Shown: positions 1 through 64,000 of the stretch, piece after piece
Layout: each line of letters begins with the position of its first letter
Numbering within the stretch: position 1 is the first letter of the stretch
Assembly: GCF_000969835.1 (NCBI RefSeq)
Contig: NZ_KQ033913.1
Location: forward strand, 622,859 to 686,858
Reading direction: 5' to 3'
DNA length: 64,000 nucleotides
DNA from: Parabacteroides goldsteinii DSM 19448 = WAL 12034
GTDB taxonomy: Bacteria > Bacteroidota > Bacteroidia > Bacteroidales > Tannerellaceae
The notes under the pieces: generated by a model
Seen by the model: the letters and a program-made list of their open reading frames with translations, nothing else
Database searches by the model: none
Told to the model about the DNA's origin: nothing
Translations under genes and position numbers: made by a program

Positions 1-1
1 C

Positions 2-112
2 AGCACCAACAGCACCCAGCTCAAGCAATCGCGTACCCTCACGTATGCCATTCCGCTGGTGGTGGGCGGCACGAGCGGCGGCGGTGGTGACGACCGTCCG
101 GAGATCGAGTAA
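2..112 (+). CDS. C-terminal end of an upstream protein (partial)
   Basis: An open frame enters from the left edge and stops at TAA 110-112, giving 36 residues. The tail contains a Gly-rich stretch (GGTSGGGGDD) and ends in PEIE. No family can be recognised from so short a piece. It lies upstream of, and in the same direction as, a surface-protein gene, from which it is separated by a 23-bp tandem repeat array. It may end another surface protein, but that is only a guess from position. Confidence 0.5.
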   Translation, partial: STNSTQLKQSRTLTYAIPLVVGGTSGGGGDDRPEIE

Positions 113-137
113 ACCTCTTTCGCAGGGCAAGGATCTG

Positions 138-244
138 TTCGATGCTGTCGAACCGCCTGATTCGATGGCGTCGAAGCGTCCCTTTCGATGGCGTCGAACC
201 GACCGCTTCGATGGCATCGAACAAGCCGCTTCGATTTCACCCGA
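138..244. repeat. 23-bp tandem repeat array, each unit a 5-5-5 hairpin
   Basis: Units begin at 138, 161, 184, 207 and 230, exactly 23 bp apart. The first four contain TTCGA, five variable bases (TGCTG, TGGCG, TGGCG, TGGCA) and TCGAA, so each can form a 5-bp stem with a 5-base loop, followed by an 8-bp spacer. The fifth unit keeps only the left arm. The array fills most of the gap between the upstream stop (112) and the next gene start (296). The same architecture with other arm sequences recurs at 60678-60876. Confidence 0.85.
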
Positions 245-295
245 CAGGCAAACGGCTCTTCCGACATTCACAAACAATCTAAAATAATATCACTT

Positions 296-2764
296 ATGAA
301 ACATGTTACATCTTATTTATTTCTGATTATAGCCTTCCTGCTTCTCGGAGTAAACGGGGCGGCGGCACAAGAAAAAGACTGTCCTTTTGAGGTTACCGTT
401 GTAGGGGATAATACTGATATTTCCTACGATAATAAAGTACTTTCCATTAGAAGTAGTGATAACGTAACCATTACGGGAAACGGAAAATCTACCGACTGGG
501 GAATTGAAATAGAACCTTTAGGCTCTCTGGGGGTGACAATAAAAGACCTGAATATTGAAAGAAAAGGGGTACCTCTGAAAATAAAGGGGGGGGACTGTTC
601 TATCGCAATAGAAGGAACGAACCGGTTTGTTTCGACAGGCTCGTCGGGAACTGCCGGGATAGAGATCGAAGGCTTTCTCGACTTATATGGAAGCGGCTCC
701 CTGACTGCCATAGGGGCAAATGGAGATGGCAATACTCCCGGAGGAGCAGGGATCGGTGGTGATAGAGGATCTCTGACCATAAAAGGTGGCATCATCCATG
801 CCGAAGGCGGGGCAGGTGCGCCCGGTATCGGTGTAAGCGATCCTAAAAAGGGTATGACGATTCAGATCGTCGGAGGCACGGTAACCGCCATCGGCGGTGG
901 CGGCCTATATTCGGTTCCCGGCATAGATGGCGGTACCTCCTCCAGTTATCCTTCCATTGAAGGAAACGCCTTTGTCATAGCCATCGACGGGATGAATGCT
1001 GCTGGTAACATTGCGACTACCCAGATAAAGGATCATAAGAACGGCCTGTTTATCCTGGGCTGGCAACAGTCCGCCGGCTCCATTGTACAGACCTCTTCCG
1101 TCCTGAAAGGCAACGTCACATTGGAGAGCAACGCCGAAATCCCTGCTTGGGCAACGGTCACTATTGCCGCCGGCCAGACCTTTACTATCCCCGCCGGCAT
1201 CACCCTGACCAACAACGGCACTCTCGAAAACAAGGGAACCTTCACCAACAACGGCACCTTCACCAACACCGGCACCGTTGAAAGCAACACATCCCTTAAT
1301 ATAGGGGGGAAAGATGGGTTCGATGTTACCAAAACCGATGGTGGTGCAACTTTTAGCTATAATGGCACGGAGGAATTGCTTACCATTAGCGGAAGTGGCA
1401 AAGTCTTAATCAAAGGCAGAAATAAGGATAACGCTGTCGGATGCGGGATTGTAATTGCGGAGGGTGCACAAACTACACTAACAATTGAAGACTTGAATAT
1501 TGTGGCGGATGAAGCTTTGGTGTATAGGGATAGAAGTGACGGGCAGCAGATGAATTATTCTCTTACCTTGCAAGGAATAAATAGACTAACGTCTACCCGT
1601 GGGGTTGGGATGAACTTAAACTATAATTATATAACCTTTATGGGCTCCGGCTCCCTGACAGTTACAGGAGGAAACGATTGTGCCGGTATAAAGGTTAGCT
1701 CTTTCTGGCTTTATAAAAATAGCAATGTCTTCGTTGTCGCCATCGGTGGCAAAGGTGCAAAAAGCGGCATAAGCGGCAATCTCAACCACCCTGCCGGCCT
1801 CCTTATCTACGGCACGCAAGACGATGCCGGCAGCTTCTTGGAGGAATACTCCAAACTGGTAGGCAACGACTTTACCCTGGGCGGCGACGCCGAAATCCCC
1901 GATGGGGCGGAGGTCACTATTGCCAAAGACCAAACCTTTACCATCGACGCGGGTGTAACTCTTACGAATAGCGGTACTATCTACAACAAAGGAACCCTTA
2001 CAGGTAATCCCGTCAAGGGGCATTTTCCGTACCATTACATCACTTTCGATGCCAACTATCCGGCATCCCCTGCTGTTGATGAAAGATATATCCTTCAAGG
2101 CGACGCACTCCCGACTGATATCTTCACCCATTCGGGCTACACCTTCTAGGGTTGGTACGACGCTCCCTCTGGCGAAACAAAAGTAGAAACCAGCGCCGAG
2201 CCGCAAACGCTTTATGCCCATTGGAAAGCAGTGCCTGTGCCCGAACCTGAACCCGAGCCCGAGCCAACGGTCTACTACACAGTTACCTTACCCTTTGTAG
2301 AGGGCGCCGTGACCGACCCCGTGGCCGGCGATTACGACGTAGAATCGTGGAGCACCTTCCGCTTCTACCTCACGCTCGACACGGCCTACAGCCAGTCGCA
2401 ACCCGTAGTCACCACCAGCCGCGGCGAAACGCTTCAGCCCCGCACCTCCGACGGCGCCTACCTGCTGAAGTACGTGCGCACCGACGTGGAAGTCTACATC
2501 GACGGCATCCTGCTGAACCCGCCGCCCGTCGCCAACGAGCCGATCCGTGCCGCCGCCCCCGAGCCGGAGATATGGAGCGAAGACGCCTGCCTCTGCATCC
2601 GCCTGCCCGAAGGCCTGCTGACGTCGTCCGTCCGCATCTTTACGGCGGAAGGCCGCCTGCTCGACAGCTTCCGTTCAACCCCGGGGTTGAACCGTCGGCA
2701 ATTGCCGACGGGGATCTATATCGTACAGGTTGGTAAAACCGTGCGAAAGGTGGCGGTAAAATAG
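296..2764 (+). pseudogene. T9SS-secreted surface protein, interrupted by an in-frame TAG
   Basis: One reading frame runs from ATG 296 to TAG 2762-2764 but is split by a TAG at 2147-2149. The start at 296 is chosen because it opens directly on a signal peptide ending in GAAAQ; upstream codons only read the 23-bp repeats. Residues about 40-330 and 340-600 form two similar Gly/Thr-rich halves, each ending in a repeat of the type TFTIPAGITLTNNGT. The TAG lies inside a Listeria-Bacteroides (InlB B-type) repeat: the frame reads SGYTF-stop-GWYDAPSG and continues to LYAHW. Downstream come a Pro-Glu linker and a C-terminal domain ending GIYIVQVGKTVRKVAVK, typical of a T9SS type A sorting domain. The truncated product would lack that signal. 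Sequencing error, recent nonsense mutation or readthrough all fit. Confidence 0.8.
2332..2761 (+). repeat. Direct repeat copy 1 (T9SS C-terminal domain)
   Basis: This stretch is nearly identical to 7227-7656, at a constant offset of 4895 bp. By eye there are about ten substitutions up to 2733, then a short divergent patch, then identity again over the last 18 bases. It encodes the domain that ends two different surface proteins. High identity at the DNA level points to recent duplication or gene conversion. Confidence 0.9.
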
Positions 2765-2799
2765 TCCGTTATGACATAAACAACTAAAAACAACATATC

Positions 2800-5625
2800 A
2801 TGGAAGAGAAAACATTTATCAGCAATAACCCTACCGGCAGCCAGCCGGTGGCCACCGATTTCACCATTGAAAGCAATAAAGCGCAATATATCCTGCTGGG
2901 CGACACTACGCTTGAAAAAGTGGATACTCCCGATTATACGGGTGACGAGAATTGTGTTGTATACAAATACAATGATAACGAAGACAAGGATGAAAAAGTA
3001 GTAGTCTGGAGCCAGGCTGAATACGACTTCCTGGAAAAACAATACGACGGGAACTACACTGTCCATCCCAGCCTTTGGAACAACGGCCGCAACAACCATT
3101 TGAACGGCGTATTCCGGGTACACGACGAAATGTCCATCTTCCAGGTGCGCGGTTACGATATGGCAAACATCTCCTTTGTATATACCGGCAAGTCGTGGCT
3201 GATCTTCGACACCCTGATGAGCGGCGAATGCACACAGGCGGCAGTTGATCTCTTCAATGACTATCTGGATAAGAAGTATAAAAATAATTATGTAAAGGTA
3301 GGTAAGGGAACGATAGAAGCCGTCATCGTCAGCCACAGCCATATCGACCATTACGGCGGACTGCAAACCCTGAAGGATATCAATGGTGGCGAGCTAATTA
3401 TCTACGCTCCCAAAGGTTTCGAGCAGCATGCTGTAAGCGAAAACCTGTATGCCGGTGTGGCTATGGGGCGCCGCGCTTCCTACCAGTACGGCACCCGACT
3501 GGCCGCCGGCCCTGAGGGACGCATCAGCATCGGTATCGGACAGGGACAATCGCTCGGCACGGTGGGCTACCTGCGCCCTTCCTTTGAGGTGGACGAAGAG
3601 TTTATGTATAAAGACAGTAATAAGTTTAGCGGCGAGAAGGAGATAGGCCGCCGTTACCTTACTTTCGGCAACGTGCGCCTCTACTTTCAGCTAACCCCCG
3701 GCACCGAAGCTCCGGCTGAGATGAACAACTACTTGGAGTTTTACAAGGATGGTGAACTGCTGCACTGTGCCCTCTGGATGGCCGAAAACTGCAATGGCAC
3801 GCTCCACAACCTCTATACCCTGCGCGGAGCACAGGTGCGCGATGCCAAAGCCTGGTCGGATTTCCTGATACAAACGCTCAGCCTCTGGCCCGATGCCGAA
3901 GTGGTGTTTCAGGCACACAACTGGCCCCGTGTCAATGCCGTAAATAAGGAGAACGCCGTAAACGAATACCTTTTCCGCACCGCCGCCGCCTACAAATATC
4001 TCAACGATCAGTGCCTGCTCTATATGAACCAGGGCTTCAAACCCGATGAGATAGCTGAAAAGGTGCGTTTGCCCAAACCGCTGGAGTGCACTCCCTACCT
4101 GCGTCCTTACTACGGCACGCTCAAACATAATGCCCGTGCCGTCTACCAGCGCTACCTGGGCTGGTATGATGCCAATCCGGTGCACCTCGATCCGTTGCCC
4201 GAAAAGGAACGGGCAGAGAAGTATGTCCGTTTCATGCAAAAGGCGGGCGGTAATATAAAAGGAGAGATAGATACAGAGTACAACCGTGGCAACTACCGTT
4301 TCGTGGCCGATATATGCCATCAGCTACTGTTGGGAAAGGCAGAGGAAAAGGACGTTAATACTTACCGCTCTTACCTGGCCGGCTCGCTTCGCCAACTGGG
4401 CTACATGGCCGAGTCGGGTATCTGGCGCAACAGCTACCTGTCGGGTGCTTACGAACTGGAGAACGGTGTGCCGATACCCGCAGAAGCAAAGCCCTCCGGC
4501 CAACCTCTCGAGCTGCCGGACAGCTCGATGATGCGCAATATGTCTTACGAGATGCTGCTCGACTACCTGGGCATCGTGCTCGACACCGATAAGGCTTCGG
4601 CTTTAGGGGCAGAAGCTTTATGGAGCCAAAAGTCCAAACCGGCAATGACCGGCTTCTATCTCGGAATTACCTCTGAATCTTCTGATACGCAATGGTTCCA
4701 TGTTTCGGTTAAGTATGGCGTGTTGCTCTATCACAAAGTATCGGATAAAGATATTTCAAGTTCTGTGAAAGTTACCCTGACCAGTGAAAACCTTTATTCG
4801 CTGATTGCCAATATAGGTAATAACGCCAATATAAAGAAAATAGTCGGTGGCTTGACGGGCGACAACCTTGCTATCTCTTTATTGCAGCAAATCTTCTGCT
4901 ATATGGTAAACATCAACCGATACGCTACCTTCGACATTATGCAGCCATGCAACGATCGGTATTATCAGTGGGTGGAAGAATGTGCCAAGATGCTCGAAGA
5001 GTCTTATGATAAGATAAAGGCCATCTCATTTGATACACCGCTTTCTCTGTCGGAGAATGATAAGATACGCTGGAATAATACTGGCCGTAAACTGGTAGAC
5101 GCTGGCATTATAGACGACCTTTACTTCTTCTCGGAAACTCCCGCAAAAGAGTATGATAAGATCGGATACGATAAGACCTTCTACAAATACCAGTATTGCG
5201 AAACCCTGTATGAATGCTATAAATACCTGGCAGGCAACTACGTGCCGGACAGCAGAACCCAATTCGTAAAGTTCTGTATCGACATGACGGAGCCTTATGT
5301 GAACCGTTTCAGAAGAAAGCCGGACGAAAAGCCTGACGGAACCGCCCCTAAAGGCGAAGGTAAGGGTGCCGAGTATTATCCTTTCGATAAAGATGATCTG
5401 AATGCCTGGAAGAAGTATTGTTTAGTGGTATTCGGAGATATGCATACAGATGAAGATATACGGTATATTTACAATGAGAACATTCGATTTTGCGGAAATG
5501 GCAATACGAGTAATAAGAACCTGGGAATCGGTGAAGACGGAGAGTTCTACGGTTCCGAACTCCTGCATTTCCTCTATCTGTGCTACCGTTTCCTTTACGA
5601 TTATAAACATAAAACAATAGGATAG
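2800..5625 (+). CDS. Alkylsulfatase-type MBL-fold hydrolase (SdsA/BDS1 family) with long C-terminal extension
   Basis: The 941-residue protein belongs to the type III linear alkylsulfatase family, zinc enzymes that cleave alkyl sulfate esters. The metal motif HSHIDH lies at residues 179-184. Family signatures follow in order: APKGFEQHAVSENLYAG, a TPGTEAPAEM segment with a likely metal-binding Glu, HNLYTLRGA, and QAHNWPR. The dimerisation region (YLRPYYGTLKHNARAVYQRYLGW) and an SCP2-like region near 570-680 are recognisable. About 240 further residues at the C-terminus have no family I recognise and make the protein longer than usual members. No signal peptide is visible, although both neighbours are exported T9SS cargo. 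The next gene starts 3 bp after the stop, so they are probably cotranscribed. The substrate is unknown; alkyl or steroid sulfates are possible. Confidence 0.85.
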   Translation: MEEKTFISNNPTGSQPVATDFTIESNKAQYILLGDTTLEKVDTPDYTGDENCVVYKYNDNEDKDEKVVVWSQAEYDFLEKQYDGNYTVHPSLWNNGRNNHLNGVFRVHDEMSIFQVRGYDMANISFVYTGKSWLIFDTLMSGECTQAAVDLFNDYLDKKYKNNYVKVGKGTIEAVIVSHSHIDHYGGLQTLKDINGGELIIYAPKGFEQHAVSENLYAGVAMGRRASYQYGTRLAAGPEGRISIGIGQGQSLGTVGYLRPSFEVDEEFMYKDSNKFSGEKEIGRRYLTFGNVRLYFQLTPGTEAPAEMNNYLEFYKDGELLHCALWMAENCNGTLHNLYTLRGAQVRDAKAWSDFLIQTLSLWPDAEVVFQAHNWPRVNAVNKENAVNEYLFRTAAAYKYLNDQCLLYMNQGFKPDEIAEKVRLPKPLECTPYLRPYYGTLKHNARAVYQRYLGWYDANPVHLDPLPEKERAEKYVRFMQKAGGNIKGEIDTEYNRGNYRFVADICHQLLLGKAEEKDVNTYRSYLAGSLRQLGYMAESGIWRNSYLSGAYELENGVPIPAEAKPSGQPLELPDSSMMRNMSYEMLLDYLGIVLDTDKASALGAEALWSQKSKPAMTGFYLGITSESSDTQWFHVSVKYGVLLYHKVSDKDISSSVKVTLTSENLYSLIANIGNNANIKKIVGGLTGDNLAISLLQQIFCYMVNINRYATFDIMQPCNDRYYQWVEECAKMLEESYDKIKAISFDTPLSLSENDKIRWNNTGRKLVDAGIIDDLYFFSETPAKEYDKIGYDKTFYKYQYCETLYECYKYLAGNYVPDSRTQFVKFCIDMTEPYVNRFRRKPDEKPDGTAPKGEGKGAEYYPFDKDDLNAWKKYCLVVFGDMHTDEDIRYIYNENIRFCGNGNTSNKNLGIGEDGEFYGSELLHFLYLCYRFLYDYKHKTIG

Positions 5626-5628
5626 ACT

Positions 5629-7665
5629 ATGAAACCGATAACAACTTACCGACAAACAGCCTGCCGCCTTCTGGCGGCTCTGTTCTTCCTCTGCCTTTTT
5701 GCCCCGATGGCGGCAGGGCAGGATAACTGGAAAGACTATTGTGCGACTCAGATAGCAAACAAAGACGGTGACGACGGCTCATCCTGGGACAACGCCATCG
5801 TGATAGCCACCGCCGAAGAGCTTGCCTACTTTGCGCAGCAGGTGAATAGCAAGGCGTCTATCAGTTGTGGTAACGGCAATTCGATCGATCCGGACGATAA
5901 CGGTCAAGCAGGAGGCTTTAAAGACTACTATTTCGCCCTCGCCGCCGACATCGACCTGTCGGATTATGATTGGACGCCGATAGGGAACGCTACTTATCCT
6001 TTCAAAGGTAATTTCGACGGCCGGGGGCATTGTGTGAACGGGCTGAAGGTGATGAAGGTCGAAACTGTTAGTGGGGCTGCCTATGCCGGCTTGTTCGGTT
6101 ATGCGTCTGTCGGAATCCTCCGTAACCTCGGTGTCCGTCTGGCGGATGCGGGGATACAGGCAAATTCGACGGGTGGTTCTGCTTATGCCGGTGGAATAGC
6201 CGGGTACGCTCATAACATCTTTAACTGCTATGTAGTGGGAGAGGGCACTATTGGGGCAAGCTTTTCAGGAATGGGTAATAATATCTATGCCGGTGGGATC
6301 GTAGGATATCTTGATGATAATGGTTTGCTTACTAATTGTTATGCTACTGTAAATGTAAAGGTAGAACCTAAAGGTATAGTTAATGTTGGTGGTATTGTTG
6401 GGTATGGTAGTTCTAATTCAACGATCTCCTGCACCTATGCCACGGGAGATGTTGAAACGGGAACAGGAGCGAAATTCTATTACGCCGGCGGTATCTGCGG
6501 ATATTTGCGGAACGAGGGCACTCTCACAAACAGTTTGGCCGTCAATGGACGGATAACAGGAGGTAACTCATTCACTAACCGGATAGTTGGTAATAAGGAG
6601 AGTAATTCCACTCTCACCGGCAACTACGCCTCCCCCGAGATACAGGTGAACGGTTCGTTTGTAAGCAACGGTGCAAAGGATAACGAAAACGGCGATCCGG
6701 ATGTCGATCTTGATAACTTTGGTTCTGTATTGACTTGGGGCGATGGTTGGGATACAAGCGATGGCATGCACCTGCCGCAGTTGGAGATGCAGACAGGCGA
6801 TGCCCCCCCTTACTCTTACACCACCTGGCCTACCGGCCCGGGCTACACCCCGCAACCTTCGCTCGATGCCGCCACCTATTTCCTTCCGAAGCATATCCTT
6901 CACATCGTTTCTCCCACCGGAGGAACCCTGAAGGTAACAGACAAAGACGGAAACGAACTATCTGACGGCAGCAAGATAGTTTCCGGCACCCTTTTGACGC
7001 TTTCGTATACGGAAAGCCCTAATTACCGTTTCTCGGAGTACCTTTCCGGCAGCAGTGCCGACAATCTGCGTACCTTGGCCGGCAATACGATCCCGATGCC
7101 CGCCACCGACCTCTACCTGAGTGCCCGTTTCAATTACGAGGATCCCACGCCGCCGCCTGCTCCGATTTACTACTCCGTCTTCCTTCCCAGCGTGGAAGGT
7201 GCCGTAACTGATCCCGTAGCCGGCACTTACGACGTAGAATCGTGGAGCACTTTCCGCTTCTACCTCACGCTCGACACGGCCTACAGCCAGTCGCAACCCG
7301 TAGTCACCACCAGCCGCGGCGAAACGCTTCAGCCCCGCACCTCCGACGGAGCCTACCTGCTGAAGTACGTGCGCACCGACGTGGAAGTCTACATCGACGG
7401 CATCCTGCTGAACCCGCCGCCCGTCGCCAACGAGCCGATCCGCACCGCCGCCCCCGAGCCGGAGATATGGAGCGAAGACGCCTGTCTCTGCATCCGCCTT
7501 CCCGAAGGCCTGCCGACGTCGCCCGTCCGCATCTTTACGGCGGAAGGCCGCCTGCTCGACAGCTTCGGTTCAACCCCGGGGTTGATGCGTCGGCAATTGC
7601 CGACGGGGATCTATATCGTACAGGTTGGGGTGACGGTACGAAAGGTGGCGGTAAAAGTTAAATGA
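5629..7665 (+). CDS. T9SS-secreted GLUG-repeat surface protein
   Basis: The 678-residue protein starts with a signal peptide (hydrophobic residues about 12-27, then AAGQ). Residues about 95-330 hold GLUG-type repeats, visible as YAGLFGY, YAGGIAGY, YAGGIVGY, VGGIVGYG and YAGGICGY spaced by about 40 residues. This repeat is common in adhesins and surface proteins of Gram-negative bacteria. After a Pro-rich linker (PTPPPAP), the last ~160 residues match the end of the upstream interrupted protein and finish GIYIVQVGVTVRKVAVK, a T9SS type A sorting signal. Export across the outer membrane and surface attachment are inferred. The gene begins 3 bp after the alkylsulfatase stop. No catalytic domain was recognised. 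Confidence 0.85.
   Translation: MKPITTYRQTACRLLAALFFLCLFAPMAAGQDNWKDYCATQIANKDGDDGSSWDNAIVIATAEELAYFAQQVNSKASISCGNGNSIDPDDNGQAGGFKDYYFALAADIDLSDYDWTPIGNATYPFKGNFDGRGHCVNGLKVMKVETVSGAAYAGLFGYASVGILRNLGVRLADAGIQANSTGGSAYAGGIAGYAHNIFNCYVVGEGTIGASFSGMGNNIYAGGIVGYLDDNGLLTNCYATVNVKVEPKGIVNVGGIVGYGSSNSTISCTYATGDVETGTGAKFYYAGGICGYLRNEGTLTNSLAVNGRITGGNSFTNRIVGNKESNSTLTGNYASPEIQVNGSFVSNGAKDNENGDPDVDLDNFGSVLTWGDGWDTSDGMHLPQLEMQTGDAPPYSYTTWPTGPGYTPQPSLDAATYFLPKHILHIVSPTGGTLKVTDKDGNELSDGSKIVSGTLLTLSYTESPNYRFSEYLSGSSADNLRTLAGNTIPMPATDLYLSARFNYEDPTPPPAPIYYSVFLPSVEGAVTDPVAGTYDVESWSTFRFYLTLDTAYSQSQPVVTTSRGETLQPRTSDGAYLLKYVRTDVEVYIDGILLNPPPVANEPIRTAAPEPEIWSEDACLCIRLPEGLPTSPVRIFTAEGRLLDSFGSTPGLMRRQLPTGIYIVQVGVTVRKVAVKVK
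7227..7656 (+). repeat. Direct repeat copy 2 (T9SS C-terminal domain)
   Basis: Second copy of the near-identical segment at 2332-2761, at an offset of 4895 bp and in the same orientation. Recombination between the two would delete the alkylsulfatase gene and fuse the two surface proteins into a chimera with one sorting domain. Confidence 0.9.
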
Positions 7666-7731
7666 TTGTGTCGTACCTGCGGGTATCTATGGGAGCAACA
7701 AACGTGGCACGTTTTTTGTTCCTATAGGTAT

Positions 7732-8670
7732 ATGATTATAAGCGCAAGTAGACGAACCGATATTCCCGCTTTCTATTCGGAATGGTTCTTCAATAGGATT
7801 AAAGAGAAATATGTATTGGTACCCAATCCGTACAATCCCAAAATGATCAGCAGGATTGATTTGAGCCCTGCGGTGGTGGATTGTTTTGTGTTCTGGACGA
7901 AGAATCCGAACCGGATGATCGACAAGCTGGAGGGGATAAAGGATTACAACTATTATTTTCAGTTTACCCTCAATCCTTATGGCGAAGATGTGGAAAATCA
8001 TTTACCGGCGGTGAAGGAACGTATCGAAATATTCAAACGGCTTTCCGATAAGATAGGCCGGGAAAAGGTCGTTTGGCGATACGATCCCTTATTGACTAAT
8101 AAGAAATACGACACCTCTTTTCATAAAGAAGCATTTGCCGGGATAGCATATGGCCTCCAAGATCATACGGAGCGGTGTATGCTCGGCTTTATCGACCATT
8201 ATCAGCATATTCGCGGCGAAGTGAGCAAATTCGACATACAGCCTCTGAAGCAGGAAGAGATCGAAGAAATGGCCGTTTCTTTCAAACAAACTATGAATCA
8301 GTATCCGTCTATCGAGTTCGATACCTGCACGAGGAAAGTGGACTTGACCCATCTGGGAATACCCAGTGGCCTGTGTGTGGATAAAAAACTGATCGAAAAG
8401 ATCATTGGCTATCCTATCTCCGCCAGGAAGGACAAGAACCAGCGGGATATCTGCAACTGTATTGAAAGCATCGATATAGGCACTTACGAAAGTTGTCTGA
8501 ACGGCTGCATTTATTGCTATGCTATCAAGGGTAACTACAATACCGCCGGGTTCAACAATCGGAAGCACGATAAAAACTCTCCCATGCTGATCGGTAATGT
8601 CGTAGCGGGGGATGTGATAAAAGACAAGCTGATGAAGAGCCTGAGGGATGATCAGCTTTCGCTGTTTTAG
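7732..8670 (+). CDS. DUF1848 family protein
   Basis: The protein starts MIISASRRTDIPAFY, the hallmark N-terminus of DUF1848. I chose ATG 7732 over an in-frame TTG at 7666 because the family begins exactly here and 312 residues is its usual length. Near the C-terminus a Cys cluster (CNC, then SCLNGCIYCYA) suggests an iron-sulfur site. The family is often described as radical-SAM-like, but its reaction is not established. Although it follows the surface-protein gene closely, its function looks unrelated and it may have its own promoter. Confidence 0.85.
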   Translation: MIISASRRTDIPAFYSEWFFNRIKEKYVLVPNPYNPKMISRIDLSPAVVDCFVFWTKNPNRMIDKLEGIKDYNYYFQFTLNPYGEDVENHLPAVKERIEIFKRLSDKIGREKVVWRYDPLLTNKKYDTSFHKEAFAGIAYGLQDHTERCMLGFIDHYQHIRGEVSKFDIQPLKQEEIEEMAVSFKQTMNQYPSIEFDTCTRKVDLTHLGIPSGLCVDKKLIEKIIGYPISARKDKNQRDICNCIESIDIGTYESCLNGCIYCYAIKGNYNTAGFNNRKHDKNSPMLIGNVVAGDVIKDKLMKSLRDDQLSLF

Positions 8671-8714
8671 AGTTTATATCTTATCAGACACGTTTATAAA
8701 TCCGGATTTTTATG

Positions 8715-8722
8715 TAAGTTTG
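8715..8722 (+). promoter_or_regulatory. Putative Bacteroidetes -7 element for mtgA
   Basis: TAAGTTTG matches TAnnTTTG, 23 bases before the ATG at 8746. It lies inside an inverted repeat (AATCCGG at about 8698, CCGGATT at about 8724). No clear -33 TTTG is present at the usual spacing. Confidence 0.5.
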
Positions 8723-8745
8723 TCCGGATTAAAAAGATTTCGGAT

Positions 8746-9540
8746 ATGCCTATTATAAAACGGATATTGATCTGGTGCAGGAACATACTTATCTTTCTGT
8801 TCATATCCAGCATTCTGGCGGTGGTGGCGTATAAGTTCATCCCCGTTTACTATACGCCTTTGATGCTGACACGTCTGTATGACCAGCATAAGGCCGGCAA
8901 ACCCTTCAAGCTCGATCATACATGGGTGCCATTGTCGGAGATCGCTCAGCCGCTGGTGCAGGCGGTGGTCGCTTCGGAGGACAACCTGTTCCTCGACCAT
9001 AACGGCTTCGATATCGAGCAGATACAGAAGGCCCGCGACGAAGCCGAGAAAGGGAAACGTGTCCGTGGTGCCAGCACGATCTCACAGCAGACAGCCAAGA
9101 ACGTCTTCCTTCTCCCCACGAAAAGTTATATCCGGAAAGGGATCGAAGCCTATTTCACCCTGCTGATTGAATGGATATGGGGAAAGGAACGCATCATGGA
9201 GGTCTATCTCAACTCCATAGAGATGGGGGATGGTATCTATGGGGCCGAGGCGGTGGCACAGGCTCATTTCAAGAAGCCGGCAGCCAGGTTGAGTGCGGGC
9301 GAGGCGGCGTTGATAGCTGCTTCACTACCCAATCCGCGGAAATTCAATTCCGGCAAACCCTCTCCCTACATGCTGAAACGGCAGGGGCAGATCCTTTCCC
9401 TGATGGGTAAGCTGATAAAGATACAGATGGGCCACGGTGCCGGAGAGATAGAAAATAAAGATGGTAAAATAAAAAAGAGAAAGAAATGGAGAGCTTCACT
9501 TTTCACGACCTCGGACGTATCGCTTATGCCGACGCTTTAA
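8746..9540 (+). CDS. mtgA: Monofunctional biosynthetic peptidoglycan transglycosylase
   Basis: This GT51 enzyme polymerises lipid II into glycan strands on the outer face of the inner membrane. A single membrane anchor covers residues about 10-30. Family motifs follow: ASEDNLFLDHNGFD with the catalytic Glu, RGASTISQQTAKNVFL, and WGKERIMEVYLNSIEMG. The core ends near residue 225; a Lys-rich tail carries the frame on to 264 residues. That tail overlaps the start of lipB by 55 bp, longer than a normal coupling overlap. No transpeptidase domain is present, in contrast to PBP1A at 48.6 kb. Confidence 0.93.
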   Translation: MPIIKRILIWCRNILIFLFISSILAVVAYKFIPVYYTPLMLTRLYDQHKAGKPFKLDHTWVPLSEIAQPLVQAVVASEDNLFLDHNGFDIEQIQKARDEAEKGKRVRGASTISQQTAKNVFLLPTKSYIRKGIEAYFTLLIEWIWGKERIMEVYLNSIEMGDGIYGAEAVAQAHFKKPAARLSAGEAALIAASLPNPRKFNSGKPSPYMLKRQGQILSLMGKLIKIQMGHGAGEIENKDGKIKKRKKWRASLFTTSDVSLMPTL

Positions 9541-10151
9541 AGGTTCAGACGGAAGCGTTTGAGACATTGCTGCATGCCAAGGTTTGGGGCGAACAAGGAG
9601 AGAATAAACTGTTTTTCTGCGAACATGAACCCGTGCTGACGATCGGCAAAAGCGGGAAAGACGCTAACCTGTTGATCCCTGCTGAGCTGCTGAAACTGCG
9701 GGGCATTTCTTTCTTCCATACGAACCGGGGAGGGGATATTACCTATCACGGCCCCGGACAGATCACCGGCTATCCGGTATTCGACCTGGAGCATTGGCAA
9801 CTGGGACTGAAACAGTATATCCATACCCTGGAAGAAGTCATTATCCGCTTCCTGTCTCTCTACGGGATAAAAGGGGAGCGGCTGGAAGGAGCGACCGGTG
9901 TTTGGATCGAGCCTATGGTGAAAGGCCGTGCCCGTAAGATATGTGCCATCGGGGTGAAGAGTAGCCGGTACGTCACCATGCACGGTTTTGCGCTGAACAT
10001 CAATACCGACCTGAGTTATTTTTCCCTGATCAATCCTTGTGGCTTCACTGATAAAGGCGTCACTTCGCTGGAAAAGGAATTAGGTGGAAAGCAGGATTTC
10101 GAACTGGCTAAAACACAACTTCATTCATTATTCTCAGAACTGTTTCCCTGA
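9486..10151 (+). CDS. lipB: Octanoyl-[acyl-carrier-protein]-protein N-octanoyltransferase
   Basis: LipB transfers octanoate from ACP to lipoyl domains, the first step of lipoate synthesis. The signature GGDITYHGPGQITGYP is present. The catalytic dyad is K151 (in RKICAIGVKSSR) and C185 (in NPCGFTDKGV); the 34-residue spacing equals that in characterised LipB. The length of 221 is normal. The gene starts inside the 3' end of mtgA, and its TGA overlaps the ATG of the next gene in the arrangement TGATG, suggesting translational coupling. Confidence 0.95.
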   Translation: MESFTFHDLGRIAYADALKVQTEAFETLLHAKVWGEQGENKLFFCEHEPVLTIGKSGKDANLLIPAELLKLRGISFFHTNRGGDITYHGPGQITGYPVFDLEHWQLGLKQYIHTLEEVIIRFLSLYGIKGERLEGATGVWIEPMVKGRARKICAIGVKSSRYVTMHGFALNINTDLSYFSLINPCGFTDKGVTSLEKELGGKQDFELAKTQLHSLFSELFP

Positions 10152-11086
10152 TGGATTATAAAATACATTTCGCTCCCTTGCAAGGATATACCGATGCCGT
10201 GTACCGGGAAGTCCACCACCGTATATTCGGTGGGGTGGAGAATTATTACACCCCTTTTGTGCGTGTGGAGAAAGACGGTTTCCGTAACAAAGATATCCGT
10301 GATATCGCTCCGGACAGAAATTCGGAAACACCTGTGATTCCCCAACTGATTGCTGCTACTCCCGATGAGTTCCGCCGTCTGGCAGCATTGTTTCGGGAAA
10401 AGGGATACCGGCAGGCGGATATCAATATGGGTTGTCCTTACCCTATGCAGGCGCGTTTGCACCGGGGGGCGGGGATTCTTCCTTTTGTTGAAGAGGCGGA
10501 GGCTTTGTTACAGACGATCCGGGAGTTCCCGGAGATGAACTTTTCGGTTAAACTCCGGTTGGGTTGGAATGCTCCGGATGAGGTCTTTGCCTTGCTTCCG
10601 GTAATGAACTCCTTGCGGCTGGCTCATGTTACTTTGCATCCCCGGATAGGTACGCAACAATACAAAGGGAATGTGGATACAGACAGTTTTGCGCGTTTTT
10701 ATGAAGCATGCAGGCATCCGCTTTTCTATAACGGAGATTTGAACAGCCTGGAAGATATCGACCGGATTCTCTGCCGGTTTCCCCGTCTGGCGGGTGTGAT
10801 GTTGGGGCGTGGCTTGTTATCCTCTCCCTGGCTGGCTGCGGAATATGCAGTAGCAGGCAATGGTTTTACGGATGAAGAAAAGAAAGCGAAACTGCTACAT
10901 TTCCACACGTTGTTGTTTGAAAAATATAGCAGTGCGCTTGAAGGAGGCGACCATCAGATACTGGCCAAAATGAAAACCCTTTGGGATTACTTGTTGCCAG
11001 AGGCGGAGAAACGTCTGCGGAAGAAGATACTGAAAAGCAACCAACTGCCTACTTATCTTCAGGCCGTGAAGGAACTGTTACAATAG
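10151..11086 (+). CDS. tRNA-dihydrouridine synthase family protein
   Basis: This FMN enzyme reduces uridine to dihydrouridine in the tRNA D-loop. The N-terminus (FAPLQGYTDAVYR) resembles the FMN-binding start of the Dus TIM barrel. NMGCPYPMQARLHRGAG carries the conserved Cys (C95) of the NxGCP motif, and SVKLRLGW and MLGRGLLSSPWL follow in the expected order. The sequence is somewhat divergent from DusA/B/C, so the target position is not assigned. It is coupled to lipB by a one-base overlap and converges on the tamB-like gene, overlapping its 3' end by 38 bp. Confidence 0.88.
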   Translation: MDYKIHFAPLQGYTDAVYREVHHRIFGGVENYYTPFVRVEKDGFRNKDIRDIAPDRNSETPVIPQLIAATPDEFRRLAALFREKGYRQADINMGCPYPMQARLHRGAGILPFVEEAEALLQTIREFPEMNFSVKLRLGWNAPDEVFALLPVMNSLRLAHVTLHPRIGTQQYKGNVDTDSFARFYEACRHPLFYNGDLNSLEDIDRILCRFPRLAGVMLGRGLLSSPWLAAEYAVAGNGFTDEEKKAKLLHFHTLLFEKYSSALEGGDHQILAKMKTLWDYLLPEAEKRLRKKILKSNQLPTYLQAVKELLQ

Positions 11087-14000
11087 TTGAATCAGCCTTT
11101 GCCGGTGCGATTGTATCGGCTGGGGCAAGCGGGATAATCGGTACTAATTTCCTTCTCCGGCGGAAAAACTCGGAGAGATGGGAGAAGTCTTTCTTGAACA
11201 TGACACCTACGCCCTGAGTTGTTAACGCCCCGTTGAGGTATTTGTACATATCATTTGCATGATTGTATGCTTTTAGCCGGATTTCTCCGCTGGGGGTTAG
11301 CTTGTATTCCAGGTCGAACTCACCGACAAAGTCATTCTTTTGCTGATACGTATTGTTCCTGTATCCGAAACTGCCGTTGAACAGCAGGCGGTTGTCGAGC
11401 AATTGGCTGGAAAGCAACATTTCCACTTCCGTATCCTGTATACCGTCTTCGCTGGTACGGATATTCGTTCCGATCTGTACCTTGTCGGTCAGGCTGTTCA
11501 GAATGCTTGAAATCTGGGAAGAGATGGCAGAAGAAGCTACTGCGCTGAATTCGCTCGAACGATACGCATTCTGAGAATAGTCGGGTGTGTAGAACTTATT
11601 CAATACCAGCAGATAGATGATCTGGCGCGTCATCATATCTTCGGTATCGACCAATGCCTTCATCTGTCGTTCTATCTCTTCGTTGGTGCCGGGCAGCTCC
11701 AGGTCGAATGAGATTGCCGGACTGCGCAACATACCATCCAGGTTAAGCACGCAGTTGACGGGGACGTTGGTTCGTGGACTTTCCCTGGCAAGTCCGTCAT
11801 CCAGATCGCGCAAGTTGGCGGTCAGGTTATAAATAGCATTTATATGCATCGTCGCATCGAAGGGATCGCCACGGAAGTCGATTGCACTGCCTTCGCGTAT
11901 CTTAAAGTCTTTATGGATAATCTGCTGTAAGCTGAAATTATAGTTACCGCTGACGATTCCCATGTTGCCATACATGCGTAAGTCTGTTTTCGTCCCGTAT
12001 TCTATCTGCATGCTTCCGCTGCAATTACCGGTTATTTTGTCGCCGGCAATCGGGTCCATAATCAGTTCGATTTTGGCATCGGGGGTGATATCGAGCAGGA
12101 AGTTCATGCGCATTTCGGCCCCTTCCTCTTCTTCATTGTTTACAATCTTCAGGGAATCCCGCGATAATGTACCGTTGGCCAGATCTTTCAATTGTTTTTT
12201 ATCCACAAAAGTGATAAAGTCATAGTCGGCAGCAGTAGTATTATTGATGAAGTCGAGGGTAATGGACGTCTTGGGATCGCTCCGCATATTGATATCGAAG
12301 TTGATCAGCTTGTCATTTCCTTTGATGGAGGCCGAACCACTACCGAAAACGGTACCGTAGATCAGTGGATTCAGTTTGCGGGTAGCGTTGAATACCAGCA
12401 TATTCTTTGTCTTAACATTCACGTCGAAGCTGACATCTTTGAAGTGGTTATGGTAGACGCTCATGTTGACGGTACCCGGATTGCCGAACTCGTCGTGAAC
12501 CGTCAGGTCGCGCATATTTATGGAACCGGCATCCATGTAGATGGAGTCGGAGAATGTATAATACGTATTGGTATATTCGATACCCAGGCCGCCGTCCAGC
12601 ACGTATGCGTCGCCCTCTACGGTCAGCGCTTTGAACGGGCCGTGCAGGTGGACGTTTCCGAATCCCCGTCCTTTCATGTTTTTGGCCACCTTTTCCACAA
12701 AAGGATGGAGGAATCCCAGGTTGATATCGTTGGCATCGAAGAACAGGGAGAGTCCGGCATTTTGTCCGACCGGGAAGATATAGCCGCTTACGTCGGTCCA
12801 TGTCGTATCGTTTTTATAGATGCTGCCCAGCATCAGGATACCTTTTTGGGCATCGTCCCACTCGCTGAACAGATTTAGCCGGCCGAGGGGAGTCTGGTTG
12901 AATGAAAAGTCATTTATTTCAAGGTCGGTGTTCAGCATGCGGCTTCCGTAAAGGTCGCAGATGTTGAATGTACCCGTTGCTTTCCCGGCAAACTGTAATA
13001 CCGGAATGTTCAGTATATCGAATATATAACTGAGTTCAACCTGTTTCAGATCCATTAAAAGGGTATCTGCCGGATTTTTGGAGATGCTTCCGTCCAGCAA
13101 CAACGATTGTTTTTCGTTGCCTACCCTGAATTTATGGATATCTATTTTGCCGTCGGCTATTCTGATATCCGACGGGTGGATGATCCATAGAGAATCGTTC
13201 AGCACCAGCTGGCTCTCTTTCACGGCAATATCGGTTCGTAGCACGGCAGGCTTTTTCTCCTGTTCCTCTTCCGTAAAGAGGGCGGAAGCCGAAAGTTCGG
13301 CACGAAATTCTTTTTCCTTGTTGTTTGCCCATCCGATCAGCGTATTGATCCGGTTATCCTTGGCATCCACTTTCAGATCGAGGTAGTTGCGAAGTCCTTT
13401 CTGGTTGTAGTTGATCGCTTTTAATAGCAGGTTGATGTTTTCCTGCGGGTTGTCGCATGTCAGATAACCGGATTCGAACATGGATTTGCCCAGTCTGAAC
13501 TTGGGGAGGAAGGCTTCGATGCGGAATTTGTTATACAGGTTGTTGTAATGTCCCGTGATACGTGCCTGGTTCACTACTGTTACCGGCAATTTGAGTGTTT
13601 CGGATATCTTCTCCGTGTTTTCCACAGTCAGCAACAGCGAGAAATTGTTTTCTTCTACTTTCTGCTTTTTCTGCGTGGCATTGATAAGCGCCGGAATATA
13701 TCCTTTGAAGGTATTCATGAAACTCGGGATGATTGTTTTGAACGAGTAAGCACCTGTCACTTCCCCGTTCAGAATGTCGGACGAGATCGTCAGATGGCGA
13801 TCCAGCGAATGACCGGAGGCCGTTACCTGAAACTTTTTCAGGAAAAAGCTGCTGGGTGCTGTGATGAAGGACAGACTGTCTATCGTGATGTTCCCCTCCA
13901 GGTTATCTATATTGTTGCCGGTGAAGTCGGCGTTCAGGGATAACGAGATATCCGGCGATTCGTATTTATCGATCAGGTGGAGGCTGTCCGGGCGGAAATG

Positions 14001-15602
14001 CTCCAGATTGGCGGTGAAGTTGAACATGGAGTTCTTTCCTTCATGCCGGAACATACCCTCTGCATACAACTTTCCGTTCGGATCGTTCACCTGTACCATC
14101 CCGTCAAAGCTGTTTTTCTTGAAATTTCCGGATAACTGAATATCTTCGTATTTGTATTTCTTGTATTCGAATTCGTCGATATTTGCTTTGATATTACCAA
14201 AGAAACTGCTGTTTTTATGCCGTTTGGCATCGACCGATATGTTCAGCTTGGCGTTACCGTAAGGGTTGCCTTCGTCGAAAAGTTCGTTCAGAAGCAGGCC
14301 GGAGGTGGAAACATGTCCTTTCAGGTAGGCTGCGATATTATTTTCTTTATCACTACCGAATATCATATCGGTTTGTACGGAACCGATAGCCGAAGAGAAC
14401 TTGCCGAAAGCTACCAGGTTATCGAAGAAGCCGGATATCTCCCCGGTAAAGTTGATCGTACCCAACCGGATAACCGGATCGGGCAGGACGACCGGTTTTT
14501 TGTTGAAATTGTTTATCAGTCCGCTCAGTCCGTCGGTGGTAATATACATTTTGTTCACCTGTCCGAAGATATAGGCATCTTCCGGGTGGCTGATTCCTTT
14601 CAGGTCCATTTTCCCGATAAACAGCATCTTGTCGCTGTATCGTAATGTCAACTGTTTCAGGTTGATATTGTTGATGGCTCCGGAGGCTTCGGCCGAAAGT
14701 TCGATGGTTTCGGTGAAATTACTAAAGGCCGGAACGAAGGACGAAAGGTCTTTCAGGCAGATTTGCGACGGAGAGATGTTCAGTGCCAGCGGCGCATGGT
14801 TCAGCAGCTCGGAAGCATTGTTGATTTCGCGCATGTCTATCCTGGCCTTGCTGATTTTCAAATCGGTTTCCGGCAACTTGATTTCGAAGTTATTGATAAA
14901 TGTGCTGTCGCGGTTGCCGATGATATTCATCGAGAGTTTATTCAACGTAAAGCCGGAAGCCTCGTCGAAACTCATCTTTTTGATATTCGCGTTGAGACTG
15001 TCCTTATTGAACGCTTTCATGGAAATCTTGGCACTCAGGTTCTTGATGTCCACATGTTTGGCGTTGAACTTACCGGGCGTTTGCGCCTCGCTCTCCACGT
15101 CAAACCGGAAATTACCGCGGCGTATCAGGATGGAGTTGAAGCGCAGGTCGATATTCGGATTCTTCTTCAGCGTATCTTTGCTGGCGAAAGCGTCGATAAC
15201 GAACTGGAGGTTTAGCGGACTGTCGGGAGTCTTTTTATTAAGATTGACCGAAAAGCCAAATAACCGGACCGTAGAGAATACGAATTTGCCTTTGAGCAAT
15301 GGGAGGACTTCGAAACCGGCAGCCACATGATTTGCTTCGAATAAGGTTTTACCAGCCTCGTCTTCCAGGTATAAGTTGTCGAGTACCACGCGGTTGAACC
15401 ACTCGATATTTACATTTCCTATCTTTACGGGCACACCGAGATGGCTGGATAATTCTGTCGATGCAATGCCGGAAACCTGAGATTGGATATAAGGTATCTT
15501 CAATAAAATGAAAGGCATTGCATAGAATATCCAGAACAAAACGAGTAGGGTAATGATTATGTATTTTAGTCCTCTGATATCTTTACTATATTTTAAACGC
15601 AA
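11049..15602 (-). CDS. TamB-like translocation and assembly module protein (DUF490)
   Basis: A very large envelope protein of about 1517 residues. An N-terminal membrane anchor (LKYIIITLLVLFWIFY) is followed by long beta-strand-rich AsmA/TamB-like sequence. The C-terminal ~350 residues carry TamB (DUF490) features such as TDLRMYGNMGIVSGNYNFSL and the pattern LELPGTNEEIERQMKALV. Such proteins bridge the periplasm and are implicated in outer-membrane protein assembly or lipid transport. The start is uncertain. The open frame extends to 15812, but that would overlap tsaD; TTG 15602, 12 residues before the anchor, is my choice, and an ATG at 15692 is the alternative. The 3' end overlaps the dus gene. 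Confidence 0.82.
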   Translation of the reverse strand: MRLKYSKDIRGLKYIIITLLVLFWIFYAMPFILLKIPYIQSQVSGIASTELSSHLGVPVKIGNVNIEWFNRVVLDNLYLEDEAGKTLFEANHVAAGFEVLPLLKGKFVFSTVRLFGFSVNLNKKTPDSPLNLQFVIDAFASKDTLKKNPNIDLRFNSILIRRGNFRFDVESEAQTPGKFNAKHVDIKNLSAKISMKAFNKDSLNANIKKMSFDEASGFTLNKLSMNIIGNRDSTFINNFEIKLPETDLKISKARIDMREINNASELLNHAPLALNISPSQICLKDLSSFVPAFSNFTETIELSAEASGAINNINLKQLTLRYSDKMLFIGKMDLKGISHPEDAYIFGQVNKMYITTDGLSGLINNFNKKPVVLPDPVIRLGTINFTGEISGFFDNLVAFGKFSSAIGSVQTDMIFGSDKENNIAAYLKGHVSTSGLLLNELFDEGNPYGNAKLNISVDAKRHKNSSFFGNIKANIDEFEYKKYKYEDIQLSGNFKKNSFDGMVQVNDPNGKLYAEGMFRHEGKNSMFNFTANLEHFRPDSLHLIDKYESPDISLSLNADFTGNNIDNLEGNITIDSLSFITAPSSFFLKKFQVTASGHSLDRHLTISSDILNGEVTGAYSFKTIIPSFMNTFKGYIPALINATQKKQKVEENNFSLLLTVENTEKISETLKLPVTVVNQARITGHYNNLYNKFRIEAFLPKFRLGKSMFESGYLTCDNPQENINLLLKAINYNQKGLRNYLDLKVDAKDNRINTLIGWANNKEKEFRAELSASALFTEEEQEKKPAVLRTDIAVKESQLVLNDSLWIIHPSDIRIADGKIDIHKFRVGNEKQSLLLDGSISKNPADTLLMDLKQVELSYIFDILNIPVLQFAGKATGTFNICDLYGSRMLNTDLEINDFSFNQTPLGRLNLFSEWDDAQKGILMLGSIYKNDTTWTDVSGYIFPVGQNAGLSLFFDANDINLGFLHPFVEKVAKNMKGRGFGNVHLHGPFKALTVEGDAYVLDGGLGIEYTNTYYTFSDSIYMDAGSINMRDLTVHDEFGNPGTVNMSVYHNHFKDVSFDVNVKTKNMLVFNATRKLNPLIYGTVFGSGSASIKGNDKLINFDINMRSDPKTSITLDFINNTTAADYDFITFVDKKQLKDLANGTLSRDSLKIVNNEEEEGAEMRMNFLLDITPDAKIELIMDPIAGDKITGNCSGSMQIEYGTKTDLRMYGNMGIVSGNYNFSLQQIIHKDFKIREGSAIDFRGDPFDATMHINAIYNLTANLRDLDDGLARESPRTNVPVNCVLNLDGMLRSPAISFDLELPGTNEEIERQMKALVDTEDMMTRQIIYLLVLNKFYTPDYSQNAYRSSEFSAVASSAISSQISSILNSLTDKVQIGTNIRTSEDGIQDTEVEMLLSSQLLDNRLLFNGSFGYRNNTYQQKNDFVGEFDLEYKLTPSGEIRLKAYNHANDMYKYLNGALTTQGVGVMFKKDFSHLSEFFRRRRKLVPIIPLAPADTIAPAKADSTIVTVPSRPEDK

Positions 15603-15631
15603 ATCTACAACAATATCGCGATAGATTTCAT

Positions 15632-15639
15632 TAAATTTG
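15632..15639 (+). promoter_or_regulatory. Putative -7 element for tsaD
   Basis: TAAATTTG matches TAnnTTTG and lies 22 bases before the tsaD ATG. It falls in the short divergent gap next to the proposed tamB start. Confidence 0.5.
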
Positions 15640-15661
15640 CACAAAAAAACGAGAGAAGAGT

Positions 15662-16681
15662 ATGAGTGTAACAATATTGGGGATAGAATCATCCTGTGAT
15701 GATACTTCCTCTTCCGTAATACGCGACGGCGTGATGCTGTCGAACGTGATAGCCAGCCAGGCCGTTCACGAGGCTTATGGCGGTGTCGTTCCTGAACTGG
15801 CTTCGCGGGCACACCAGCAGAATATTATCCCGGTGGTTGCCGAAGCCATCAAGCGGGCCGGTATCGATAAATCAGTATTGAGCGCCGTTGCTTTCACACG
15901 AGGGCCGGGACTGATGGGTTCCCTGCTGATCGGGACCTCTTTTGCCAAAGGATTTGCCGCCTCTCTGGATATCCCGATGATCGAGATTAACCATTTGCAG
16001 GCCCATGTGCTTGCCCATTTCATCAAGGAAACGCCGGAGGACGATCATGCGCCTTCTTTCCCTTTCCTTTGTTTGCTGGTGTCGGGTGGCAATTCGCAAA
16101 TCATTAAGGTGAACGCATATAACGACATGGAGGTGATAGGCCAGACAATAGACGACGCGGCCGGCGAAGCCTTCGACAAATGTGCCAAGGTGATGGGATT
16201 GGGTTATCCCGGTGGTCCGGTGGTGAACCGTCTGGCCAACGAAGGAAATCCGAAAGCCTTCGCTTTCAGTAAACCGCATATTCCAGGGTACGATTACAGT
16301 TTCAGCGGGTTGAAAACCTCTTTCCTTTATACGTTGAGGGATCGGTTGCAGGAAGATCCCGATTTTATCGAAAAGAACAAACAAGACCTCTGTGCTTCCT
16401 TACAGTCTACAGTGGTTGATATCCTGATGAATAAGTTGCGTAAAGCAGCGAAAGACCTGAATATAAAAGAGGTAGCAGTGGCCGGAGGTGTATCGGCTAA
16501 CTCCGGTTTGCGTGATGCTTTCCTGGATCATGCCAAGCGGTATGGTTGGAAGGTACATATCCCGAAGTTTGCGTTTACAACAGACAACGCAGCGATGGTC
16601 GCCATTACAGGTTATTATAAATACCTCGATAAGGATTTCTGCCCGATGGATGCAGTTCCTTTCTCTAGGGTTGTTATTTAA
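15662..16681 (+). CDS. tsaD: tRNA N6-adenosine threonylcarbamoyltransferase
   Basis: TsaD (Gcp/YgjD, ASKHA fold) transfers the threonylcarbamoyl group to A37 of ANN-decoding tRNAs. The start GIESSCDDTSSSV, the metal-binding H111 and H115 (HLQAH), GPGLMGSLLIG, LVSGGNSQI and AVAGGVSANSGLR are all present. The length of 339 is typical. Partners TsaB, TsaC and TsaE are not in the window. It is transcribed divergently from the tamB-like gene. Confidence 0.97.
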   Translation: MSVTILGIESSCDDTSSSVIRDGVMLSNVIASQAVHEAYGGVVPELASRAHQQNIIPVVAEAIKRAGIDKSVLSAVAFTRGPGLMGSLLIGTSFAKGFAASLDIPMIEINHLQAHVLAHFIKETPEDDHAPSFPFLCLLVSGGNSQIIKVNAYNDMEVIGQTIDDAAGEAFDKCAKVMGLGYPGGPVVNRLANEGNPKAFAFSKPHIPGYDYSFSGLKTSFLYTLRDRLQEDPDFIEKNKQDLCASLQSTVVDILMNKLRKAAKDLNIKEVAVAGGVSANSGLRDAFLDHAKRYGWKVHIPKFAFTTDNAAMVAITGYYKYLDKDFCPMDAVPFSRVVI

Positions 16682-16695
16682 AGAAGAATACAAAG

Positions 16696-16780
16696 GTTGA
16701 AATATACTATCATACTATCATATTTTGATATAAGTAGTTGTATACATGTTTGTTATAGTATGATAGTAGCTGTTTTCAAC
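16696..16780 (+). terminator. Long imperfect hairpin after tsaD
   Basis: The arms begin GTTGAAA (16696) and end TTTCAAC (16780). Within them TACTATCATACTAT pairs with ATAGTATGATAGTA. It lies 15 bp after the tsaD stop. It could end tsaD transcription, but no clear T-run follows, and it may instead be a repeat element. Confidence 0.4.
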
Positions 16781-16894
16781 GATCATTTATCTATCATACT
16801 ACTATCATTTCCTGCTTAAAAAATGGGATAGACAGTATGTCGTTTTTACTAAGTATATGGCTAAAAGACAGGCGGATAGTGATAAAAGTTGCTC

Positions 16895-16953
16895 GACACC
16901 CGGGTCTCGAAACCTTTGACACCCGGGTGTAGGCATCGTCGAGATGGGGGTGT
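16895..16953. repeat. Two to three 23-bp spaced units with ACCCGGGT palindrome
   Basis: GACACCCGGGT occurs at 16895 and 16918, exactly 23 bp apart. A degenerate third copy (GAGATGGGGGTGT) begins at 16941. The second unit contains the 12-bp palindrome ACACCCGGGTGT. The period equals that of the hairpin arrays at 138 and 60678, but here the palindrome has no 5-base loop. Confidence 0.6.
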
Positions 16954-17307
16954 AAAAAGGGGTGAAATGGGCATCCCGGCAACAAAAAGTCTGTGTTCGA
17001 GTGAAATTAAGTCATAGTTTTGGGATAAAAAGGAAGTAATCTGACGAATTATAAGATGCCGTAGGCGGTTGTAACAAACGCTTTTATCGGATTAAAAAGA
17101 CTGTCCGTTGGTTAAAATAGAGTTAAAATGATGGTTGCATGATAGGTAAATGATAGTATAAAAACGTACTGTCATAGTTTAAATGGTTGCTATATAGTTA
17201 TTTACATGTTGTAATGACAGTATGATAGTATATTCCGTGAAAACCTCTTATATTGAGGGGGCTATTCACAATTAGTCCTTTCAGGACAAGCTAAGACAAT
17301 TAATTAG

Positions 17308-17351
17308 TTTAAATCTGATAATTATTAAAACATTTAAACCTGATAATAAAA
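17308..17351. repeat. Short direct repeat upstream of pncC
   Basis: TTTAAATCTGATAAT at 17308 and TTTAAACCTGATAAT at 17333 are 25 bp apart and end just before the pncC ATG. They could be a regulator binding site or chance AT-rich similarity. Confidence 0.35.
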
Positions 17352-17355
17352 CGAT

Positions 17356-17847
17356 ATGAATAATAATAATTCGCTCAGCGAACAACTTGGCGGACTTCTC
17401 CGTTCGAAAGGATTGTTAATGGGTACGGCGGAAAGCTGTACGGGCGGACGTATTGCCAATATGGTTACCCTGGTGGCTGGTAGTTCCGATTATTTTGTCG
17501 GGGGCGTTGTTTCTTATAGCAACGAGGTGAAACATAATGTGCTCGGAGTTTCGGAAGACAGTTTGCGTCTTCATGGTGCCGTGAGCCGTGAAGTGGTGGA
17601 ACAGATGGCGCAGGGAGCTATCCGTACGTTGGGATGCGATTGCTCGGTGGCGACGTCGGGAGTTGCCGGACCGGGCGGGGGAAGTCCCGAAAAACCGGTA
17701 GGAACGGTCTGGATCGCTGCCGCTTTGAAGGAACAGGTCGTTTCACATTGTTATCATTTCGGTACGGTGCGGGCCGAAAACATACAGTCGGCAGCCGATA
17801 CCGCTTTGACAATGTTACTGGAACTTTTACAGAAGTCCGATGGATAA
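17356..17847 (+). CDS. pncC: CinA C-terminal family nicotinamide-nucleotide amidohydrolase
   Basis: The 163-residue protein is the stand-alone CinA C-terminal domain, which deamidates nicotinamide mononucleotide in NAD salvage. The active-site segment GTAESCTGGRIAN, the GGVVSYSNEVK strand and VATSGVAGPGGG with PVGTVWIA are all present. No N-terminal molybdopterin-binding domain is attached. The gene ends 8 bp inside the next one (Crp/Fnr regulator), so the two are likely cotranscribed. Confidence 0.92.
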   Translation: MNNNNSLSEQLGGLLRSKGLLMGTAESCTGGRIANMVTLVAGSSDYFVGGVVSYSNEVKHNVLGVSEDSLRLHGAVSREVVEQMAQGAIRTLGCDCSVATSGVAGPGGGSPEKPVGTVWIAAALKEQVVSHCYHFGTVRAENIQSAADTALTMLLELLQKSDG

Positions 17848-18394
17848 ATTTATAGAACAACAGCGATTGATCTATCCGATGTCGGACGAAGCCATCCGGC
17901 TTCTGATCGATGAGATGGACGAGGTTTCTTTCCCGAAGGGCGATCTTCTTATCAGGGAGGGTGACCGTGATCCGTTCGTGTGGTTCGTCAGGAAGGGATT
18001 GATCCGTTCTTATGTCGAAAGGGAAACGAAAGACATCACATTATGGTTCGCTTCGGATGGCGAAATGATAAATTTCGTCTACCGGGATATTGCCGCTTAT
18101 AATATCGAGATGGTGGAAGATTCGGACTTGCTCCGTATCCCTGCCCGCAGACTGGAAGAGCTTTTCGAGCAGTCGCACGACATAGCTGTCTGGGGACTCA
18201 AACTGCTTGATTATTACCTCCGGGAGTATGAAAATTATTTTATTAATGATAGTTGGAGTGATGCCCGCGAGCAATACGAAGCCTTGTTGCGCAGCAATCC
18301 CGAACTTTTCCAGCGAGTGCCTCTCAAGCATATCGCTTCTTATCTCCAGATCACTCCTCAATCGTTGAGCCGTATTCGTTCTTCTTCTAAATAA
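17840..18394 (+). CDS. Crp/Fnr family transcriptional regulator
   Basis: The 184-residue protein has an N-terminal cyclic-nucleotide-binding-like beta-roll (FPKGDLLIREGDRDPFVWFVRKGLIR) and a short C-terminal helix-turn-helix (VPLKHIASYLQITPQSLSRIRS). No Cys cluster for an Fnr-type iron-sulfur centre is visible. It overlaps pncC by 8 bp. The MATE gene 88 bp downstream, with its own promoter-like element, is a possible target but this is not shown by the sequence. Confidence 0.88.
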   Translation: MDKFIEQQRLIYPMSDEAIRLLIDEMDEVSFPKGDLLIREGDRDPFVWFVRKGLIRSYVERETKDITLWFASDGEMINFVYRDIAAYNIEMVEDSDLLRIPARRLEELFEQSHDIAVWGLKLLDYYLREYENYFINDSWSDAREQYEALLRSNPELFQRVPLKHIASYLQITPQSLSRIRSSSK

Positions 18395-18446
18395 AAAGAG
18401 CAGACCGAAATTATCCTATGGTAATTTTTCTCTGAAAAGACCTCCC

Positions 18447-18454
18447 TACCTTTG
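18447..18454 (+). promoter_or_regulatory. Putative -7 element for the MATE transporter
   Basis: TACCTTTG matches TAnnTTTG, 28 bases before the ATG at 18483. No clear -33 element is present. Confidence 0.55.
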
Positions 18455-18482
18455 CAGCCGGAAACCAAAAGTGAGTTGATTT

Positions 18483-19847
18483 ATGAATAAAGACAAAGCT
18501 CTCTTCCGCCTGGAAAGGGAGAAATTATTGTTGACAGGTGAGATTCCCCGCTTATTTATGAAGTATGCACTTCCCGGCGTTGCGGGATTGTTGTTCCTGG
18601 GTATACAATCCGTGATCGACGGGATTGTGTTGGGACGTTTCGTAGGAGCCAATGCGCTTGCCAGTGTGAATCTGGTTTTGCCGTGTTACAGTTTGATTTC
18701 GGCATTTGCAATCGTGATGGGTATCGGGGGGCAAACCCTTGTCAGTATCAGCCTCGGAAGAGGGGATAAGCAGGAGGCTAATGATGCTTTGCGCTCGGTA
18801 TTCGTGTTTTTGCTGGGGATGTCCGTGGTGGTGAGCCTGGTTATTTTTCTGTCAGCAGGAAAGATTGCTTCTTTTTTGGGGGCGAACGAAGTGTTGTTAC
18901 CCGATGCGGTACATTATATACGGGCGCTCGTTCCTTTCTTCCCGCTGCTGTGTGCGATGTTTTTCAGCGACTATATAATCAAGGCGATGGGGCATCCGTT
19001 GTATGCGACCTCTGTTATGGGGATGACTGTGGTTCTGAATATTGTTCTGGACCTCGTGTTTGTTGCCGTTCTGGGGTGGGGCGTTATGGGAGCCGGACTG
19101 GCTACCGGTATTGCTTTTACGATGGGAGCCTGTTTTAACGTGCCCCGTTTATTCTCACGTCATGAAGTGGTTGCTGTGCAGCGTGGACGCTATGACCGGC
19201 GGCTGGTGTGGAATGCTTTCTATAACGGTTCGTCCGAAGGTATGTCGGAGTTGTCGGTGGCGATTACGGTATTTCTTTTCAATATTACCATGATGAGGTA
19301 TCTAGGAGAGAGTGGGGTGGCTGCATTTACGGCAATCAATTATATATTGTTTATCGGAACGACCGTATTCCTTGGCATATCGGATGGGATCATTCCTATT
19401 ATCGGGTATAATTACGGGGCCAGACAACAGGAACGTATCAAATCGATCCTGAAATTGGCGGCGCGGACGAATTCGCTGATCGGGATCGGTTTGTTTTTGC
19501 TGTTGTTGCTGTTTGGCGAGCAGGTGATCGGACTCTTTTTCAAGGATCATGGGAGCGAGGCTTTTGAGATTGCTTCGAGGGGTGTTTCGATTTATTGTTT
19601 CGCCTTCTTGTTGTGTGGACTGAATATATTGGCTTCCAGCTATTTTACGGCGATAGGGAATGCTAAGATATCTATTATTATCTCAGCTTTGAGAGGACTC
19701 GTATTTGTGGGAATCGGCATACTTGTCCTCCCTGCCGTGTTCGGTATCGATGCCATCTGGTATGATGTACCGATCGCTGAGATATGTACCTTGTCCGTTT
19801 CTTTCTGGCTGGTACGTAGGTCGTTATTTAATAATCGGAGCAATTAG
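18483..19847 (+). CDS. MATE family efflux transporter
   Basis: A 454-residue inner-membrane protein with about 12 hydrophobic segments in two halves, typical of cation-coupled multidrug and toxin extrusion transporters. MATE-like features include LPGVAGLLFLGIQSVIDGIV near the start, FIGTTVFLGISDGIIPIIGYNYGA in the second half, and matching loop sequences. The substrate cannot be read from sequence. It converges on the SGNH hydrolase gene, overlapping its 3' end by 24 bp. Confidence 0.92.
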   Translation: MNKDKALFRLEREKLLLTGEIPRLFMKYALPGVAGLLFLGIQSVIDGIVLGRFVGANALASVNLVLPCYSLISAFAIVMGIGGQTLVSISLGRGDKQEANDALRSVFVFLLGMSVVVSLVIFLSAGKIASFLGANEVLLPDAVHYIRALVPFFPLLCAMFFSDYIIKAMGHPLYATSVMGMTVVLNIVLDLVFVAVLGWGVMGAGLATGIAFTMGACFNVPRLFSRHEVVAVQRGRYDRRLVWNAFYNGSSEGMSELSVAITVFLFNITMMRYLGESGVAAFTAINYILFIGTTVFLGISDGIIPIIGYNYGARQQERIKSILKLAARTNSLIGIGLFLLLLLFGEQVIGLFFKDHGSEAFEIASRGVSIYCFAFLLCGLNILASSYFTAIGNAKISIIISALRGLVFVGIGILVLPAVFGIDAIWYDVPIAEICTLSVSFWLVRRSLFNNRSN

Positions 19848-21554
19848 CCGGTATCCTTTTTCATTCGGATGCAATCCGTCGGAGAAGAGAGATTCGTCTA
19901 TCTTTCCGTTGGGTAGGAGCAAGGCTGGCCCTGCATCGCCGAACAGGCAGTTTTCCTCCTCGGCCATCGTCCGGATATTCCGGTTGATGTTTTTCACCCA
20001 GTCCTCATGTTCGCGACGGGGAAGGATACCCATTACCTGGATCGTTGCTTTCGGTTGGCGGTTACGAACGGCTGTGATAAGGAATCGTAGACCTTCTACA
20101 ATGTCTTCGTCCGTACTGGAACCCATGTTGTTTGTTCCGATCATCAGGACGACCTTCTCTGCTTCGTAACCGTCCAGTTCATCGTGGTAGATACGCCAGA
20201 GTGCGTTTTCGATGCGGTCGTAACCATATCCCAGGTTCTGAAAACCGGCGGCTGCCATGTATTTCTTCCAGCTTTCCGGACCTCTGTTTAATGGGCCGGC
20301 AGGTTCGCCTCCCCAGAAATGCGTAATTGAATTGCCTATGATAACGGCTTTGGGAGGGTGCTGCTTGATATGGCTTATTATTTCGCGATGGCGTTTTTGC
20401 CATTCGTAATTGTTCGGTTCGCGGCGTTGGGTTACCGGCTGGCAGGTAGGGCGGTTACCTTCCGGGATACGGAGTATTTCACGTACTTTCTTTTCTACGG
20501 CTGTCGCCTGAGCCTGTGCGCCCAGGTCGGAGGGGTGTACGTAATCTACCCAGGCATCCGGCGAGTAATTGAGCTCGTCGTGTGTCAGGTAGTAGAGGTC
20601 TTTCACACCTTCCGATTGTAGTATTTCGAAACCTTTTTGCGAGCCTTTGTTGGCTTGTGTATATGCTTGGTATTGTCCCTTGTCGGTCGGCGCATTGCTG
20701 TATCCGGCATGTTCGACCAGCAGGATGGGGGCGTTGCGGGTTGCCCTGATCTGTTTTACGGCAGCAATGATCAGGTCTGTGATTTCCTGTTCTGTCTTTT
20801 GTGTGAGGTTAGGCAGGCAATCCAGGATATATATACGTGCATCCTGCTCTATGATGTAGTTCAGCACTTCCTTTTCCAGTTTCCCGTTTCCGGAAAATCC
20901 CAGGTTGATAAGCGGATAGCCCAGCGAACGTTGCAGGATATTGGCCCAGGCCATAGCCGGACGGGAAGAACAGGCTCCTTGTGCGATGGAGGTACCATAG
21001 AGTACGACCGGCTTTTCCGGCGATTGCGGGATAAAGGTCAGTTCGCTGCCTTCGGGAGTGCCGATCTCCATCCATTCTACCGTATTATATAAAGGTAAGT
21101 AAAGACGGTATTCAAACCCACGGTTATGATAGCTGTCCTGACCTAAATTCCTGTAACTGTATGTTATGGTATCTCCGAAAGAATAGTTTCCGAAGCAAAA
21201 GCCCCATTTCCCGTTGCTGTCGATACTGTACAGGTCGACGCCGGATACACCGGTACTTTGCATGTGCGGCATATTCAATCCGCCACTCACTTTGTAGCGG
21301 ACGGTGATCTGTGGGGCATTACTATAAAAGTGGATCGCTAACCCGGCCGAGTTGCGGGAGAGGTTCCATACGTCGGATCTTATTTCCTTCTCTGCCCGGT
21401 CAGGCAGGCGGACATATTTGTAACCTATTTCATCAGGCCAGCCCTGGTTTTGTACTACAGGAAAACCTGCATTCATCGGATTCTGCCATTTCCATTGTGC
21501 CCCGGCAGAAAGGCATGCCATACAGAAAAATAGTAGGCAAAAGAGTCTTTTCAT
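19824..21554 (-). CDS. Exported tandem SGNH/GDSL hydrolase (two esterase domains)
   Basis: A 576-residue protein with a signal peptide (residues 1-19, cut after AGA). An N-terminal beta-sandwich-like region (about 30-170) is followed by a first SGNH domain with YGTSIAQGACSS (nucleophile Ser), GFSGNG and DYVHPSDLG. A second SGNH domain starts near 375 with IGNSITHFWGGEP, then GYGYDRIEN, IGTNNMG and DGLHPNEKGY. Both therefore keep the Ser nucleophile, the Gly and Asn oxyanion residues and the Asp-His pair. The family deacetylates polysaccharides or cleaves other esters; with a GH97 gene divergent from it, action on acetylated glycans is plausible but inferred. Confidence 0.9.
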   Translation of the reverse strand: MKRLFCLLFFCMACLSAGAQWKWQNPMNAGFPVVQNQGWPDEIGYKYVRLPDRAEKEIRSDVWNLSRNSAGLAIHFYSNAPQITVRYKVSGGLNMPHMQSTGVSGVDLYSIDSNGKWGFCFGNYSFGDTITYSYRNLGQDSYHNRGFEYRLYLPLYNTVEWMEIGTPEGSELTFIPQSPEKPVVLYGTSIAQGACSSRPAMAWANILQRSLGYPLINLGFSGNGKLEKEVLNYIIEQDARIYILDCLPNLTQKTEQEITDLIIAAVKQIRATRNAPILLVEHAGYSNAPTDKGQYQAYTQANKGSQKGFEILQSEGVKDLYYLTHDELNYSPDAWVDYVHPSDLGAQAQATAVEKKVREILRIPEGNRPTCQPVTQRREPNNYEWQKRHREIISHIKQHPPKAVIIGNSITHFWGGEPAGPLNRGPESWKKYMAAAGFQNLGYGYDRIENALWRIYHDELDGYEAEKVVLMIGTNNMGSSTDEDIVEGLRFLITAVRNRQPKATIQVMGILPRREHEDWVKNINRNIRTMAEEENCLFGDAGPALLLPNGKIDESLFSDGLHPNEKGYRLIAPIIK

Positions 21555-21597
21555 GGTCGTTATTATGTGTTTATGTTACTTTTTGATACGATATTGA

Positions 21598-21605
21598 CAA
21601 AGATA
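21598..21605 (-). promoter_or_regulatory. Putative -7 element for the SGNH hydrolase
   Basis: On the - strand this reads TATCTTTG, 43 bases before the start codon at 21554. It lies within 40 bp of the oppositely directed GH97 element. Confidence 0.5.
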
Positions 21606-21641
21606 AAACAATTTCAGGAATTCTATTTTTATTTATTCATG

Positions 21642-21649
21642 TATATTTG
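21642..21649 (+). promoter_or_regulatory. Putative -7 element for the GH97 gene
   Basis: TATATTTG matches TAnnTTTG, 28 bases before the ATG at 21678. Confidence 0.55.
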
Positions 21650-21677
21650 CCATAGTTAAACAAAAAGTAAAAATACC

Positions 21678-23666
21678 ATGAAAGTACAAGCACTGCTCGT
21701 ATTCCTTCTGGCCGGAAGCATGTCGTTGATGGCTCAGAAGAGTTATCAGTTACAATCGCCGGACAGAAAACTGCAAACGGTAGTTACCGTAGGTGATAAT
21801 GTAGAATTTTCCCTGACTCATGACGGAACAGAGGTCCTGGCTCCATCCGCAATCTCCATGACTTTACAGAATGGAGAAGTTTTGGGAGCAAAACCAAAAG
21901 TATCGAAAGTAACCAAAGGGTCGGTAGACAAAGTGATCCCTTCTCCTTTCTATAAGAAGACGGAAGTAAGCGATATCTATAATGAAATGACGATTTCTTT
22001 CCGTGGAGATTACAGTATAGCCTTCCGCTTATATAACGATGGACTGGCTTATCGTTTCATTACCCGTAAGAAAGGGGAGATTGTCGTTGCAGACGAAGCG
22101 GCAACCTATAACTTCTCGACAGACCATAAGACATTTTCTGCTTATGTGAATAGTACGAAGCCGACATTCGAAGAACAGTTCTCCAACTCGTTTGAGCAAC
22201 CTTATGTGAATGAAGCTATCACCAAACTGAACGACAAGCGTTTGATGATCCTCCCTTATCTGGTAGATCTGGGTAACGGAAAGAAACTATGTATCACCGA
22301 AGCCGATTTGGAAGACTATCCGGGTATGTTCCTGAACAATGCAACAGATAAGCCCTCTCTGAAATCTGTGCATGCCCCTTATCCGAAGGTAAAACAACAG
22401 GGCGGACATAACCGCCTTCAGATGCTGGTCAAGGAACGTGAAGATTTTATAGCTAAAACCAAAGGAAACCGTTCGTTCCCGTGGCGCGTATTTGTCGTTT
22501 CTGAAAATGACAAGCAGCTGGTCGATTGCGATATGGTGTATCGCCTGGCTTCTCCTTCCCGTGTAAGTGATGTTTCCTGGATCAAACCGGGTAAGGTTGC
22601 CTGGGACTGGTGGAACGACTGGAACATTTATGGAGTGGACTTCCGTGCCGGTATCAATAACGATACTTATAAATATTATATTGACTTCGCTTCCGAACAT
22701 GGCATCGAATATGTAATTCTGGATGAGGGCTGGGCTGTTAACCTGGAAGCTGACTTGCTGAAAGTCATCCCGGAAATCAATATGGAGGAAATCGTATCGT
22801 ATGCCAAATCGAAGAATGTGGATATTATCCTCTGGGCAGGCTTTTATGCTTTCGACCGTGACATGGAGAATGTGGTAAAGCATTATGCGGATATGGGTGT
22901 CAAAGGTTTCAAGGTTGACTTTATGGACCGTGACGATCAGGAACTTATCAATTTCTTGTACCGCTCGGCAGAAACTTGTGCCAGATATAAGATGTTGGTC
23001 GATTTTCACGGCATATGTAAACCGACTGGTTTGCAGCGTACTTATCCGAACGTGATCAATTATGAAGGGGTGAATGGTTTGGAACAGTTGAAATGGTCGC
23101 CTGCCTCTTACGATATGGTTACTTACGACGTGACATTCCCGTTCATCCGTATGGTTGCCGGTCCGGTAGATTATACACAGGGTGCCATGCGGAATGCAAC
23201 CCGTGCCAACTATCGTCCGGTTAACTCCGAACCGATGAGCCAGGGTACCCGTTGCCGCCAGCTGGCTACTTATGTGATTTTCGAATCGCCTCTGAATATG
23301 CTTTGCGATAATCCGACCAATTATATGCGTGAAAAAGAATGTACCGAGTTTATCGCAAACATCCCGACCGTTTGGAACGAAACACAGGTGCTCGATGCAA
23401 AAGTATCCGAATATATCGCGATGGCCCGCCAGCACGATGATATCTGGTATCTGGGTGCCCTGACCAATTGGGAGCCGCGCGAGATGGAACTGGATCTTTC
23501 TTTCCTGGGTGACGGCGATTACAAACTGGAACTTTTCAAAGACGGTATCAATGCCGACCGTGCCGCCTGCGATTATAAAAAAGAAATCATCCCGGTTCCC
23601 GCCGACCGTAAGCTGAAGATCAAAATGGCTCCGGGCGGCGGATATGCTGCAAAGATCTATAAATAA
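21678..23666 (+). CDS. Glycoside hydrolase family 97 protein
   Basis: The 662-residue protein has a signal peptide (cut after SLMAQ) and the GH97 order: N-terminal beta-supersandwich (residues about 25-290), catalytic TIM barrel (about 300-560) and C-terminal beta-sandwich. Signatures include GKVAWDWWNDW, YVILDEGWA, GVKGFKVDFMDRDDQ and LVDFHGICKPTGLQRTYPN. The Asp of DFHG (D442) is at the position used as nucleophile by retaining GH97 alpha-galactosidases, so a retaining enzyme is more likely than a SusB-type inverting alpha-glucosidase. Location is periplasmic or surface. There is no SusC/SusD pair nearby. Its stop overlaps the GNAT gene by 10 bp, convergently. Confidence 0.93.
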   Translation: MKVQALLVFLLAGSMSLMAQKSYQLQSPDRKLQTVVTVGDNVEFSLTHDGTEVLAPSAISMTLQNGEVLGAKPKVSKVTKGSVDKVIPSPFYKKTEVSDIYNEMTISFRGDYSIAFRLYNDGLAYRFITRKKGEIVVADEAATYNFSTDHKTFSAYVNSTKPTFEEQFSNSFEQPYVNEAITKLNDKRLMILPYLVDLGNGKKLCITEADLEDYPGMFLNNATDKPSLKSVHAPYPKVKQQGGHNRLQMLVKEREDFIAKTKGNRSFPWRVFVVSENDKQLVDCDMVYRLASPSRVSDVSWIKPGKVAWDWWNDWNIYGVDFRAGINNDTYKYYIDFASEHGIEYVILDEGWAVNLEADLLKVIPEINMEEIVSYAKSKNVDIILWAGFYAFDRDMENVVKHYADMGVKGFKVDFMDRDDQELINFLYRSAETCARYKMLVDFHGICKPTGLQRTYPNVINYEGVNGLEQLKWSPASYDMVTYDVTFPFIRMVAGPVDYTQGAMRNATRANYRPVNSEPMSQGTRCRQLATYVIFESPLNMLCDNPTNYMREKECTEFIANIPTVWNETQVLDAKVSEYIAMARQHDDIWYLGALTNWEPREMELDLSFLGDGDYKLELFKDGINADRAACDYKKEIIPVPADRKLKIKMAPGGGYAAKIYK

Positions 23667-24118
23667 CCGACTTCCAGGTGCATGGAATAAGCGTTCGAAC
23701 CGTCCGCATAATAATTGTTTATTGTGCGGACCGGTTCGAATTTGTTTTTTTGGTAAAGACGGAGCGCTGCCGGGTTTGATACGTTTACTTCGAGCGTAAT
23801 CTTTGGATGATTATGCTGTCTGGCAAATTCGATCGTTTTGTCTATCAGGTGTTGCCCTAACTTCTGCTTTCTGAAACCGGGATGTACGGCTAAAGAATAG
23901 ATGCGCAGATTAGGGGTATGATCGTTTTGCAAGAGAGAAACGTAAGCGACTATTCTCTCTTGGTATTCAACGACATAAAACATTCCTTTGGCTTTTGTGA
24001 TCAGATAGACGAATTGTTTTTTGGAAAAGCTGTCCGGACCGAAACAGGATGTCTCTATTCTCATAATCCCGTCCAGGTCTGCCCGGGTTGCCTGCCTGGT
24101 TATAATCTCCTGTTCCAT
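23657..24118 (-). CDS. GNAT family N-acetyltransferase (RimI-like)
   Basis: A 153-residue GNAT-fold protein with an acetyl-CoA-binding stretch LAVHPGFRKQKLGQHLIDK and the later NPAALRLYQKNKFEPVRTINNYY pattern typical of RimI-like acetyltransferases. The start is 3 bp after the stop of an ATP-grasp ligase on the same strand, so the two are almost certainly one transcript. In other bacteria RimK-like ligases with the same type of N-terminal domain are found with GNAT proteins. Acetylation of a peptide product or of the ligase substrate is therefore possible, rather than ribosomal protein S18 acetylation. Confidence 0.88.
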   Translation of the reverse strand: MEQEIITRQATRADLDGIMRIETSCFGPDSFSKKQFVYLITKAKGMFYVVEYQERIVAYVSLLQNDHTPNLRIYSLAVHPGFRKQKLGQHLIDKTIEFARQHNHPKITLEVNVSNPAALRLYQKNKFEPVRTINNYYADGSNAYSMHLEVGYL

Positions 24119-24121
24119 CTT

Positions 24122-25594
24122 TTAGAAGTGTTTCATATCCAACATACGCCCGAAATGATTCAGTATCCTGTAATACAGGTCATCGCCCAGTACAGCGTCT
24201 TCGATACCGTGGTCGATACTCGGATTATCGTTGATCTCGATAATCATGGCGCGGTCGTTGACCATTTTCATATCGACTCCGTATAATCCTTTTCCGATAA
24301 ATGAAGTCGCTTTGACTGCCGTGTCAAGCACTTTGCGGGGAACCTGATAAATAGGAATGGTATCGACCAGTCCGCACCGGCTTCTTCCCGAATCATAATG
24401 ACAGTAGATTTGCCAGTGTCCTTTGGCCATATAATACTTGCAGGCAAACAACGGCTCACCGTTCAGGATACCGATCCGCCAGTCGAACTCAGTCGGAGTA
24501 AATTCCTGGGCGAGGAGGATGGACGATTTTTCAAACAGCAGGTCGAGTGCTGCTTCCAGCTCCGTTTCGTTGGTCACCTTCTTCATCCCGAAAGAGAAAG
24601 AACCATCCGGAATCTTCAGGATGAACGGTGATCCCAACTGGTTGCTGATCTGTTCGAATGTATTTTCGTTAGACTTGAATATCAGCATCGAGAGGGGAGC
24701 CGGTATCTTTTCCTTTTCAAATAATTCATTCAGGAATACTTTATTTGTGCACCGGATGATGGATAACGGATCGTCTATCACGACCATTCCGTTCTGCCTT
24801 GCCAATTGCGAAAGCCGGAAGGTGTAATGGTTCAGTGAAGTCGTCGTACGTATAAATAAAGCATCGAACTCCATCAGACGGGTGGCATCTTCTTCCGTGA
24901 TCAGTTCGGCATGTATATCCATCTTTTTGGCTACTTCCAACAGCTTGTTTATGGCCTGTTTGTTGCTGGGCGGAAACTTTTCTTCCGGGTCGTATAATAC
25001 AGCCAGACTATACCGGGCTGATTTAACGGTTTGGGGTGCACGCCATACCTTTTTGTTGAAACGGTCGAGCGCTTCAGCGAAGAAACTTTGTTCTTCATCG
25101 TTCAGTTGTTCCAATGACAAGAGTTGAATGGATTCGATCTGGTTCTTAGCCCGGGTATTAAAACTGATCCTAAGGAGGGGAGCAGGATAGTTTTCGAAGA
25201 TGAATCGGGCAATTTTCTCCAGCCCTTTTTCCTGGCAAGTCCCGAAATAGAGGTTCAGATACCAGATATCGTCGGTAATATTGTTTTTCTGTATCCATTG
25301 ATAACAGAGCTTCTGTAAGTTCCGGTCCATGCGGACACCCGCCCCGGCTTCCAGCTTATTGATGATATCTACTCCGGGAATCACCTTGTGCCCTCGGGTT
25401 TGAGCCAGTAATGAACAGTAATATCCTTCGGAATTATAACTGTAGTCATTACTGAGGTTGATGACAAACTTACTCCCCTTTTCTTTTTGGAGAGATTTGT
25501 TTTTTAAATAATCGGAAACAGTTAAGATACTGCTTGTCTTATAATACGGTTTCCAATCATTCAGACTGTCTAAAAGAATCAGCACATTATTCAT
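24122..25594 (-). CDS. RimK-like ATP-grasp ligase with N-terminal RLAN-type domain
   Basis: The 490-residue protein joins an N-terminal domain of about 180 residues (resembling the RimK-like ATP-grasp N-terminal, RLAN, domain) to an ATP-grasp ligase. The ligase half contains VFLNELFEKEKIPAP, PFILKIPDGSFSFGMKKV (ATP-binding Lys and Gly-rich loop), LLAQEFTPTEFDWRIGIL and the Mg-binding end VDMKMVNDRAMIIEINDNPS. Such enzymes form amide bonds between carboxylates and amines, often adding amino acids to peptides. It is followed after 3 bp by a GNAT gene. A C39-like peptidase that accompanies some of these systems is not seen here. Substrate unknown. Confidence 0.85.
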   Translation of the reverse strand: MNNVLILLDSLNDWKPYYKTSSILTVSDYLKNKSLQKEKGSKFVINLSNDYSYNSEGYYCSLLAQTRGHKVIPGVDIINKLEAGAGVRMDRNLQKLCYQWIQKNNITDDIWYLNLYFGTCQEKGLEKIARFIFENYPAPLLRISFNTRAKNQIESIQLLSLEQLNDEEQSFFAEALDRFNKKVWRAPQTVKSARYSLAVLYDPEEKFPPSNKQAINKLLEVAKKMDIHAELITEEDATRLMEFDALFIRTTTSLNHYTFRLSQLARQNGMVVIDDPLSIIRCTNKVFLNELFEKEKIPAPLSMLIFKSNENTFEQISNQLGSPFILKIPDGSFSFGMKKVTNETELEAALDLLFEKSSILLAQEFTPTEFDWRIGILNGEPLFACKYYMAKGHWQIYCHYDSGRSRCGLVDTIPIYQVPRKVLDTAVKATSFIGKGLYGVDMKMVNDRAMIIEINDNPSIDHGIEDAVLGDDLYYRILNHFGRMLDMKHF

Positions 25595-25616
25595 ATTGAA
25601 TATTAAAATGAGTGCG

Positions 25617-25624
25617 CAAAAATA
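25617..25624 (-). promoter_or_regulatory. Putative -7 element for the ATP-grasp/GNAT operon
   Basis: On the - strand this reads TATTTTTG, 22 bases before the start codon at 25594. Confidence 0.5.
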
Positions 25625-25783
25625 GACAAATAAATCAATCTGTAATGCGAATAATCATTAATTATTAAAAGTACTCTTTGCTGATTGAGTCTCAGGGTGT
25701 TGTTTCCTGTCACATATTATCTCCAATCTCGTTGTTTGTGTTGTTAAACATCTTGATTTTTACGGTTTGGGTGTAGAAATGTT

Positions 25784-25791
25784 TACTTTTG
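25784..25791 (+). promoter_or_regulatory. Putative -7 element for the orphan coiled-coil gene
   Basis: TACTTTTG matches TAnnTTTG, 23 bases before the ATG at 25815. A TTTG lies upstream at 25766, closer than the usual -33 spacing. Confidence 0.5.
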
Positions 25792-25814
25792 TTGAAACAT
25801 AAAATATTATAATA

Positions 25815-26228
25815 ATGGAAATAGATGAATTGAACGCGGAAATAGAGAAGATGGAGAAGTCTATCGCTAATGCAAAGAGGAAAATAGAATCATGTGAAAA
25901 GAAGAGAAAAAAGCTTTTGCAAGAGGTCTATAATAACAAGTATTTGCGGCTTTCAGAATTACAAATTTGTTATGTAAGAGAAATATACCGTTTGGATCTT
26001 GATGGGTATGATGTTATTGATTTTAAAGGCGTTTATGCTGGATTTAGATATGGTATATTTGAATATGAAAATTCTGATGAATATACAAACAGAAGAGAAA
26101 ATTATTGTGAAATAATAATAGAGGATGAACCAGAAATAATTACTGAAGAAGAATTTTGTGATATACTTAAAATTATTCATACTAAGTTGGATGAAAAATT
26201 GTTTTCTAAATTTGCAAAGTCTAAGTAG
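25815..26228 (+). CDS. Small acidic protein with N-terminal coiled coil, function unknown
   Basis: The 137-residue protein opens with a charged heptad-like helix (residues 1-40, rich in Glu, Lys and Ile) that should form a coiled coil. A mixed region follows with many Tyr, Glu and Asp residues. No family is recognised. Base composition is clearly more AT-rich than the flanking housekeeping genes, and the gene lies next to a broken recombinase, which suggests acquired DNA. A -7 element directly upstream supports it being a real gene. Confidence 0.6.
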   Translation: MEIDELNAEIEKMEKSIANAKRKIESCEKKRKKLLQEVYNNKYLRLSELQICYVREIYRLDLDGYDVIDFKGVYAGFRYGIFEYENSDEYTNRRENYCEIIIEDEPEIITEEEFCDILKIIHTKLDEKLFSKFAKSK

Positions 26229-26749
26229 ATGAAGTATTATCACTCTAAAGTCAAAATGTCATTTTGTTATTTTACCTTCTGTATCTTTGCTTTGTAAGTA
26301 TCCGGTTCCGGTTTGCCTGTAAAATATGGAACTGTACGGAAGTTAAGGATTATCTTTTTGGATGGTAGTTTTCTAATAATATGGAAAAATGATTTTCGGA
26401 CTGCATTTATCTGTACGGATAGGTGTAGTCCGGTTTGTTTTTATATTGTTTTGTATAACATTTAGTAAAGTGAAAGTTAGACTGTCTGGTAGATACTTTT
26501 AGAAGAAAAATAGCTGCTATTTAAAAAAAATATTCACTTTGTATACCTCAGATCAGGTCATGTCCTTTCTTTTCTGATTCCCTTTTTATCTATCTGTGCA
26601 GGTAGTGAATGCTATCCGGAAGGAAAGGAATACATACTTTTCTGTTTATACGGATTTCTTTGATTCGCTTGTTAGTAGAAAGCCTGTTTATGTGTTATTT
26701 TGTTTACTAAATTCCTTTAATATTTATCAATTAGTAAATAATTAAGTAT
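26229..26749. other. AT-rich gap before the recombinase remnant
   Basis: A 521-bp interval with no credible gene. It contains one promoter-like TATCTTTG at 26282-26289 with no start codon and gene at the usual distance, then low-complexity A/T stretches. It may be decayed mobile-element sequence. Confidence 0.5.
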
Positions 26750-27424
26750 ATGAGAACAGACAAAAGCCGGGCTACAGGCAGGCGGCAGAAAGTGGAAATG
26801 TTGCAGTTTATGCAGCAGAAAATAGACCGCTTGGAAGATAGTGGTAAAAAGAGTACGGCACATAATTACAGGAGTACAATTCGTTCCGGCGTTTTTTAGG
26901 ATCGAAGAGAGTGTATGCGGAAAAGATGGACGGGGAGTTGATGGTGGCGTATGAACATTGGTTGATGGAAGATAAGCCGGAAGGAAAAGGTTGTGACGCG
27001 ATTACCCGAAAAGCTGGAATTTGCCCTTTTGATATTTCTTTTTTCTTATTATACGCGGGGAATGTCGTTTGTGGATTTGGCACATTTAAAGAAAAAGGAT
27101 ATCCAAGGGGGAGTCTTGACTTATGTGAGGCGCAAAACTGGAAAGGTGTTACATATTGAATTACTCCCGGAAATGATCATGATTATCCGGCGGTATGCAT
27201 CTGAAGTAAAAGACAGCCCTTATCTGTTCCCACTCCTGACAAAAGATGGAGCAGGCTATGAAAGTGCGCTTAGGTTACAAAATAAACGATTGAAACGGGT
27301 TGCAAAGATTCTCGGCTTGAATGTAAAATTGACGACTCATGTGGCAAGGCATTCCTGGGCGACAATAGCTCGTGATAAAGGAGTGGATTATTCGTATAAA
27401 TTTAAAATCAACAATCATGAGTAA
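26750..27424 (+). pseudogene. Tyrosine recombinase, two frameshifts and lost C-terminus
   Basis: ATG 26750 opens a typical core-binding domain (EMLQFMQQKIDRLE, then HNYRSTIRS) that hits a stop at 26897. The same protein continues in frame +2 from about 26884 (FRRFLGSKRVYAEKMDG to EDKPEGKG), then returns to frame 0 near 26990 (LEFALLIFLFSYYTRGMSFV and onward). Two indels are therefore needed. The catalytic Arg (TRGMSFVDLAHL) and the HxxRH box (HVARHSW) survive. The end reads KGVDYSYKFKINNHE and stops at 27424, so the LGH segment and the nucleophile Tyr are gone. Homology is to integrases of Bacteroidetes mobile elements. The break point abuts the next gene. Confidence 0.88.
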
Positions 27425-28268
27425 CAAAAAGCATAAAGCCATGTTGAGTGAACATTTCAGTCTGGAAGAGTTGACTTATAGCCGTATAGCGGTAGAGAAC
27501 GGATTGGATAATGAACCGCCTCCTGCTGTCCGTCAGTCACTTTGTTATCTGGCCGTTCATCTGTTGGAACCATTGGGAGGGCTCTATAATAGTCCGATTG
27601 CCGTACTGAGTGGTTATCGTAGTGACTCTGTTAACCGTCTAGCTGGTGGTGTCGTTAACAGCCAGCACCGGAAAGGGGAGGCTGCCGATTGCTATATCCC
27701 GGAAGGACCGTGCCGTTTACTGGATATCCTGAAGAAATCAGGATTGCTTTTCGACCAGGCCATTCTGTACAAGAAACGGAATTTTCTTCATCTCTCCCTG
27801 AAAGAGAAAGGTACCAATAGAATGCAGATATTATTTTATATTTTATGTCTGGTATTTCTGTTGCCGTCTTGCCAGATACGACGGGGCAGCACGAGAGAAG
27901 AACATGCTTTCTATATTGACTCATTAGTTGCCTCCGGCAAAGACTCTTCCCTTTTTAACCGTAAAACATTCACTATAGATTCTATTAACTGGAATATAAC
28001 CCGGGTGGTCTTTTCGCCACCTGATAGTACCGGCCGACAATATCCGGCAGAGATAGCTTTATTGCAAGGGAAAAAACATCACAGCATAACCGACATAAGT
28101 AGTAAGACCGCTAATTCGTCAGTAGAATTGACCCGCCATCAAACCGCTGTTTCTTCTTTTTTTTCCGAAAATCAGTACAAACACTCATCGTCTGTGAGTA
28201 TTTGGATAGTAGTTTTTGTCCTGTTAGCCGGGGTATGCCTGGGGTTCGGAAACTCATCGCAAACATGA
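27417..28268 (+). CDS. M15-type peptidoglycan peptidase fused to a lipoprotein-like domain
   Basis: Residues 1-135 resemble the peptidase M15 (D-Ala-D-Ala carboxypeptidase-like) family: HFSLEELTYS, VLSGYRSDSVNRLAGG and NSQHRKGEAADCY, with zinc-ligand His and Asp in the SQHRKGEAAD region. At residue 136 a second start-like sequence begins (MQILFYILCLVFLLPSC), which is a complete lipoprotein signal peptide with lipobox Cys at residue 152. About 110 residues and a C-terminal hydrophobic helix (SIWIVVFVLLAGVCLGF) follow. The frame is continuous, so this is either a fusion or a second gene started internally at ATG 27822. A hydrolase plus small lipoprotein beside an integrase remnant recalls a phage lysis cassette. 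The start at 27417 is chosen because upstream codons belong to the recombinase remnant. Confidence 0.7.
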   Translation: MSNKKHKAMLSEHFSLEELTYSRIAVENGLDNEPPPAVRQSLCYLAVHLLEPLGGLYNSPIAVLSGYRSDSVNRLAGGVVNSQHRKGEAADCYIPEGPCRLLDILKKSGLLFDQAILYKKRNFLHLSLKEKGTNRMQILFYILCLVFLLPSCQIRRGSTREEHAFYIDSLVASGKDSSLFNRKTFTIDSINWNITRVVFSPPDSTGRQYPAEIALLQGKKHHSITDISSKTANSSVELTRHQTAVSSFFSENQYKHSSSVSIWIVVFVLLAGVCLGFGNSSQT

Positions 28269-28355
28269 GGTTATTAGTCACTTCATTAGGGGTGGAGTGG
28301 CTTTGATATTAATTCAATGAGTATATTATATCTTTTTATTTACACTGCATCATTC

Positions 28356-31300
28356 TTACATATCCCTTACACAACGGACGTAAACAGAAGACGTATTCCA
28401 ATCCATGGCACTACCGCTGATTGCATTGTCCCATCTATTGGTTACATTGAAATATACAGCACGATTATCATTCGGATATTTTCGGTTTACCCAATAATAA
28501 CGTCCGTTAGTTTGCTCTCCTCCGAGATGGTCGAAACCGAGATCAGTAAAATCATTAAAAGTCATCCCTCCTTTTTGTAATTCCGGAATCTGCGCGGGAC
28601 TACCCGATTTAGAGCCGACACCACCTCCCAGCAAAAGAATCTGCCTCATCTCCAATTCCGACGGAAGACGCCATCCTGATTCACTGCCCTCTTCACTGTA
28701 AGCAGCACAACCAGTAAGAGGTGTTGCAAGATCAACCGCATTCGAATTACTCCATCCTGAAGCTTCCACCCAAGTGCCGTTTGACAAAGAATTAACTATA
28801 ACAGCATCCTTTTTCGCTACACGGAATCGGGGGGAAAGGTAACTCCAGTTTGGGTCTGCTGGACCTTCTCCCGACACGTCAGATACCTGATCTTTTTCAG
28901 TGAAACGCAAGGGCGATCCCAATCTGTAATAACTATACGTTCCTGTGGTCATGGGATTAACATCGACATATCCTTTTTCTACACCATTCACTTTTTCGTA
29001 TGATACGATTACCGGATTACCGCTTATATTCGTGAGGTATGGATACGTCTTTTCCACATTTTTATTATCCCGCACACAGCGCACAATACTGCTTGAGCTA
29101 TAATTGGCACTCACATCCACGGTAGTTCCGGCAAAGTATGCCGAATTCTGTACTGACGAGGGAGTAGTCTTCGGCACCGTGCTCGTCCAGTAATGTCCAC
29201 GACTATTAAGCGCAATGCCTTTCACTCCTAACATAACGGCAGTAGCCCCCATCAATCCGTGGTAACGTGCAGGCAGATACCATTCCAAACGGGGATCATC
29301 CGCACTGTTTATATCCCACCATTCTTCATTCATCATCATACAAAAACCTGCCGGTGAAAAGACCGGTGGAGCCGTCATTCCCTGAGCGGCATAATTAATC
29401 TGTTCAGCCACATATCCTTCCAATGCTTTGAAAATCTTTAACGTGTTCTCTTTTCCGTCACTCGTACTCGTAGCCCCGTACTTGGATTCATCTTTGTCGT
29501 AGTCAGTACCTTCATCAACAAGATTTATCCCCATCGGCAAACTACCCTCAAAGGCAAACATTGTTTCATACAAAGGATCGGTAGTATAATCATAAACATA
29601 TCTTCCGGACGCTAATGCTTTAGTTTTTATAAGATTCTCTGCAGAGGCCATTTGATTTATGTATACCGTTTTATCAGCATATCCGGGTTGAATTTCACCA
29701 TTGGGATTTCCATCAAATGTTCTCACTACGATTCTCTTGCGTTTATTAGCAACACCGTCAAATCTTGTTACTTTAAAGAGAATTGTACCATGTCCGCTGA
29801 CATAACCATCCCCTACAGTGTTTTGAACTTTGTCCCCACCAAGATCCATCACCCCCTCAAATACAGGTCCCGCATCCGTTATTTCCTGAAGTCTCCAATA
29901 GGATCCTTCTTTAGCCCGAACCATCACACCATACGTACCGGCTTCAGAAGGGAAAAAGTTATTGTCGAGAATCGTAATCTTATCGGTAGCATACTGGGTA
30001 ACCCGCCAAGCTCGGCTCATATCCGGTTCATTATCATTAAAATACCGTAATTCTACAGTACGCGGCACAGGCATAACGTTTACTCCGACATTTATTCTGA
30101 TACGTGCTCCCGAAGGCAATCCATTCTTCTTCATACCTACATTTATCCAGTTTGCTTCATCATCTTCTACCCACTTGGAACGAATCTCTCCAATTCCCAT
30201 ATTTGCATTTGTTCCGGGATCCGATGCACCATCTTTAAGAGGAAGATACGAAAGCGATAGCCCCTGCCAGTTGGTGATAGCATTGCCATAAATATCGACC
30301 AGTTCAAATCCCCAGGTATCTTCGCCTGCATCCATATACAGATAAGAATTAGTGTTTGCGACAGGAACAGGTCTTACCTGATTACCCCAATTCGTATCAT
30401 TCGGATCCAGATAAGAGGTTTCGGGCGAACGGTTGGAAGCATACCGACCATTCAGATAACGCAATTCACGCACATGCAGATTTTCTTTATCTACACGGAT
30501 ATCGGAAGTTACGATACCGGCTCCGTCAATTTTCACGGTAACGGTATAATGAGTGTTGCGTTTGATATTGAAATTGTCTATATTGTTTTCACCCAAATAT
30601 ATTTTCCAGGTCACCTTTCCCACATTACGTCCATCATTCATTACTCCCTCGACCAGCAGATATGTAGCCAGATTGTCGATTTCATTATCGGCTGCCGCAT
30701 TGTTTTTAAACTGTTCCTTTCCCCTTTCAGATGTATTATTCGGATATAGAGCCTCATCATCACCATGCATTCTGTTCTCCAGTATATAATATGACTCGGA
30801 AGTGCTGTAATTTTTAACCAGATCTCCTCCATTATCTGTCAAATCAGCTTTAATAGATGACAGATTCTCCGGAACAGTAATTTTGTCTCCATCAGTAGCA
30901 AAAGCGGCGTGCTTGGGAACATTCACTATTTGAAGTCCGGTTATAGAAAGGGTTGCACCAATGAAAGGATGAGAGGGAGAACTGATCGACTGGGAAGCTT
31001 CTATCATCACATCCAGTTTTGCTGTAAGTTTATCCACATAAACCAGTATACTTGATATAGGTGTTTCCTCCAGGCTAACCTCCATATTTATAGAACCAAC
31101 CATCACCAGTTTATCCCCGGATGAGATACTTGCATTATCCGTACTGTCCGGCGTATAAACGAGTGTTTTAAATTCGTCCAGATTTACAGCAAAAGTACCT
31201 GTGGCTGGATTAATAAAAGGATTATTCCCTGACATTCCCATATCACCATTGGTTTTACCGTAATTGGTAATGAAATAAATAAGGTTATTTGTACCATCAC

Positions 31301-31646
31301 TATTGGCTAGAATGACATTAAAATTACCGCTTTCATCGGGAACGTATTGTTTAACGGACGCATCAATCAGTTCATTATTCGCATCGAACTGTCCGACAAC
31401 AACATGTGTCCAATTATGCTCCTGCTGACTGGTTAATGACTTAGTTTGTACAGTTTCAAAGCCGGATGCTATCATATTGACATGTGCCCGTACGAATCCT
31501 TCGGGTACACCGGTCTGGTCGACCGGCTTACGTTTGTTTGGCTCGAATGCATCATCCGTACATCCGGTCAGCATAACTGCTCCGAATATTACAGATAAGA
31601 TTAATTGCAAAATTATATTCCCGTTCTCTATTCTCTTTCTTTTCAT
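28356..31646 (-). CDS. Large fimbrial tip-like lipoprotein (DUF4906 type) with two FISUMP-like modules
   Basis: The 1096-residue lipoprotein has its lipobox Cys at residue 29 (VMLTGC). The N-terminal part resembles DUF4906 proteins found at the distal end of Bacteroidales fimbrial operons, where they are thought to form the tip. Residues about 700-850 and 930-1096 each contain an order of WRLP/WYLPARY-like, YYW or YWTS, and a final VRCVRD, a pattern of the Fibrobacter major paralogous (FISUMP) domain; the protein ends VRCVRDM. It is the last gene of the operon, 12 bp after the preceding lipoprotein. Adhesion through the tip is inferred. Confidence 0.78.
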   Translation of the reverse strand: MKRKRIENGNIILQLILSVIFGAVMLTGCTDDAFEPNKRKPVDQTGVPEGFVRAHVNMIASGFETVQTKSLTSQQEHNWTHVVVGQFDANNELIDASVKQYVPDESGNFNVILANSDGTNNLIYFITNYGKTNGDMGMSGNNPFINPATGTFAVNLDEFKTLVYTPDSTDNASISSGDKLVMVGSINMEVSLEETPISSILVYVDKLTAKLDVMIEASQSISSPSHPFIGATLSITGLQIVNVPKHAAFATDGDKITVPENLSSIKADLTDNGGDLVKNYSTSESYYILENRMHGDDEALYPNNTSERGKEQFKNNAAADNEIDNLATYLLVEGVMNDGRNVGKVTWKIYLGENNIDNFNIKRNTHYTVTVKIDGAGIVTSDIRVDKENLHVRELRYLNGRYASNRSPETSYLDPNDTNWGNQVRPVPVANTNSYLYMDAGEDTWGFELVDIYGNAITNWQGLSLSYLPLKDGASDPGTNANMGIGEIRSKWVEDDEANWINVGMKKNGLPSGARIRINVGVNVMPVPRTVELRYFNDNEPDMSRAWRVTQYATDKITILDNNFFPSEAGTYGVMVRAKEGSYWRLQEITDAGPVFEGVMDLGGDKVQNTVGDGYVSGHGTILFKVTRFDGVANKRKRIVVRTFDGNPNGEIQPGYADKTVYINQMASAENLIKTKALASGRYVYDYTTDPLYETMFAFEGSLPMGINLVDEGTDYDKDESKYGATSTSDGKENTLKIFKALEGYVAEQINYAAQGMTAPPVFSPAGFCMMMNEEWWDINSADDPRLEWYLPARYHGLMGATAVMLGVKGIALNSRGHYWTSTVPKTTPSSVQNSAYFAGTTVDVSANYSSSSIVRCVRDNKNVEKTYPYLTNISGNPVIVSYEKVNGVEKGYVDVNPMTTGTYSYYRLGSPLRFTEKDQVSDVSGEGPADPNWSYLSPRFRVAKKDAVIVNSLSNGTWVEASGWSNSNAVDLATPLTGCAAYSEEGSESGWRLPSELEMRQILLLGGGVGSKSGSPAQIPELQKGGMTFNDFTDLGFDHLGGEQTNGRYYWVNRKYPNDNRAVYFNVTNRWDNAISGSAMDWNTSSVYVRCVRDM

Positions 31647-31658
31647 AATTATCCTTAT

Positions 31659-32825
31659 TTATCGGGGTATGGTAACTGTCCATTGGGCATTGCGCCATCC
31701 TCTTACAAAAATACCTCCGGCATTCACCGTCACTTCATACGTGTATTCGCTTCCACGTTCAAATCGTTGATTCCTTAATACGGATTCGTAAGATTTGTAG
31801 TTATCTCCGTTTATCAGCAAGTGGAACGTCAGTTTGACATCCCTGCTTCTGAGGGTCACTGTTTCGGTATTGGTATCGGGATTAGGGATAACCTCGGAAA
31901 TCAACTCCCAAGTATCAGTTTTCTCATGTATTCCATCTTCATAGCCTTTCGGTTGTTGATAAACATTACGCGCATTCCGGATAGAAACAGTTCCGAAGAC
32001 AGCACCTTCTTCAGTCAGGATCGTTTCTCTCAGTTTTTGCTCGCCAATAAAGAAGTTAGTACTAAAAGCATTGTAAGTCATATTACTCATCTCGACACCT
32101 CTATTTTCTATCCGCATACTCTCAACATCACTTCCCCGAATAACAATAAATCTGATCCGTGAGGAAAGCAAAGTGAACGGCTCGAGCTGAATATTGTAGA
32201 CACCCGGTGTTCCTTCGGTTACTTGTCCGGCATCCTGACTGATTTGTATTCCTTTAAGAGGACTAGAGGTATATAAAGTGACCGGTATATCCCCTTCCTG
32301 AGCAACGACACCGCCATGCCGGAATCGGTATCCCGGTACGTCATACCCATCTATCGCCGATGTATTCAGTTGAACAGCCGGCGAAATTGCAAAAAAATCA
32401 TAGAGAGCCCCGGGAAGATGCAGGTCGGTATGGGTTATTTCTCCATCCTCCAAGGCCTCTCCGGTTACAGGATCGACACGCCACGGAACGAGTGCTCGTT
32501 TATCGGAGGAATTATTTCTTTCTTCCTGACTTCGCACCTTGAATGTCATTTCCTTTTCCTGCAACCTATTATTTGAATACGGATTATTTTCTCCTTCGCT
32601 GGTATTGGCATCATAGACATACAACCGTATGGTCGATCCGGCAGGCATCGCTTCCGTAACCATGGAACGCGTAAGCTGATCATCAGTTGTTGCAATGCGA
32701 GGTGGCAGGATATTGATCAGTACCTCCCCGTCACCGCCACCGTTTATGTCCGGTTCCGGAATCTGTTCACTACATGCTGTAAACAAGCAGACTATTAAAA
32801 TCGGTATGTAAAATTTTCTTTTCAT
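31659..32825 (-). CDS. Fimbrillin-like lipoprotein
   Basis: The 388-residue protein has a lipobox Cys at residue 18 (CLFTAC). Beta-rich sequence follows, with features shared by FimA-clan subunits: an early R (TRSMVTEAMPAG) where arginine gingipain-like processing occurs in Porphyromonas, a two-domain layout and a final strand FVRGWRNAQWTVTIPR. It lies between two other fimbrial genes with gaps of 11-12 bp. It may be an accessory or anchor subunit; the exact role is not readable. Confidence 0.75.
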   Translation of the reverse strand: MKRKFYIPILIVCLFTACSEQIPEPDINGGGDGEVLINILPPRIATTDDQLTRSMVTEAMPAGSTIRLYVYDANTSEGENNPYSNNRLQEKEMTFKVRSQEERNNSSDKRALVPWRVDPVTGEALEDGEITHTDLHLPGALYDFFAISPAVQLNTSAIDGYDVPGYRFRHGGVVAQEGDIPVTLYTSSPLKGIQISQDAGQVTEGTPGVYNIQLEPFTLLSSRIRFIVIRGSDVESMRIENRGVEMSNMTYNAFSTNFFIGEQKLRETILTEEGAVFGTVSIRNARNVYQQPKGYEDGIHEKTDTWELISEVIPNPDTNTETVTLRSRDVKLTFHLLINGDNYKSYESVLRNQRFERGSEYTYEVTVNAGGIFVRGWRNAQWTVTIPR

Positions 32826-32836
32826 ATATACTTCTG

Positions 32837-33982
32837 TTAAGTGCCACCAACTCCAATTGTAATATCTTCTTTATCTTCCGTTTTCCACCGTTCGCGCTGA
32901 ATCTCGTCCAGTTCAATGTAAATATCCGCCTCATTCACCTTTATAGTATAGGTATAACGTTCTCCAGGTTTCCATCCCTCCCAATCGAGATCAGTACAGG
33001 TAGGCAGCATAAACGAATACCGCCTTTCATTAAGCCAGATATCGAAGAAATAACGTTCCAATTCGTCGAGCTCGGTAGAAGCAGTGGAGGCTACGGGAAA
33101 CAAAAATATTTCCCGAATCAGTGCCGGTTCATCTTTCGCCGCCGGCACAAGAAACGTGCTGTCCCTGTTATAACCGGGAATAAGGATAGAAGCGCCCGAA
33201 GTTGCATCCGTCAGACTGGGATCCGTACCTGTTTTCACAGGAGGTTCGAACTTTTCCTTGATTATATCATAGGTACCCCGTGTCACACCCGAAACGGTCA
33301 TACGATTGATAAAGATATCCTGTTCCGGTACATCCGGTGCTTCATCTGTTTTAATTATTTTCAGGACAACACTGGTTAACAGATGCTCGAATTGGGTTTC
33401 TAGTGGCTGATCGGTTTTCTGTTTGTCTGTCAGCGTAGCCTTCAGCAGATCCGGGCGGCGATATAAATTCACACGCAAACCGAGCGGACGTTCAGAAGTG
33501 GGCGGAAGAATGGTTACTCCCGACGAATCACCTCCCGCGGAAGATGCCAATGGGGCCGGGAAAAACAGTTTAAAATCGTATTGTTCATCATCTTCCGGAT
33601 AATAGTATTTCAGTGGTGAATAATCAATTTTGTAGCCGTCAACTACTTTCTTTACCGAACCGGTCAACCCATTCATAAACGGATTTAACCAATCAGCGCT
33701 TCCATTATTATAACGGGTACCATAGATCAGAACTTCTCTACCGCTGGTCACCAAAGAATCCATATTCTCCATACCCGGATTCGACTCTTCGATTCCGGCA
33801 CGCGTAACATCTCCGTTCTCTACTATCACTGTTCCTACCGCTGCATTAAACAAGACAGGAACAGGTGAGGAAGAAGAGTCGTCCTTGATTTCCGTTTCAT
33901 TACTACAACTGCCCAAAAAGAACAGACCGGCAAGTAATAAAAAACCAATGTTACGACTATATTTATATATTAATTCGATCAT
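32837..33982 (-). CDS. Fimbrillin family lipoprotein
   Basis: The 381-residue protein has a lipobox Cys at residue 26 (FFLGSC). Typical fimbrillin features are VTRAG near residue 60, a KYYYPEDDEQYDFKLFFP segment, then FEHLLTSVVLKI, which is the conserved region where fimbrillin core strands begin. The C-terminal GERYTYTIKVNEADIYI strand is also typical. It follows the upstream fimbrillin gene by 15 bp. Probably a minor or accessory subunit. Confidence 0.8.
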   Translation of the reverse strand: MIELIYKYSRNIGFLLLAGLFFLGSCSNETEIKDDSSSSPVPVLFNAAVGTVIVENGDVTRAGIEESNPGMENMDSLVTSGREVLIYGTRYNNGSADWLNPFMNGLTGSVKKVVDGYKIDYSPLKYYYPEDDEQYDFKLFFPAPLASSAGGDSSGVTILPPTSERPLGLRVNLYRRPDLLKATLTDKQKTDQPLETQFEHLLTSVVLKIIKTDEAPDVPEQDIFINRMTVSGVTRGTYDIIKEKFEPPVKTGTDPSLTDATSGASILIPGYNRDSTFLVPAAKDEPALIREIFLFPVASTASTELDELERYFFDIWLNERRYSFMLPTCTDLDWEGWKPGERYTYTIKVNEADIYIELDEIQRERWKTEDKEDITIGVGGT

Positions 33983-33997
33983 AGATATTCTCCTTTA

Positions 33998-34939
33998 TTA
34001 TAAAGATTCACCGGGTTTACCCAGCCCAACCTCGTTACCGTTATCCGGTTCGGTTGCATCCTCCCAGGGTTCAAGACTAATAACATCGAAAAGTACGGTA
34101 TGTCCCTTTACTGTAGCTATAACAACTGTTTTATGTCCTGCTTGCAGCGTCACACCACTGAACGGGTATGATTTGGTTTTTCTGTTTTCAAACTCCAAGG
34201 TGATTTCAGTCAGGCCGGCGGCATCTGGGTAAACCAACACCCCTTGCGAAGTAACCGTATCTGTTCGCAGCTCCATCTCTCCAAAATCAAATTCACCCAT
34301 ATGACTATCGTCCGGTTGGGTTATTTTATTCAGAGCAGTCTCCCCGATATTGGATATGGTCAGTTCGAACTGAGTGGGGACATTTATTTTTGCTGAAAGC
34401 AGATCGCCGTATAACTCAGCTACATGATCATCTTCAGCAACCAGTTTTAATACGACCTGTGCCAGACTGTGCTCAAATTCAAACGCAATTTCACGTCCAT
34501 CTTGATAAACCGCGGTAACCGGCTTAGTCACCATAATATCTTGTGTTCCGTCGATTGTCCACGACGCCTTTCCAGCTTCATAGTTATTATGTTCCGGATA
34601 AAATGCCATGAAGTGAGCATTATTGTTAGCCTCATCGAAATATTGACGTATATCCAGATCTATCGTTCCGCTGCCTGCTGCAATGGAAGCGGAAGAAGCT
34701 ATATTGGAAGTAAGAAAGCCTTGTTGCGTATCTCCATCAGTACCTCGTATCACCTGTATGCCAATCATTTCCTGTTGAGGGGTATGATTTTCATCGGATT
34801 CTATAACCCCACGGGTTAAAACGACACCCGTATTGAATTTGATTTCATTCTTAACAGGCACCTCAGCTATCGGGTCTTCATTACATGCTGTTAACAGAAA
34901 GAGTACGATTGTGATAATATATACAGGCCAATATTTCAT
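33998..34939 (-). CDS. Fimbrillin family lipoprotein
   Basis: The 313-residue protein has a lipobox Cys at residue 19 (LFLLTAC). It shows VLTRG soon after the signal (a possible processing Arg), HFMAFYPEHNNY, DIMVTKPV, and FEFEHSLAQVVLKLVA, all standard fimbrillin landmarks. It ends in LEPWEDA, similar to the paralogue upstream (VKPWEDGG). A GC-rich hairpin lies between the two genes. Confidence 0.82.
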   Translation of the reverse strand: MKYWPVYIITIVLFLLTACNEDPIAEVPVKNEIKFNTGVVLTRGVIESDENHTPQQEMIGIQVIRGTDGDTQQGFLTSNIASSASIAAGSGTIDLDIRQYFDEANNNAHFMAFYPEHNNYEAGKASWTIDGTQDIMVTKPVTAVYQDGREIAFEFEHSLAQVVLKLVAEDDHVAELYGDLLSAKINVPTQFELTISNIGETALNKITQPDDSHMGEFDFGEMELRTDTVTSQGVLVYPDAAGLTEITLEFENRKTKSYPFSGVTLQAGHKTVVIATVKGHTVLFDVISLEPWEDATEPDNGNEVGLGKPGESL

Positions 34940-34960
34940 TCTAATTCTTTTTCATTTGGT

Positions 34961-34990
34961 GACCGGAAAAGAAACTAATCCTGTCCGGTC
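34961..34990 (-). terminator. Intercistronic hairpin between two fimbrillin genes
   Basis: GACCGG and CCGGTC form a 6-bp GC-rich stem around an 18-base loop, just after the stop of the 35008-36039 gene. It lacks a T-run. In other fimbrial operons the major subunit gene is followed by a partial terminator that raises its output over downstream genes; this hairpin could do the same. Confidence 0.4.
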
Positions 34991-35007
34991 TGTGTAAGTT
35001 GTTGCTA

Positions 35008-36039
35008 TTATTGTATGGTACCTGATCCTGTACCGCCATCTTCCCACGGTTTTACTTTAATAGAAGGTAAAATCTCACCGGATTTAAATGTCAAAGTAAT
35101 CTCATGATCCATACCAGGTTTAGCACCACCATCAGAAATCACTATCCCATTAAGTTCCGCATCATCACCACCAGAAGTCTTCACTACTAAATTATAGTTC
35201 GCTTCGGGATAAACCATTGCTTTACCAAAAGTAAGAGTATCTGTTGTTAACGTAAGGTTGTCAGCCTGTGTATCGAGAACCTGATCGCCACTCGCATTTA
35301 ATACAGGGATCTCTTTTGTTGATGCAGTACTGGTTGATTGATACTGATTAGCTTCATTACCATCAAACGTGTGAGTTACCGTAGATTTCGTACCTGTGAT
35401 TATCACCTCGGTAACATCGCCCCAACTTCTTGCTGCAGCATCGCTATCGGCAATGACCTTGATTGTTATTTTCGAAAGCAAATGTTGGAATGTTACAGGA
35501 TTCGAGGAACCCGATACTTCTTTATTGTCATGAAAATAATTGGTTACCATCACGTCAGTCTTACCGTCTATCATCCATGTGGCACTAACATGGGTATCCT
35601 TTACTAAGTTAACTTTCGGGTAAAAACCTTTCAAGTGAGAGTATATAGTACCATCGATATTATAATACTGCGAATTAGTAAATTCAAGCACATTTTCATC
35701 GCTTACATTTTTCAATGTAGCATCAACAACTCCAGGTCCTGTCCCCTCTACTGTCTGAACCGTAGCTATTGCATCAGCCCATACCGTAGATGTAGCAGTA
35801 GAAGATGAATGATCCGGAGCTCTAAGAAAAGCAACATTCAGTGAGGTTGGTGTTGTGATAATACCACTGCTGTTAGATTCCACCGACGTACGGGTCATAA
35901 CTGTCGTTCTCAGTAAAATTTCACTTTTATCTTCTCCAGCCTGCCCTCCATTGACCGGGTCGTCCCCATTGGAGCAGGCTGTTGCCAACAATGCCAGCAT
36001 AAAGATCGATGTAATTTTTGTTTTCGTTTTCATTTTCAT
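35008..36039 (-). CDS. Fimbrillin family lipoprotein, possible major subunit
   Basis: The 343-residue protein has a lipobox Cys at residue 22 (LLATAC). VMTRTS near residue 52 offers a processing Arg. SHLKGFYPKVNLV, DVMVTNYF and VTFQHLLSKITIKVIA match the fimbrillin core. The C-terminus ends in VKPWEDGGTGSGTIQ. A hairpin after its stop and its early place among the pilin genes suggest it may be the main shaft subunit, but this is inference. It shares domain order with the gene directly downstream, so the two are probably duplicates. Confidence 0.82.
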   Translation of the reverse strand: MKMKTKTKITSIFMLALLATACSNGDDPVNGGQAGEDKSEILLRTTVMTRTSVESNSSGIITTPTSLNVAFLRAPDHSSSTATSTVWADAIATVQTVEGTGPGVVDATLKNVSDENVLEFTNSQYYNIDGTIYSHLKGFYPKVNLVKDTHVSATWMIDGKTDVMVTNYFHDNKEVSGSSNPVTFQHLLSKITIKVIADSDAAARSWGDVTEVIITGTKSTVTHTFDGNEANQYQSTSTASTKEIPVLNASGDQVLDTQADNLTLTTDTLTFGKAMVYPEANYNLVVKTSGGDDAELNGIVISDGGAKPGMDHEITLTFKSGEILPSIKVKPWEDGGTGSGTIQ

Positions 36040-36087
36040 TCACTTAATGGTTTATTTACTCTTTTATCTATTTAAACTCTCATTTCC

Positions 36088-36966
36088 TTATTCTATGACA
36101 GCACCTCCGCTACCTCCCCAACTCCAGGGACGAACCACCATCGTGAGGTTAAACTCGCCTCCATCGGGGAATTTCAATGGCACAATTACCATCCCGCCTT
36201 CTTCGGGTAGAGCAGCCAGATCATCGGTTATATCAGACGGCAGAGTTGTCACCGTTTCTCCACCGGAGAAGGTCACATCCGCAGTAACTTCGTTTTTATC
36301 TATAAAACCGAAAACGGAAACAGTGGTACTGAAATCCTTCTCTCCGTCCTTCCGGGAAGCTTCGGCCCGTACAACGGCTGTTCCCATGCTAGCGGCTTCG
36401 CCGCTAAAAGCTTTTACCGAATAGATAATCCCATCCACATCCACCGACAATGCCGAAACATTATTCAGCGCATCCGATTGTAATATAAAGGTAATATAAC
36501 GTGTGTAGCTCTGAGGATAAGCATCTACCACGACAGGTATCTCCGAACGGGGAACTTCTATTTCTTCCAGTCCGGTGCCAAACACTCTTTCTACACTACC
36601 GATATATCCGGGACCTGCCCGATGGAATACCTCCCCGGCCAGTATAATATCATTTTCGTGACTACCATTCACTTGATAAGACGCACCGCTCATTTCCTTG
36701 TTCGAGATTATCACATGATAAGTTTCGGCCGGCAGCCAACCTTCGAAGCCAGAGGATGTTCCTTCAGCAACAATGGGTTCACCACCGCGACTGTTATAGA
36801 AATAATAGGTAGTAACTCCCGGCACAGAAGACTGTTTCCAATGCAGGTTTATCTTCAGATATCCATTATCAGGCCTCATCTCCAGATCACGGCGTGTGCA
36901 TCCGAACATTAGCATAGCTATCAGAACGATGCTCAATATGATATATATATTTACCTTATTTTTCAT
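36088..36966 (-). CDS. DUF5119 domain lipoprotein of the fimbrial operon
   Basis: The 292-residue protein has a lipobox Cys at residue 23 (LMFGC) and the start RRDLEMRPDNGYLKINLHW, which fits DUF5119, a family found in Bacteroidales fimbrial operons upstream of fimbrillin genes. It ends RPWSWGGSGGAVIE, echoing the PWEDGG ends of the fimbrillins. Its start overlaps the stop of the DUF3575 gene by 4 bp (ATGA), indicating translational coupling. A role in anchoring or assembly at the outer membrane is likely but not shown. Confidence 0.8.
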   Translation of the reverse strand: MKNKVNIYIILSIVLIAMLMFGCTRRDLEMRPDNGYLKINLHWKQSSVPGVTTYYFYNSRGGEPIVAEGTSSGFEGWLPAETYHVIISNKEMSGASYQVNGSHENDIILAGEVFHRAGPGYIGSVERVFGTGLEEIEVPRSEIPVVVDAYPQSYTRYITFILQSDALNNVSALSVDVDGIIYSVKAFSGEAASMGTAVVRAEASRKDGEKDFSTTVSVFGFIDKNEVTADVTFSGGETVTTLPSDITDDLAALPEEGGMVIVPLKFPDGGEFNLTMVVRPWSWGGSGGAVIE

Positions 36967-37628
36967 TTTATAAATCGGTACACAATCGAGATATTAATCC
37001 CTGTTATTCCAAACTTATTACGCTTCTTATCGTAATCAAAATAATAATGCTCATTCTCCGGCGTATAATAATCGATTGTGCGACGGCTATATCCGGCACG
37101 CAACCCTAATTCGACTCCCAGACGGTCGGTTATAGGAATATGCCCTCCTACGGATAAACCAAGACCGGCAAACTTTCCTGTCCGATTGTCGTCAATATGC
37201 ATTCGTTGATTATCGAAATCGCCGGCTTCACCATAAAACCCGGCAAACAGCCAGCGGTAAGTACCGTCGGCATTCAACCAGATACGGGGTTCAAGGCTCC
37301 AGGCCGAAACTCCGAAATACTGATCTCCACCGACCTTCCTTTTGGCGTATGCTCCAGTAGCGTTAATCGACCATCGGTCGGCAAAAAAATATTCAAGACT
37401 TAAATTCGGCATCCAACTATAATGTTTAAAATCAGGCATAATACCAACCCAATATATGAGATTAGTCTTTACTGCCAGCAAAGGAGAAAAACTCTTCTGC
37501 GGTGTTTGGATATCCTCTAATTGTTTGGTAGTATTAGAAAATACAGTAGTTACAATACAAACCGATAACCCGACAATAAACAGAAGCTTTATTACTATTG
37601 TATGTACAATGCTATTATTATGTTTCAT
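36963..37628 (-). CDS. DUF3575 outer-membrane beta-barrel-like protein
   Basis: The 221-residue protein has a signal-like hydrophobic stretch (LLFIVGLSVCIVTTVFS). It then shows the DUF3575 pattern AVKTNLIYWVGIMPDF, LSLEYFFADRWSINATGAYA, EPRIWL, LFAGFYGEAGDF and GLGLSVGGHIPI, ending ISIVYRFIK, which looks like a final barrel strand. These proteins open many Bacteroidales fimbrial operons. I use the ATG at 37628, just after a GAGGAAG ribosome-binding-like stretch, rather than the ATG at 37652. It is the first gene of the operon. Confidence 0.82.
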   Translation of the reverse strand: MKHNNSIVHTIVIKLLFIVGLSVCIVTTVFSNTTKQLEDIQTPQKSFSPLLAVKTNLIYWVGIMPDFKHYSWMPNLSLEYFFADRWSINATGAYAKRKVGGDQYFGVSAWSLEPRIWLNADGTYRWLFAGFYGEAGDFDNQRMHIDDNRTGKFAGLGLSVGGHIPITDRLGVELGLRAGYSRRTIDYYTPENEHYYFDYDKKRNKFGITGINISIVYRFIK

Positions 37629-37829
37629 TATGATCTTCCTCGTGAAAAACACTCTATTTATCCAATTGTAAAATTACTGAGTGTACGTGAACCGGATGAT
37701 AGGATTTCATACAATTATCAATTAATTATCCGGTTATTCGAAACTGCAATAAACAATAAACCTACAAATTGTCATTTTATCATAATCGATATGCAACAGT
37801 GTCATTTATTAAAAACAAACAACTGTTTC

Positions 37830-37846
37830 GTGTCAATATTTGACAC
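37830..37846. promoter_or_regulatory. Candidate operator palindrome in the fimbrial divergent promoter region
   Basis: GTGTCAA-TAT-TTGACAC is a perfect inverted repeat with 7-bp arms. Two further TGTCATTT half-sites lie upstream (about 37770 and 37799). The site sits in the 292-bp gap between the fimbrial operon and the divergent HTH gene. It is a natural candidate for binding by that regulator. Confidence 0.5.
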
Positions 37847-37920
37847 AAACCCTTCACTCCAGACATTCTTCACACAGGATTTTATATCTAATTTAGCCAT
37901 GTTAAATAATTGGTTTACTT

Positions 37921-38898
37921 ATGAATAATAATTTAAACAAATCTGTTTTAGATAAAATACTGAACTGTATACCAGAAAATATCAAACCTGTTAATTACTT
38001 GATGGATATTTTAGATCTGGGAAAAGAGTCGGCTTACCGGAGATTGAGAGGAGAGAAAGCATTATCATTGGAAGAGATACATAAACTATCTGTTGAATTA
38101 AGTTTTTCACTTGATGAAATATTAGGAAACAAGAATACAAACACCTTTACTTTTAATTACATAGGCTCTTCCGATAAGAATCCGGATAACAACTTTCTGG
38201 AATTTCTTCTCTTTTATGAGAACTATCTGAAGAATATTCTAAACGCTGAAAATACAGAGGTTATAAACACGATAAATAACATGTTGAGTACTATGTTTGT
38301 CGGTTTTGACGAGTTATTCAAATTCGTCTACTACCATTGGATGCATCAAATGAAAGAGGTACCTTTGAATTATCATTATTCAAACTTGGTTATCCCTCCC
38401 CAGATAAAAGATATATGCAAAAATATCAACAACTTACATAAAAACTTAAAGAAAGTGACCATGATCATAGATAAAAATATACATCTGAACCTGATAAAAG
38501 AAATACAATATTTCTACATACGGGGACTTATAGATGAATCGGAACTCATCAGGCTTAAAGAACAGTATCTACGCTATATGGATTTTACGGAAAAGATCAT
38601 AACAAAAGGAACTGATCCTAATGGAAGCAGTTATGATATTTATCTATCCATGCTCGGTATCAGCAGCAGTACATCTTATATATCTTGGGAAGATAATGAA
38701 GAATCGGCTTTCTGGCATAACGTCTGTTATCCTATGCACACAAGAAACCGAAATATAATTGACAGGTATAAACACTGGATAGATTCACTAAAGAAATATT
38801 CGACGCTCATAACTCAATCCAACGAATTACAGCAAGCTGATTTCTTTAACGAGCAAAAAAACTACGTAAACAATATGGCCGATAAGATATTGTTGTAA
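37921..38898 (+). CDS. HTH transcriptional regulator, likely controls the fimbrial operon
   Basis: The 325-residue protein has an N-terminal XRE/BetR-like helix-turn-helix (YLMDILDLGKESAYRRLRG, then ALSLEEIHKLSVEL, residues about 22-60). A long alpha-helical C-terminal region of unknown fold follows. It is divergent from the fimbrial operon across 292 bp that contains a perfect palindrome. The gene is AT-rich compared with the neighbouring housekeeping genes. Regulation of the fimbriae is inferred from position only. No tyrosine recombinase or inverted promoter repeats were seen beside the operon. Confidence 0.75.
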   Translation: MNNNLNKSVLDKILNCIPENIKPVNYLMDILDLGKESAYRRLRGEKALSLEEIHKLSVELSFSLDEILGNKNTNTFTFNYIGSSDKNPDNNFLEFLLFYENYLKNILNAENTEVINTINNMLSTMFVGFDELFKFVYYHWMHQMKEVPLNYHYSNLVIPPQIKDICKNINNLHKNLKKVTMIIDKNIHLNLIKEIQYFYIRGLIDESELIRLKEQYLRYMDFTEKIITKGTDPNGSSYDIYLSMLGISSSTSYISWEDNEESAFWHNVCYPMHTRNRNIIDRYKHWIDSLKKYSTLITQSNELQQADFFNEQKNYVNNMADKILL

Positions 38899-39000
38899 GG
38901 GTAATACCGACTTATGCAATTCACCTCTCAAATAATGAAATGCAAGGAGTTATGGAGTATTAAGTTTTCAGTTCTTTCATGACAGATAGCGTAAGTGCTT

Positions 39001-39041
39001 AAAAAAAGAAGAAGGAACAGAAATTTTCATTCTGTTCCTTC
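39001..39041 (-). terminator. Rho-independent terminator of the tRNA-Cys genes
   Basis: GAAGGAACAGAA and TTCTGTTCCTTC (39011-39022 and 39030-39041) form a perfect 12-bp stem with a 7-base loop. On the - strand it is followed by TTCTTTTTTT. It lies 12 bp after the end of the second tRNA. Confidence 0.9.
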
Positions 39042-39052
39042 ACTAATTTCGG

Positions 39053-39124
39053 AGGTACCTGGCAGATTCGAACTGCCGTACATGGTTTTGCAGACCACTG
39101 ACTAAGCCACTCATCCAAGGTACC
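39053..39124 (-). tRNA. tRNA-Cys (GCA), copy 2
   Basis: On the - strand a 72-base cloverleaf begins GGTACCT and ends AGGTACC plus the discriminator T. The anticodon loop CTGCAAA carries GCA, and the T-loop is TTCGAAT. CCA is not encoded. It is downstream of copy 1 and upstream of a terminator, so the two are probably one transcript. Confidence 0.93.
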
Positions 39125-39192
39125 AATGTGGCTAAAAATCAATTGATTAATAAAATTGTAATTGTTAATTATCAATTGTTATTTTCTCTTCG

Positions 39193-39264
39193 AGGTTCCT
39201 GGCGGATTCGAACCGCCGTACACGGTTTTGCAGACCGCTGACTAAGCCACTCATCCAAGGAACC
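39193..39264 (-). tRNA. tRNA-Cys (GCA), copy 1
   Basis: A 72-base cloverleaf with the same anticodon loop (CTGCAAA, anticodon GCA). It differs from copy 2 at six positions, which fall into three paired sites: one pair each in the acceptor, anticodon and T stems. Each change is compensated. CCA is not encoded. Confidence 0.93.
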
Positions 39265-39420
39265 ATCTATTTCAAATAACGTCTTATCGTTTTGCGAGTG
39301 CAAAGAAAGGCATTATGTTTGATATATGCAAATCTTTTTCATTCTTTTTGCAGGCTTTGATTGTTGCAGAACTAAGGAAAAAGAAGTTACTTTGTCCCCT
39401 GTTAGTATAAATATAAAGGA

Positions 39421-39981
39421 ATGAATTATATAGAAACGGAAATATCCGGTGTCTGGATCATTGAACCTAAGGTGTTTAATGACGCGCGGGGATATTTTAT
39501 GGAAGCATTTAAACAATCTGAGTTTGAACAACACATCGGTAAAGTGAATTTTATTCAGGATAATGAGTCCTGTTCTTCCAAGGGAGTACTTAGAGGATTA
39601 CATTATCAATTGGCTCCTTATTCGCAGTCGAAGTTGGTGCGGGTGATCACAGGACGTGTTCTGGATGTTGCCGTCGATTTGCGTGCCGGATCTCCGACAT
39701 TCGGAAAATATGTATCGGTTGAACTTTCGGCAGAGAATAAACGACAGTTCTTTATTCCGCAGGGATTTGCCCATGGATTCCACGTGTTGAGCGACGAAGC
39801 GATTTTTACTTATAAAGTGGATAACCCTTATATGCCCAGCCATGAAAAAGGACTTCGTTTTGATGATCCGGCGATAGGTGTGGATTGGGGAATTACAGAT
39901 ATCGATGCTGTAAATTTATCAGAGAAAGATACAAAAGCGCCTCTGTTCAGTGAGGCGGAATATAATTTTACATTTAAATAA
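39421..39981 (+). CDS. rfbC: dTDP-4-dehydrorhamnose 3,5-epimerase
   Basis: RfbC/RmlC is the third enzyme of dTDP-L-rhamnose synthesis. Seen are the cupin-type signature GVLRGLHYQLAPYSQSKLVRV with the catalytic His, VDLRAGSPTFGK, and FIPQGFAHGFHVLSD. The length of 186 is normal. The next gene, rfbB, follows after 8 bp. rfbA and rfbD are not in the window. The product feeds rhamnose-containing surface glycans. Confidence 0.96.
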   Translation: MNYIETEISGVWIIEPKVFNDARGYFMEAFKQSEFEQHIGKVNFIQDNESCSSKGVLRGLHYQLAPYSQSKLVRVITGRVLDVAVDLRAGSPTFGKYVSVELSAENKRQFFIPQGFAHGFHVLSDEAIFTYKVDNPYMPSHEKGLRFDDPAIGVDWGITDIDAVNLSEKDTKAPLFSEAEYNFTFK

Positions 39982-39989
39982 TACGGACG

Positions 39990-41135
39990 ATGAAGACTTA
40001 TCTGGTTACCGGTGCTGCCGGTTTTATTGGTGCTAACTTTATCAAATATATGCTGGCAGAGCATCAGGATATAAAGATTGTAGTTCTCGACTTGCTGACT
40101 TATGCAGGAAATCTGGGTACGATAGCAGGAGATATCGATGGCGAACGTTGTGAGTTTGTGAAAGGCGATATCTGCGACCGTACGTTGGCTGATGAACTTT
40201 TTGCTAAGTATAATTTTGATTATGTAGTTAATTTTGCTGCAGAAAGTCATGTGGATCGTAGTATTGAGAATCCGCAGTTATTCCTTGTAACTAATATTCT
40301 GGGAACACAAAATTTACTGGATGCAGCCCGCAGAGCCTGGGTGACAGGGAAAGACGAGGCCGGTTATCCTCTGTGGCGTGAAGGCGTACGTTTCCATCAG
40401 GTTTCTACAGATGAAGTTTACGGAAGCCTGGGTGCGGAAGGTTATTTCCATGAAACGACTCCGCTGGATCCGAGAAGTCCGTACAGCGCCTCCAAAACAA
40501 GTGCCGATTTATTTGTAAAAGCGTATTTCGATACTTATAAAATGCCGGTAAGCATTACCCGTTGTTCCAATAATTATGGTCCTTATCATTTTCCGGAAAA
40601 ACTGATTCCTCTTATTATAAAGAATATCCTGGAAGGAAAATCCCTGCCGGTGTATGGTGACGGAAAGAATGTAAGAGACTGGTTGTATGTGGAAGATCAT
40701 TGCAAGGCTATCGATGCTGTTATTCATCGTGGACGGGTAGGAGAAGTCTATAATGTAGGTGGCCATAACGAAAAGCAAAACATTGAGATTGTAAAACTGA
40801 CGATCAGTACAATCCATCGCTTAATGACCGAACAGCCTGAATATCGCCAGGTGCTGAAAAAGAAAGAGATTGGTCCGGACGGGGAAATTGCTGTCGACTG
40901 GATTAATGAAAGCCTGATTACTTTTGTGAAGGACCGCCTCGGACATGACATGCGTTATGCTATTGACCCGACGAAAATCTCTGAAGAGCTTGGCTGGACT
41001 CCTGAAACGACATTTGAAGTCGGCATCGTAAAAACAATCCGCTGGTATCTGGAAAACCAACAGTGGGTAGAAGACATCACGGGTGGCGATTATATGAAAT
41101 ATTACGACCGGATGTACTCCGGCCGTGAATTATAA
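39990..41135 (+). CDS. rfbB: dTDP-glucose 4,6-dehydratase
   Basis: An extended short-chain dehydrogenase that converts dTDP-glucose to dTDP-4-keto-6-deoxyglucose with bound NAD. The N-terminal VTGAAGFIGANF is the nucleotide loop, STDEVYG gives the Thr-Asp-Glu set, and YSASK provides Y165 and K169. CSNNYGPYHFPEKLIPL is characteristic. The length of 381 is slightly above the usual ~350 because of an insert around ARRAWVTGKDEAGYPLW. It is cotranscribed with rfbC and overlaps the AsmA-family gene convergently by 6 bp. Confidence 0.96.
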   Translation: MKTYLVTGAAGFIGANFIKYMLAEHQDIKIVVLDLLTYAGNLGTIAGDIDGERCEFVKGDICDRTLADELFAKYNFDYVVNFAAESHVDRSIENPQLFLVTNILGTQNLLDAARRAWVTGKDEAGYPLWREGVRFHQVSTDEVYGSLGAEGYFHETTPLDPRSPYSASKTSADLFVKAYFDTYKMPVSITRCSNNYGPYHFPEKLIPLIIKNILEGKSLPVYGDGKNVRDWLYVEDHCKAIDAVIHRGRVGEVYNVGGHNEKQNIEIVKLTISTIHRLMTEQPEYRQVLKKKEIGPDGEIAVDWINESLITFVKDRLGHDMRYAIDPTKISEELGWTPETTFEVGIVKTIRWYLENQQWVEDITGGDYMKYYDRMYSGREL

Positions 41136-44100
41136 AGCATTGGTTTCTCCTTCCGGAGGAGTTACCGTATGATTAGGAGAGAGGCTGCTCACCAGTTCGG
41201 GAGCAGTCTCTTTTATTTGGTTACGTATCGACTCCCGTATTTCTTTCCGGACATTTGTCCGAGTACTGTCCAGCTCCGCTTCTTTAGCCGGTTTAAAAAG
41301 GTCTTTGTAGCGGCACTTTACAATTTTATATTTGAAATCATCCAAATTACTGGTGATGTCGATTCCGAGTTTAAACGGAACCGGCGATTTGAGTACAGAC
41401 AGATGATAGTTGAAAGTCATATCCAGGTTATGAGTTCCTCCGACGGCTACTTTATATCTGTCCATTTCCACCAGGAAGGGGAATACTTTTATTTTATTGT
41501 CTTTGATAGCCAGATCGACCGATATACTGTCTATTACATTCCGCTTCTTGTTTTTGAACATAAGCGTCTTGGATATTTCAGTAAAAGTTTCACCGTCCAG
41601 CAGCACCATGTTTTCCCCATGCAGATAGCAGGCTGAGTGCAGGGAAGGAAGTTCCAGCGACATGGTGGAATCCATCTTGCAGGTTGCCGTCACCTGGCAG
41701 TCGACTACTCCTTCGAAAGAACGTAACATCGGGACGAGTGTGTCGATGGCCGGATACAATCCGATCAGTTTCTCAACCATTACATCTTCCATATCGAGAT
41801 CGAAACCGACGGATGCCCCGCTATAGTCTTTAGCCGTGTAGAACATGGTCATGTTTCCGCGGCCGATATTTGAATCCATCTTAAGGTTACTAAGATTGAT
41901 GCTTTGATCGCGGATAATCACTTCACCGAGTACATTGGTAAGTTCGGCATCCTTGAAGTCGATCTTTTGAGCGTTTGTGTGAAGCGTTATGTCCAGATAA
42001 GCCGGGATGACAAATACCCGGTCTGTTGTATCCAGTGTCGCTGTTGCAATGGAATCCTGCAGAGTATGGGTATCCATGGTAACAAAACTTTCCTCGTCCA
42101 TTACTGATTGACCGGTTGTAGCGAGGTGTTGTTCCGAATATTGCATGCCGGAGTTCATCGCTTTCATTAGCTGGTTACAATCGATATAATCGGATGTCAG
42201 TGAGAAGTTACCCCGTAGTTTCCCTCCCCGAAGCATGGCCTGGCGGATACGGTTTATTTCTCCGTTCAGCATAAAATCACTTTTTCCCAGATGCAGGTGG
42301 GCATTGGTCAATGTGATATCGTTAGTATTGAATTTCATGGTGGTCTGGTCTATTCGCATAGGGATGGGTAGCAGGCGGCTGAACCCCCTCATTTTGTTAA
42401 AGGAGAGGCTGCCTCGGATTTCCCAGCGACGTAATAATTGTGTTGTCACGTCGGTGGTATCCGTTTGGATTTGACCGGGTGTCCTTGGGCGGCGTGTACG
42501 TGCCTGCCTGGTTGTATTGGCCTGTGATGTTGTATCGGTCCGGGCAAGTCTTCGCTGGCGCACGGCATCCCGATAGGGGAGTGCTTCTAGATTGAATGTG
42601 TTTCCGGCAAGTATCATTCCGGTATGCATCGGCAGGATGAAGTATCGCAGGGTATCGACAGAAATGGTGGCACCTGTGGTGGGTATCCGTTTATTGGAGG
42701 CTGACGATTTGATGCCACCTTTCATGACGGTTTGTCCGGCTACCAGCCATACGGAATCGGGCAGGCGGGTACGCAGATAGTCAAACTTCAGTTGTGCAGT
42801 CATGGGGATAACGGCTGTCGTATCTATGACAGGCGATGTTTTTGCCTGTATGGCCAGTCGGCTGATATTTGTATTGATGTCATCCTGGTATTTGATGTTC
42901 AGGCTGTCTACCGACAAAGACATGCTTAACAGGTCTTTATTTTCCAGATAAGAACTGCCCTGTTGGGTGGAGTCGACCGAGAAACCGGCATTTGTTATAA
43001 AGACGTCCATACCCAACGGTTTGCTATAAGCCTTCAGCGTATCTATTTTTAACTGGCCTGAAGCGTGAACTTTGCCGTATTGGCTGTCCAGTAAGTCATC
43101 CACATTAAATGAAGCGGAAAGATCGGCATCCATTACTCCCTGGAGGAAGAGGGTGTCCGGATTCAGAAATTCCTGTGCAAGCCGTGTGAAGTCGATCTTA
43201 CCTTTTATATTGGCGTCGACATTCGGTGAAGTCAGCAGGTTGGTTACTTTTCCACGCATATCCAAAGAGGTTGTCAGTCCTTTTAATCTCAGTTGTTCCA
43301 ATGAGACAAAAGAAGAATCCGGATACATGCCGTTCAGATGGAGGTCCATATCCATCTGTATGGTGTCGATTCCTTGTTTGAGGCCTTTGACGTGGTAGGA
43401 GCCGTTCTCTATTTTACAACACAGGTTGACAGACGGAACAATACTGTCTCCCAGGTAACCGTGCATGTTCCCTTCCATGATGATAGCTCCTTTTGCCAGT
43501 GTTTTATCTCTGTTTTGGAAATAGGCATCGGGAATGAATTTCAATAAATCGTTCATGTCGGATATTTTGAGGCCGACTTCCATGTCTATTTTAGTCTGTT
43601 TCAGCGGCGGAAAACTGCTGACAGAGCCGTTGGCTGTAAAAGGAAGATTGTTAACGAGTAGTTCGGCATCATTCAACGTGATCGTGTTGAAGTTGTCAGA
43701 AAGTAAAAGCTGGCTTTTCAGTTTCAGGGCCAGTTTGTTTTCCAGTGTATAAGTCGGACTGCTGAACAGGATGGAAGTTGAGCCTGTTTCAATATCCAGT
43801 TTATTCTTTCCGTCGGTCAGTGAACCGTCCAGGTTGAGGAAGAAGCCGTTTATTTCAGCAAACAGATCGGCTTCGCGGTCATCATAAGTGAAACGGCCGT
43901 TTGTGATGCGCACTTTTTGCAGGTCGATGGGAGGCAACGGCTTTTTGCCGGTGTCGGCAGAGTCGGTCTCTGTGGAATAGATATCCCAGTTGGCAGCACC
44001 TTTCTTATTCACATAGCCATAGAAACGAGGTTCTTCGATACTGATTTCGCCTATTGTTATTTTGCCGTTAAAAAGATAATCGGTTGGCCGGAAAGAGATA

Positions 44101-44429
44101 ACGGCGGATTTGAAAGCGATCAGGGAATCGGACGGAATGGCCAGTTCTACCTTGTGTGCCGTTGAATCTTCGGCTGTATGTGAGATTAGATGGCCGTTCG
44201 TGAGCCGGATGCCCAGATGCGGGTATGTTTCAAAATAAGTCAGTTCGATCCGCTCGCAATCCAGATGGGCGTCAAGAAACTTATTCGTTTGTTCGATGAC
44301 GAGCGGGGTCAGTTTCTCCGGAGGAAGAACGCCCCAGTTCAGAATACTGAACCCTATGCCCGGAAGGATAAAGAACAGGGTAACAGTGATAACGACGATT
44401 GTCGTAATTAATTTTTTATTGATCTTCAT
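41130..44429 (-). CDS. AsmA family protein
   Basis: The 1099-residue protein has one N-terminal membrane anchor (residues about 8-30) and a long periplasmic beta-rich repeat region. LDAHLDCERIELTYFETYPHLG near the start and LTNGHL fit the AsmA N-terminal domain; the AsmA C-terminal region lies near 800-1000. Such proteins are thought to form lipid-conducting or membrane-organising bridges. It is a size relative of the tamB-like protein at 11-15.6 kb. A Thr/Arg-rich low-complexity linker (TTRQARTRRPRTPGQ) lies near residue 640. Confidence 0.85.
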   Translation of the reverse strand: MKINKKLITTIVVITVTLFFILPGIGFSILNWGVLPPEKLTPLVIEQTNKFLDAHLDCERIELTYFETYPHLGIRLTNGHLISHTAEDSTAHKVELAIPSDSLIAFKSAVISFRPTDYLFNGKITIGEISIEEPRFYGYVNKKGAANWDIYSTETDSADTGKKPLPPIDLQKVRITNGRFTYDDREADLFAEINGFFLNLDGSLTDGKNKLDIETGSTSILFSSPTYTLENKLALKLKSQLLLSDNFNTITLNDAELLVNNLPFTANGSVSSFPPLKQTKIDMEVGLKISDMNDLLKFIPDAYFQNRDKTLAKGAIIMEGNMHGYLGDSIVPSVNLCCKIENGSYHVKGLKQGIDTIQMDMDLHLNGMYPDSSFVSLEQLRLKGLTTSLDMRGKVTNLLTSPNVDANIKGKIDFTRLAQEFLNPDTLFLQGVMDADLSASFNVDDLLDSQYGKVHASGQLKIDTLKAYSKPLGMDVFITNAGFSVDSTQQGSSYLENKDLLSMSLSVDSLNIKYQDDINTNISRLAIQAKTSPVIDTTAVIPMTAQLKFDYLRTRLPDSVWLVAGQTVMKGGIKSSASNKRIPTTGATISVDTLRYFILPMHTGMILAGNTFNLEALPYRDAVRQRRLARTDTTSQANTTRQARTRRPRTPGQIQTDTTDVTTQLLRRWEIRGSLSFNKMRGFSRLLPIPMRIDQTTMKFNTNDITLTNAHLHLGKSDFMLNGEINRIRQAMLRGGKLRGNFSLTSDYIDCNQLMKAMNSGMQYSEQHLATTGQSVMDEESFVTMDTHTLQDSIATATLDTTDRVFVIPAYLDITLHTNAQKIDFKDAELTNVLGEVIIRDQSINLSNLKMDSNIGRGNMTMFYTAKDYSGASVGFDLDMEDVMVEKLIGLYPAIDTLVPMLRSFEGVVDCQVTATCKMDSTMSLELPSLHSACYLHGENMVLLDGETFTEISKTLMFKNKKRNVIDSISVDLAIKDNKIKVFPFLVEMDRYKVAVGGTHNLDMTFNYHLSVLKSPVPFKLGIDITSNLDDFKYKIVKCRYKDLFKPAKEAELDSTRTNVRKEIRESIRNQIKETAPELVSSLSPNHTVTPPEGETNAL

Positions 44430-44452
44430 ATTGCCTTCATGTATTGGTTATA

Positions 44453-44460
44453 CAAAAGTA
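44453..44460 (-). promoter_or_regulatory. Putative -7 element for the AsmA-family gene
   Basis: On the - strand this reads TACTTTTG, 23 bases before the start codon at 44429. Confidence 0.5.
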
Positions 44461-44474
44461 TGTAAATAAACCCA

Positions 44475-44482
44475 TATCTTTG
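44475..44482 (+). promoter_or_regulatory. Putative -7 element for the LysR gene
   Basis: TATCTTTG matches TAnnTTTG, 34 bases before the ATG at 44517. It lies 14 bp from the oppositely directed AsmA element. Confidence 0.55.
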
Positions 44483-44516
44483 TACCTGATAAGTTTATTT
44501 AAAAGATTATAGGCAT

Positions 44517-45401
44517 ATGGATTTTCGTCTGAAGGTATTTTATAGCGTAGCGACTAACCTGAGTTTTACAAAGGCTTCGAAGGAATTGTATATCAGTCAA
44601 CCGGCTATAAGCAAGCATATTCATGAATTGGAGATGCAGTATAAGACGCCGTTGTTCGACCGTACCGGTAGCCGTATTGTGCTGACCCGGGCCGGCGAAT
44701 TGTTGTTGTCGCATACCAATACGCTGCTGGCTGCTTACCGGCAACTGGACTTCGAGATGAATCTGCTGACCGATAATATCTGTGGCGACCTGCGCCTGGG
44801 GGCCAGTACGACGATTGCCCAGTATGTATTGCCTCCCATCTTGTCTTCCTTTATCCGGAAATTTCCCGATATCCGGGCTTCCCTGCTGAACGGAAATAGT
44901 CATGATATTGAAAAAGCCTTGTGTGAAGGTAAGATCACTTTGGGACTGGTGGAGGGGAATGCCCGGCAGAGTTCTCTTCATTATACGCCTTTTATGAAAG
45001 ATGAACTGGTCGTTATTACACATACCGGGAGTAAACTGGCCCGGTATGAAGAACTGACGTTGGACCAACTTTGCACACTTCCGCTGGTGCTGCGTGAAAA
45101 TGGTTCAGGGACGTTGGCCGTCTTGGAATCTACATTGGCCGAACATCAGGTCAAGCTATCCCAACTGAAAGTACTGATGCAGTTGGGAAGTACTGAAAGT
45201 ATTAAATTGTTTCTGGAAAATTCGGATGCACTGGCAATCGTGTCGGTACGTGCCGTTACCCGTGAACTGATGTCGGGAGTGCTGAAAGTGATCGATATCA
45301 CAGATTTCTCTGCCGAACGTATGTTTTCCTTTGTGCAGCTACAGGGACAGAGCGGGGGACTGGAAGAGAGTTTCATCCGGTATATGCAAGCCTATAAGTA
45401 A
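44517..45401 (+). CDS. LysR family transcriptional regulator
   Basis: The 294-residue protein has the N-terminal winged HTH of LysR regulators (FTKASKELYISQPAISKHIHELE, residues about 18-40). A periplasmic-binding-protein-like effector domain follows (GDLRLGASTTIAQYVLPPIL). The length is normal. It is close to, and converges on, an Lrp gene, with a MetY-type enzyme and a YeiH-family transporter beyond. YeiH transporters are often controlled by LysR regulators, so control of that gene is possible but not shown. Confidence 0.92.
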   Translation: MDFRLKVFYSVATNLSFTKASKELYISQPAISKHIHELEMQYKTPLFDRTGSRIVLTRAGELLLSHTNTLLAAYRQLDFEMNLLTDNICGDLRLGASTTIAQYVLPPILSSFIRKFPDIRASLLNGNSHDIEKALCEGKITLGLVEGNARQSSLHYTPFMKDELVVITHTGSKLARYEELTLDQLCTLPLVLRENGSGTLAVLESTLAEHQVKLSQLKVLMQLGSTESIKLFLENSDALAIVSVRAVTRELMSGVLKVIDITDFSAERMFSFVQLQGQSGGLEESFIRYMQAYK

Positions 45402-45402
45402 A

Positions 45403-45864
45403 TCAGATGTGGATGCCGTAATCGTGTTTCACTTCATCCATCACAAAAGTACTTTCCAGTGAACCGAGGCTGTCTATTGTTCCCAGAACATTGAGGATAA
45501 ACTCCTGGTAGTATTTCATGTTTGGGGCATGGATCTTTAATAGATAGTCGTAACTGCCTGATATGTTATAACATTCAGTTACTTCGGGGATATCTTGTAT
45601 GATCCGTGTGAACTCGGTCGCAATCTCCCTGTTCAGTTTGCTGAGTTTGACGCGGCAGAAGACGACAAAACCCAGATTCAGTTTTTCTGCATCCAATACG
45701 GCTATATACTTCTTTATATATCCTCCGTTTTCCAAACGTCTGAGGCGTTCGAAGACCGGGGTTGATGAAAGATTCACCCGGGCGGCAAGTTCTTTTGTTG
45801 TCAGCCGGGCATTTTCCTGTAGCGTGCGGAGGATCTGCAAATCCTTTTTGTCTAAAGTCTCCAT
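45403..45864 (-). CDS. Lrp/AsnC family transcriptional regulator
   Basis: The 153-residue protein has an AsnC-type HTH (LDKKDLQILRTLQENARLTT, then ELAARVNLSSTPVFERLRRLE) and a C-terminal RAM ligand domain (VTECYNISGSYDYLLKIHAP). It is divergent from the MetY-type gene across 179 bp. Lrp-type proteins commonly sense amino acids, so control of that sulfur amino acid gene is a reasonable inference. Its stop lies 1 bp from the LysR stop. Confidence 0.92.
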   Translation of the reverse strand: METLDKKDLQILRTLQENARLTTKELAARVNLSSTPVFERLRRLENGGYIKKYIAVLDAEKLNLGFVVFCRVKLSKLNREIATEFTRIIQDIPEVTECYNISGSYDYLLKIHAPNMKYYQEFILNVLGTIDSLGSLESTFVMDEVKHDYGIHI

Positions 45865-45989
45865 AGAATAAAATTCTTTTATCTGATTCTTTTTAACTGT
45901 TGTATAGTTGACTCTGTCTGTATGACGGTGTAAAAATAGTATTATTTTCTATATTTATATGATTTCTTGTTTGATATTTCTTTGTATGA

Positions 45990-45997
45990 TACTTTTG
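45990..45997 (+). promoter_or_regulatory. Putative -7 element for the MetY-type gene
   Basis: TACTTTTG matches TAnnTTTG, 46 bases before the ATG at 46044. The leader is too short for a SAM riboswitch. Confidence 0.5.
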
Positions 45998-46043
45998 CTG
46001 GAAAATAATACAGTAATAAGTCAAATAAAAAAAGAATAAGATC

Positions 46044-47330
46044 ATGGCAAAAAGAGAATTACATTTCGAGACTTTACAGCTTCATGTAGGACAGGAACAG
46101 GCGGATCCGGCAACAGATGCTCGTGCAGTACCCATTTATCAGACGACTTCCTATGTGTTTCATAACTCGGCGCATGCGGCAGCCCGTTTCGGTTTGCAGG
46201 ATCCGGGAAATATTTACGGTCGTTTGACTAATTCAACGCAAGGTGTTTTTGAACAGCGTGTGGCGGCTCTTGAAGGAGGCGTTGCCGGGTTGGCTGTCGC
46301 TTCGGGCGCAGCTGCCATTACCTATGCATTCGAGAATATTACACGTGCCGGCGACCATATTGTAGCGGCAAAGACAATTTATGGAGGTAGCTATAATCTG
46401 CTGGCACATACCTTGTCGGTTTATGGGGTAACTGCCACTTTTGTTGATCCGGCTGACTTGTCTAATTTTGAAAAGGCTATCCGGGAAAATACGAAAGCGA
46501 TCTTTATCGAAACTCTGGGTAATCCGAATTCAAATATTATATCTATAGAAGAGGTGGCAGCCATTGCCCATCGTCATAAGATTCCCCTGATTGTGGATAA
46601 TACTTTCGGAACACCTTATTTGATACGTCCGATCGAATATGGTGCGGATATTGTAGTGCATTCGGCAACAAAATTCATCGGTGGACATGGCTCGTCGTTA
46701 GGAGGTGTCATTGTCGATTCCGGCAAATTCGACTGGGGGGCTTCCGGTAAGTTCCCGCAACTGACAGAACCTGATCCGAGTTATCATGGGGTACGTTTTG
46801 TGGATGCTGCCGGACCTGCAGCTTATGTGACCCGTGTTCGTGCTGTCTTGTTACGCGATACGGGGGCTTGTATCAGTCCGTTCAATGCATTTATCTTGTT
46901 ACAGGGATTGGAAACTCTCTCATTGCGTGTGGAACGTCATGTTGAAAATGCTCTGAAAGTGGTTGACTTCCTGCAAAATCATCCGAAGGTGAAAAAGGTG
47001 AACCATCCATCTTTGTCGGAGCATCCCGATCATGCGCTGTATGAACGTTACTTCCCGAAAGGTGCCGGTTCAATCTTTACTTTCGAGATACAAGGAGGGC
47101 AGGAAGAAGCACATCGTTTTATCGACAGCCTGGAGATCTTTTCCCTGCTGGCAAATGTAGCCGATGTAAAATCTTTGGTTATTCATCCGGCCAGTACTAC
47201 ACATTCGCAGTTGAATGCAGAAGAACTGGCGGAACAGGAGATTTATCCGGGAACAGTGCGCCTTTCGATAGGAACGGAGCACATAGAAGATTTGCTTGTA
47301 GATCTGGAGCAGGCACTGGCTAAAATCTGA
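46044..47330 (+). CDS. metY: O-acetylhomoserine aminocarboxypropyltransferase (sulfhydrylase)
   Basis: A PLP enzyme of the Cys/Met metabolism family that makes homocysteine from O-acetylhomoserine and sulfide. The N-terminus (FETLQLHVGQ) and PIYQTTSYVF are family-typical. The PLP Lys is K210 in VVHSATKFIGGHG. The length of 428, with the extra segment LLRDTGACISPFNAFILLQGLETL, fits the MetY subgroup rather than the shorter MetB/MetC. Its neighbours are a divergent Lrp regulator and a putative sulfur-anion transporter. Confidence 0.93.
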   Translation: MAKRELHFETLQLHVGQEQADPATDARAVPIYQTTSYVFHNSAHAAARFGLQDPGNIYGRLTNSTQGVFEQRVAALEGGVAGLAVASGAAAITYAFENITRAGDHIVAAKTIYGGSYNLLAHTLSVYGVTATFVDPADLSNFEKAIRENTKAIFIETLGNPNSNIISIEEVAAIAHRHKIPLIVDNTFGTPYLIRPIEYGADIVVHSATKFIGGHGSSLGGVIVDSGKFDWGASGKFPQLTEPDPSYHGVRFVDAAGPAAYVTRVRAVLLRDTGACISPFNAFILLQGLETLSLRVERHVENALKVVDFLQNHPKVKKVNHPSLSEHPDHALYERYFPKGAGSIFTFEIQGGQEEAHRFIDSLEIFSLLANVADVKSLVIHPASTTHSQLNAEELAEQEIYPGTVRLSIGTEHIEDLLVDLEQALAKI

Positions 47331-47353
47331 ACAATCGGAATGAAAAGGGTGTT

Positions 47354-47368
47354 ATAACTTCAAGTTAT
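47354..47368. promoter_or_regulatory. Palindrome between metY and the YeiH-family gene
   Basis: ATAACTT-C-AAGTTAT is a perfect inverted repeat with 7-bp arms, 23 bp after the metY stop and about 40 bp before the downstream -7 element. It could be an operator for the YeiH-family gene; it has no T-run typical of a terminator. Confidence 0.35.
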
Positions 47369-47411
47369 CAGCTATTCCATAATGTGATTGGTTCGATATC
47401 TTTTTAAAGCC

Positions 47412-47419
47412 TATCTTTG
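47412..47419 (+). promoter_or_regulatory. Putative promoter of the YeiH-family gene
   Basis: TATCTTTG (-7) lies 41 bases before the ATG at 47461. A TTGG at 47388-47391, with a 20-bp spacer, could serve as a weak -33 element. Confidence 0.55.
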
Positions 47420-47460
47420 CGCCGTCAAAAACAAAGGATAACTAAATGATATTATAAGAA

Positions 47461-48402
47461 ATGAACACAATTGAACAAGTGCTGACGAAGTACAACAAAC
47501 CCCTTTTCATTCTCCTATTCGTTCTTTGTCTGATGCCTTTTATTTCTCCGGCTATAGCTCTGTTTCTAGGTCTTGCGCTGGGAATGACAGCCGGACAACC
47601 TTTCCCGAAATTCAGTAAGAAAACGTCTAAATATTTATTGCAGTTCTCTGTAGTGGGCTTGGGATTCGGTATGAATCTGCATGAATCGCTGAGAACCGGA
47701 AAAGAAGGGATGCTCTTTACGGTCGTATCGGTTGTTGCCGTGTTGGCTTTAGGTATGTATCTGGGGAAGAGATTGATGATGGACCGGAAAACGGCTTATC
47801 TGATCTCCGCCGGAACTGCGATTTGCGGAGGAAGTGCTATAGCTGCCGTTGCTCCGGTGGTAAAAGCCAACGACAATGAGATGTCGATGTCGCTTGGAAC
47901 AATCTTTATTCTGAATGCGATCGCATTGTTTATTTTTCCGCCTATCGGACATTTGCTGGGAATGAGCCAGGAGCAGTTCGGTATGTGGGCGGCTATTGCC
48001 ATACATGATACCAGTTCTGTCGTGGGAGCCGGTGCCGCTTACGGTGAGCAAGCGCTTGAAATAGCTACAATGGTCAAGTTGACACGTGCTTTATGGATTA
48101 TCCCGGTAACGATTGCTACCATGTTTATTTTCAAACAGAAAGGTGCAAAGATCAGCATACCCTGGTTTATTTTCTTCTTTATTCTGGCTATGGTTGCAAA
48201 TACTTTCCTGACAATTCCTGAAACGATAACAGGTTCACTGGTTTGGTTGGCAAAGAAAGGTTTAACGGTTACCCTGTTTTTGATCGGTGCCGGATTATCC
48301 CGGAAAGTAATCAAACAGGTAGGCGTACGCCCGATGGTGCAAGGTGTTGTCCTTTGGATATTTATCGGGTTGATCAGTTTAGGAGTAATAATGTTGGTTT
48401 AA
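47461..48402 (+). CDS. YeiH family putative sulfate exporter (UPF0324)
   Basis: A 313-residue membrane protein with about 9-10 hydrophobic segments. FSVVGLGFGMNLHESL, AGTAICGGSAIAAVAPVV and IHDTSSVVGAGAAYG are signatures of the UPF0324/YeiH (PSE) family. Export of sulfate or related anions is the annotated role but is weakly tested. The adjacent sulfhydrylase gene supports a sulfur-linked role. Confidence 0.9.
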   Translation: MNTIEQVLTKYNKPLFILLFVLCLMPFISPAIALFLGLALGMTAGQPFPKFSKKTSKYLLQFSVVGLGFGMNLHESLRTGKEGMLFTVVSVVAVLALGMYLGKRLMMDRKTAYLISAGTAICGGSAIAAVAPVVKANDNEMSMSLGTIFILNAIALFIFPPIGHLLGMSQEQFGMWAAIAIHDTSSVVGAGAAYGEQALEIATMVKLTRALWIIPVTIATMFIFKQKGAKISIPWFIFFFILAMVANTFLTIPETITGSLVWLAKKGLTVTLFLIGAGLSRKVIKQVGVRPMVQGVVLWIFIGLISLGVIMLV

Positions 48403-48408
48403 AATGAG

Positions 48409-48472
48409 CAAAATCTTGTTTAAAACGGGGGTAAAGTTCGTTTAAAACGAGATTTTGCCCGTTTTAAACAAG
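48409..48472. repeat. Three 22-bp spaced TTTAAA units with alternative inverted pairing
   Basis: TTTAAA cores at 48419, 48441 and 48463 are 22 bp apart. The first and third units form a perfect 15-bp inverted repeat (48415-48429 with 48458-48472). The first and second can also pair imperfectly over 19 bp (48409-48427 with 48439-48457). The element starts 7 bp after the YeiH-family stop and could act as its terminator, though no T-run follows. Confidence 0.75.
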
Positions 48473-48564
48473 AATAACTGTACTTCTCCTTTTTATGGAA
48501 TGTAATCAATCCTGAAAAATATGAAACCCATATCTCTTACTTCCCTCTTATTGAATTAATTTCC

Positions 48565-48572
48565 TATCTTTG
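48565..48572 (+). promoter_or_regulatory. Putative -7 element for the PBP1A gene
   Basis: TATCTTTG matches TAnnTTTG, 23 bases before the ATG at 48596. Confidence 0.55.
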
Positions 48573-48595
48573 CGGTTTCTAAGTGAATAATAAAG

Positions 48596-50941
48596 ATGGC
48601 ATCTAAGATTACAAAAGGCATTATAATTTCATTTTGGGTACTGTTCGTTGCGGCAGTGGGAACTGTGTTTCTGATATTTACAGCTATTGCAAATGGTTCA
48701 ATCGGGTATGTTCCCCCCGTAGAACAGCTAGAAAATCCGATCGATAAATATGCATCCCAGGTTATTTCGGCAGATGGAAAGACGCTGGGTAGTTATGCGC
48801 ATAGTAAAGATAACCGTATTTTTGTGAATTATCGGGACCTTTCGCCCGATTTGGTGAAGGCTTTGATTGCAACTGAAGATGTTCGTTTCACCGAACATAG
48901 TGGTATTGATGCTCAGGGACTTTTCCGTGCTGTTGTAAAACGTGGTATCCTGATGCAGAAAAGTGGTGGTGGCGGTAGTACTATCACTCAACAGCTGGCA
49001 AAACAGCTTTTCTCACCGAATGCAGATAATTTGATGGAACGTCTTTTCCAGAAGCCGATCGAATGGGTGATTGCTGTTCAGTTGGAACGTTATTATACAA
49101 AGGAAGAGATCATTAATATGTATCTGAATAAGTTTGACTTCCTGTATAATGCGGTAGGAATCCAGTCGGCTGCCCGGGTTTATTTCGGGACTACTCCGAA
49201 GAATCTGAAGATAGAGGAGGCTGCGACTTTGGTCGGTATGTGTAAGAACCCTTCTTATTTTAATCCGAAGCGTCAGAATGAACGTACACGCGGACGCCGT
49301 AATACGGTACTGGAACAAATGCAGAAAGCTGGTTACATTACCCGTGCCGAATGCGATTCGTTGAAGGCTTTGCCGCTGGTTCTTCATTTCACCCGTATGG
49401 ACCATAAGGATGGTCCGGCTCCTTACTTCCGTGAATATCTGCGTATCCTGATGACCCGTCCCAAACCGGATCGTAGCACGTACAGAGGTTGGCAGAAACA
49501 GCAGTTTTATGAAGATTCCCTGGCTTGGGAAACCAATCCTCTTTATGGCTGGTGCAACAAGAACAAGAAAGCTGATGGCGAGTATTATAATCTTTATACT
49601 GATGGTCTGAAAATATATACGACGATCGACTCCCGTATGCAGCAGTATGCGGAAGAGGCTGTCCGTGAGCATTTCAGTAAAGATCTGCAACCGGCTTTTT
49701 TTAAAGCCAACCAAAAGAAAAAACAGGCTCCTTTCTCAATCGATCTTCGTCCGGGTGAAGTGGATACAATTATGATGCGTGCCATGCATCAGACCGACCG
49801 TTACCGGGCTATGAAAAAGGCAGGGGAGAAGGAAGATGAGATACGCAAAGTGTTCAATACACCTGTCGATATGCGTGTATTCTCCTGGAACGGGGCTGTC
49901 GATACGATCATGTCGCCGATGGATTCTATCCGTTACCATAAAAGCTTCCTGCGTACCGGCTTTATGTCGATGGATCCGCGTAATGGTTATGTGAAGGCTT
50001 ATGTGGGTGGTATCGATTATAATGACTTCCAGTATGATATGGTGAATGGCGGACGCCGTCAGATCGGTTCTACTATCAAGCCGTTCCTCTATTCTCTGGC
50101 GATGATTGAAGGTTTTAGTCCATGCGACGAAATGATGCATGTACAAAATACATATTTTGACGAGAACGGTATCCCCTGGACTCCGCGTAATGCCAGCGCC
50201 AAACTGGTTGGTCAGCGTGTTTCTATCCAATGGGGATTGCAAAATTCGGATAACTGGGTGACGGCATGGCTGATGAGCCAGATGTCTCCGTATACTTTCG
50301 TACGTCTGCTTCATTCTTTTGGTTTGAAGAATCAGATGGATCCTGTAATTTCGATATGTCTCGGTACTCCTGACGTTTCGGTAGGCGAGATGGTAAGCGG
50401 TTATACTGTTTTTGCAAATAAAGGTATCCGTGCTGAACCGATCTATGTGACCCATATCGAGGATCCGTATGGAAATACGATTGCCTCCTTTAATTCACAG
50501 ATGAGTGAAGTGCTGACGGAAGATGCTTCTTATAAGATGCTTCATATGTTGAAGAATGTGATCGATGGCGGAACAGGTAGCCGTGTCCGTTTCCGTTATG
50601 GAATCAAGGCTCCGATGGGCGGTAAGACCGGTACGACGCAAAATAACTCCGACGGTTGGTTCATGGCCTTTACACCTAGTCTGGTGTCGGGTTGCTGGGT
50701 TGGAGGCGAAGAACGTTCCATCCATTTCGACCGTTTGTCTGAAGGTCAGGGGGCCAGTATGGCGTTGCCGATCTATGGTTTATTCATGCAGAAAGTATAT
50801 GCTGATAAGACGCTTGGCTATTCGGAAGAGGAAGATTTCGATATTCCGGAGCAATATGCAAATCCTTGTAAAACCATCACGGAGGAAGAACGCAAGCATA
50901 TCCCGGCAGATACCGGAGGCATTGATAAAATGTTTGAATAG
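48596..50941 (+). CDS. Penicillin-binding protein 1A, bifunctional transglycosylase/transpeptidase
   Basis: A 781-residue class A PBP. It has a membrane anchor (residues about 10-32), a GT51 domain (ATEDVRFTEHSGID with the catalytic Glu, then GGGSTITQQLAKQLFSP near 125) and a penicillin-binding transpeptidase domain. The transpeptidase motifs are S492-T-I-K495 (SxxK), SDN in QNSDNW, and K677-T-G. It polymerises and crosslinks peptidoglycan outside the inner membrane. A strong terminator follows. Confidence 0.95.
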   Translation: MASKITKGIIISFWVLFVAAVGTVFLIFTAIANGSIGYVPPVEQLENPIDKYASQVISADGKTLGSYAHSKDNRIFVNYRDLSPDLVKALIATEDVRFTEHSGIDAQGLFRAVVKRGILMQKSGGGGSTITQQLAKQLFSPNADNLMERLFQKPIEWVIAVQLERYYTKEEIINMYLNKFDFLYNAVGIQSAARVYFGTTPKNLKIEEAATLVGMCKNPSYFNPKRQNERTRGRRNTVLEQMQKAGYITRAECDSLKALPLVLHFTRMDHKDGPAPYFREYLRILMTRPKPDRSTYRGWQKQQFYEDSLAWETNPLYGWCNKNKKADGEYYNLYTDGLKIYTTIDSRMQQYAEEAVREHFSKDLQPAFFKANQKKKQAPFSIDLRPGEVDTIMMRAMHQTDRYRAMKKAGEKEDEIRKVFNTPVDMRVFSWNGAVDTIMSPMDSIRYHKSFLRTGFMSMDPRNGYVKAYVGGIDYNDFQYDMVNGGRRQIGSTIKPFLYSLAMIEGFSPCDEMMHVQNTYFDENGIPWTPRNASAKLVGQRVSIQWGLQNSDNWVTAWLMSQMSPYTFVRLLHSFGLKNQMDPVISICLGTPDVSVGEMVSGYTVFANKGIRAEPIYVTHIEDPYGNTIASFNSQMSEVLTEDASYKMLHMLKNVIDGGTGSRVRFRYGIKAPMGGKTGTTQNNSDGWFMAFTPSLVSGCWVGGEERSIHFDRLSEGQGASMALPIYGLFMQKVYADKTLGYSEEEDFDIPEQYANPCKTITEEERKHIPADTGGIDKMFE

Positions 50942-50963
50942 TAAACAAGATTGATTATATGAG

Positions 50964-51014
50964 ACTCCCGCAAATCTGAATAATTTATTAGATTTGCGGG
51001 AGTTTATTTTTTAA
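50964..51014 (+). terminator. Rho-independent terminator after PBP1A
   Basis: ACTCCCGCAAATCT (50964-50977) and AGATTTGCGGGAGT (50990-51003) form a perfect 14-bp stem with a 12-base loop. TTATTTTTT follows. Confidence 0.93.
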
Positions 51015-51070
51015 GAAGATCTGAACTTATTCCAAAGGAAAGTGGTTTACAGATTATAAAGTGATATAAC

Positions 51071-52582
51071 ATGAATTTCAGACATAAATATGTATTGGCT
51101 ATTGATCAGGGAACAACTACTTCCCGGGCCATCCTGTTTAATCGTCAGGGACAGGTCATCACACTCTCTCAGAAAACGTTCCAGCAATATTTTCCTAAGC
51201 CGGGTTGGGTAGAGCATGACCCGAACGAGATATGGTATACACAGTCGCTTGCGATCAAGGAAGCGATGGCGAAAGCCGATGTGACGGATGACCATATTGC
51301 CTGTATCGGCATTGCCAATCAGCGTGAGACGACGATTGTGTGGGACCGTGATACGGGTTTTCCAGTTTACAATGCGATTGTGTGGCAGGACCGCCGCACA
51401 GCAGATTATTGTGAGGAGTTGAAAGCGGAAGGTTATTCCGATTTTATTCAGCAAAAGACCGGACTGGTCATCGATGCCTACTTCTCGGCAACTAAAGTAA
51501 AATGGATACTGGATCATGTAAAAGGTATCCGTGAACGGGCGGAACGGGGTGAACTTTGCTTTGGAACAGTCGATTCCTGGCTGATCTGGAAGCTGACACG
51601 GGGTACACAATTCATTACGGATATTACAAATGCCTCCCGGACCATGTTGTTCAATATAAATACCATGCAATGGGATCAGGAGTTGCTCGATCTGTTTACA
51701 ATCCCGGCTTCCATGTTGCCGGAGGTGAAGAGTAGCAGCGAGGTTTATTGTGAGACTTCTACCCCGATATTTAAAGCTGGTATTCCTGTTTCGGGAATGG
51801 CAGGCGACCAGCAGGCGGCTCTGTTCGGACAGCTGTGTCTGGAAGAAGGTATGATGAAGACGACCTATGGTACGGGCTGTTTTATGATCGTAAATACCGG
51901 GGACAAACCGGTGCTTTCACAAAACAACCTGCTGACGACTATTGCCTGGAAGCTGGGTGATAAAGTAACTTATGCATTGGAAGGCAGTGTGTTTGTCGGT
52001 GGTGCGGCTATCCAGTGGCTCCGTGACGGTATCGGGTTGATACCGAATGCTCCGGTCACGGAACAGATGGCGAAGTCGGTTCCGGACAATGGCGGTGTCT
52101 ATTTCGTACCTGCGTTGACCGGTTTGGGAGCTCCTTATTGGGACCAGTATGCACGGGGAGCTATTATTGGCATTACCCGCGGTACGACAGCTGCGCATCT
52201 GACACGTGCTGCGTTGGAAGGTATTTGTTACCAGGTATATGATGTACTGATTGCGATGGAGAATGATATTCACGCCAAGCCGAAGGAGATTCGGGTGGAT
52301 GGCGGTGCGATTGCTAATAATTTCCTGATGCAGTTTCAGGCGGATATCAGCCGCTGTCCGGTAGTCCGTCCCAGTATAATTGAGACAACAGCTTTAGGAG
52401 CTGCTTATCTGGCTGGGTTGGCTGTGAACTACTGGAAAGATATGGATGAGTTGAAAGAGCAGTGGTCGCTGGATACCATCTTCACTGCCAAGATGAAACC
52501 GGAAACAGCTTTGGCTTTACTTTCCGATTGGCATAAGGCGGTCGGACGGACAATGAACTGGGCGATGGATAGCGAAATATAA
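51071..52582 (+). CDS. glpK: Glycerol kinase
   Basis: The 503-residue FGGY kinase phosphorylates glycerol to glycerol 3-phosphate. Seen are [18 protein letters not shown] (phosphate loop), [25 protein letters not shown], the segment ASRTMLFNI, and [13 protein letters not shown] with the catalytic Asp. The length is normal. It lies directly before a 25-codon remnant of a GlpF-like channel, so the original operon was probably glpK-glpF. Confidence 0.95.
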
Positions 52583-52583
52583 A

Positions 52584-52661
52584 GAGTATGCCTGGATACC
52601 CGGAATTGCACCGCTTGCAGGCTTTGCGCTGGCAGCGATGCTTTATTATATTCTGAAATAG
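52584..52661 (+). pseudogene. Remnant of glycerol facilitator GlpF (last 25 codons)
   Basis: Starting 1 bp after the glpK stop, a frame reads EYAWIPGIAPLAGFALAAML, then YYILK and TAG at 52659. This is the sequence type of the last transmembrane helix of MIP/aquaporin-family glycerol channels (WxPxxxPLxGxxLAA). No start codon or upstream helices exist; glpK occupies the space. A deletion that removed all but the 3' end of a glpF gene after glpK is the simplest explanation. Confidence 0.75.
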
Positions 52662-52757
52662 AGCATTTAAACGTTTTTTATCTAATCTAAAAAGTGGTAT
52701 ATTCGTGGTATTATTCTGGAGAGAAAGAATAGCCAGAATCAATTTAAGCCTATTGAA

Positions 52758-54707
52758 ATGAGTAGAATAACCACTTTACTTTTAGTATTTTGTTTGATAT
52801 TGTCCGGATGCGGAAACCATAAATCTCGAAATAATCAGGTTACATTGGAACCGGATTCATTATCCGGACCTTACAGCCATGCGCAAGAGTTGTTTGACAA
52901 AGCCCGTGAACTGCAAAAAGGGGAGGATTATCCCGCTGCCATATCGGTTTATCAGCAATTAATATCCCTGGAACCAACGGATGATGACATAAAATCTGTC
53001 GCCACCCTAATGGATGAAGGATTCCTGCAATTGGTCTATTGCTATATCTTTGGCGGGCAACGGAAAGACGGGGCAGACTATTTCAGCCATATATATAAAG
53101 AAAACAAACTATGGTTTGTACGGAATTATCCCCGTAGTGTGGAAATCAGTACAGCTTATTCCCTCTATGAAGCTACGCGCCTGGAAGAAGCCGTTGCTCT
53201 GATAGACCGTGCCTTGTCGCGGCAAGAGGAAGGCAGGGAGAATGAGCAACTTTACGTGGACAATGGCATTGCATCCGTCATTTATAACCAGGCTGGCGAA
53301 ATACGCAAGGCGATTGCCTGTGGCGAACGGAGCCTTGAGATTATAAAAACACTGGAAGACCAGTCGAAGATCGTGTTTGTGCTGGGTAACTTGATTTTTC
53401 AGTATCAGCAGGTGGGAGAATTTGAACAGGCCCTTGCAGCTTATGATGCTCTGCTGGCTTCCGGTGAAGGGGAAAAGAACCCGTATGGATTGTGTGCTGC
53501 CGAGACAAATGTTGTCCAGCTCTACGATGAATGGGGTTTGGAAGAGGAAGTAATGCTCCATCTTAATAAAGCCCGTGAAGCTGCCGACCGGAGCGGTGTT
53601 CCTGATGCCTTTCTCCGGGTAGATAATTTATCCGTTTATTATGCTCTTCAATGTAAAGAATATGAAAAGGCTGCCGTTTTGCTGGACAGTATGCAGGTTC
53701 GTATGCCGGACCGTTCACAAAATTCGTTCTATCATGAATTTTATGATAATTACACCTGTATCCTGGCTGTAAGCGAGACGAAAGGGCAGGGCGGAATGGC
53801 TATTGCTTCGGCTCGCCAATTAATCGGGCAGTTGAAAGATAGGCCGTTGAATAACTTGTCGGTCCTGACATACCGCCTGTTGGGGGATGTGTTGGCAGAG
53901 GTAGGGGAGACGGCCTTATCCATAGAAGCGTATCAGGCCTGTTGTGACTATATAGAGAAGAACCAATTGGTGAATCAGCAGCGTCTGGTCTATTATGCGT
54001 TGGGAAAACTGTATGCAGAAACAATGCGCCCAGCCGAATCGTCCCGCTATCTGCTGATGGCTCATCAGGCTAACCAACAGTTTACCGAACGCCGGAATGC
54101 CGGATTAATTTCGCAATTCCGGGTTAAATATGAAACAAGGGAAAAGGAGCAGGATAACCGGTTGTTGCGTTCCGAGTTGCAGTTGCAGAAACGTACCCTG
54201 CAATATTATATCCTGATTGGCATCTTATCCTTTTTATTGGGCGTTGCTTTTTTGCTTTGGCTGAGTATGCGTCATAAGAAATCTCTCCGGCTGATTGAGG
54301 AAAAGGAAGGTCAGCTCCGGCAGATGCTGACCGAGCGGCAGAACCTGAACCGTAAAAACGAAGAACTACGTATGCAGATTGAAACGGCAGATGCCCAGCA
54401 TACAATGCAGGAGGTGATAAACAGTCTTTCTCCCCGTTTGCTGACTGCGGAAGAGGAGCAGGAGTTCCGTCGCCAGTTCTGCCTTCTCTACCCGTCGTTC
54501 CTGTCGGGGTTGCGGAAGGCTTGTTCGGCTGTGACTCGTAATGATGAGTTGCTGGCTATGCTGATTCGTCTGAATCTTTCGTCGGAAGAAATAGCTTTTG
54601 CCCTCGGAAATAACCGGGCAAGTGTGAATACCTCCCGCTTCCGTTTGCGGAAAAAGTTGGAGCTGGACAAAGACGTATCGTTGGAAGATTACATGAGTCG
54701 ATTTTAA
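52758..54707 (+). CDS. TPR lipoprotein-type regulator with transmembrane helix and C-terminal HTH
   Basis: The 649-residue protein begins with a lipoprotein-like signal (LILSGC, Cys 18). TPR-like helical repeats span residues about 40-460, then a transmembrane helix (YILIGILSFLLGVAFLLWL, about 483-503), a coiled coil (about 505-555), and a C-terminal LuxR-like HTH (MLIRLNLSSEEIAFALGNNR, then ASVNTSRFRLRKKLEL). The layout implies a periplasmic sensing part and a cytoplasmic DNA-binding part, common in Bacteroidetes. The lipobox may instead be part of a cleaved or uncleaved signal. The adjacent binding-protein gene is a candidate target or ligand partner. Confidence 0.82.
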   Translation: MSRITTLLLVFCLILSGCGNHKSRNNQVTLEPDSLSGPYSHAQELFDKARELQKGEDYPAAISVYQQLISLEPTDDDIKSVATLMDEGFLQLVYCYIFGGQRKDGADYFSHIYKENKLWFVRNYPRSVEISTAYSLYEATRLEEAVALIDRALSRQEEGRENEQLYVDNGIASVIYNQAGEIRKAIACGERSLEIIKTLEDQSKIVFVLGNLIFQYQQVGEFEQALAAYDALLASGEGEKNPYGLCAAETNVVQLYDEWGLEEEVMLHLNKAREAADRSGVPDAFLRVDNLSVYYALQCKEYEKAAVLLDSMQVRMPDRSQNSFYHEFYDNYTCILAVSETKGQGGMAIASARQLIGQLKDRPLNNLSVLTYRLLGDVLAEVGETALSIEAYQACCDYIEKNQLVNQQRLVYYALGKLYAETMRPAESSRYLLMAHQANQQFTERRNAGLISQFRVKYETREKEQDNRLLRSELQLQKRTLQYYILIGILSFLLGVAFLLWLSMRHKKSLRLIEEKEGQLRQMLTERQNLNRKNEELRMQIETADAQHTMQEVINSLSPRLLTAEEEQEFRRQFCLLYPSFLSGLRKACSAVTRNDELLAMLIRLNLSSEEIAFALGNNRASVNTSRFRLRKKLELDKDVSLEDYMSRF

Positions 54708-54744
54708 ATGGTTTGTAAATCAATGGATAGAAGTCTGTTGTAGT

Positions 54745-54768
54745 AATTGTCTATTGAATTGTCTATTG
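54745..54768. repeat. Perfect 12-bp tandem duplication upstream of the binding-protein gene
   Basis: AATTGTCTATTG occurs twice with no gap, about 98 bp before the next start codon. It may be a regulator-binding site for the neighbouring HTH protein, or simple slippage. Confidence 0.5.
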
Positions 54769-54865
54769 CCGTTTTTAGGAAATGGCACCGGTATTGCATA
54801 GTTTCGCTTTCGTTGTAAGGCTTTTGATTGAAGTTATCATATAATATGAATTAAAATTAGCTAAC

Positions 54866-55849
54866 ATGAAAACGATTACATTATCAAGATTGAACAGACC
54901 ATTTTTATTAAGGAGATTATTAACTATTACCTGTACTATCCTTTCTGTACTAATCCTGTTTGCGGCTTGCAGCGATGATGACGAGTCGTGTCCGTCACAA
55001 CATCCGCAGGTGGCAGTTTGTTTGAAAAGCCAGACAAACAGTTGGCGTACAGCCCTGAGTTATTATGCCACAAATCAGTTGGAATCGAAAGGGCTGAGTT
55101 ATACGACTTATGTAGCCAAAGACAAAGCACAGCAGGCGAACCAGATTCGTATGGCAGTGGAATCAGGCTGTCAGATACTGGTGGTCGCTCCCGAAGGTAT
55201 TGCCAAGGATGCACTTGATGTCGCTTTCTCGGCAGGGATTCCGGTCATTATGTTTGAAGACGGAGTGACTGATGGCTATACCGCGTTGGTACAGGGGGAC
55301 AATGCGGCTGCCGGTAAAAATGCCGCAGAGTATGTCGCTTCGAAAGGAGCTGGTCATGCAGTGGCTTTTAAGATTACACAAGACCCAGCGTCGAGTGATG
55401 CCCGTGTAGATGCTTTTACAGAGGAACTGAAATCCAAGTCACCTTCAACGCAGGTGACTACACAGACTCTTTCATTATATACAAGCGCTGACGGCAAGGA
55501 AGCCGCAGCCCGTATCCTGGCCGATGATCCGTCGGTGGATGCTTTTTATGCCCAGGATGACGAGGTGGCATCGGGTGTAATCGAGGCCATCAATGAATCC
55601 GGCCGCAATGATATCAAGGTCGTTGTCGGTTGTGGCGGGTCGCAGGCTTTCTTCTCATTGATACTTTCGACAACGGTCACGGATGTTGCGACTACGCTTT
55701 ATTCGCCGTCCATGATTACCAAATGCATAGACTTGGCTGATGATGTGCTGAAAGGCAAAACGATTGAGGAAAAACAGATTGTAATGCCGGCGACAGTCGT
55801 AAACAAGGATAATGTCCGGGAATATCAGGATAGCAACTCTCCTTATTGA
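54866..55849 (+). CDS. Periplasmic sugar-binding-type lipoprotein, orphan
   Basis: The 327-residue protein has a lipoprotein signal (LFAAC, Cys 35). It then shows the type 1 periplasmic-binding fold of ribose/galactose-type binding proteins: VAVCLKSQTNSWRTAL, CQILVVAPEG, AGIPVIMFEDGV, ALVQGDNAAAGKNAAEY, and DAFYAQDDEVASGVIEAI. No ABC permease or ATPase genes are nearby. It may work as a ligand sensor for the TPR-HTH protein upstream instead of in transport. That pairing is inferred from adjacency. Confidence 0.85.
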   Translation: MKTITLSRLNRPFLLRRLLTITCTILSVLILFAACSDDDESCPSQHPQVAVCLKSQTNSWRTALSYYATNQLESKGLSYTTYVAKDKAQQANQIRMAVESGCQILVVAPEGIAKDALDVAFSAGIPVIMFEDGVTDGYTALVQGDNAAAGKNAAEYVASKGAGHAVAFKITQDPASSDARVDAFTEELKSKSPSTQVTTQTLSLYTSADGKEAAARILADDPSVDAFYAQDDEVASGVIEAINESGRNDIKVVVGCGGSQAFFSLILSTTVTDVATTLYSPSMITKCIDLADDVLKGKTIEEKQIVMPATVVNKDNVREYQDSNSPY

Positions 55850-55871
55850 GTTGCTTGGGTTTCCGGTTCGG

Positions 55872-55908
55872 GCGCAGGATTAGCAGATTCTTTCTGTTAA
55901 TTCTGCGC
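55872..55908 (+). terminator. Hairpin after the binding-protein gene
   Basis: GCGCAGGATTAGCAGA pairs with TCTGTTAATTCTGCGC through 14 Watson-Crick pairs and two G-T pairs, 23 bp after the stop. No strong T-run follows, so terminator function is only likely. Confidence 0.55.
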
Positions 55909-55937
55909 TTGAGTAACAGGGTTTCTCTATAAATCCT

Positions 55938-55945
55938 TATATTTG
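55938..55945 (+). promoter_or_regulatory. Putative -7 element of the toxin-antitoxin pair
   Basis: TATATTTG matches TAnnTTTG, 27 bases before ATG 55973. An in-frame TTG at 55943 overlaps this element, which argues against translation starting there. Confidence 0.6.
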
Positions 55946-55972
55946 CCCATCACCAATAAAAAGACAATCGAT

Positions 55973-56296
55973 ATGACGACAAAGCCTTATAGCACAGACG
56001 AAACTCCACAGTCTCAGCCCGTCTCCGAACCTGCTGTTTCTTATGGTCTGCCACAGGATACCGCCAGCTTGAAGCTGGCAGCAATCAATGAATTGATGAA
56101 TATCTTCGACCCGGAGCGCCTTTCGCAGGCAGTTGATTATTTGCGGTCGCTGGGAAGGGAAGAGGTTGGAGAATATCCTTATTACCCATCTTCCTCCAAA
56201 GAATTAAGACAGGAGTTGGCAGAAGCAGAAGATGATTTTGCCAACGGGCGGGTGTATTCAACTGATGAGCTACGTAAAGAAATGCGTATATGGTAA
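55973..56296 (+). CDS. Putative antitoxin
   Basis: A 107-residue acidic protein whose start at 55973 is fixed by the promoter element upstream. The middle (LKLAAINELMNIFDPERLSQAVDYLRSLG) is helical. The end (ELRQELAEAEDDFANGRVYSTDELRKEM) is a pattern seen in antitoxins, where the C-terminal helix binds the toxin. It overlaps the RelE/ParE-like toxin gene by 7 bp. No DNA-binding motif is obvious. Confidence 0.72.
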   Translation: MTTKPYSTDETPQSQPVSEPAVSYGLPQDTASLKLAAINELMNIFDPERLSQAVDYLRSLGREEVGEYPYYPSSSKELRQELAEAEDDFANGRVYSTDELRKEMRIW

Positions 56297-56607
56297 CACA
56301 TTTAGACTGGTCAGCCAAAGCCCGACGAAATCTGAATCAGATATTTGTATATTATAAAAAGAAAAGTGGTCAGGCAGCAGTGCGCTTATTCAATAAGATT
56401 TTAGATGAAGCAGAAACATTACTGATCTTCCCCGAGGCTGGAAAAATAGAACCTTTGGGGGAAGATATGCAGATATGTTACCGTTCTTTAGTTATAGAAA
56501 AACATTTTAAGCTTATCTATTATAGTAAGAATGATGCAATAAGAATCGTTGCTATTTGGGATTGCAGACGAAATCCGTCTAGCTTCAAGCAATTTGTAGG
56601 AAAATAG
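56290..56607 (+). CDS. RelE/ParE family toxin
   Basis: The 105-residue protein fits the RelE/ParE fold. WSAKARRNLNQIFVYYKKKSG is the opening helix pair, followed by LLIFPEAGKIEPL, YRSLVIEKHFKLIYY and IRIVAIWDCRRNP, all family-typical. It is encoded after, and overlaps, its likely antitoxin. The ParE branch (gyrase) is more likely than RelE (ribosome) by these motifs, but this is uncertain. It converges on the hydrogenase protease gene with a 5-bp gap. Confidence 0.85.
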   Translation: MVTHLDWSAKARRNLNQIFVYYKKKSGQAAVRLFNKILDEAETLLIFPEAGKIEPLGEDMQICYRSLVIEKHFKLIYYSKNDAIRIVAIWDCRRNPSSFKQFVGK

Positions 56608-56612
56608 ATTAA

Positions 56613-57062
56613 TCAAATCAATCCCCATATAACCTTTATCACCTCCGGAATAGAAGCCTCTACTTCCGGAGTCAGTTCCATATTGACCTCGTTCAGGTTG
56701 GCGGCGGAGACGACAATCAGATGTACTTCCGGCAGGTCGCCGGTCAGAATCATTGTTTCAATCATGTCACGGAGACCTATTTCGTGGGCACTCATCAACG
56801 GAGGATAATCGTTGGCGTATTTCGGACAGATGAGGCGGACGGTGCCCGGAGGATTGCTGTCGAGGGTGGCGTCTACCATGATGATATGGTCGTAACCTGT
56901 GAGCCAGCTGATAAGATGCAAACCTCCCGTCCCGCCATCCATCAGGGTGACGTGGGCGGGAAGCGTTTCTTTCTCCAGGGCGCGGATGACGTGTATACCG
57001 ACCCCTTCATCTTTCAGCAACAAGTTGCCGACACCTAATATAAGAGTTTTCTTTTCCATCAT
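56613..57062 (-). CDS. hyaD: Hydrogenase maturation protease
   Basis: The 149-residue HyaD/HybD/HupD family endopeptidase removes the C-terminal extension of the [NiFe]-hydrogenase large subunit after Ni insertion. LGVGNLLLKDEGVG carries the conserved Glu, MVDATLDSNPPG the Asp, and MSAHEIGLRDM the His that sense nickel. Its start overlaps the end of the cytochrome b gene by 4 bp. It is the last gene of the structural operon. Confidence 0.94.
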   Translation of the reverse strand: MMEKKTLILGVGNLLLKDEGVGIHVIRALEKETLPAHVTLMDGGTGGLHLISWLTGYDHIIMVDATLDSNPPGTVRLICPKYANDYPPLMSAHEIGLRDMIETMILTGDLPEVHLIVVSAANLNEVNMELTPEVEASIPEVIKVIWGLI

Positions 57063-57799
57063 TTGCTTTTCTTTGCCGCCTTCGTGATTGTTTCGGCTGT
57101 CTCTGTTATTTCTTCCTTGTCGGCTATCTCTTCTTCGATGAACTTCCAGCCACCGATGATGGAGGATGTTTCACCGCGCTGTTCGATGTAGTCGTGGTAG
57201 AATACCAGATATACATGGACGATGGCGAACAGGATGAAGAACCACATCAGGAAATGATGTATCTGCCGCGCCATCAGGTCGCCGCCCATCAACGGGACGG
57301 TCCAGGCAAACAGCTGGGGGAAGGCAGACTGGCTCATTTTGGCATACAACCCGAAACCCGTAATGCTTTGCAGCAGGAAGGCCCAGAACGTGCCGAAATA
57401 GATTAAGCTCGCCAGCGCATTATGCCCGATACTGTCGACCGGCTTGTTCTTTATCATCAGTATATCGACTTTGATTACCTCCAATACTTCCTGCCATTGC
57501 GATTTCTTCAACGGGATGAAGTTGTTCCAGCGGGCAAAGCGGTTTCCCACGAATCCCCAATACAGGCGGAACACGAAGTTGAAGAAAAACACGAATGCCG
57601 TTACAAAGTGGATGAAACGGACCATGCCGAACCAATAGCTGAAATAGGCTTCCGAAGCATTCAGCATGGCCGGAGGGTCGGCAATGATAAACCCGGTAAT
57701 GCAAAGTATGACGATGCACAATGCATTCACCCAGTGGTAAATACGTACGGGCAACTCCCATACGTATACTTCTCTCAGACGTTTCTTACGACTTTTCAT
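57059..57799 (-). CDS. hyaC: [NiFe]-hydrogenase b-type cytochrome subunit
   Basis: The 246-residue inner-membrane protein has four hydrophobic helices and conserved heme-ligand His residues in them (YHWVNA, RFIHFVTAF, QIHHFLMW, AIVHVYLVFYHDYIEQRG). It anchors the periplasmic hydrogenase and passes electrons to menaquinone. The Glu/Lys-rich tail after residue 215 is variable in the family. It starts 11 bp after the large-subunit stop. Confidence 0.94.
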   Translation of the reverse strand: MKSRKKRLREVYVWELPVRIYHWVNALCIVILCITGFIIADPPAMLNASEAYFSYWFGMVRFIHFVTAFVFFFNFVFRLYWGFVGNRFARWNNFIPLKKSQWQEVLEVIKVDILMIKNKPVDSIGHNALASLIYFGTFWAFLLQSITGFGLYAKMSQSAFPQLFAWTVPLMGGDLMARQIHHFLMWFFILFAIVHVYLVFYHDYIEQRGETSSIIGGWKFIEEEIADKEEITETAETITKAAKKSK

Positions 57800-57810
57800 A
57801 GCAATACTTT

Positions 57811-59532
57811 TTAAAACGTATCCATTTGGTGCACATACTTCCCTTCCTCGTCATACAGGTGTACGGCACAAGCCAGGCACGGGTCGAAGGAATGGATGGT
57901 CCGGAGGATTTCAAGCGGTTGATTGGCATCGTGTATCGGTGTGCTTATCAAGGCTGATTCGTAGGGTGACAGGTTGCCGTTTTCGTCTCTCGGCGAAGCG
58001 TTCCAAGTGGTCGGGACTACCATCTGATAGTTCTTCATCCGGTTGTTCTCGATGACGGCGAAATGAGCCAGTGCGCCGCGCGGAGCTTCGCAGAGGCCGA
58101 CCCCTTGCGCCTGTTTCGGCCAGTTCTCGTTTTCCCACATGACCGGGTTAGCCATGCGCGAGTCGCCATTTTCCAGGTTCTTCATCAACTGGTCGAAAAA
58201 CTCGAGCGACCAATGAGCGACCAACTGGGTTTCGATGCCGCGGGCGGCGGTGCGGCCGAGGGTCGAGAAGAGGGCGGAGGCGGGGAGGTCGAGTGCCTTC
58301 AGCACATTGTCGACAGCCGTTTTCTGCGGTTCCTTTCCGGCGGCATAGGCTACGACGAGACGGGCCAGCGGACCGACTTCCATAGCGTGTCCTTTCCAAC
58401 GGGGCGTTTTAATCCAGCTATATTTATCGTCTACGTTCAGATGCTTGTAGGGCGGTTTCGGACCGGTATATTCGAGGTTCGTTTCTCCTTCGTACGGATG
58501 GAGACCGGCTTTATCGCCTTCGGTGTATTTGTACCAGGAGTGGTAGATATATTCTTTGATTTCCTCCGGCGAGTTGGCGTCTACCGGATGAACCTTGCTC
58601 AGGTCGCGGTCGAGGACGATGCCGCGCGGACTCATGTAATCTTCTACACCGGCGTATCCATGCAGGGGGAAATCGCCGTAGGAAAGGTAATTGCTTACAC
58701 CGCCGCCTATCTTGCTCCATTCGTCTTTATATACGCCGGCAATCATCAGGAGGTCGGGGATATACACCTGGTCGATGAAATCCTTGCCTTCCTGCAACTT
58801 CTGTTTCACCAGTGCGAGACGTTCGGCATTGATGGCGTTCGCCTCGTTCAGGTCGATGCTGCACGGCATACCGCCGACCAGGAAGTTGGGATGCGGGTTC
58901 TTTCCGCCGAAGACGGCATGTACCTTGACAATCTCTTTCTGCCATTCCAGTGCTTCGAGGTAATGGATGGTGGCAATCAGGTTCTGCTCCGGTGTCAGTT
59001 TGTAGGCCGGGTGCCCCCAATATCCGTTGGCGAAGATGCCCAGTTGACCGCTGGCGACGAACTTCTTGAGTTTGTTCTGCATTTCGGTGAAATAGCCTTC
59101 CGTGTTTTTGGGCCATGGCGACAGCTGCTGGGCGAGGAGGGCAGCCGCTTTCGGGTCTGCCTTGAGGCCGGAAACAATGTCGACCCAGTCGAGGGCATGC
59201 AACTGGTAGAAATGCACCGTATGGTCGTGCATGTAGAGCACCGCTTCCATGATGTTGCGCACCATTTCGGCATTGGGCGGAACACTGATGCCGAGCGCAT
59301 TCTCGACGGCGCGAATCGAGCAAAGCGAGTGGATGGAGGTACACACGCCGCAAACACGGCCTACGAATACCCAGGCATCGCGTGGGTCGCGGTCGCGTAC
59401 TATGTTTTCGATTCCGCGTACCATCGTACCGGAACTGTATGCATCTTTTATTTTGCCATTTTCGATGGCTGCCTCTACCCGGAGATGACCTTCGATACGG
59501 GTAATAGGGTCTATAACGATTCTTTCAGACAT
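57811..59532 (-). CDS. hyaB: [NiFe]-hydrogenase large subunit, group 1 type
   Basis: The 573-residue catalytic subunit binds the NiFe(CN)2CO centre. The N-terminal ligand motif is RVCGVC with C61 and C64. The C-terminal motif is DPCLACAVH with C552 and C555. The 15 residues after H558 form the extension removed by the maturation protease encoded two genes downstream. It is carried to the periplasm with the small subunit through its Tat signal. It starts 16 bp after the small-subunit stop. Confidence 0.96.
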   Translation of the reverse strand: MSERIVIDPITRIEGHLRVEAAIENGKIKDAYSSGTMVRGIENIVRDRDPRDAWVFVGRVCGVCTSIHSLCSIRAVENALGISVPPNAEMVRNIMEAVLYMHDHTVHFYQLHALDWVDIVSGLKADPKAAALLAQQLSPWPKNTEGYFTEMQNKLKKFVASGQLGIFANGYWGHPAYKLTPEQNLIATIHYLEALEWQKEIVKVHAVFGGKNPHPNFLVGGMPCSIDLNEANAINAERLALVKQKLQEGKDFIDQVYIPDLLMIAGVYKDEWSKIGGGVSNYLSYGDFPLHGYAGVEDYMSPRGIVLDRDLSKVHPVDANSPEEIKEYIYHSWYKYTEGDKAGLHPYEGETNLEYTGPKPPYKHLNVDDKYSWIKTPRWKGHAMEVGPLARLVVAYAAGKEPQKTAVDNVLKALDLPASALFSTLGRTAARGIETQLVAHWSLEFFDQLMKNLENGDSRMANPVMWENENWPKQAQGVGLCEAPRGALAHFAVIENNRMKNYQMVVPTTWNASPRDENGNLSPYESALISTPIHDANQPLEILRTIHSFDPCLACAVHLYDEEGKYVHQMDTF

Positions 59533-59548
59533 GGTGTTGCTAATTTAG

Positions 59549-60646
59549 TTAGATGGTAGATTTGCTTTCCGGTTCTTCGTTGTCGATCAGTTTCTTCTTC
59601 CGGATGTTCGTGGCTACGGCATGGACGGCGATGCCGGCTGCTGTCGCGGCTCCCAAGGCAAGGCCAATCTGGTCGGCTGTCGCTTCGATGCCGAACCCGT
59701 GTACGTCGGGCATCCGTTTATAGAACGGGCTGTTGTCCCAGAAGTTTTCTTCGCTGCAACCGAGGCAGGGGTGCCCGCTCTGGATGGGGTAGCTCGTCCC
59801 TTCGTTCCATTTGATGATACCGCAGGAGTTGTAGGTGCTCGGTCCTTTGCATCCCACTTTGTAGAGGCAATACCCATGCTTGGCGTTCTCGTCGTCGAAG
59901 CTCTCCACGAAGAGGCCGGCATCGAAGTTGGCACGGCGGTAGCAGGTGTCGTGCACGCGGCGTGAATAGAACATCTGCGGACGTCCCAATCCGTCGAGTT
60001 GCGGCATACGCTCGAATGTCAACATATAGATGATTACACCTGCCATGACGTCGGCAATTGGCGGGCAGCCTTGTACGTTGATGATTGGTTTCCCTTTGAT
60101 GACCTTATGGATCGCTTTTGCCCCAGTCGGGTTGGGGTTGGCCGCCTGCACGCAACCGGCACATGCGCAGTTTCCCCAGGCGATGATGGCTTTGGCGCCT
60201 TCGGCAGCCTCGCGGGTGATTTGCAGGGCGCTTTTGCCGCCGACACAGCAATAACCTTCGTCTTTCGTCGGAATCGAACCTTCAATCATAAGCAGGTATT
60301 CACCTTTATATTTCTTCATGGTCTCTTCCTTGGCAGCTTCGGCCTGTTCGCCGGCGGCAGCCATCAGGGTTTCCGTATAATCAAGTGAGATTTTGTCGAG
60401 AAGCAGGGTCGCCACGATAGGGTGGGCGGCACGGATGAACGATTCCGTACAGCAGGTGCATTCTTGCAGGTGAAGCCAGATGACCGGCAGGCGCGGCTTG
60501 GTTTCGAGTGCGTTGACAACCTGGGCGACACCGGAGGCTTCCAATCCCATAAAGGCGGCCATGGTGGTACAGAATTTCAGGAAATCCCTTCGGGAGATGC
60601 CTTTCTGCCGGCATTCCTCGTAGACGGTTGGTCTTTTGTTATCCAT
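59549..60646 (-). CDS. hyaA: [NiFe]-hydrogenase small subunit with six-cysteine proximal site
   Basis: The 365-residue subunit carries three iron-sulfur clusters. A Tat signal (SRRDFLKFC, residues 18-26) and a C-terminal membrane helix (about 325-347) are present. Proximal-cluster Cys are C63, C66, C160 and C194. Extra Cys occur at C65 (CTCC) and C165 (GCVQAA), exactly where oxygen-tolerant enzymes such as E. coli Hyd-1 have Cys19 and Cys120, so a [4Fe-3S] proximal cluster is predicted. The medial cluster (C275, C294, C297, with Pro at 287) fits [3Fe-4S]. Distal ligands are H232, C235, C260 and C266. It is the first gene of the structural operon. Confidence 0.95.
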   Translation of the reverse strand: MDNKRPTVYEECRQKGISRRDFLKFCTTMAAFMGLEASGVAQVVNALETKPRLPVIWLHLQECTCCTESFIRAAHPIVATLLLDKISLDYTETLMAAAGEQAEAAKEETMKKYKGEYLLMIEGSIPTKDEGYCCVGGKSALQITREAAEGAKAIIAWGNCACAGCVQAANPNPTGAKAIHKVIKGKPIINVQGCPPIADVMAGVIIYMLTFERMPQLDGLGRPQMFYSRRVHDTCYRRANFDAGLFVESFDDENAKHGYCLYKVGCKGPSTYNSCGIIKWNEGTSYPIQSGHPCLGCSEENFWDNSPFYKRMPDVHGFGIEATADQIGLALGAATAAGIAVHAVATNIRKKKLIDNEEPESKSTI

Positions 60647-60677
60647 ATTTTCGTAATTTATTGGTTTCTTTGTTTTA

Positions 60678-60761
60678 TTACGGCAGTCGTAAGTGTTCGT
60701 TTACGGGTGTCGTAACTGCTCATTTACGGGTGTCGTAACTGCCCGTTTACGGATGCCGTAA
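60678..60761. repeat. 23-bp tandem array with TTACG/CGTAA hairpins
   Basis: Four 15-bp units start at 60678, 60701, 60724 and 60747. Each is TTACG, five bases (GCAGT, GGTGT, GGTGT, GATGC) and CGTAA, followed by an 8-bp spacer. The period is exactly 23 bp. The array lies just upstream of hyaA. Confidence 0.92.
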
Positions 60762-60792
60762 CAAATCGGCCTCCGTTTTCAGGTGCGAACTT

Positions 60793-60876
60793 ATCCGGGT
60801 GTCGGATACGGTAATATCCGGGTACCGGATACGAGAACATCCGAGTGTCGGATACGGGTACATCCGGGTACCGGAT
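60793..60876. repeat. 23-bp tandem array with ATCCG/CGGAT hairpins
   Basis: Four 15-bp units start at 60793, 60816, 60839 and 60862. Each is ATCCG, five bases (GGTGT, GGTAC, AGTGT, GGTAC) and CGGAT. The period is 23 bp, and the first unit is exactly two periods (46 bp) after the last unit of the neighbouring TTACG array. The array ends 15 bp from the hypE stop. Confidence 0.92.
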
Positions 60877-60890
60877 AAATCCGCCTCTTT

Positions 60891-61937
60891 TCAGCAGATA
60901 CGCGGCAGCTGTTCGCCGCTCAGCATATCGACTATCCGGTAGTTGCCGTAAAGTGTCCTCATCTTCACCACTGCGTTGCCTTTCTTTTCCACCCGTCCGA
61001 TGACGGTAGCCTTTTCTCCCTCCGGGAAACTGCGCATGACGGCCAGTGCTTCTTCCGCCAGTGCTTCGGGGAGGATGACCAGCACCAACCCTTCGTTGGC
61101 GACATACAGCGGGTCGAGTCCCAGTATCTCAGAAGCGCCTCTTACGGCATCGGGGATGGGGAGGGCCGCTTCATCCAGTATGATTTCAACGTTGGCCGCT
61201 TTCGCAATTTCGTTCAGTGTTCCGCTCACCCCGCCACGTGTCGGGTCGCGGAGCACATGGACTTCCTCTATATTTTTTAACAACCGGGAGAGCATATTGT
61301 TTAACGAAACGGTATCACTTTTCAGATTTGTTTCGAATCCGAGGCTTTCGCGGGCGGAAAGGATGGTGATGCCATGCGTTCCGATAGGACCGCTGCAAAT
61401 CACTGCGTCTCCGGGTTGCACGCGGTCGGGGGCGATACGGATGCCTTCGGCGACGACTCCGATGCCGCTGGTATTGATAAAGAGTTTGTCGCATTTGCCA
61501 CGTTCCACCACCTTGGTATCACCGGCGACAATCTGCACGCCGGCTTTGTCGGCCGCCTTCCTCATGGACTGCACGATGCGTTGCAGGTCGGCAAGCGGCA
61601 GGCCCTCTTCGAGTATGAACCCGGCAGTGAGGTAAAGCGGACGGGCACCGCAGCAGGCAAGGTCGTTCACCGTCCCGTTCACCGCCAGGTCGCCGATATC
61701 CCCTCCGGGAAAGAAAATCGGGTCGACCACGAAAGAGTCGGTCGAGCATGCCATGCGCCCTTCCTGAACGGGAAATACGCAGCCGTCGTGGTCCTGTTCC
61801 AGCAACGGGTTGCGGAAGGCGGGATAGAAGATGTTACTTATCAGTTGATGCGTCATCCTCCCGCCACCGCCATGCGCCATCAGCACACAGTCGGCATCGT
61901 TCAACGGTATCGGGCAGTTAAAATCTTCGTTCTTCAT
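60891..61937 (-). CDS. hypE: Hydrogenase expression/formation protein HypE
   Basis: HypE dehydrates a carbamoylated C-terminal Cys to a thiocyanate, the source of the CN ligands of the NiFe site. The protein ends PRIC, with the required terminal Cys. The ATP-binding start MAHGGGGRMTHQLI, DPIFFPGGDIGDLAVNGTVND and LRDPTRGGVSGTLNEIA are family hallmarks. I start at ATG 61937 (348 residues); the longer open frame to 62057 only reads through an inverted repeat. It works with HypF (divergent), HypC and HypD (upstream). Confidence 0.95.
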   Translation of the reverse strand: MKNEDFNCPIPLNDADCVLMAHGGGGRMTHQLISNIFYPAFRNPLLEQDHDGCVFPVQEGRMACSTDSFVVDPIFFPGGDIGDLAVNGTVNDLACCGARPLYLTAGFILEEGLPLADLQRIVQSMRKAADKAGVQIVAGDTKVVERGKCDKLFINTSGIGVVAEGIRIAPDRVQPGDAVICSGPIGTHGITILSARESLGFETNLKSDTVSLNNMLSRLLKNIEEVHVLRDPTRGGVSGTLNEIAKAANVEIILDEAALPIPDAVRGASEILGLDPLYVANEGLVLVILPEALAEEALAVMRSFPEGEKATVIGRVEKKGNAVVKMRTLYGNYRIVDMLSGEQLPRIC

Positions 61938-61950
61938 AATCATTATTATC

Positions 61951-62083
61951 ATATTTGAACTATTTTGTCCCCGTGCTTGACACGGGGCCGCAAAGGAGCA
62001 GGCTGTATCAAAAGATACATATAGGAAACGGTCTATGCCTCTGCGATCCCGTGTCAAGCACGGGAACGGGATAGTTCATATTT
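61951..62083. repeat. Imperfect inverted repeat element between hypD and hypE
   Basis: CCCGTGCTTGACACGGG (about 61969-61985) and its exact reverse complement CCCGTGTCAAGCACGGG (about 62048-62064) form a 17-bp perfect inverted pair. Outer TGAACTAT (61956-61963) and ATAGTTCA (62071-62078) are also inverted copies, and the inner flanks (CGCAAAGG, CCTCTGCG) are nearly so. The whole unit of about 130 bp resembles a small inverted-repeat element or a strong hairpin. The hypD stop codon lies inside its right end. Confidence 0.75.
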
Positions 62084-63161
62084 TTCTATATTTATAGTAA
62101 GCCGCACAAACTCCTTCCGATGAAACCATCGGTGCACCTTTCGGGCGTTCCGGCGAACAACCCTTTCCGAAGAAAGGACAGTCGGCGGGTTGTTTCACGC
62201 CCCGCATGATGTCTCCGGCAATACATTCGGATGGGATTTCTGTTCCATTCGGATGGAATGGGAATTTCTCCCGGGAGGAATAGGCTGCATATGTTTTCTT
62301 TAATCGTAAACCGCTGTGGGGAATGATGCCGATGCCCCGCCACTCCTGGTCGCATGCCTCGAGCGTTTCGTCCATCAATGCGCGGGCGGCCGGGTTACCC
62401 GTTTCGGGGACGGCACGCCGGTAGGCATTCTCGACAATGTGGCTTCCGCCTTCCAACTGGAGCAGGCAACGATAAATGCCGTATAGCAGGTCGACCGGCT
62501 CGAAGCCTGTGACGACCATCGGCGTTTTATATTGTTCGGCCAGCTTGTGGTAAGCAGAGTTTCCGGTGATGGCACAGACGTGTCCGGCGGTCAGAAATCC
62601 GTCTACCTTACTTCCCGGGTCCGAAAGAATCGCGTCTATGGCCGGAGGAACTGTGAACAGTGACGTGAGTAACGAGAAATTGCTTAACTTTCGCCGTTGT
62701 GCCTCTTTTAACGCCATCATATGAACAGGGGCGGTTGTTTCAAAGCCAATGGCGAAAAAGACAACTTCTTTCTTTGGATTTGTTTCCGCCAGTTCGACCG
62801 CATCGAGCGGGGAATAAAGCATTCGAACATCTGCACCGTGTGCTTTTGCCTGTAATAAATCTTCTTTTGTGCCCGGCACACGCATCATGTCACCAAACGA
62901 AGCCAGAATAATATCGGATTGTCCCGCCAGTTCAAGTGCCTGGTCAATCAGACTAACCGGAGTCACACAAACCGGGCATCCCGGCCCGTGAAGTAGCCGG
63001 ATTTCCTGTGGCAGCATCTCTTCCAGGCGGTAACGGGCAATGGCATGGGTTTGCCCGCCGCATATCTCCATGATGTGCCACGGCCGGGTCGTTACCTTTC
63101 GGATAGCCCGCAGGAGTGCCTGTACCTGTTCGTTATTTCTATATTCATCGACGTACTTCAT
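62076..63161 (-). CDS. hypD: Hydrogenase formation protein HypD
   Basis: HypD is the iron-sulfur scaffold on which Fe(CN)2CO is built together with HypC. The motifs ICGGQTHAIARY, GPGCPVCVTP, GFETTAP, GHVCAITG and the late CIAGDIMRGVKQP match the family. I use the ATG at 63161 (361 residues), which overlaps the hypC stop by 4 bp, since the longer frame runs through hypC. The stop falls in the inverted repeat that separates it from hypE. Confidence 0.95.
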   Translation of the reverse strand: MKYVDEYRNNEQVQALLRAIRKVTTRPWHIMEICGGQTHAIARYRLEEMLPQEIRLLHGPGCPVCVTPVSLIDQALELAGQSDIILASFGDMMRVPGTKEDLLQAKAHGADVRMLYSPLDAVELAETNPKKEVVFFAIGFETTAPVHMMALKEAQRRKLSNFSLLTSLFTVPPAIDAILSDPGSKVDGFLTAGHVCAITGNSAYHKLAEQYKTPMVVTGFEPVDLLYGIYRCLLQLEGGSHIVENAYRRAVPETGNPAARALMDETLEACDQEWRGIGIIPHSGLRLKKTYAAYSSREKFPFHPNGTEIPSECIAGDIMRGVKQPADCPFFGKGCSPERPKGAPMVSSEGVCAAYYKYRKI

Positions 63162-63385
63162 AAGCGTTGGAGTTTCTTTAAATCTTCCAGTGTTTCTTCT
63201 GCCTCTCGTGCATTCACTACGGAGATCGCCATTCCGGCATGCGCCAGGATATAATCGCCTTCCGTCACATCGACCCATTGGATGCAAATGTTTTTGGTGA
63301 TGCCGCTAAAGTCAACTCTGGCCATGGCCAGCTCAGGCTCGGAACGGTCTATGCTTATAATTTTACCAGGTATTGCCAGACACAT
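63158..63385 (-). CDS. hypC: Hydrogenase assembly chaperone HypC
   Basis: The 75-residue HypC/HupF protein begins MCLAIPGKI, with the essential Cys at residue 2, and contains DYILAHAGMAISVV, the second family motif. It carries the Fe(CN)2CO unit from HypD to the large-subunit precursor. It is the first gene of hypCDE. Confidence 0.96.
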   Translation of the reverse strand: MCLAIPGKIISIDRSEPELAMARVDFSGITKNICIQWVDVTEGDYILAHAGMAISVVNAREAEETLEDLKKLQRL

Positions 63386-63413
63386 AAGCTGATTTGTTTT
63401 TTATTAACAACTC

Positions 63414-63421
63414 CAAAAGTA
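63414..63421 (-). promoter_or_regulatory. Putative -7 element for hypCDE
   Basis: On the - strand this reads TACTTTTG, 28 bases before the hypC start. Confidence 0.5.
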
Positions 63422-63533
63422 GGCAATATGTTTGGGAAAAGGTGTGTTAAATGATACATATTATCTATTAATTTATAGATAAAAGTTATCTCTATTGTTG
63501 CCGGGTTCGGTTGTTTGTTAAACTTAAACCCTC

Positions 63534-63541
63534 TATATTTG
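63534..63541 (+). promoter_or_regulatory. Putative -7 element for hypF
   Basis: TATATTTG matches TAnnTTTG, 22 bases before the proposed GTG start of hypF. A TTG at 63511-63513 with a 20-bp spacer may be a weak -33 element. Confidence 0.55.
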
Positions 63542-63563
63542 TGAGCATAGTAAAACAAACAGT

Positions 63564-64000
63564 GTGAGAATATCGATATTGACAATCCGTGGGTTAGTGC
63601 AAGGCGTTGGCTTTCGTCCTTTTATCTATCGTATAGCAAATGAGATGAAGATAAAAGGAGAGGTCGGTAACCGGAATAACGGAGTGTCGATCCGTGCGAT
63701 CCTGACTCCGGAGCAGCGGGAACTTTTTATTTCCCGGATCAGAAATGAGCATCCGGCAGTTGCTTCGATCCATAGTGTTCAATGGGAAGAAGCCGATGTT
63801 GCAGATACGGATTATCCGGATTTTATGATTACACCCAGCCGTTCCGATTCGGAGGAGGTGACGCAGGTGGCGCCCGATATCGCTGTTTGTCCCGAATGCC
63901 TTTCCGACCGGATGAGGCAGCCGCATCGCCTGCGTTATCCTTTTATCAACTGTACGCATTGCGGCCCCCGTTTCTCTATCATCCGCGATTTGCCTTACGA
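63564..64000 (+). CDS. hypF: Carbamoyltransferase HypF (5' part)
   Basis: The frame from GTG 63564 runs off the right edge after about 145 codons. It opens with an acylphosphatase domain (RGLVQGVGFRPFIYRIA, with the catalytic Arg) and reaches the first zinc-finger region (CPECLSD, CTHCGPRFSII). HypF makes carbamoyl adenylate from carbamoyl phosphate and transfers the carbamoyl group to HypE. The start is GTG; no ATG lies closer in this frame, and the acylphosphatase domain begins directly after it. It is divergent from hypC across 178 bp. Confidence 0.93.
   Translation, partial: MRISILTIRGLVQGVGFRPFIYRIANEMKIKGEVGNRNNGVSIRAILTPEQRELFISRIRNEHPAVASIHSVQWEEADVADTDYPDFMITPSRSDSEEVTQVAPDIAVCPECLSDRMRQPHRLRYPFINCTHCGPRFSIIRDLPY

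What the first reader, a model, noticed from the sequence alone, without database searches (positions are those of the whole stretch)
60678..60876. Two adjacent hairpin arrays with different arms keep one 23-bp register
Four TTACG-N5-CGTAA units (60678, 60701, 60724, 60747) are followed by four ATCCG-N5-CGGAT units (60793, 60816, 60839, 60862). Every step is 23 bp, and the step between arrays is 46 bp, exactly two periods. The intervening unit at 60770 shows only a weak CCT/AGG remnant. Both arms change together, so the 5-5-5 palindrome geometry and the 23-bp period are kept while the sequence is not. Simple slippage explains copies within an array but not the shared register and geometry between arrays. 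The arrays fill the gap between hypE and hyaA. They could form RNA hairpin chains that tune the ratio of maturation to structural genes, bind a protein every ~2.2 helical turns, or be a mobile repeat class with variable stems.
Basis: seen in the sequence. Interest (0 to 1): 0.78.

Follow-up and report, generated by a model that had tools for sequence, protein, structure and literature searches.

The report
Palindrome arrays: fixed spacing, changing letters
Between two hydrogenase genes of a gut bacterium (Parabacteroides) sit short runs of mirror-image DNA repeats, and similar runs with nearly the same spacing but different letters lie between genes elsewhere in this genus, as if the shape were kept and the sequence rewritten.

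Summary
The "remnant" unit at 60770 is not supported, and the shared register is a 1-in-23 coincidence. A third array (TTCGA arms, four units, 23 bp) lies at 138-221. The window is Parabacteroides (hyaA protein 97% identical to P. gordonii). The arrays belong to a genus-wide class: 44 arrays of period 21-24 bp fall into 30 sequence clusters; sampled relatives have almost none. In the same hypE-hyaA gap P. gordonii and a MAG carry arrays with other arms; six named species have none. A large subfamily (GTTTC arms) is strongly enriched between convergent genes; for the other arrays no placement bias is shown. The window arrays and nearly all GTTTC arrays are predicted to fold long-range, not as hairpin chains. 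In several orthologous GTTTC arrays loops are replaced or inverted while arms and period persist. I read them as REP/BIME-like palindromes whose arms are kept matched by template switching; any function is unproven (no strand bias; no T-tailed stem in the window arrays).

The parts
60678..60761 (-). Array 1: four TTACG-N5-CGTAA units, 23-bp steps, equally CGTAA-N8-TTACG dyads joined by N5; 31 bp upstream of the hyaA start on the - strand
   Evidence: RNA fold z -4.8 sense, -3.5 antisense, but lower energy antisense
60762..60792 (.). 31-bp gap between the two arrays; the proposed remnant unit at 60770 has 1 of 5 pairs
60793..60876 (-). Array 2: four ATCCG-N5-CGGAT units, 23-bp steps, starting 14 bp after the hypE stop codon
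   Evidence: RNA fold z -2.8 sense, -1.9 antisense
138..221 (+). Array 3, not in the finding: four TTCGA-N5-TCGAA units, 23-bp steps, 25 bp after the stop of an open frame that enters the window (2-112); folds as one long hairpin
   Evidence: z -5.7 sense, -3.2 antisense
60891..61955 (-). hypE (AIRS domains), gene upstream of the arrays in transcription; ATG start assumed
59549..60646 (-). hyaA, NiFe hydrogenase small subunit, gene downstream of the arrays

Best explanation
The arrays are members of a Parabacteroides class of short intergenic palindromic arrays. A dyad unit (5-bp arms, most often 8 bp apart on one side) is repeated three to five times, four being commonest, at 21-24 bp, and the whole can fold long-range. 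Shown: the class, its period, the unrelated arms, and the presence of different arms or different loops at the same locus in different species. Inferred: arms stay complementary and alike within an array because replication template switching copies one arm onto its partner and can invert the segment between, while slippage keeps the period. Inferred with less confidence: selection keeps the fold rather than the letters, and the fold acts mildly at transcript ends much as REP/BIME elements do; only the GTTTC subfamily has a placement that speaks for this.
For: Detector: 29 arrays of period 22-24 in 1.66 Mb against 3 in five shuffles together. 44 arrays, 30 sequence clusters. Same hypE-hyaA gap, different arms in three species. 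GTTTC subfamily: 36 of 56 between convergent genes against 50 of 422 background gaps, 3 of 56 divergent against 98 of 422; in P. gordonii alone 14 of 21 convergent. Loops two units apart are reverse complements (at least 7 of 8) in 12 of 128 pairs against about 1% expected; in P. gordonii alone 6 of 37 against 1.9%, p 6e-5. Orthologous arrays show an inverted middle segment (L140/L197) and paired loop changes (L149/L209). In L195/L211 flanks are 97% identical while the array loops differ. 61 of 64 GTTTC arrays have a pair spanning over 40 bases in the predicted fold, mean z -6.2. Template switching is reported to homogenise inverted-repeat arms and invert spacers (PMC8604942, search listing; PMC8794818, passages).
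Against: No sense/antisense folding bias (20 against 17, p 0.8). Arrays outside the GTTTC subfamily show no placement bias in the wider set: 17 co-directional, 6 convergent, 6 divergent, 1 without genes on both sides (convergent p 0.15, divergent p 1.0). Six named species lack the array in this gap. T-tailed terminators are not significantly rarer beside convergent GTTTC arrays (8 of 26 against 36 of 80, p 0.25), and 9 of those 26 arrays themselves score as terminator-like. One array lies behind an intact terminator. GTTTC arms are alike across loci and species, which neutral template switching alone would not predict. Not all orthologous arrays turn over: L167/L173 differ at 2 of 40 loop positions. 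Among TRF arrays, dyads were no commoner at period 21-24 (10 of 32) than at other periods (6 of 15). The tree allows three independent gains at hypE-hyaA.
Confidence: 0.4

Rival explanations
1. Mutational by-product without function: template switching and slippage create and keep palindromic tandem arrays, which are tolerated between genes.
For: Presence and absence between close species; 25 of 30 clusters hold one array only; no strand bias; no placement bias outside the GTTTC subfamily; no known RNA family in 60300-61300.
Against: The narrow 22-24 bp period and recurring 8-bp arm spacing, the near restriction to one genus in the samples, and the convergent placement and constant arms of the GTTTC subfamily are not obvious neutral outcomes.
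Confidence: 0.31
2. Protein-binding arrays: dimeric DNA-binding proteins read the dyads, spaced about two helical turns; each subfamily of arms has its own reader.
For: Period 22-24 bp; 8-bp arm spacing recurs with linkers of 3, 4, 5, 6 bp; GTTTC arms differ at 3 of 340 positions between orthologues against 71 of 272 loop positions.
Against: 30 clusters of unit sequence would need many readers; the GTTTC arrays compared were found by an exact arm pattern, which inflates arm constancy; position between convergent genes is unusual for operators (my knowledge).
Confidence: 0.18
3. REP/RAYT elements proper: copies moved by a Y1 (REP-associated) tyrosine transposase.
For: Intergenic palindromes; GTTTC subfamily between convergent genes, as published for REPs (PMC3733652 passages); some units are inverted copies.
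Against: PF01797 is found in only 8 of 38 genomes and not in G002, G003, G026 or G028, which carry many GTTTC pair matches; GTAG in 1 and CGTC in 2 of 44 unit consensuses; no shared consensus.
Confidence: 0.05
4. RNA hairpin chains that set the ratio of HypE to HyaA expression.
For: The arrays lie between the two genes in a likely operon; both strands fold better than shuffles on average.
Against: Predicted fold is nested and long-range; array absent from the gap in six named species; no sense bias over 37 arrays; same class between unrelated genes.
Confidence: 0.06

Closest known systems
REP elements and BIMEs (repetitive extragenic palindromes)
   Same: Short intergenic palindromes, some units in opposite orientation; the GTTTC subfamily lies mostly between convergent genes, as REPs lie between unidirectional and convergent ORFs (PMC3733652, passages)
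   Different: No common consensus (30 clusters among 44 arrays), no regular GTAG/CGTC head, no Y1 transposase in several array-rich genomes, tight 21-24 bp period, different arms or loops at the same locus
Quasipalindromes kept perfect by template switching
   Same: Matched arms, inverted loops, paired changes (PMC8794818, passages; PMC8604942, search listing)
   Different: The cases in the passages I saw are single hairpins; here several units share a fixed period
Bidirectional intrinsic terminators
   Same: GTTTC subfamily between convergent genes, hairpin on both strands; 9 of 26 convergent GTTTC arrays score as terminator-like
   Different: No terminator-like site in the window arrays; T-rich tail on 11 of 44 arrays
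Iteron-type repeats of about 22 bp (recalled)
   Same: Two-turn spacing
   Different: Letters differ from array to array; relation to origins not tested

Membership tests
REP/BIME | Extragenic palindrome | tested here: met
   of 22 arrays (period 22-24, score >=41) 20 intergenic, 2 called genic by crude ORF calls
REP/BIME | Common consensus in many copies per genome | tested here: not met
   ATCCG pair pattern in 1 of 38 Parabacteroides genomes; 30 clusters of 44 arrays. The GTTTC subfamily alone comes near it in some genomes
REP/BIME | GTAG or CGTC head motif | tested here: not met
   GTAG in 1, CGTC in 2 of 44 unit consensuses
REP/BIME | REP-associated Y1 transposase in the genome | tested here: not met
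   8 of 38 genomes; absent in G002, G003, G026, G028, present once each in G001 and G040
REP/BIME | Between co-directional or convergent genes rather than divergent | tested here: inconclusive
   met for GTTTC arrays (3 of 56 divergent); not shown for the rest (6 of 29 divergent against 98 of 422 background)
Intrinsic terminator | Stem followed by a T-tract | tested here: not met
   none in window 60500-61000 or 1-400
Intrinsic terminator | RNA 3' ends map to the stem | not testable with these tools
   needs Term-seq
Structured RNA under selection | Sense strand folds better than antisense | tested here: not met
   20 better, 17 worse, p 0.8
Structured RNA of a known family | Rfam match | tested here: not met
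   no match at E<=1 in 60300-61300; array 3 not searched
Template-switch quasipalindrome | Loop inversions and paired changes between orthologues | tested here: met
   L140/L197, L149/L209; few cases, inspected by eye

The most novel reading that the evidence does not exclude
A class of chromosomal element whose identity is pure geometry: dyad symmetry at a period of about two helical turns, about four units, one long-range fold. Its letters are free and are rewritten as a set, arms included, at the same place in sister species. Selection and template switching together would then keep a shape without keeping a sequence, and whatever reads it reads shape.
Probability: 0.27. Interest if true: 0.82.

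Novelty: new variant of a known kind. Interest (0 to 1): 0.58.

Why it matters
Searches for repeats and regulatory elements rest on conserved letters; a class kept by geometry would be missed by them and by covariance models trained on one family. If the arms are indeed rewritten together, these arrays are natural, comparable records of template switching in a gut commensal, and they bear on how long hairpins arise and stay perfect. The GTTTC subfamily would also be a candidate transcript-end element.

Tried and rejected
Rejected or not supported: the remnant unit at 60770; chain of small hairpins; sense-strand selection (null result); a placement bias for arrays outside the GTTTC subfamily (null result; the smaller census had none divergent of 20, so the two sets disagree); substitution for intrinsic terminators as a rule (not significant, although at L206 relatives have a T-tailed hairpin where G002 has the array); RAYT mobility; Rfam family; plasmid carriage (no match). 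Viral contigs hold 4, 1 and 2 stretches with pair matches for GTTTC, ATCCG and TTACG; my detector reports no array of period 21-24 and score 40 in them. Spacer complementarity in GTTTC arrays hardly exceeds its null. A first tree held a wrongly cut row (L051) and was replaced, in which the two forks that separate carriers from non-carriers have only moderate support (88/92, 84/87). The dyad test on Tandem Repeats Finder consensuses was weak: 10 of 32 arrays of period 21-24 at p<0.05, 6 of 15 at other periods, and the two hypE-hyaA arrays did not pass; it did show that 29 of 47 tandem arrays of period 15-45 in the sampled Parabacteroides DNA have period 22 or 23. A flank search for L201 found nothing.

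Literature: searched the held library. Searches returned no paper; in the listed rows of the others I saw no description of this class. I read passages only of PMC12306157, PMC3733652, PMC8794818, PMC2817692 and PMC5771137; PMC2267715 held none of my terms; PMC8604942 was seen in the listing only.

Biases to know: the GTTTC arrays compared between species were found by an exact arm pattern, so arm constancy (3 of 340) is inflated, and three of the nine pairs share arrays. Orthologous arrays count apart in the 64. Gene contexts rest on a crude ORF caller, and the background gaps (90-600 bp) are from P. gordonii and G040 only; with gaps held to 600 bp and a stricter rule 26 GTTTC arrays count as convergent. 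Of 64 GTTTC arrays 8 lacked a gene on one side and were dropped. Of the 20 stretches from other Parabacteroides one (G015:C10) was known to hold a GTTTC array. 9 of the 11 arrays with 4+8 spacing are GTTTC arrays. The status of G002 arrays in G040 is known only in part; one further pair (G002:C18, G040:C7) has identical loops, flanks unchecked.

Full report
What is there. Twenty block-shuffles of the window gave no array of three or more units at that geometry. A third array with TTCGA arms, also four units at 23 bp, lies at 138-221, 25 bp after the stop of an open frame that enters the window. The gap unit at 60770 has one pair in five and is not a remnant; that the two arrays share a phase has a chance of about 1 in 23. 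The genes are a NiFe hydrogenase cluster: small subunit, large subunit, cytochrome b, protease, HypD and an AIRS-domain protein taken as HypE.

Which organism. No genome is held for the window. The small subunit is 97% identical to those of P. gordonii, P. faecis and P. goldsteinii, and the DNA is 84% identical to P. gordonii over 6081 columns, so this is a Parabacteroides that the scanned set does not seem to hold.

The same gap elsewhere. P. gordonii has four units with TGACG/CGTCA arms (one mismatch) plus an extra half arm, the first arm overlapping the hypE stop codon (my reading; detector call). A Parabacteroides MAG (L004) has three CTCCG units and one TTGCG unit. P. faecis, P. goldsteinii, P. 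distasonis, P. chinchillae, P. acidifaciens and P. bouchesdurhonensis have short gaps without an array, as has the MAG L006, and so by eye have the unnamed G040, G010 and G022. In L009, L010 and L014 another sequence lies before hyaA, so they say nothing about this gap. A tree of the flanking genes puts the three carriers among non-carriers with moderate support; one gain and two losses, or three gains, cost the same. Carriers share a few bases behind the array that non-carriers lack (by eye), weakly favouring one old array whose arms were rewritten.

A genus-wide class. A detector asking for three units with dyad arms and arms alike between units found 29 arrays of period 22-24 in 1.66 Mb (1.2 Mb of P. 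gordonii, 0.4 Mb of G040, the window), against 3 in five shuffles together and 10 in a mirror-repeat control on the real sequence. With a stricter cut 44 arrays of period 21-24 fall into 30 clusters of unit sequence, with 3 units in 13, 4 in 18, 5 in 10 and more in 3. The arms are often 8 bp apart on one side while the other spacing grows with the period: 3+8 in 1 of 3 arrays at 21 bp, 4+8 in 11 of 19 at 22 bp (9 of them GTTTC), 5+8 in 9 of 19 (4 ties) at 23 bp, 6+8 in 1 of 3 at 24 bp. Some arms recur at low copy number: TTCGA in the window and P. gordonii, ATCCG in the window and one P. gordonii locus.

A large subfamily. GTTTC-N8-GAAAC-N4 pairs occur in 17 of 38 Parabacteroides genomes, with 47 pair matches in P. 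gordonii and none for the reversed control, and in 3 of 149 genomes sampled from the order, two of them Parabacteroides. Of 56 arrays with genes called on both sides, 36 lie between convergent genes, 17 between co-directional and 3 between divergent genes; the background gaps are 50, 274 and 98. In P. gordonii alone it is 14, 5 and 2 of 21.

Placement of the rest. In the census of P. gordonii and G040 (period 22-24, GTTTC included) 14 arrays are co-directional, 6 convergent, 0 divergent and 2 genic, and 15 of 26 stop-codon distances are 5-30 bp. In a wider set with a second context rule and GTTTC left out it is 17, 6 and 6, with 1 lacking a gene on one side, which does not differ from background. 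In the GTTTC set 30 of 89 stop distances are 2-29 bp. So the placement after and between gene ends is firm for GTTTC only; the arrays of the window do lie close behind stop codons (14 and 25 bp).

Fold. The window arrays fold nested and long-range rather than as a chain; 61 of 64 GTTTC arrays have a pair spanning more than 40 bases, mean z -6.2; the P. gordonii hypE-hyaA array folds less well, in two parts (z -2.4), the L004 one well (z -5.1). Alternating equal arms always allow such nesting, so the fold alone is weak evidence; the complementarity of loops is additional. GTTTC loops two units apart are reverse complements in 12 of 128 pairs (null about 1%), against 4 of 192 at distance one; in P. 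gordonii alone 6 of 37 (null 1.9%, p 6e-5). All three window arrays have a lower z-score on the sense strand, yet array 1 has the lower energy on the antisense strand, and over 37 co-directional arrays there is no bias (20 better, 17 worse). I take this as no evidence for selection at the RNA level.

Change through time. Flank matching gave orthologous GTTTC pairs. In L195/L211 (flanks 97% identical) and L203/L212 (96%) arms, period and place are kept while loops, spacers and nearest flank differ. In L140/L197 the middle unit with its spacers is inverted. In L149/L209 loops 1 and 3 changed together and still match. In L148/L202 change is almost confined to one loop, and L167/L173 hardly changed. 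Over nine pairs arms differ at 3 of 340 positions, loops at 71 of 272 and spacers at 21 of 100; arm constancy is inflated because arrays were found by an arm pattern. Other arrays are present or absent: one in G040 is missing at the matching place in P. gordonii, and two of G002 are missing in G040, P. gordonii and G003, one of them sitting behind an intact terminator in G002.

Reading. Matched arms, inverted loops and paired changes are what template switching between inverted-repeat arms is reported to leave (PMC8794818, passages; PMC8604942, listing). The palindromic, partly inverted units and the place of the GTTTC subfamily resemble REP/BIME elements (PMC3733652, passages), but the class fails three REP features tested here: common consensus, head motif and Y1 transposase. 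It may work like a REP/BIME; it is not shown to be one. Whether selection keeps the shape, and for what, is open. Inside the hydrogenase cluster a strong terminator would be costly, and there is no T-tailed stem, so if the arrays act there, a mild effect on the 3' end of the hyp transcript is likelier than termination (inference).

Noticed in passing
window 138-221: Third array of the class, TTCGA arms, four units at 23 bp, with the strongest fold z-score of the three.
   Followed up: yes
L205 around 1000; L255, L256, L257: GTTTC array in G002 directly behind an intact T-tailed terminator; no array in three relatives.
   Followed up: partly
L206 around 1000; L260-L262: Relatives have a T-tailed hairpin where G002 has a GTTTC array.
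   Followed up: partly
L030 about 2438-2600 and the matching G040 gap: 22-bp array with AACTT-GAAG-AAGTT units kept at the same place in two species but longer in P. gordonii.
   Followed up: no
G099 (handle only): The one genome among the 149 sampled from the order, besides two Parabacteroides, that holds GTTTC pairs (32 matches); its identity is unknown.
   Followed up: no
GTTTC arrays: The arm letters resemble the half-sites of the ParB site parS (recalled, not tested), but with 8 instead of 4 bases between.
   Followed up: no
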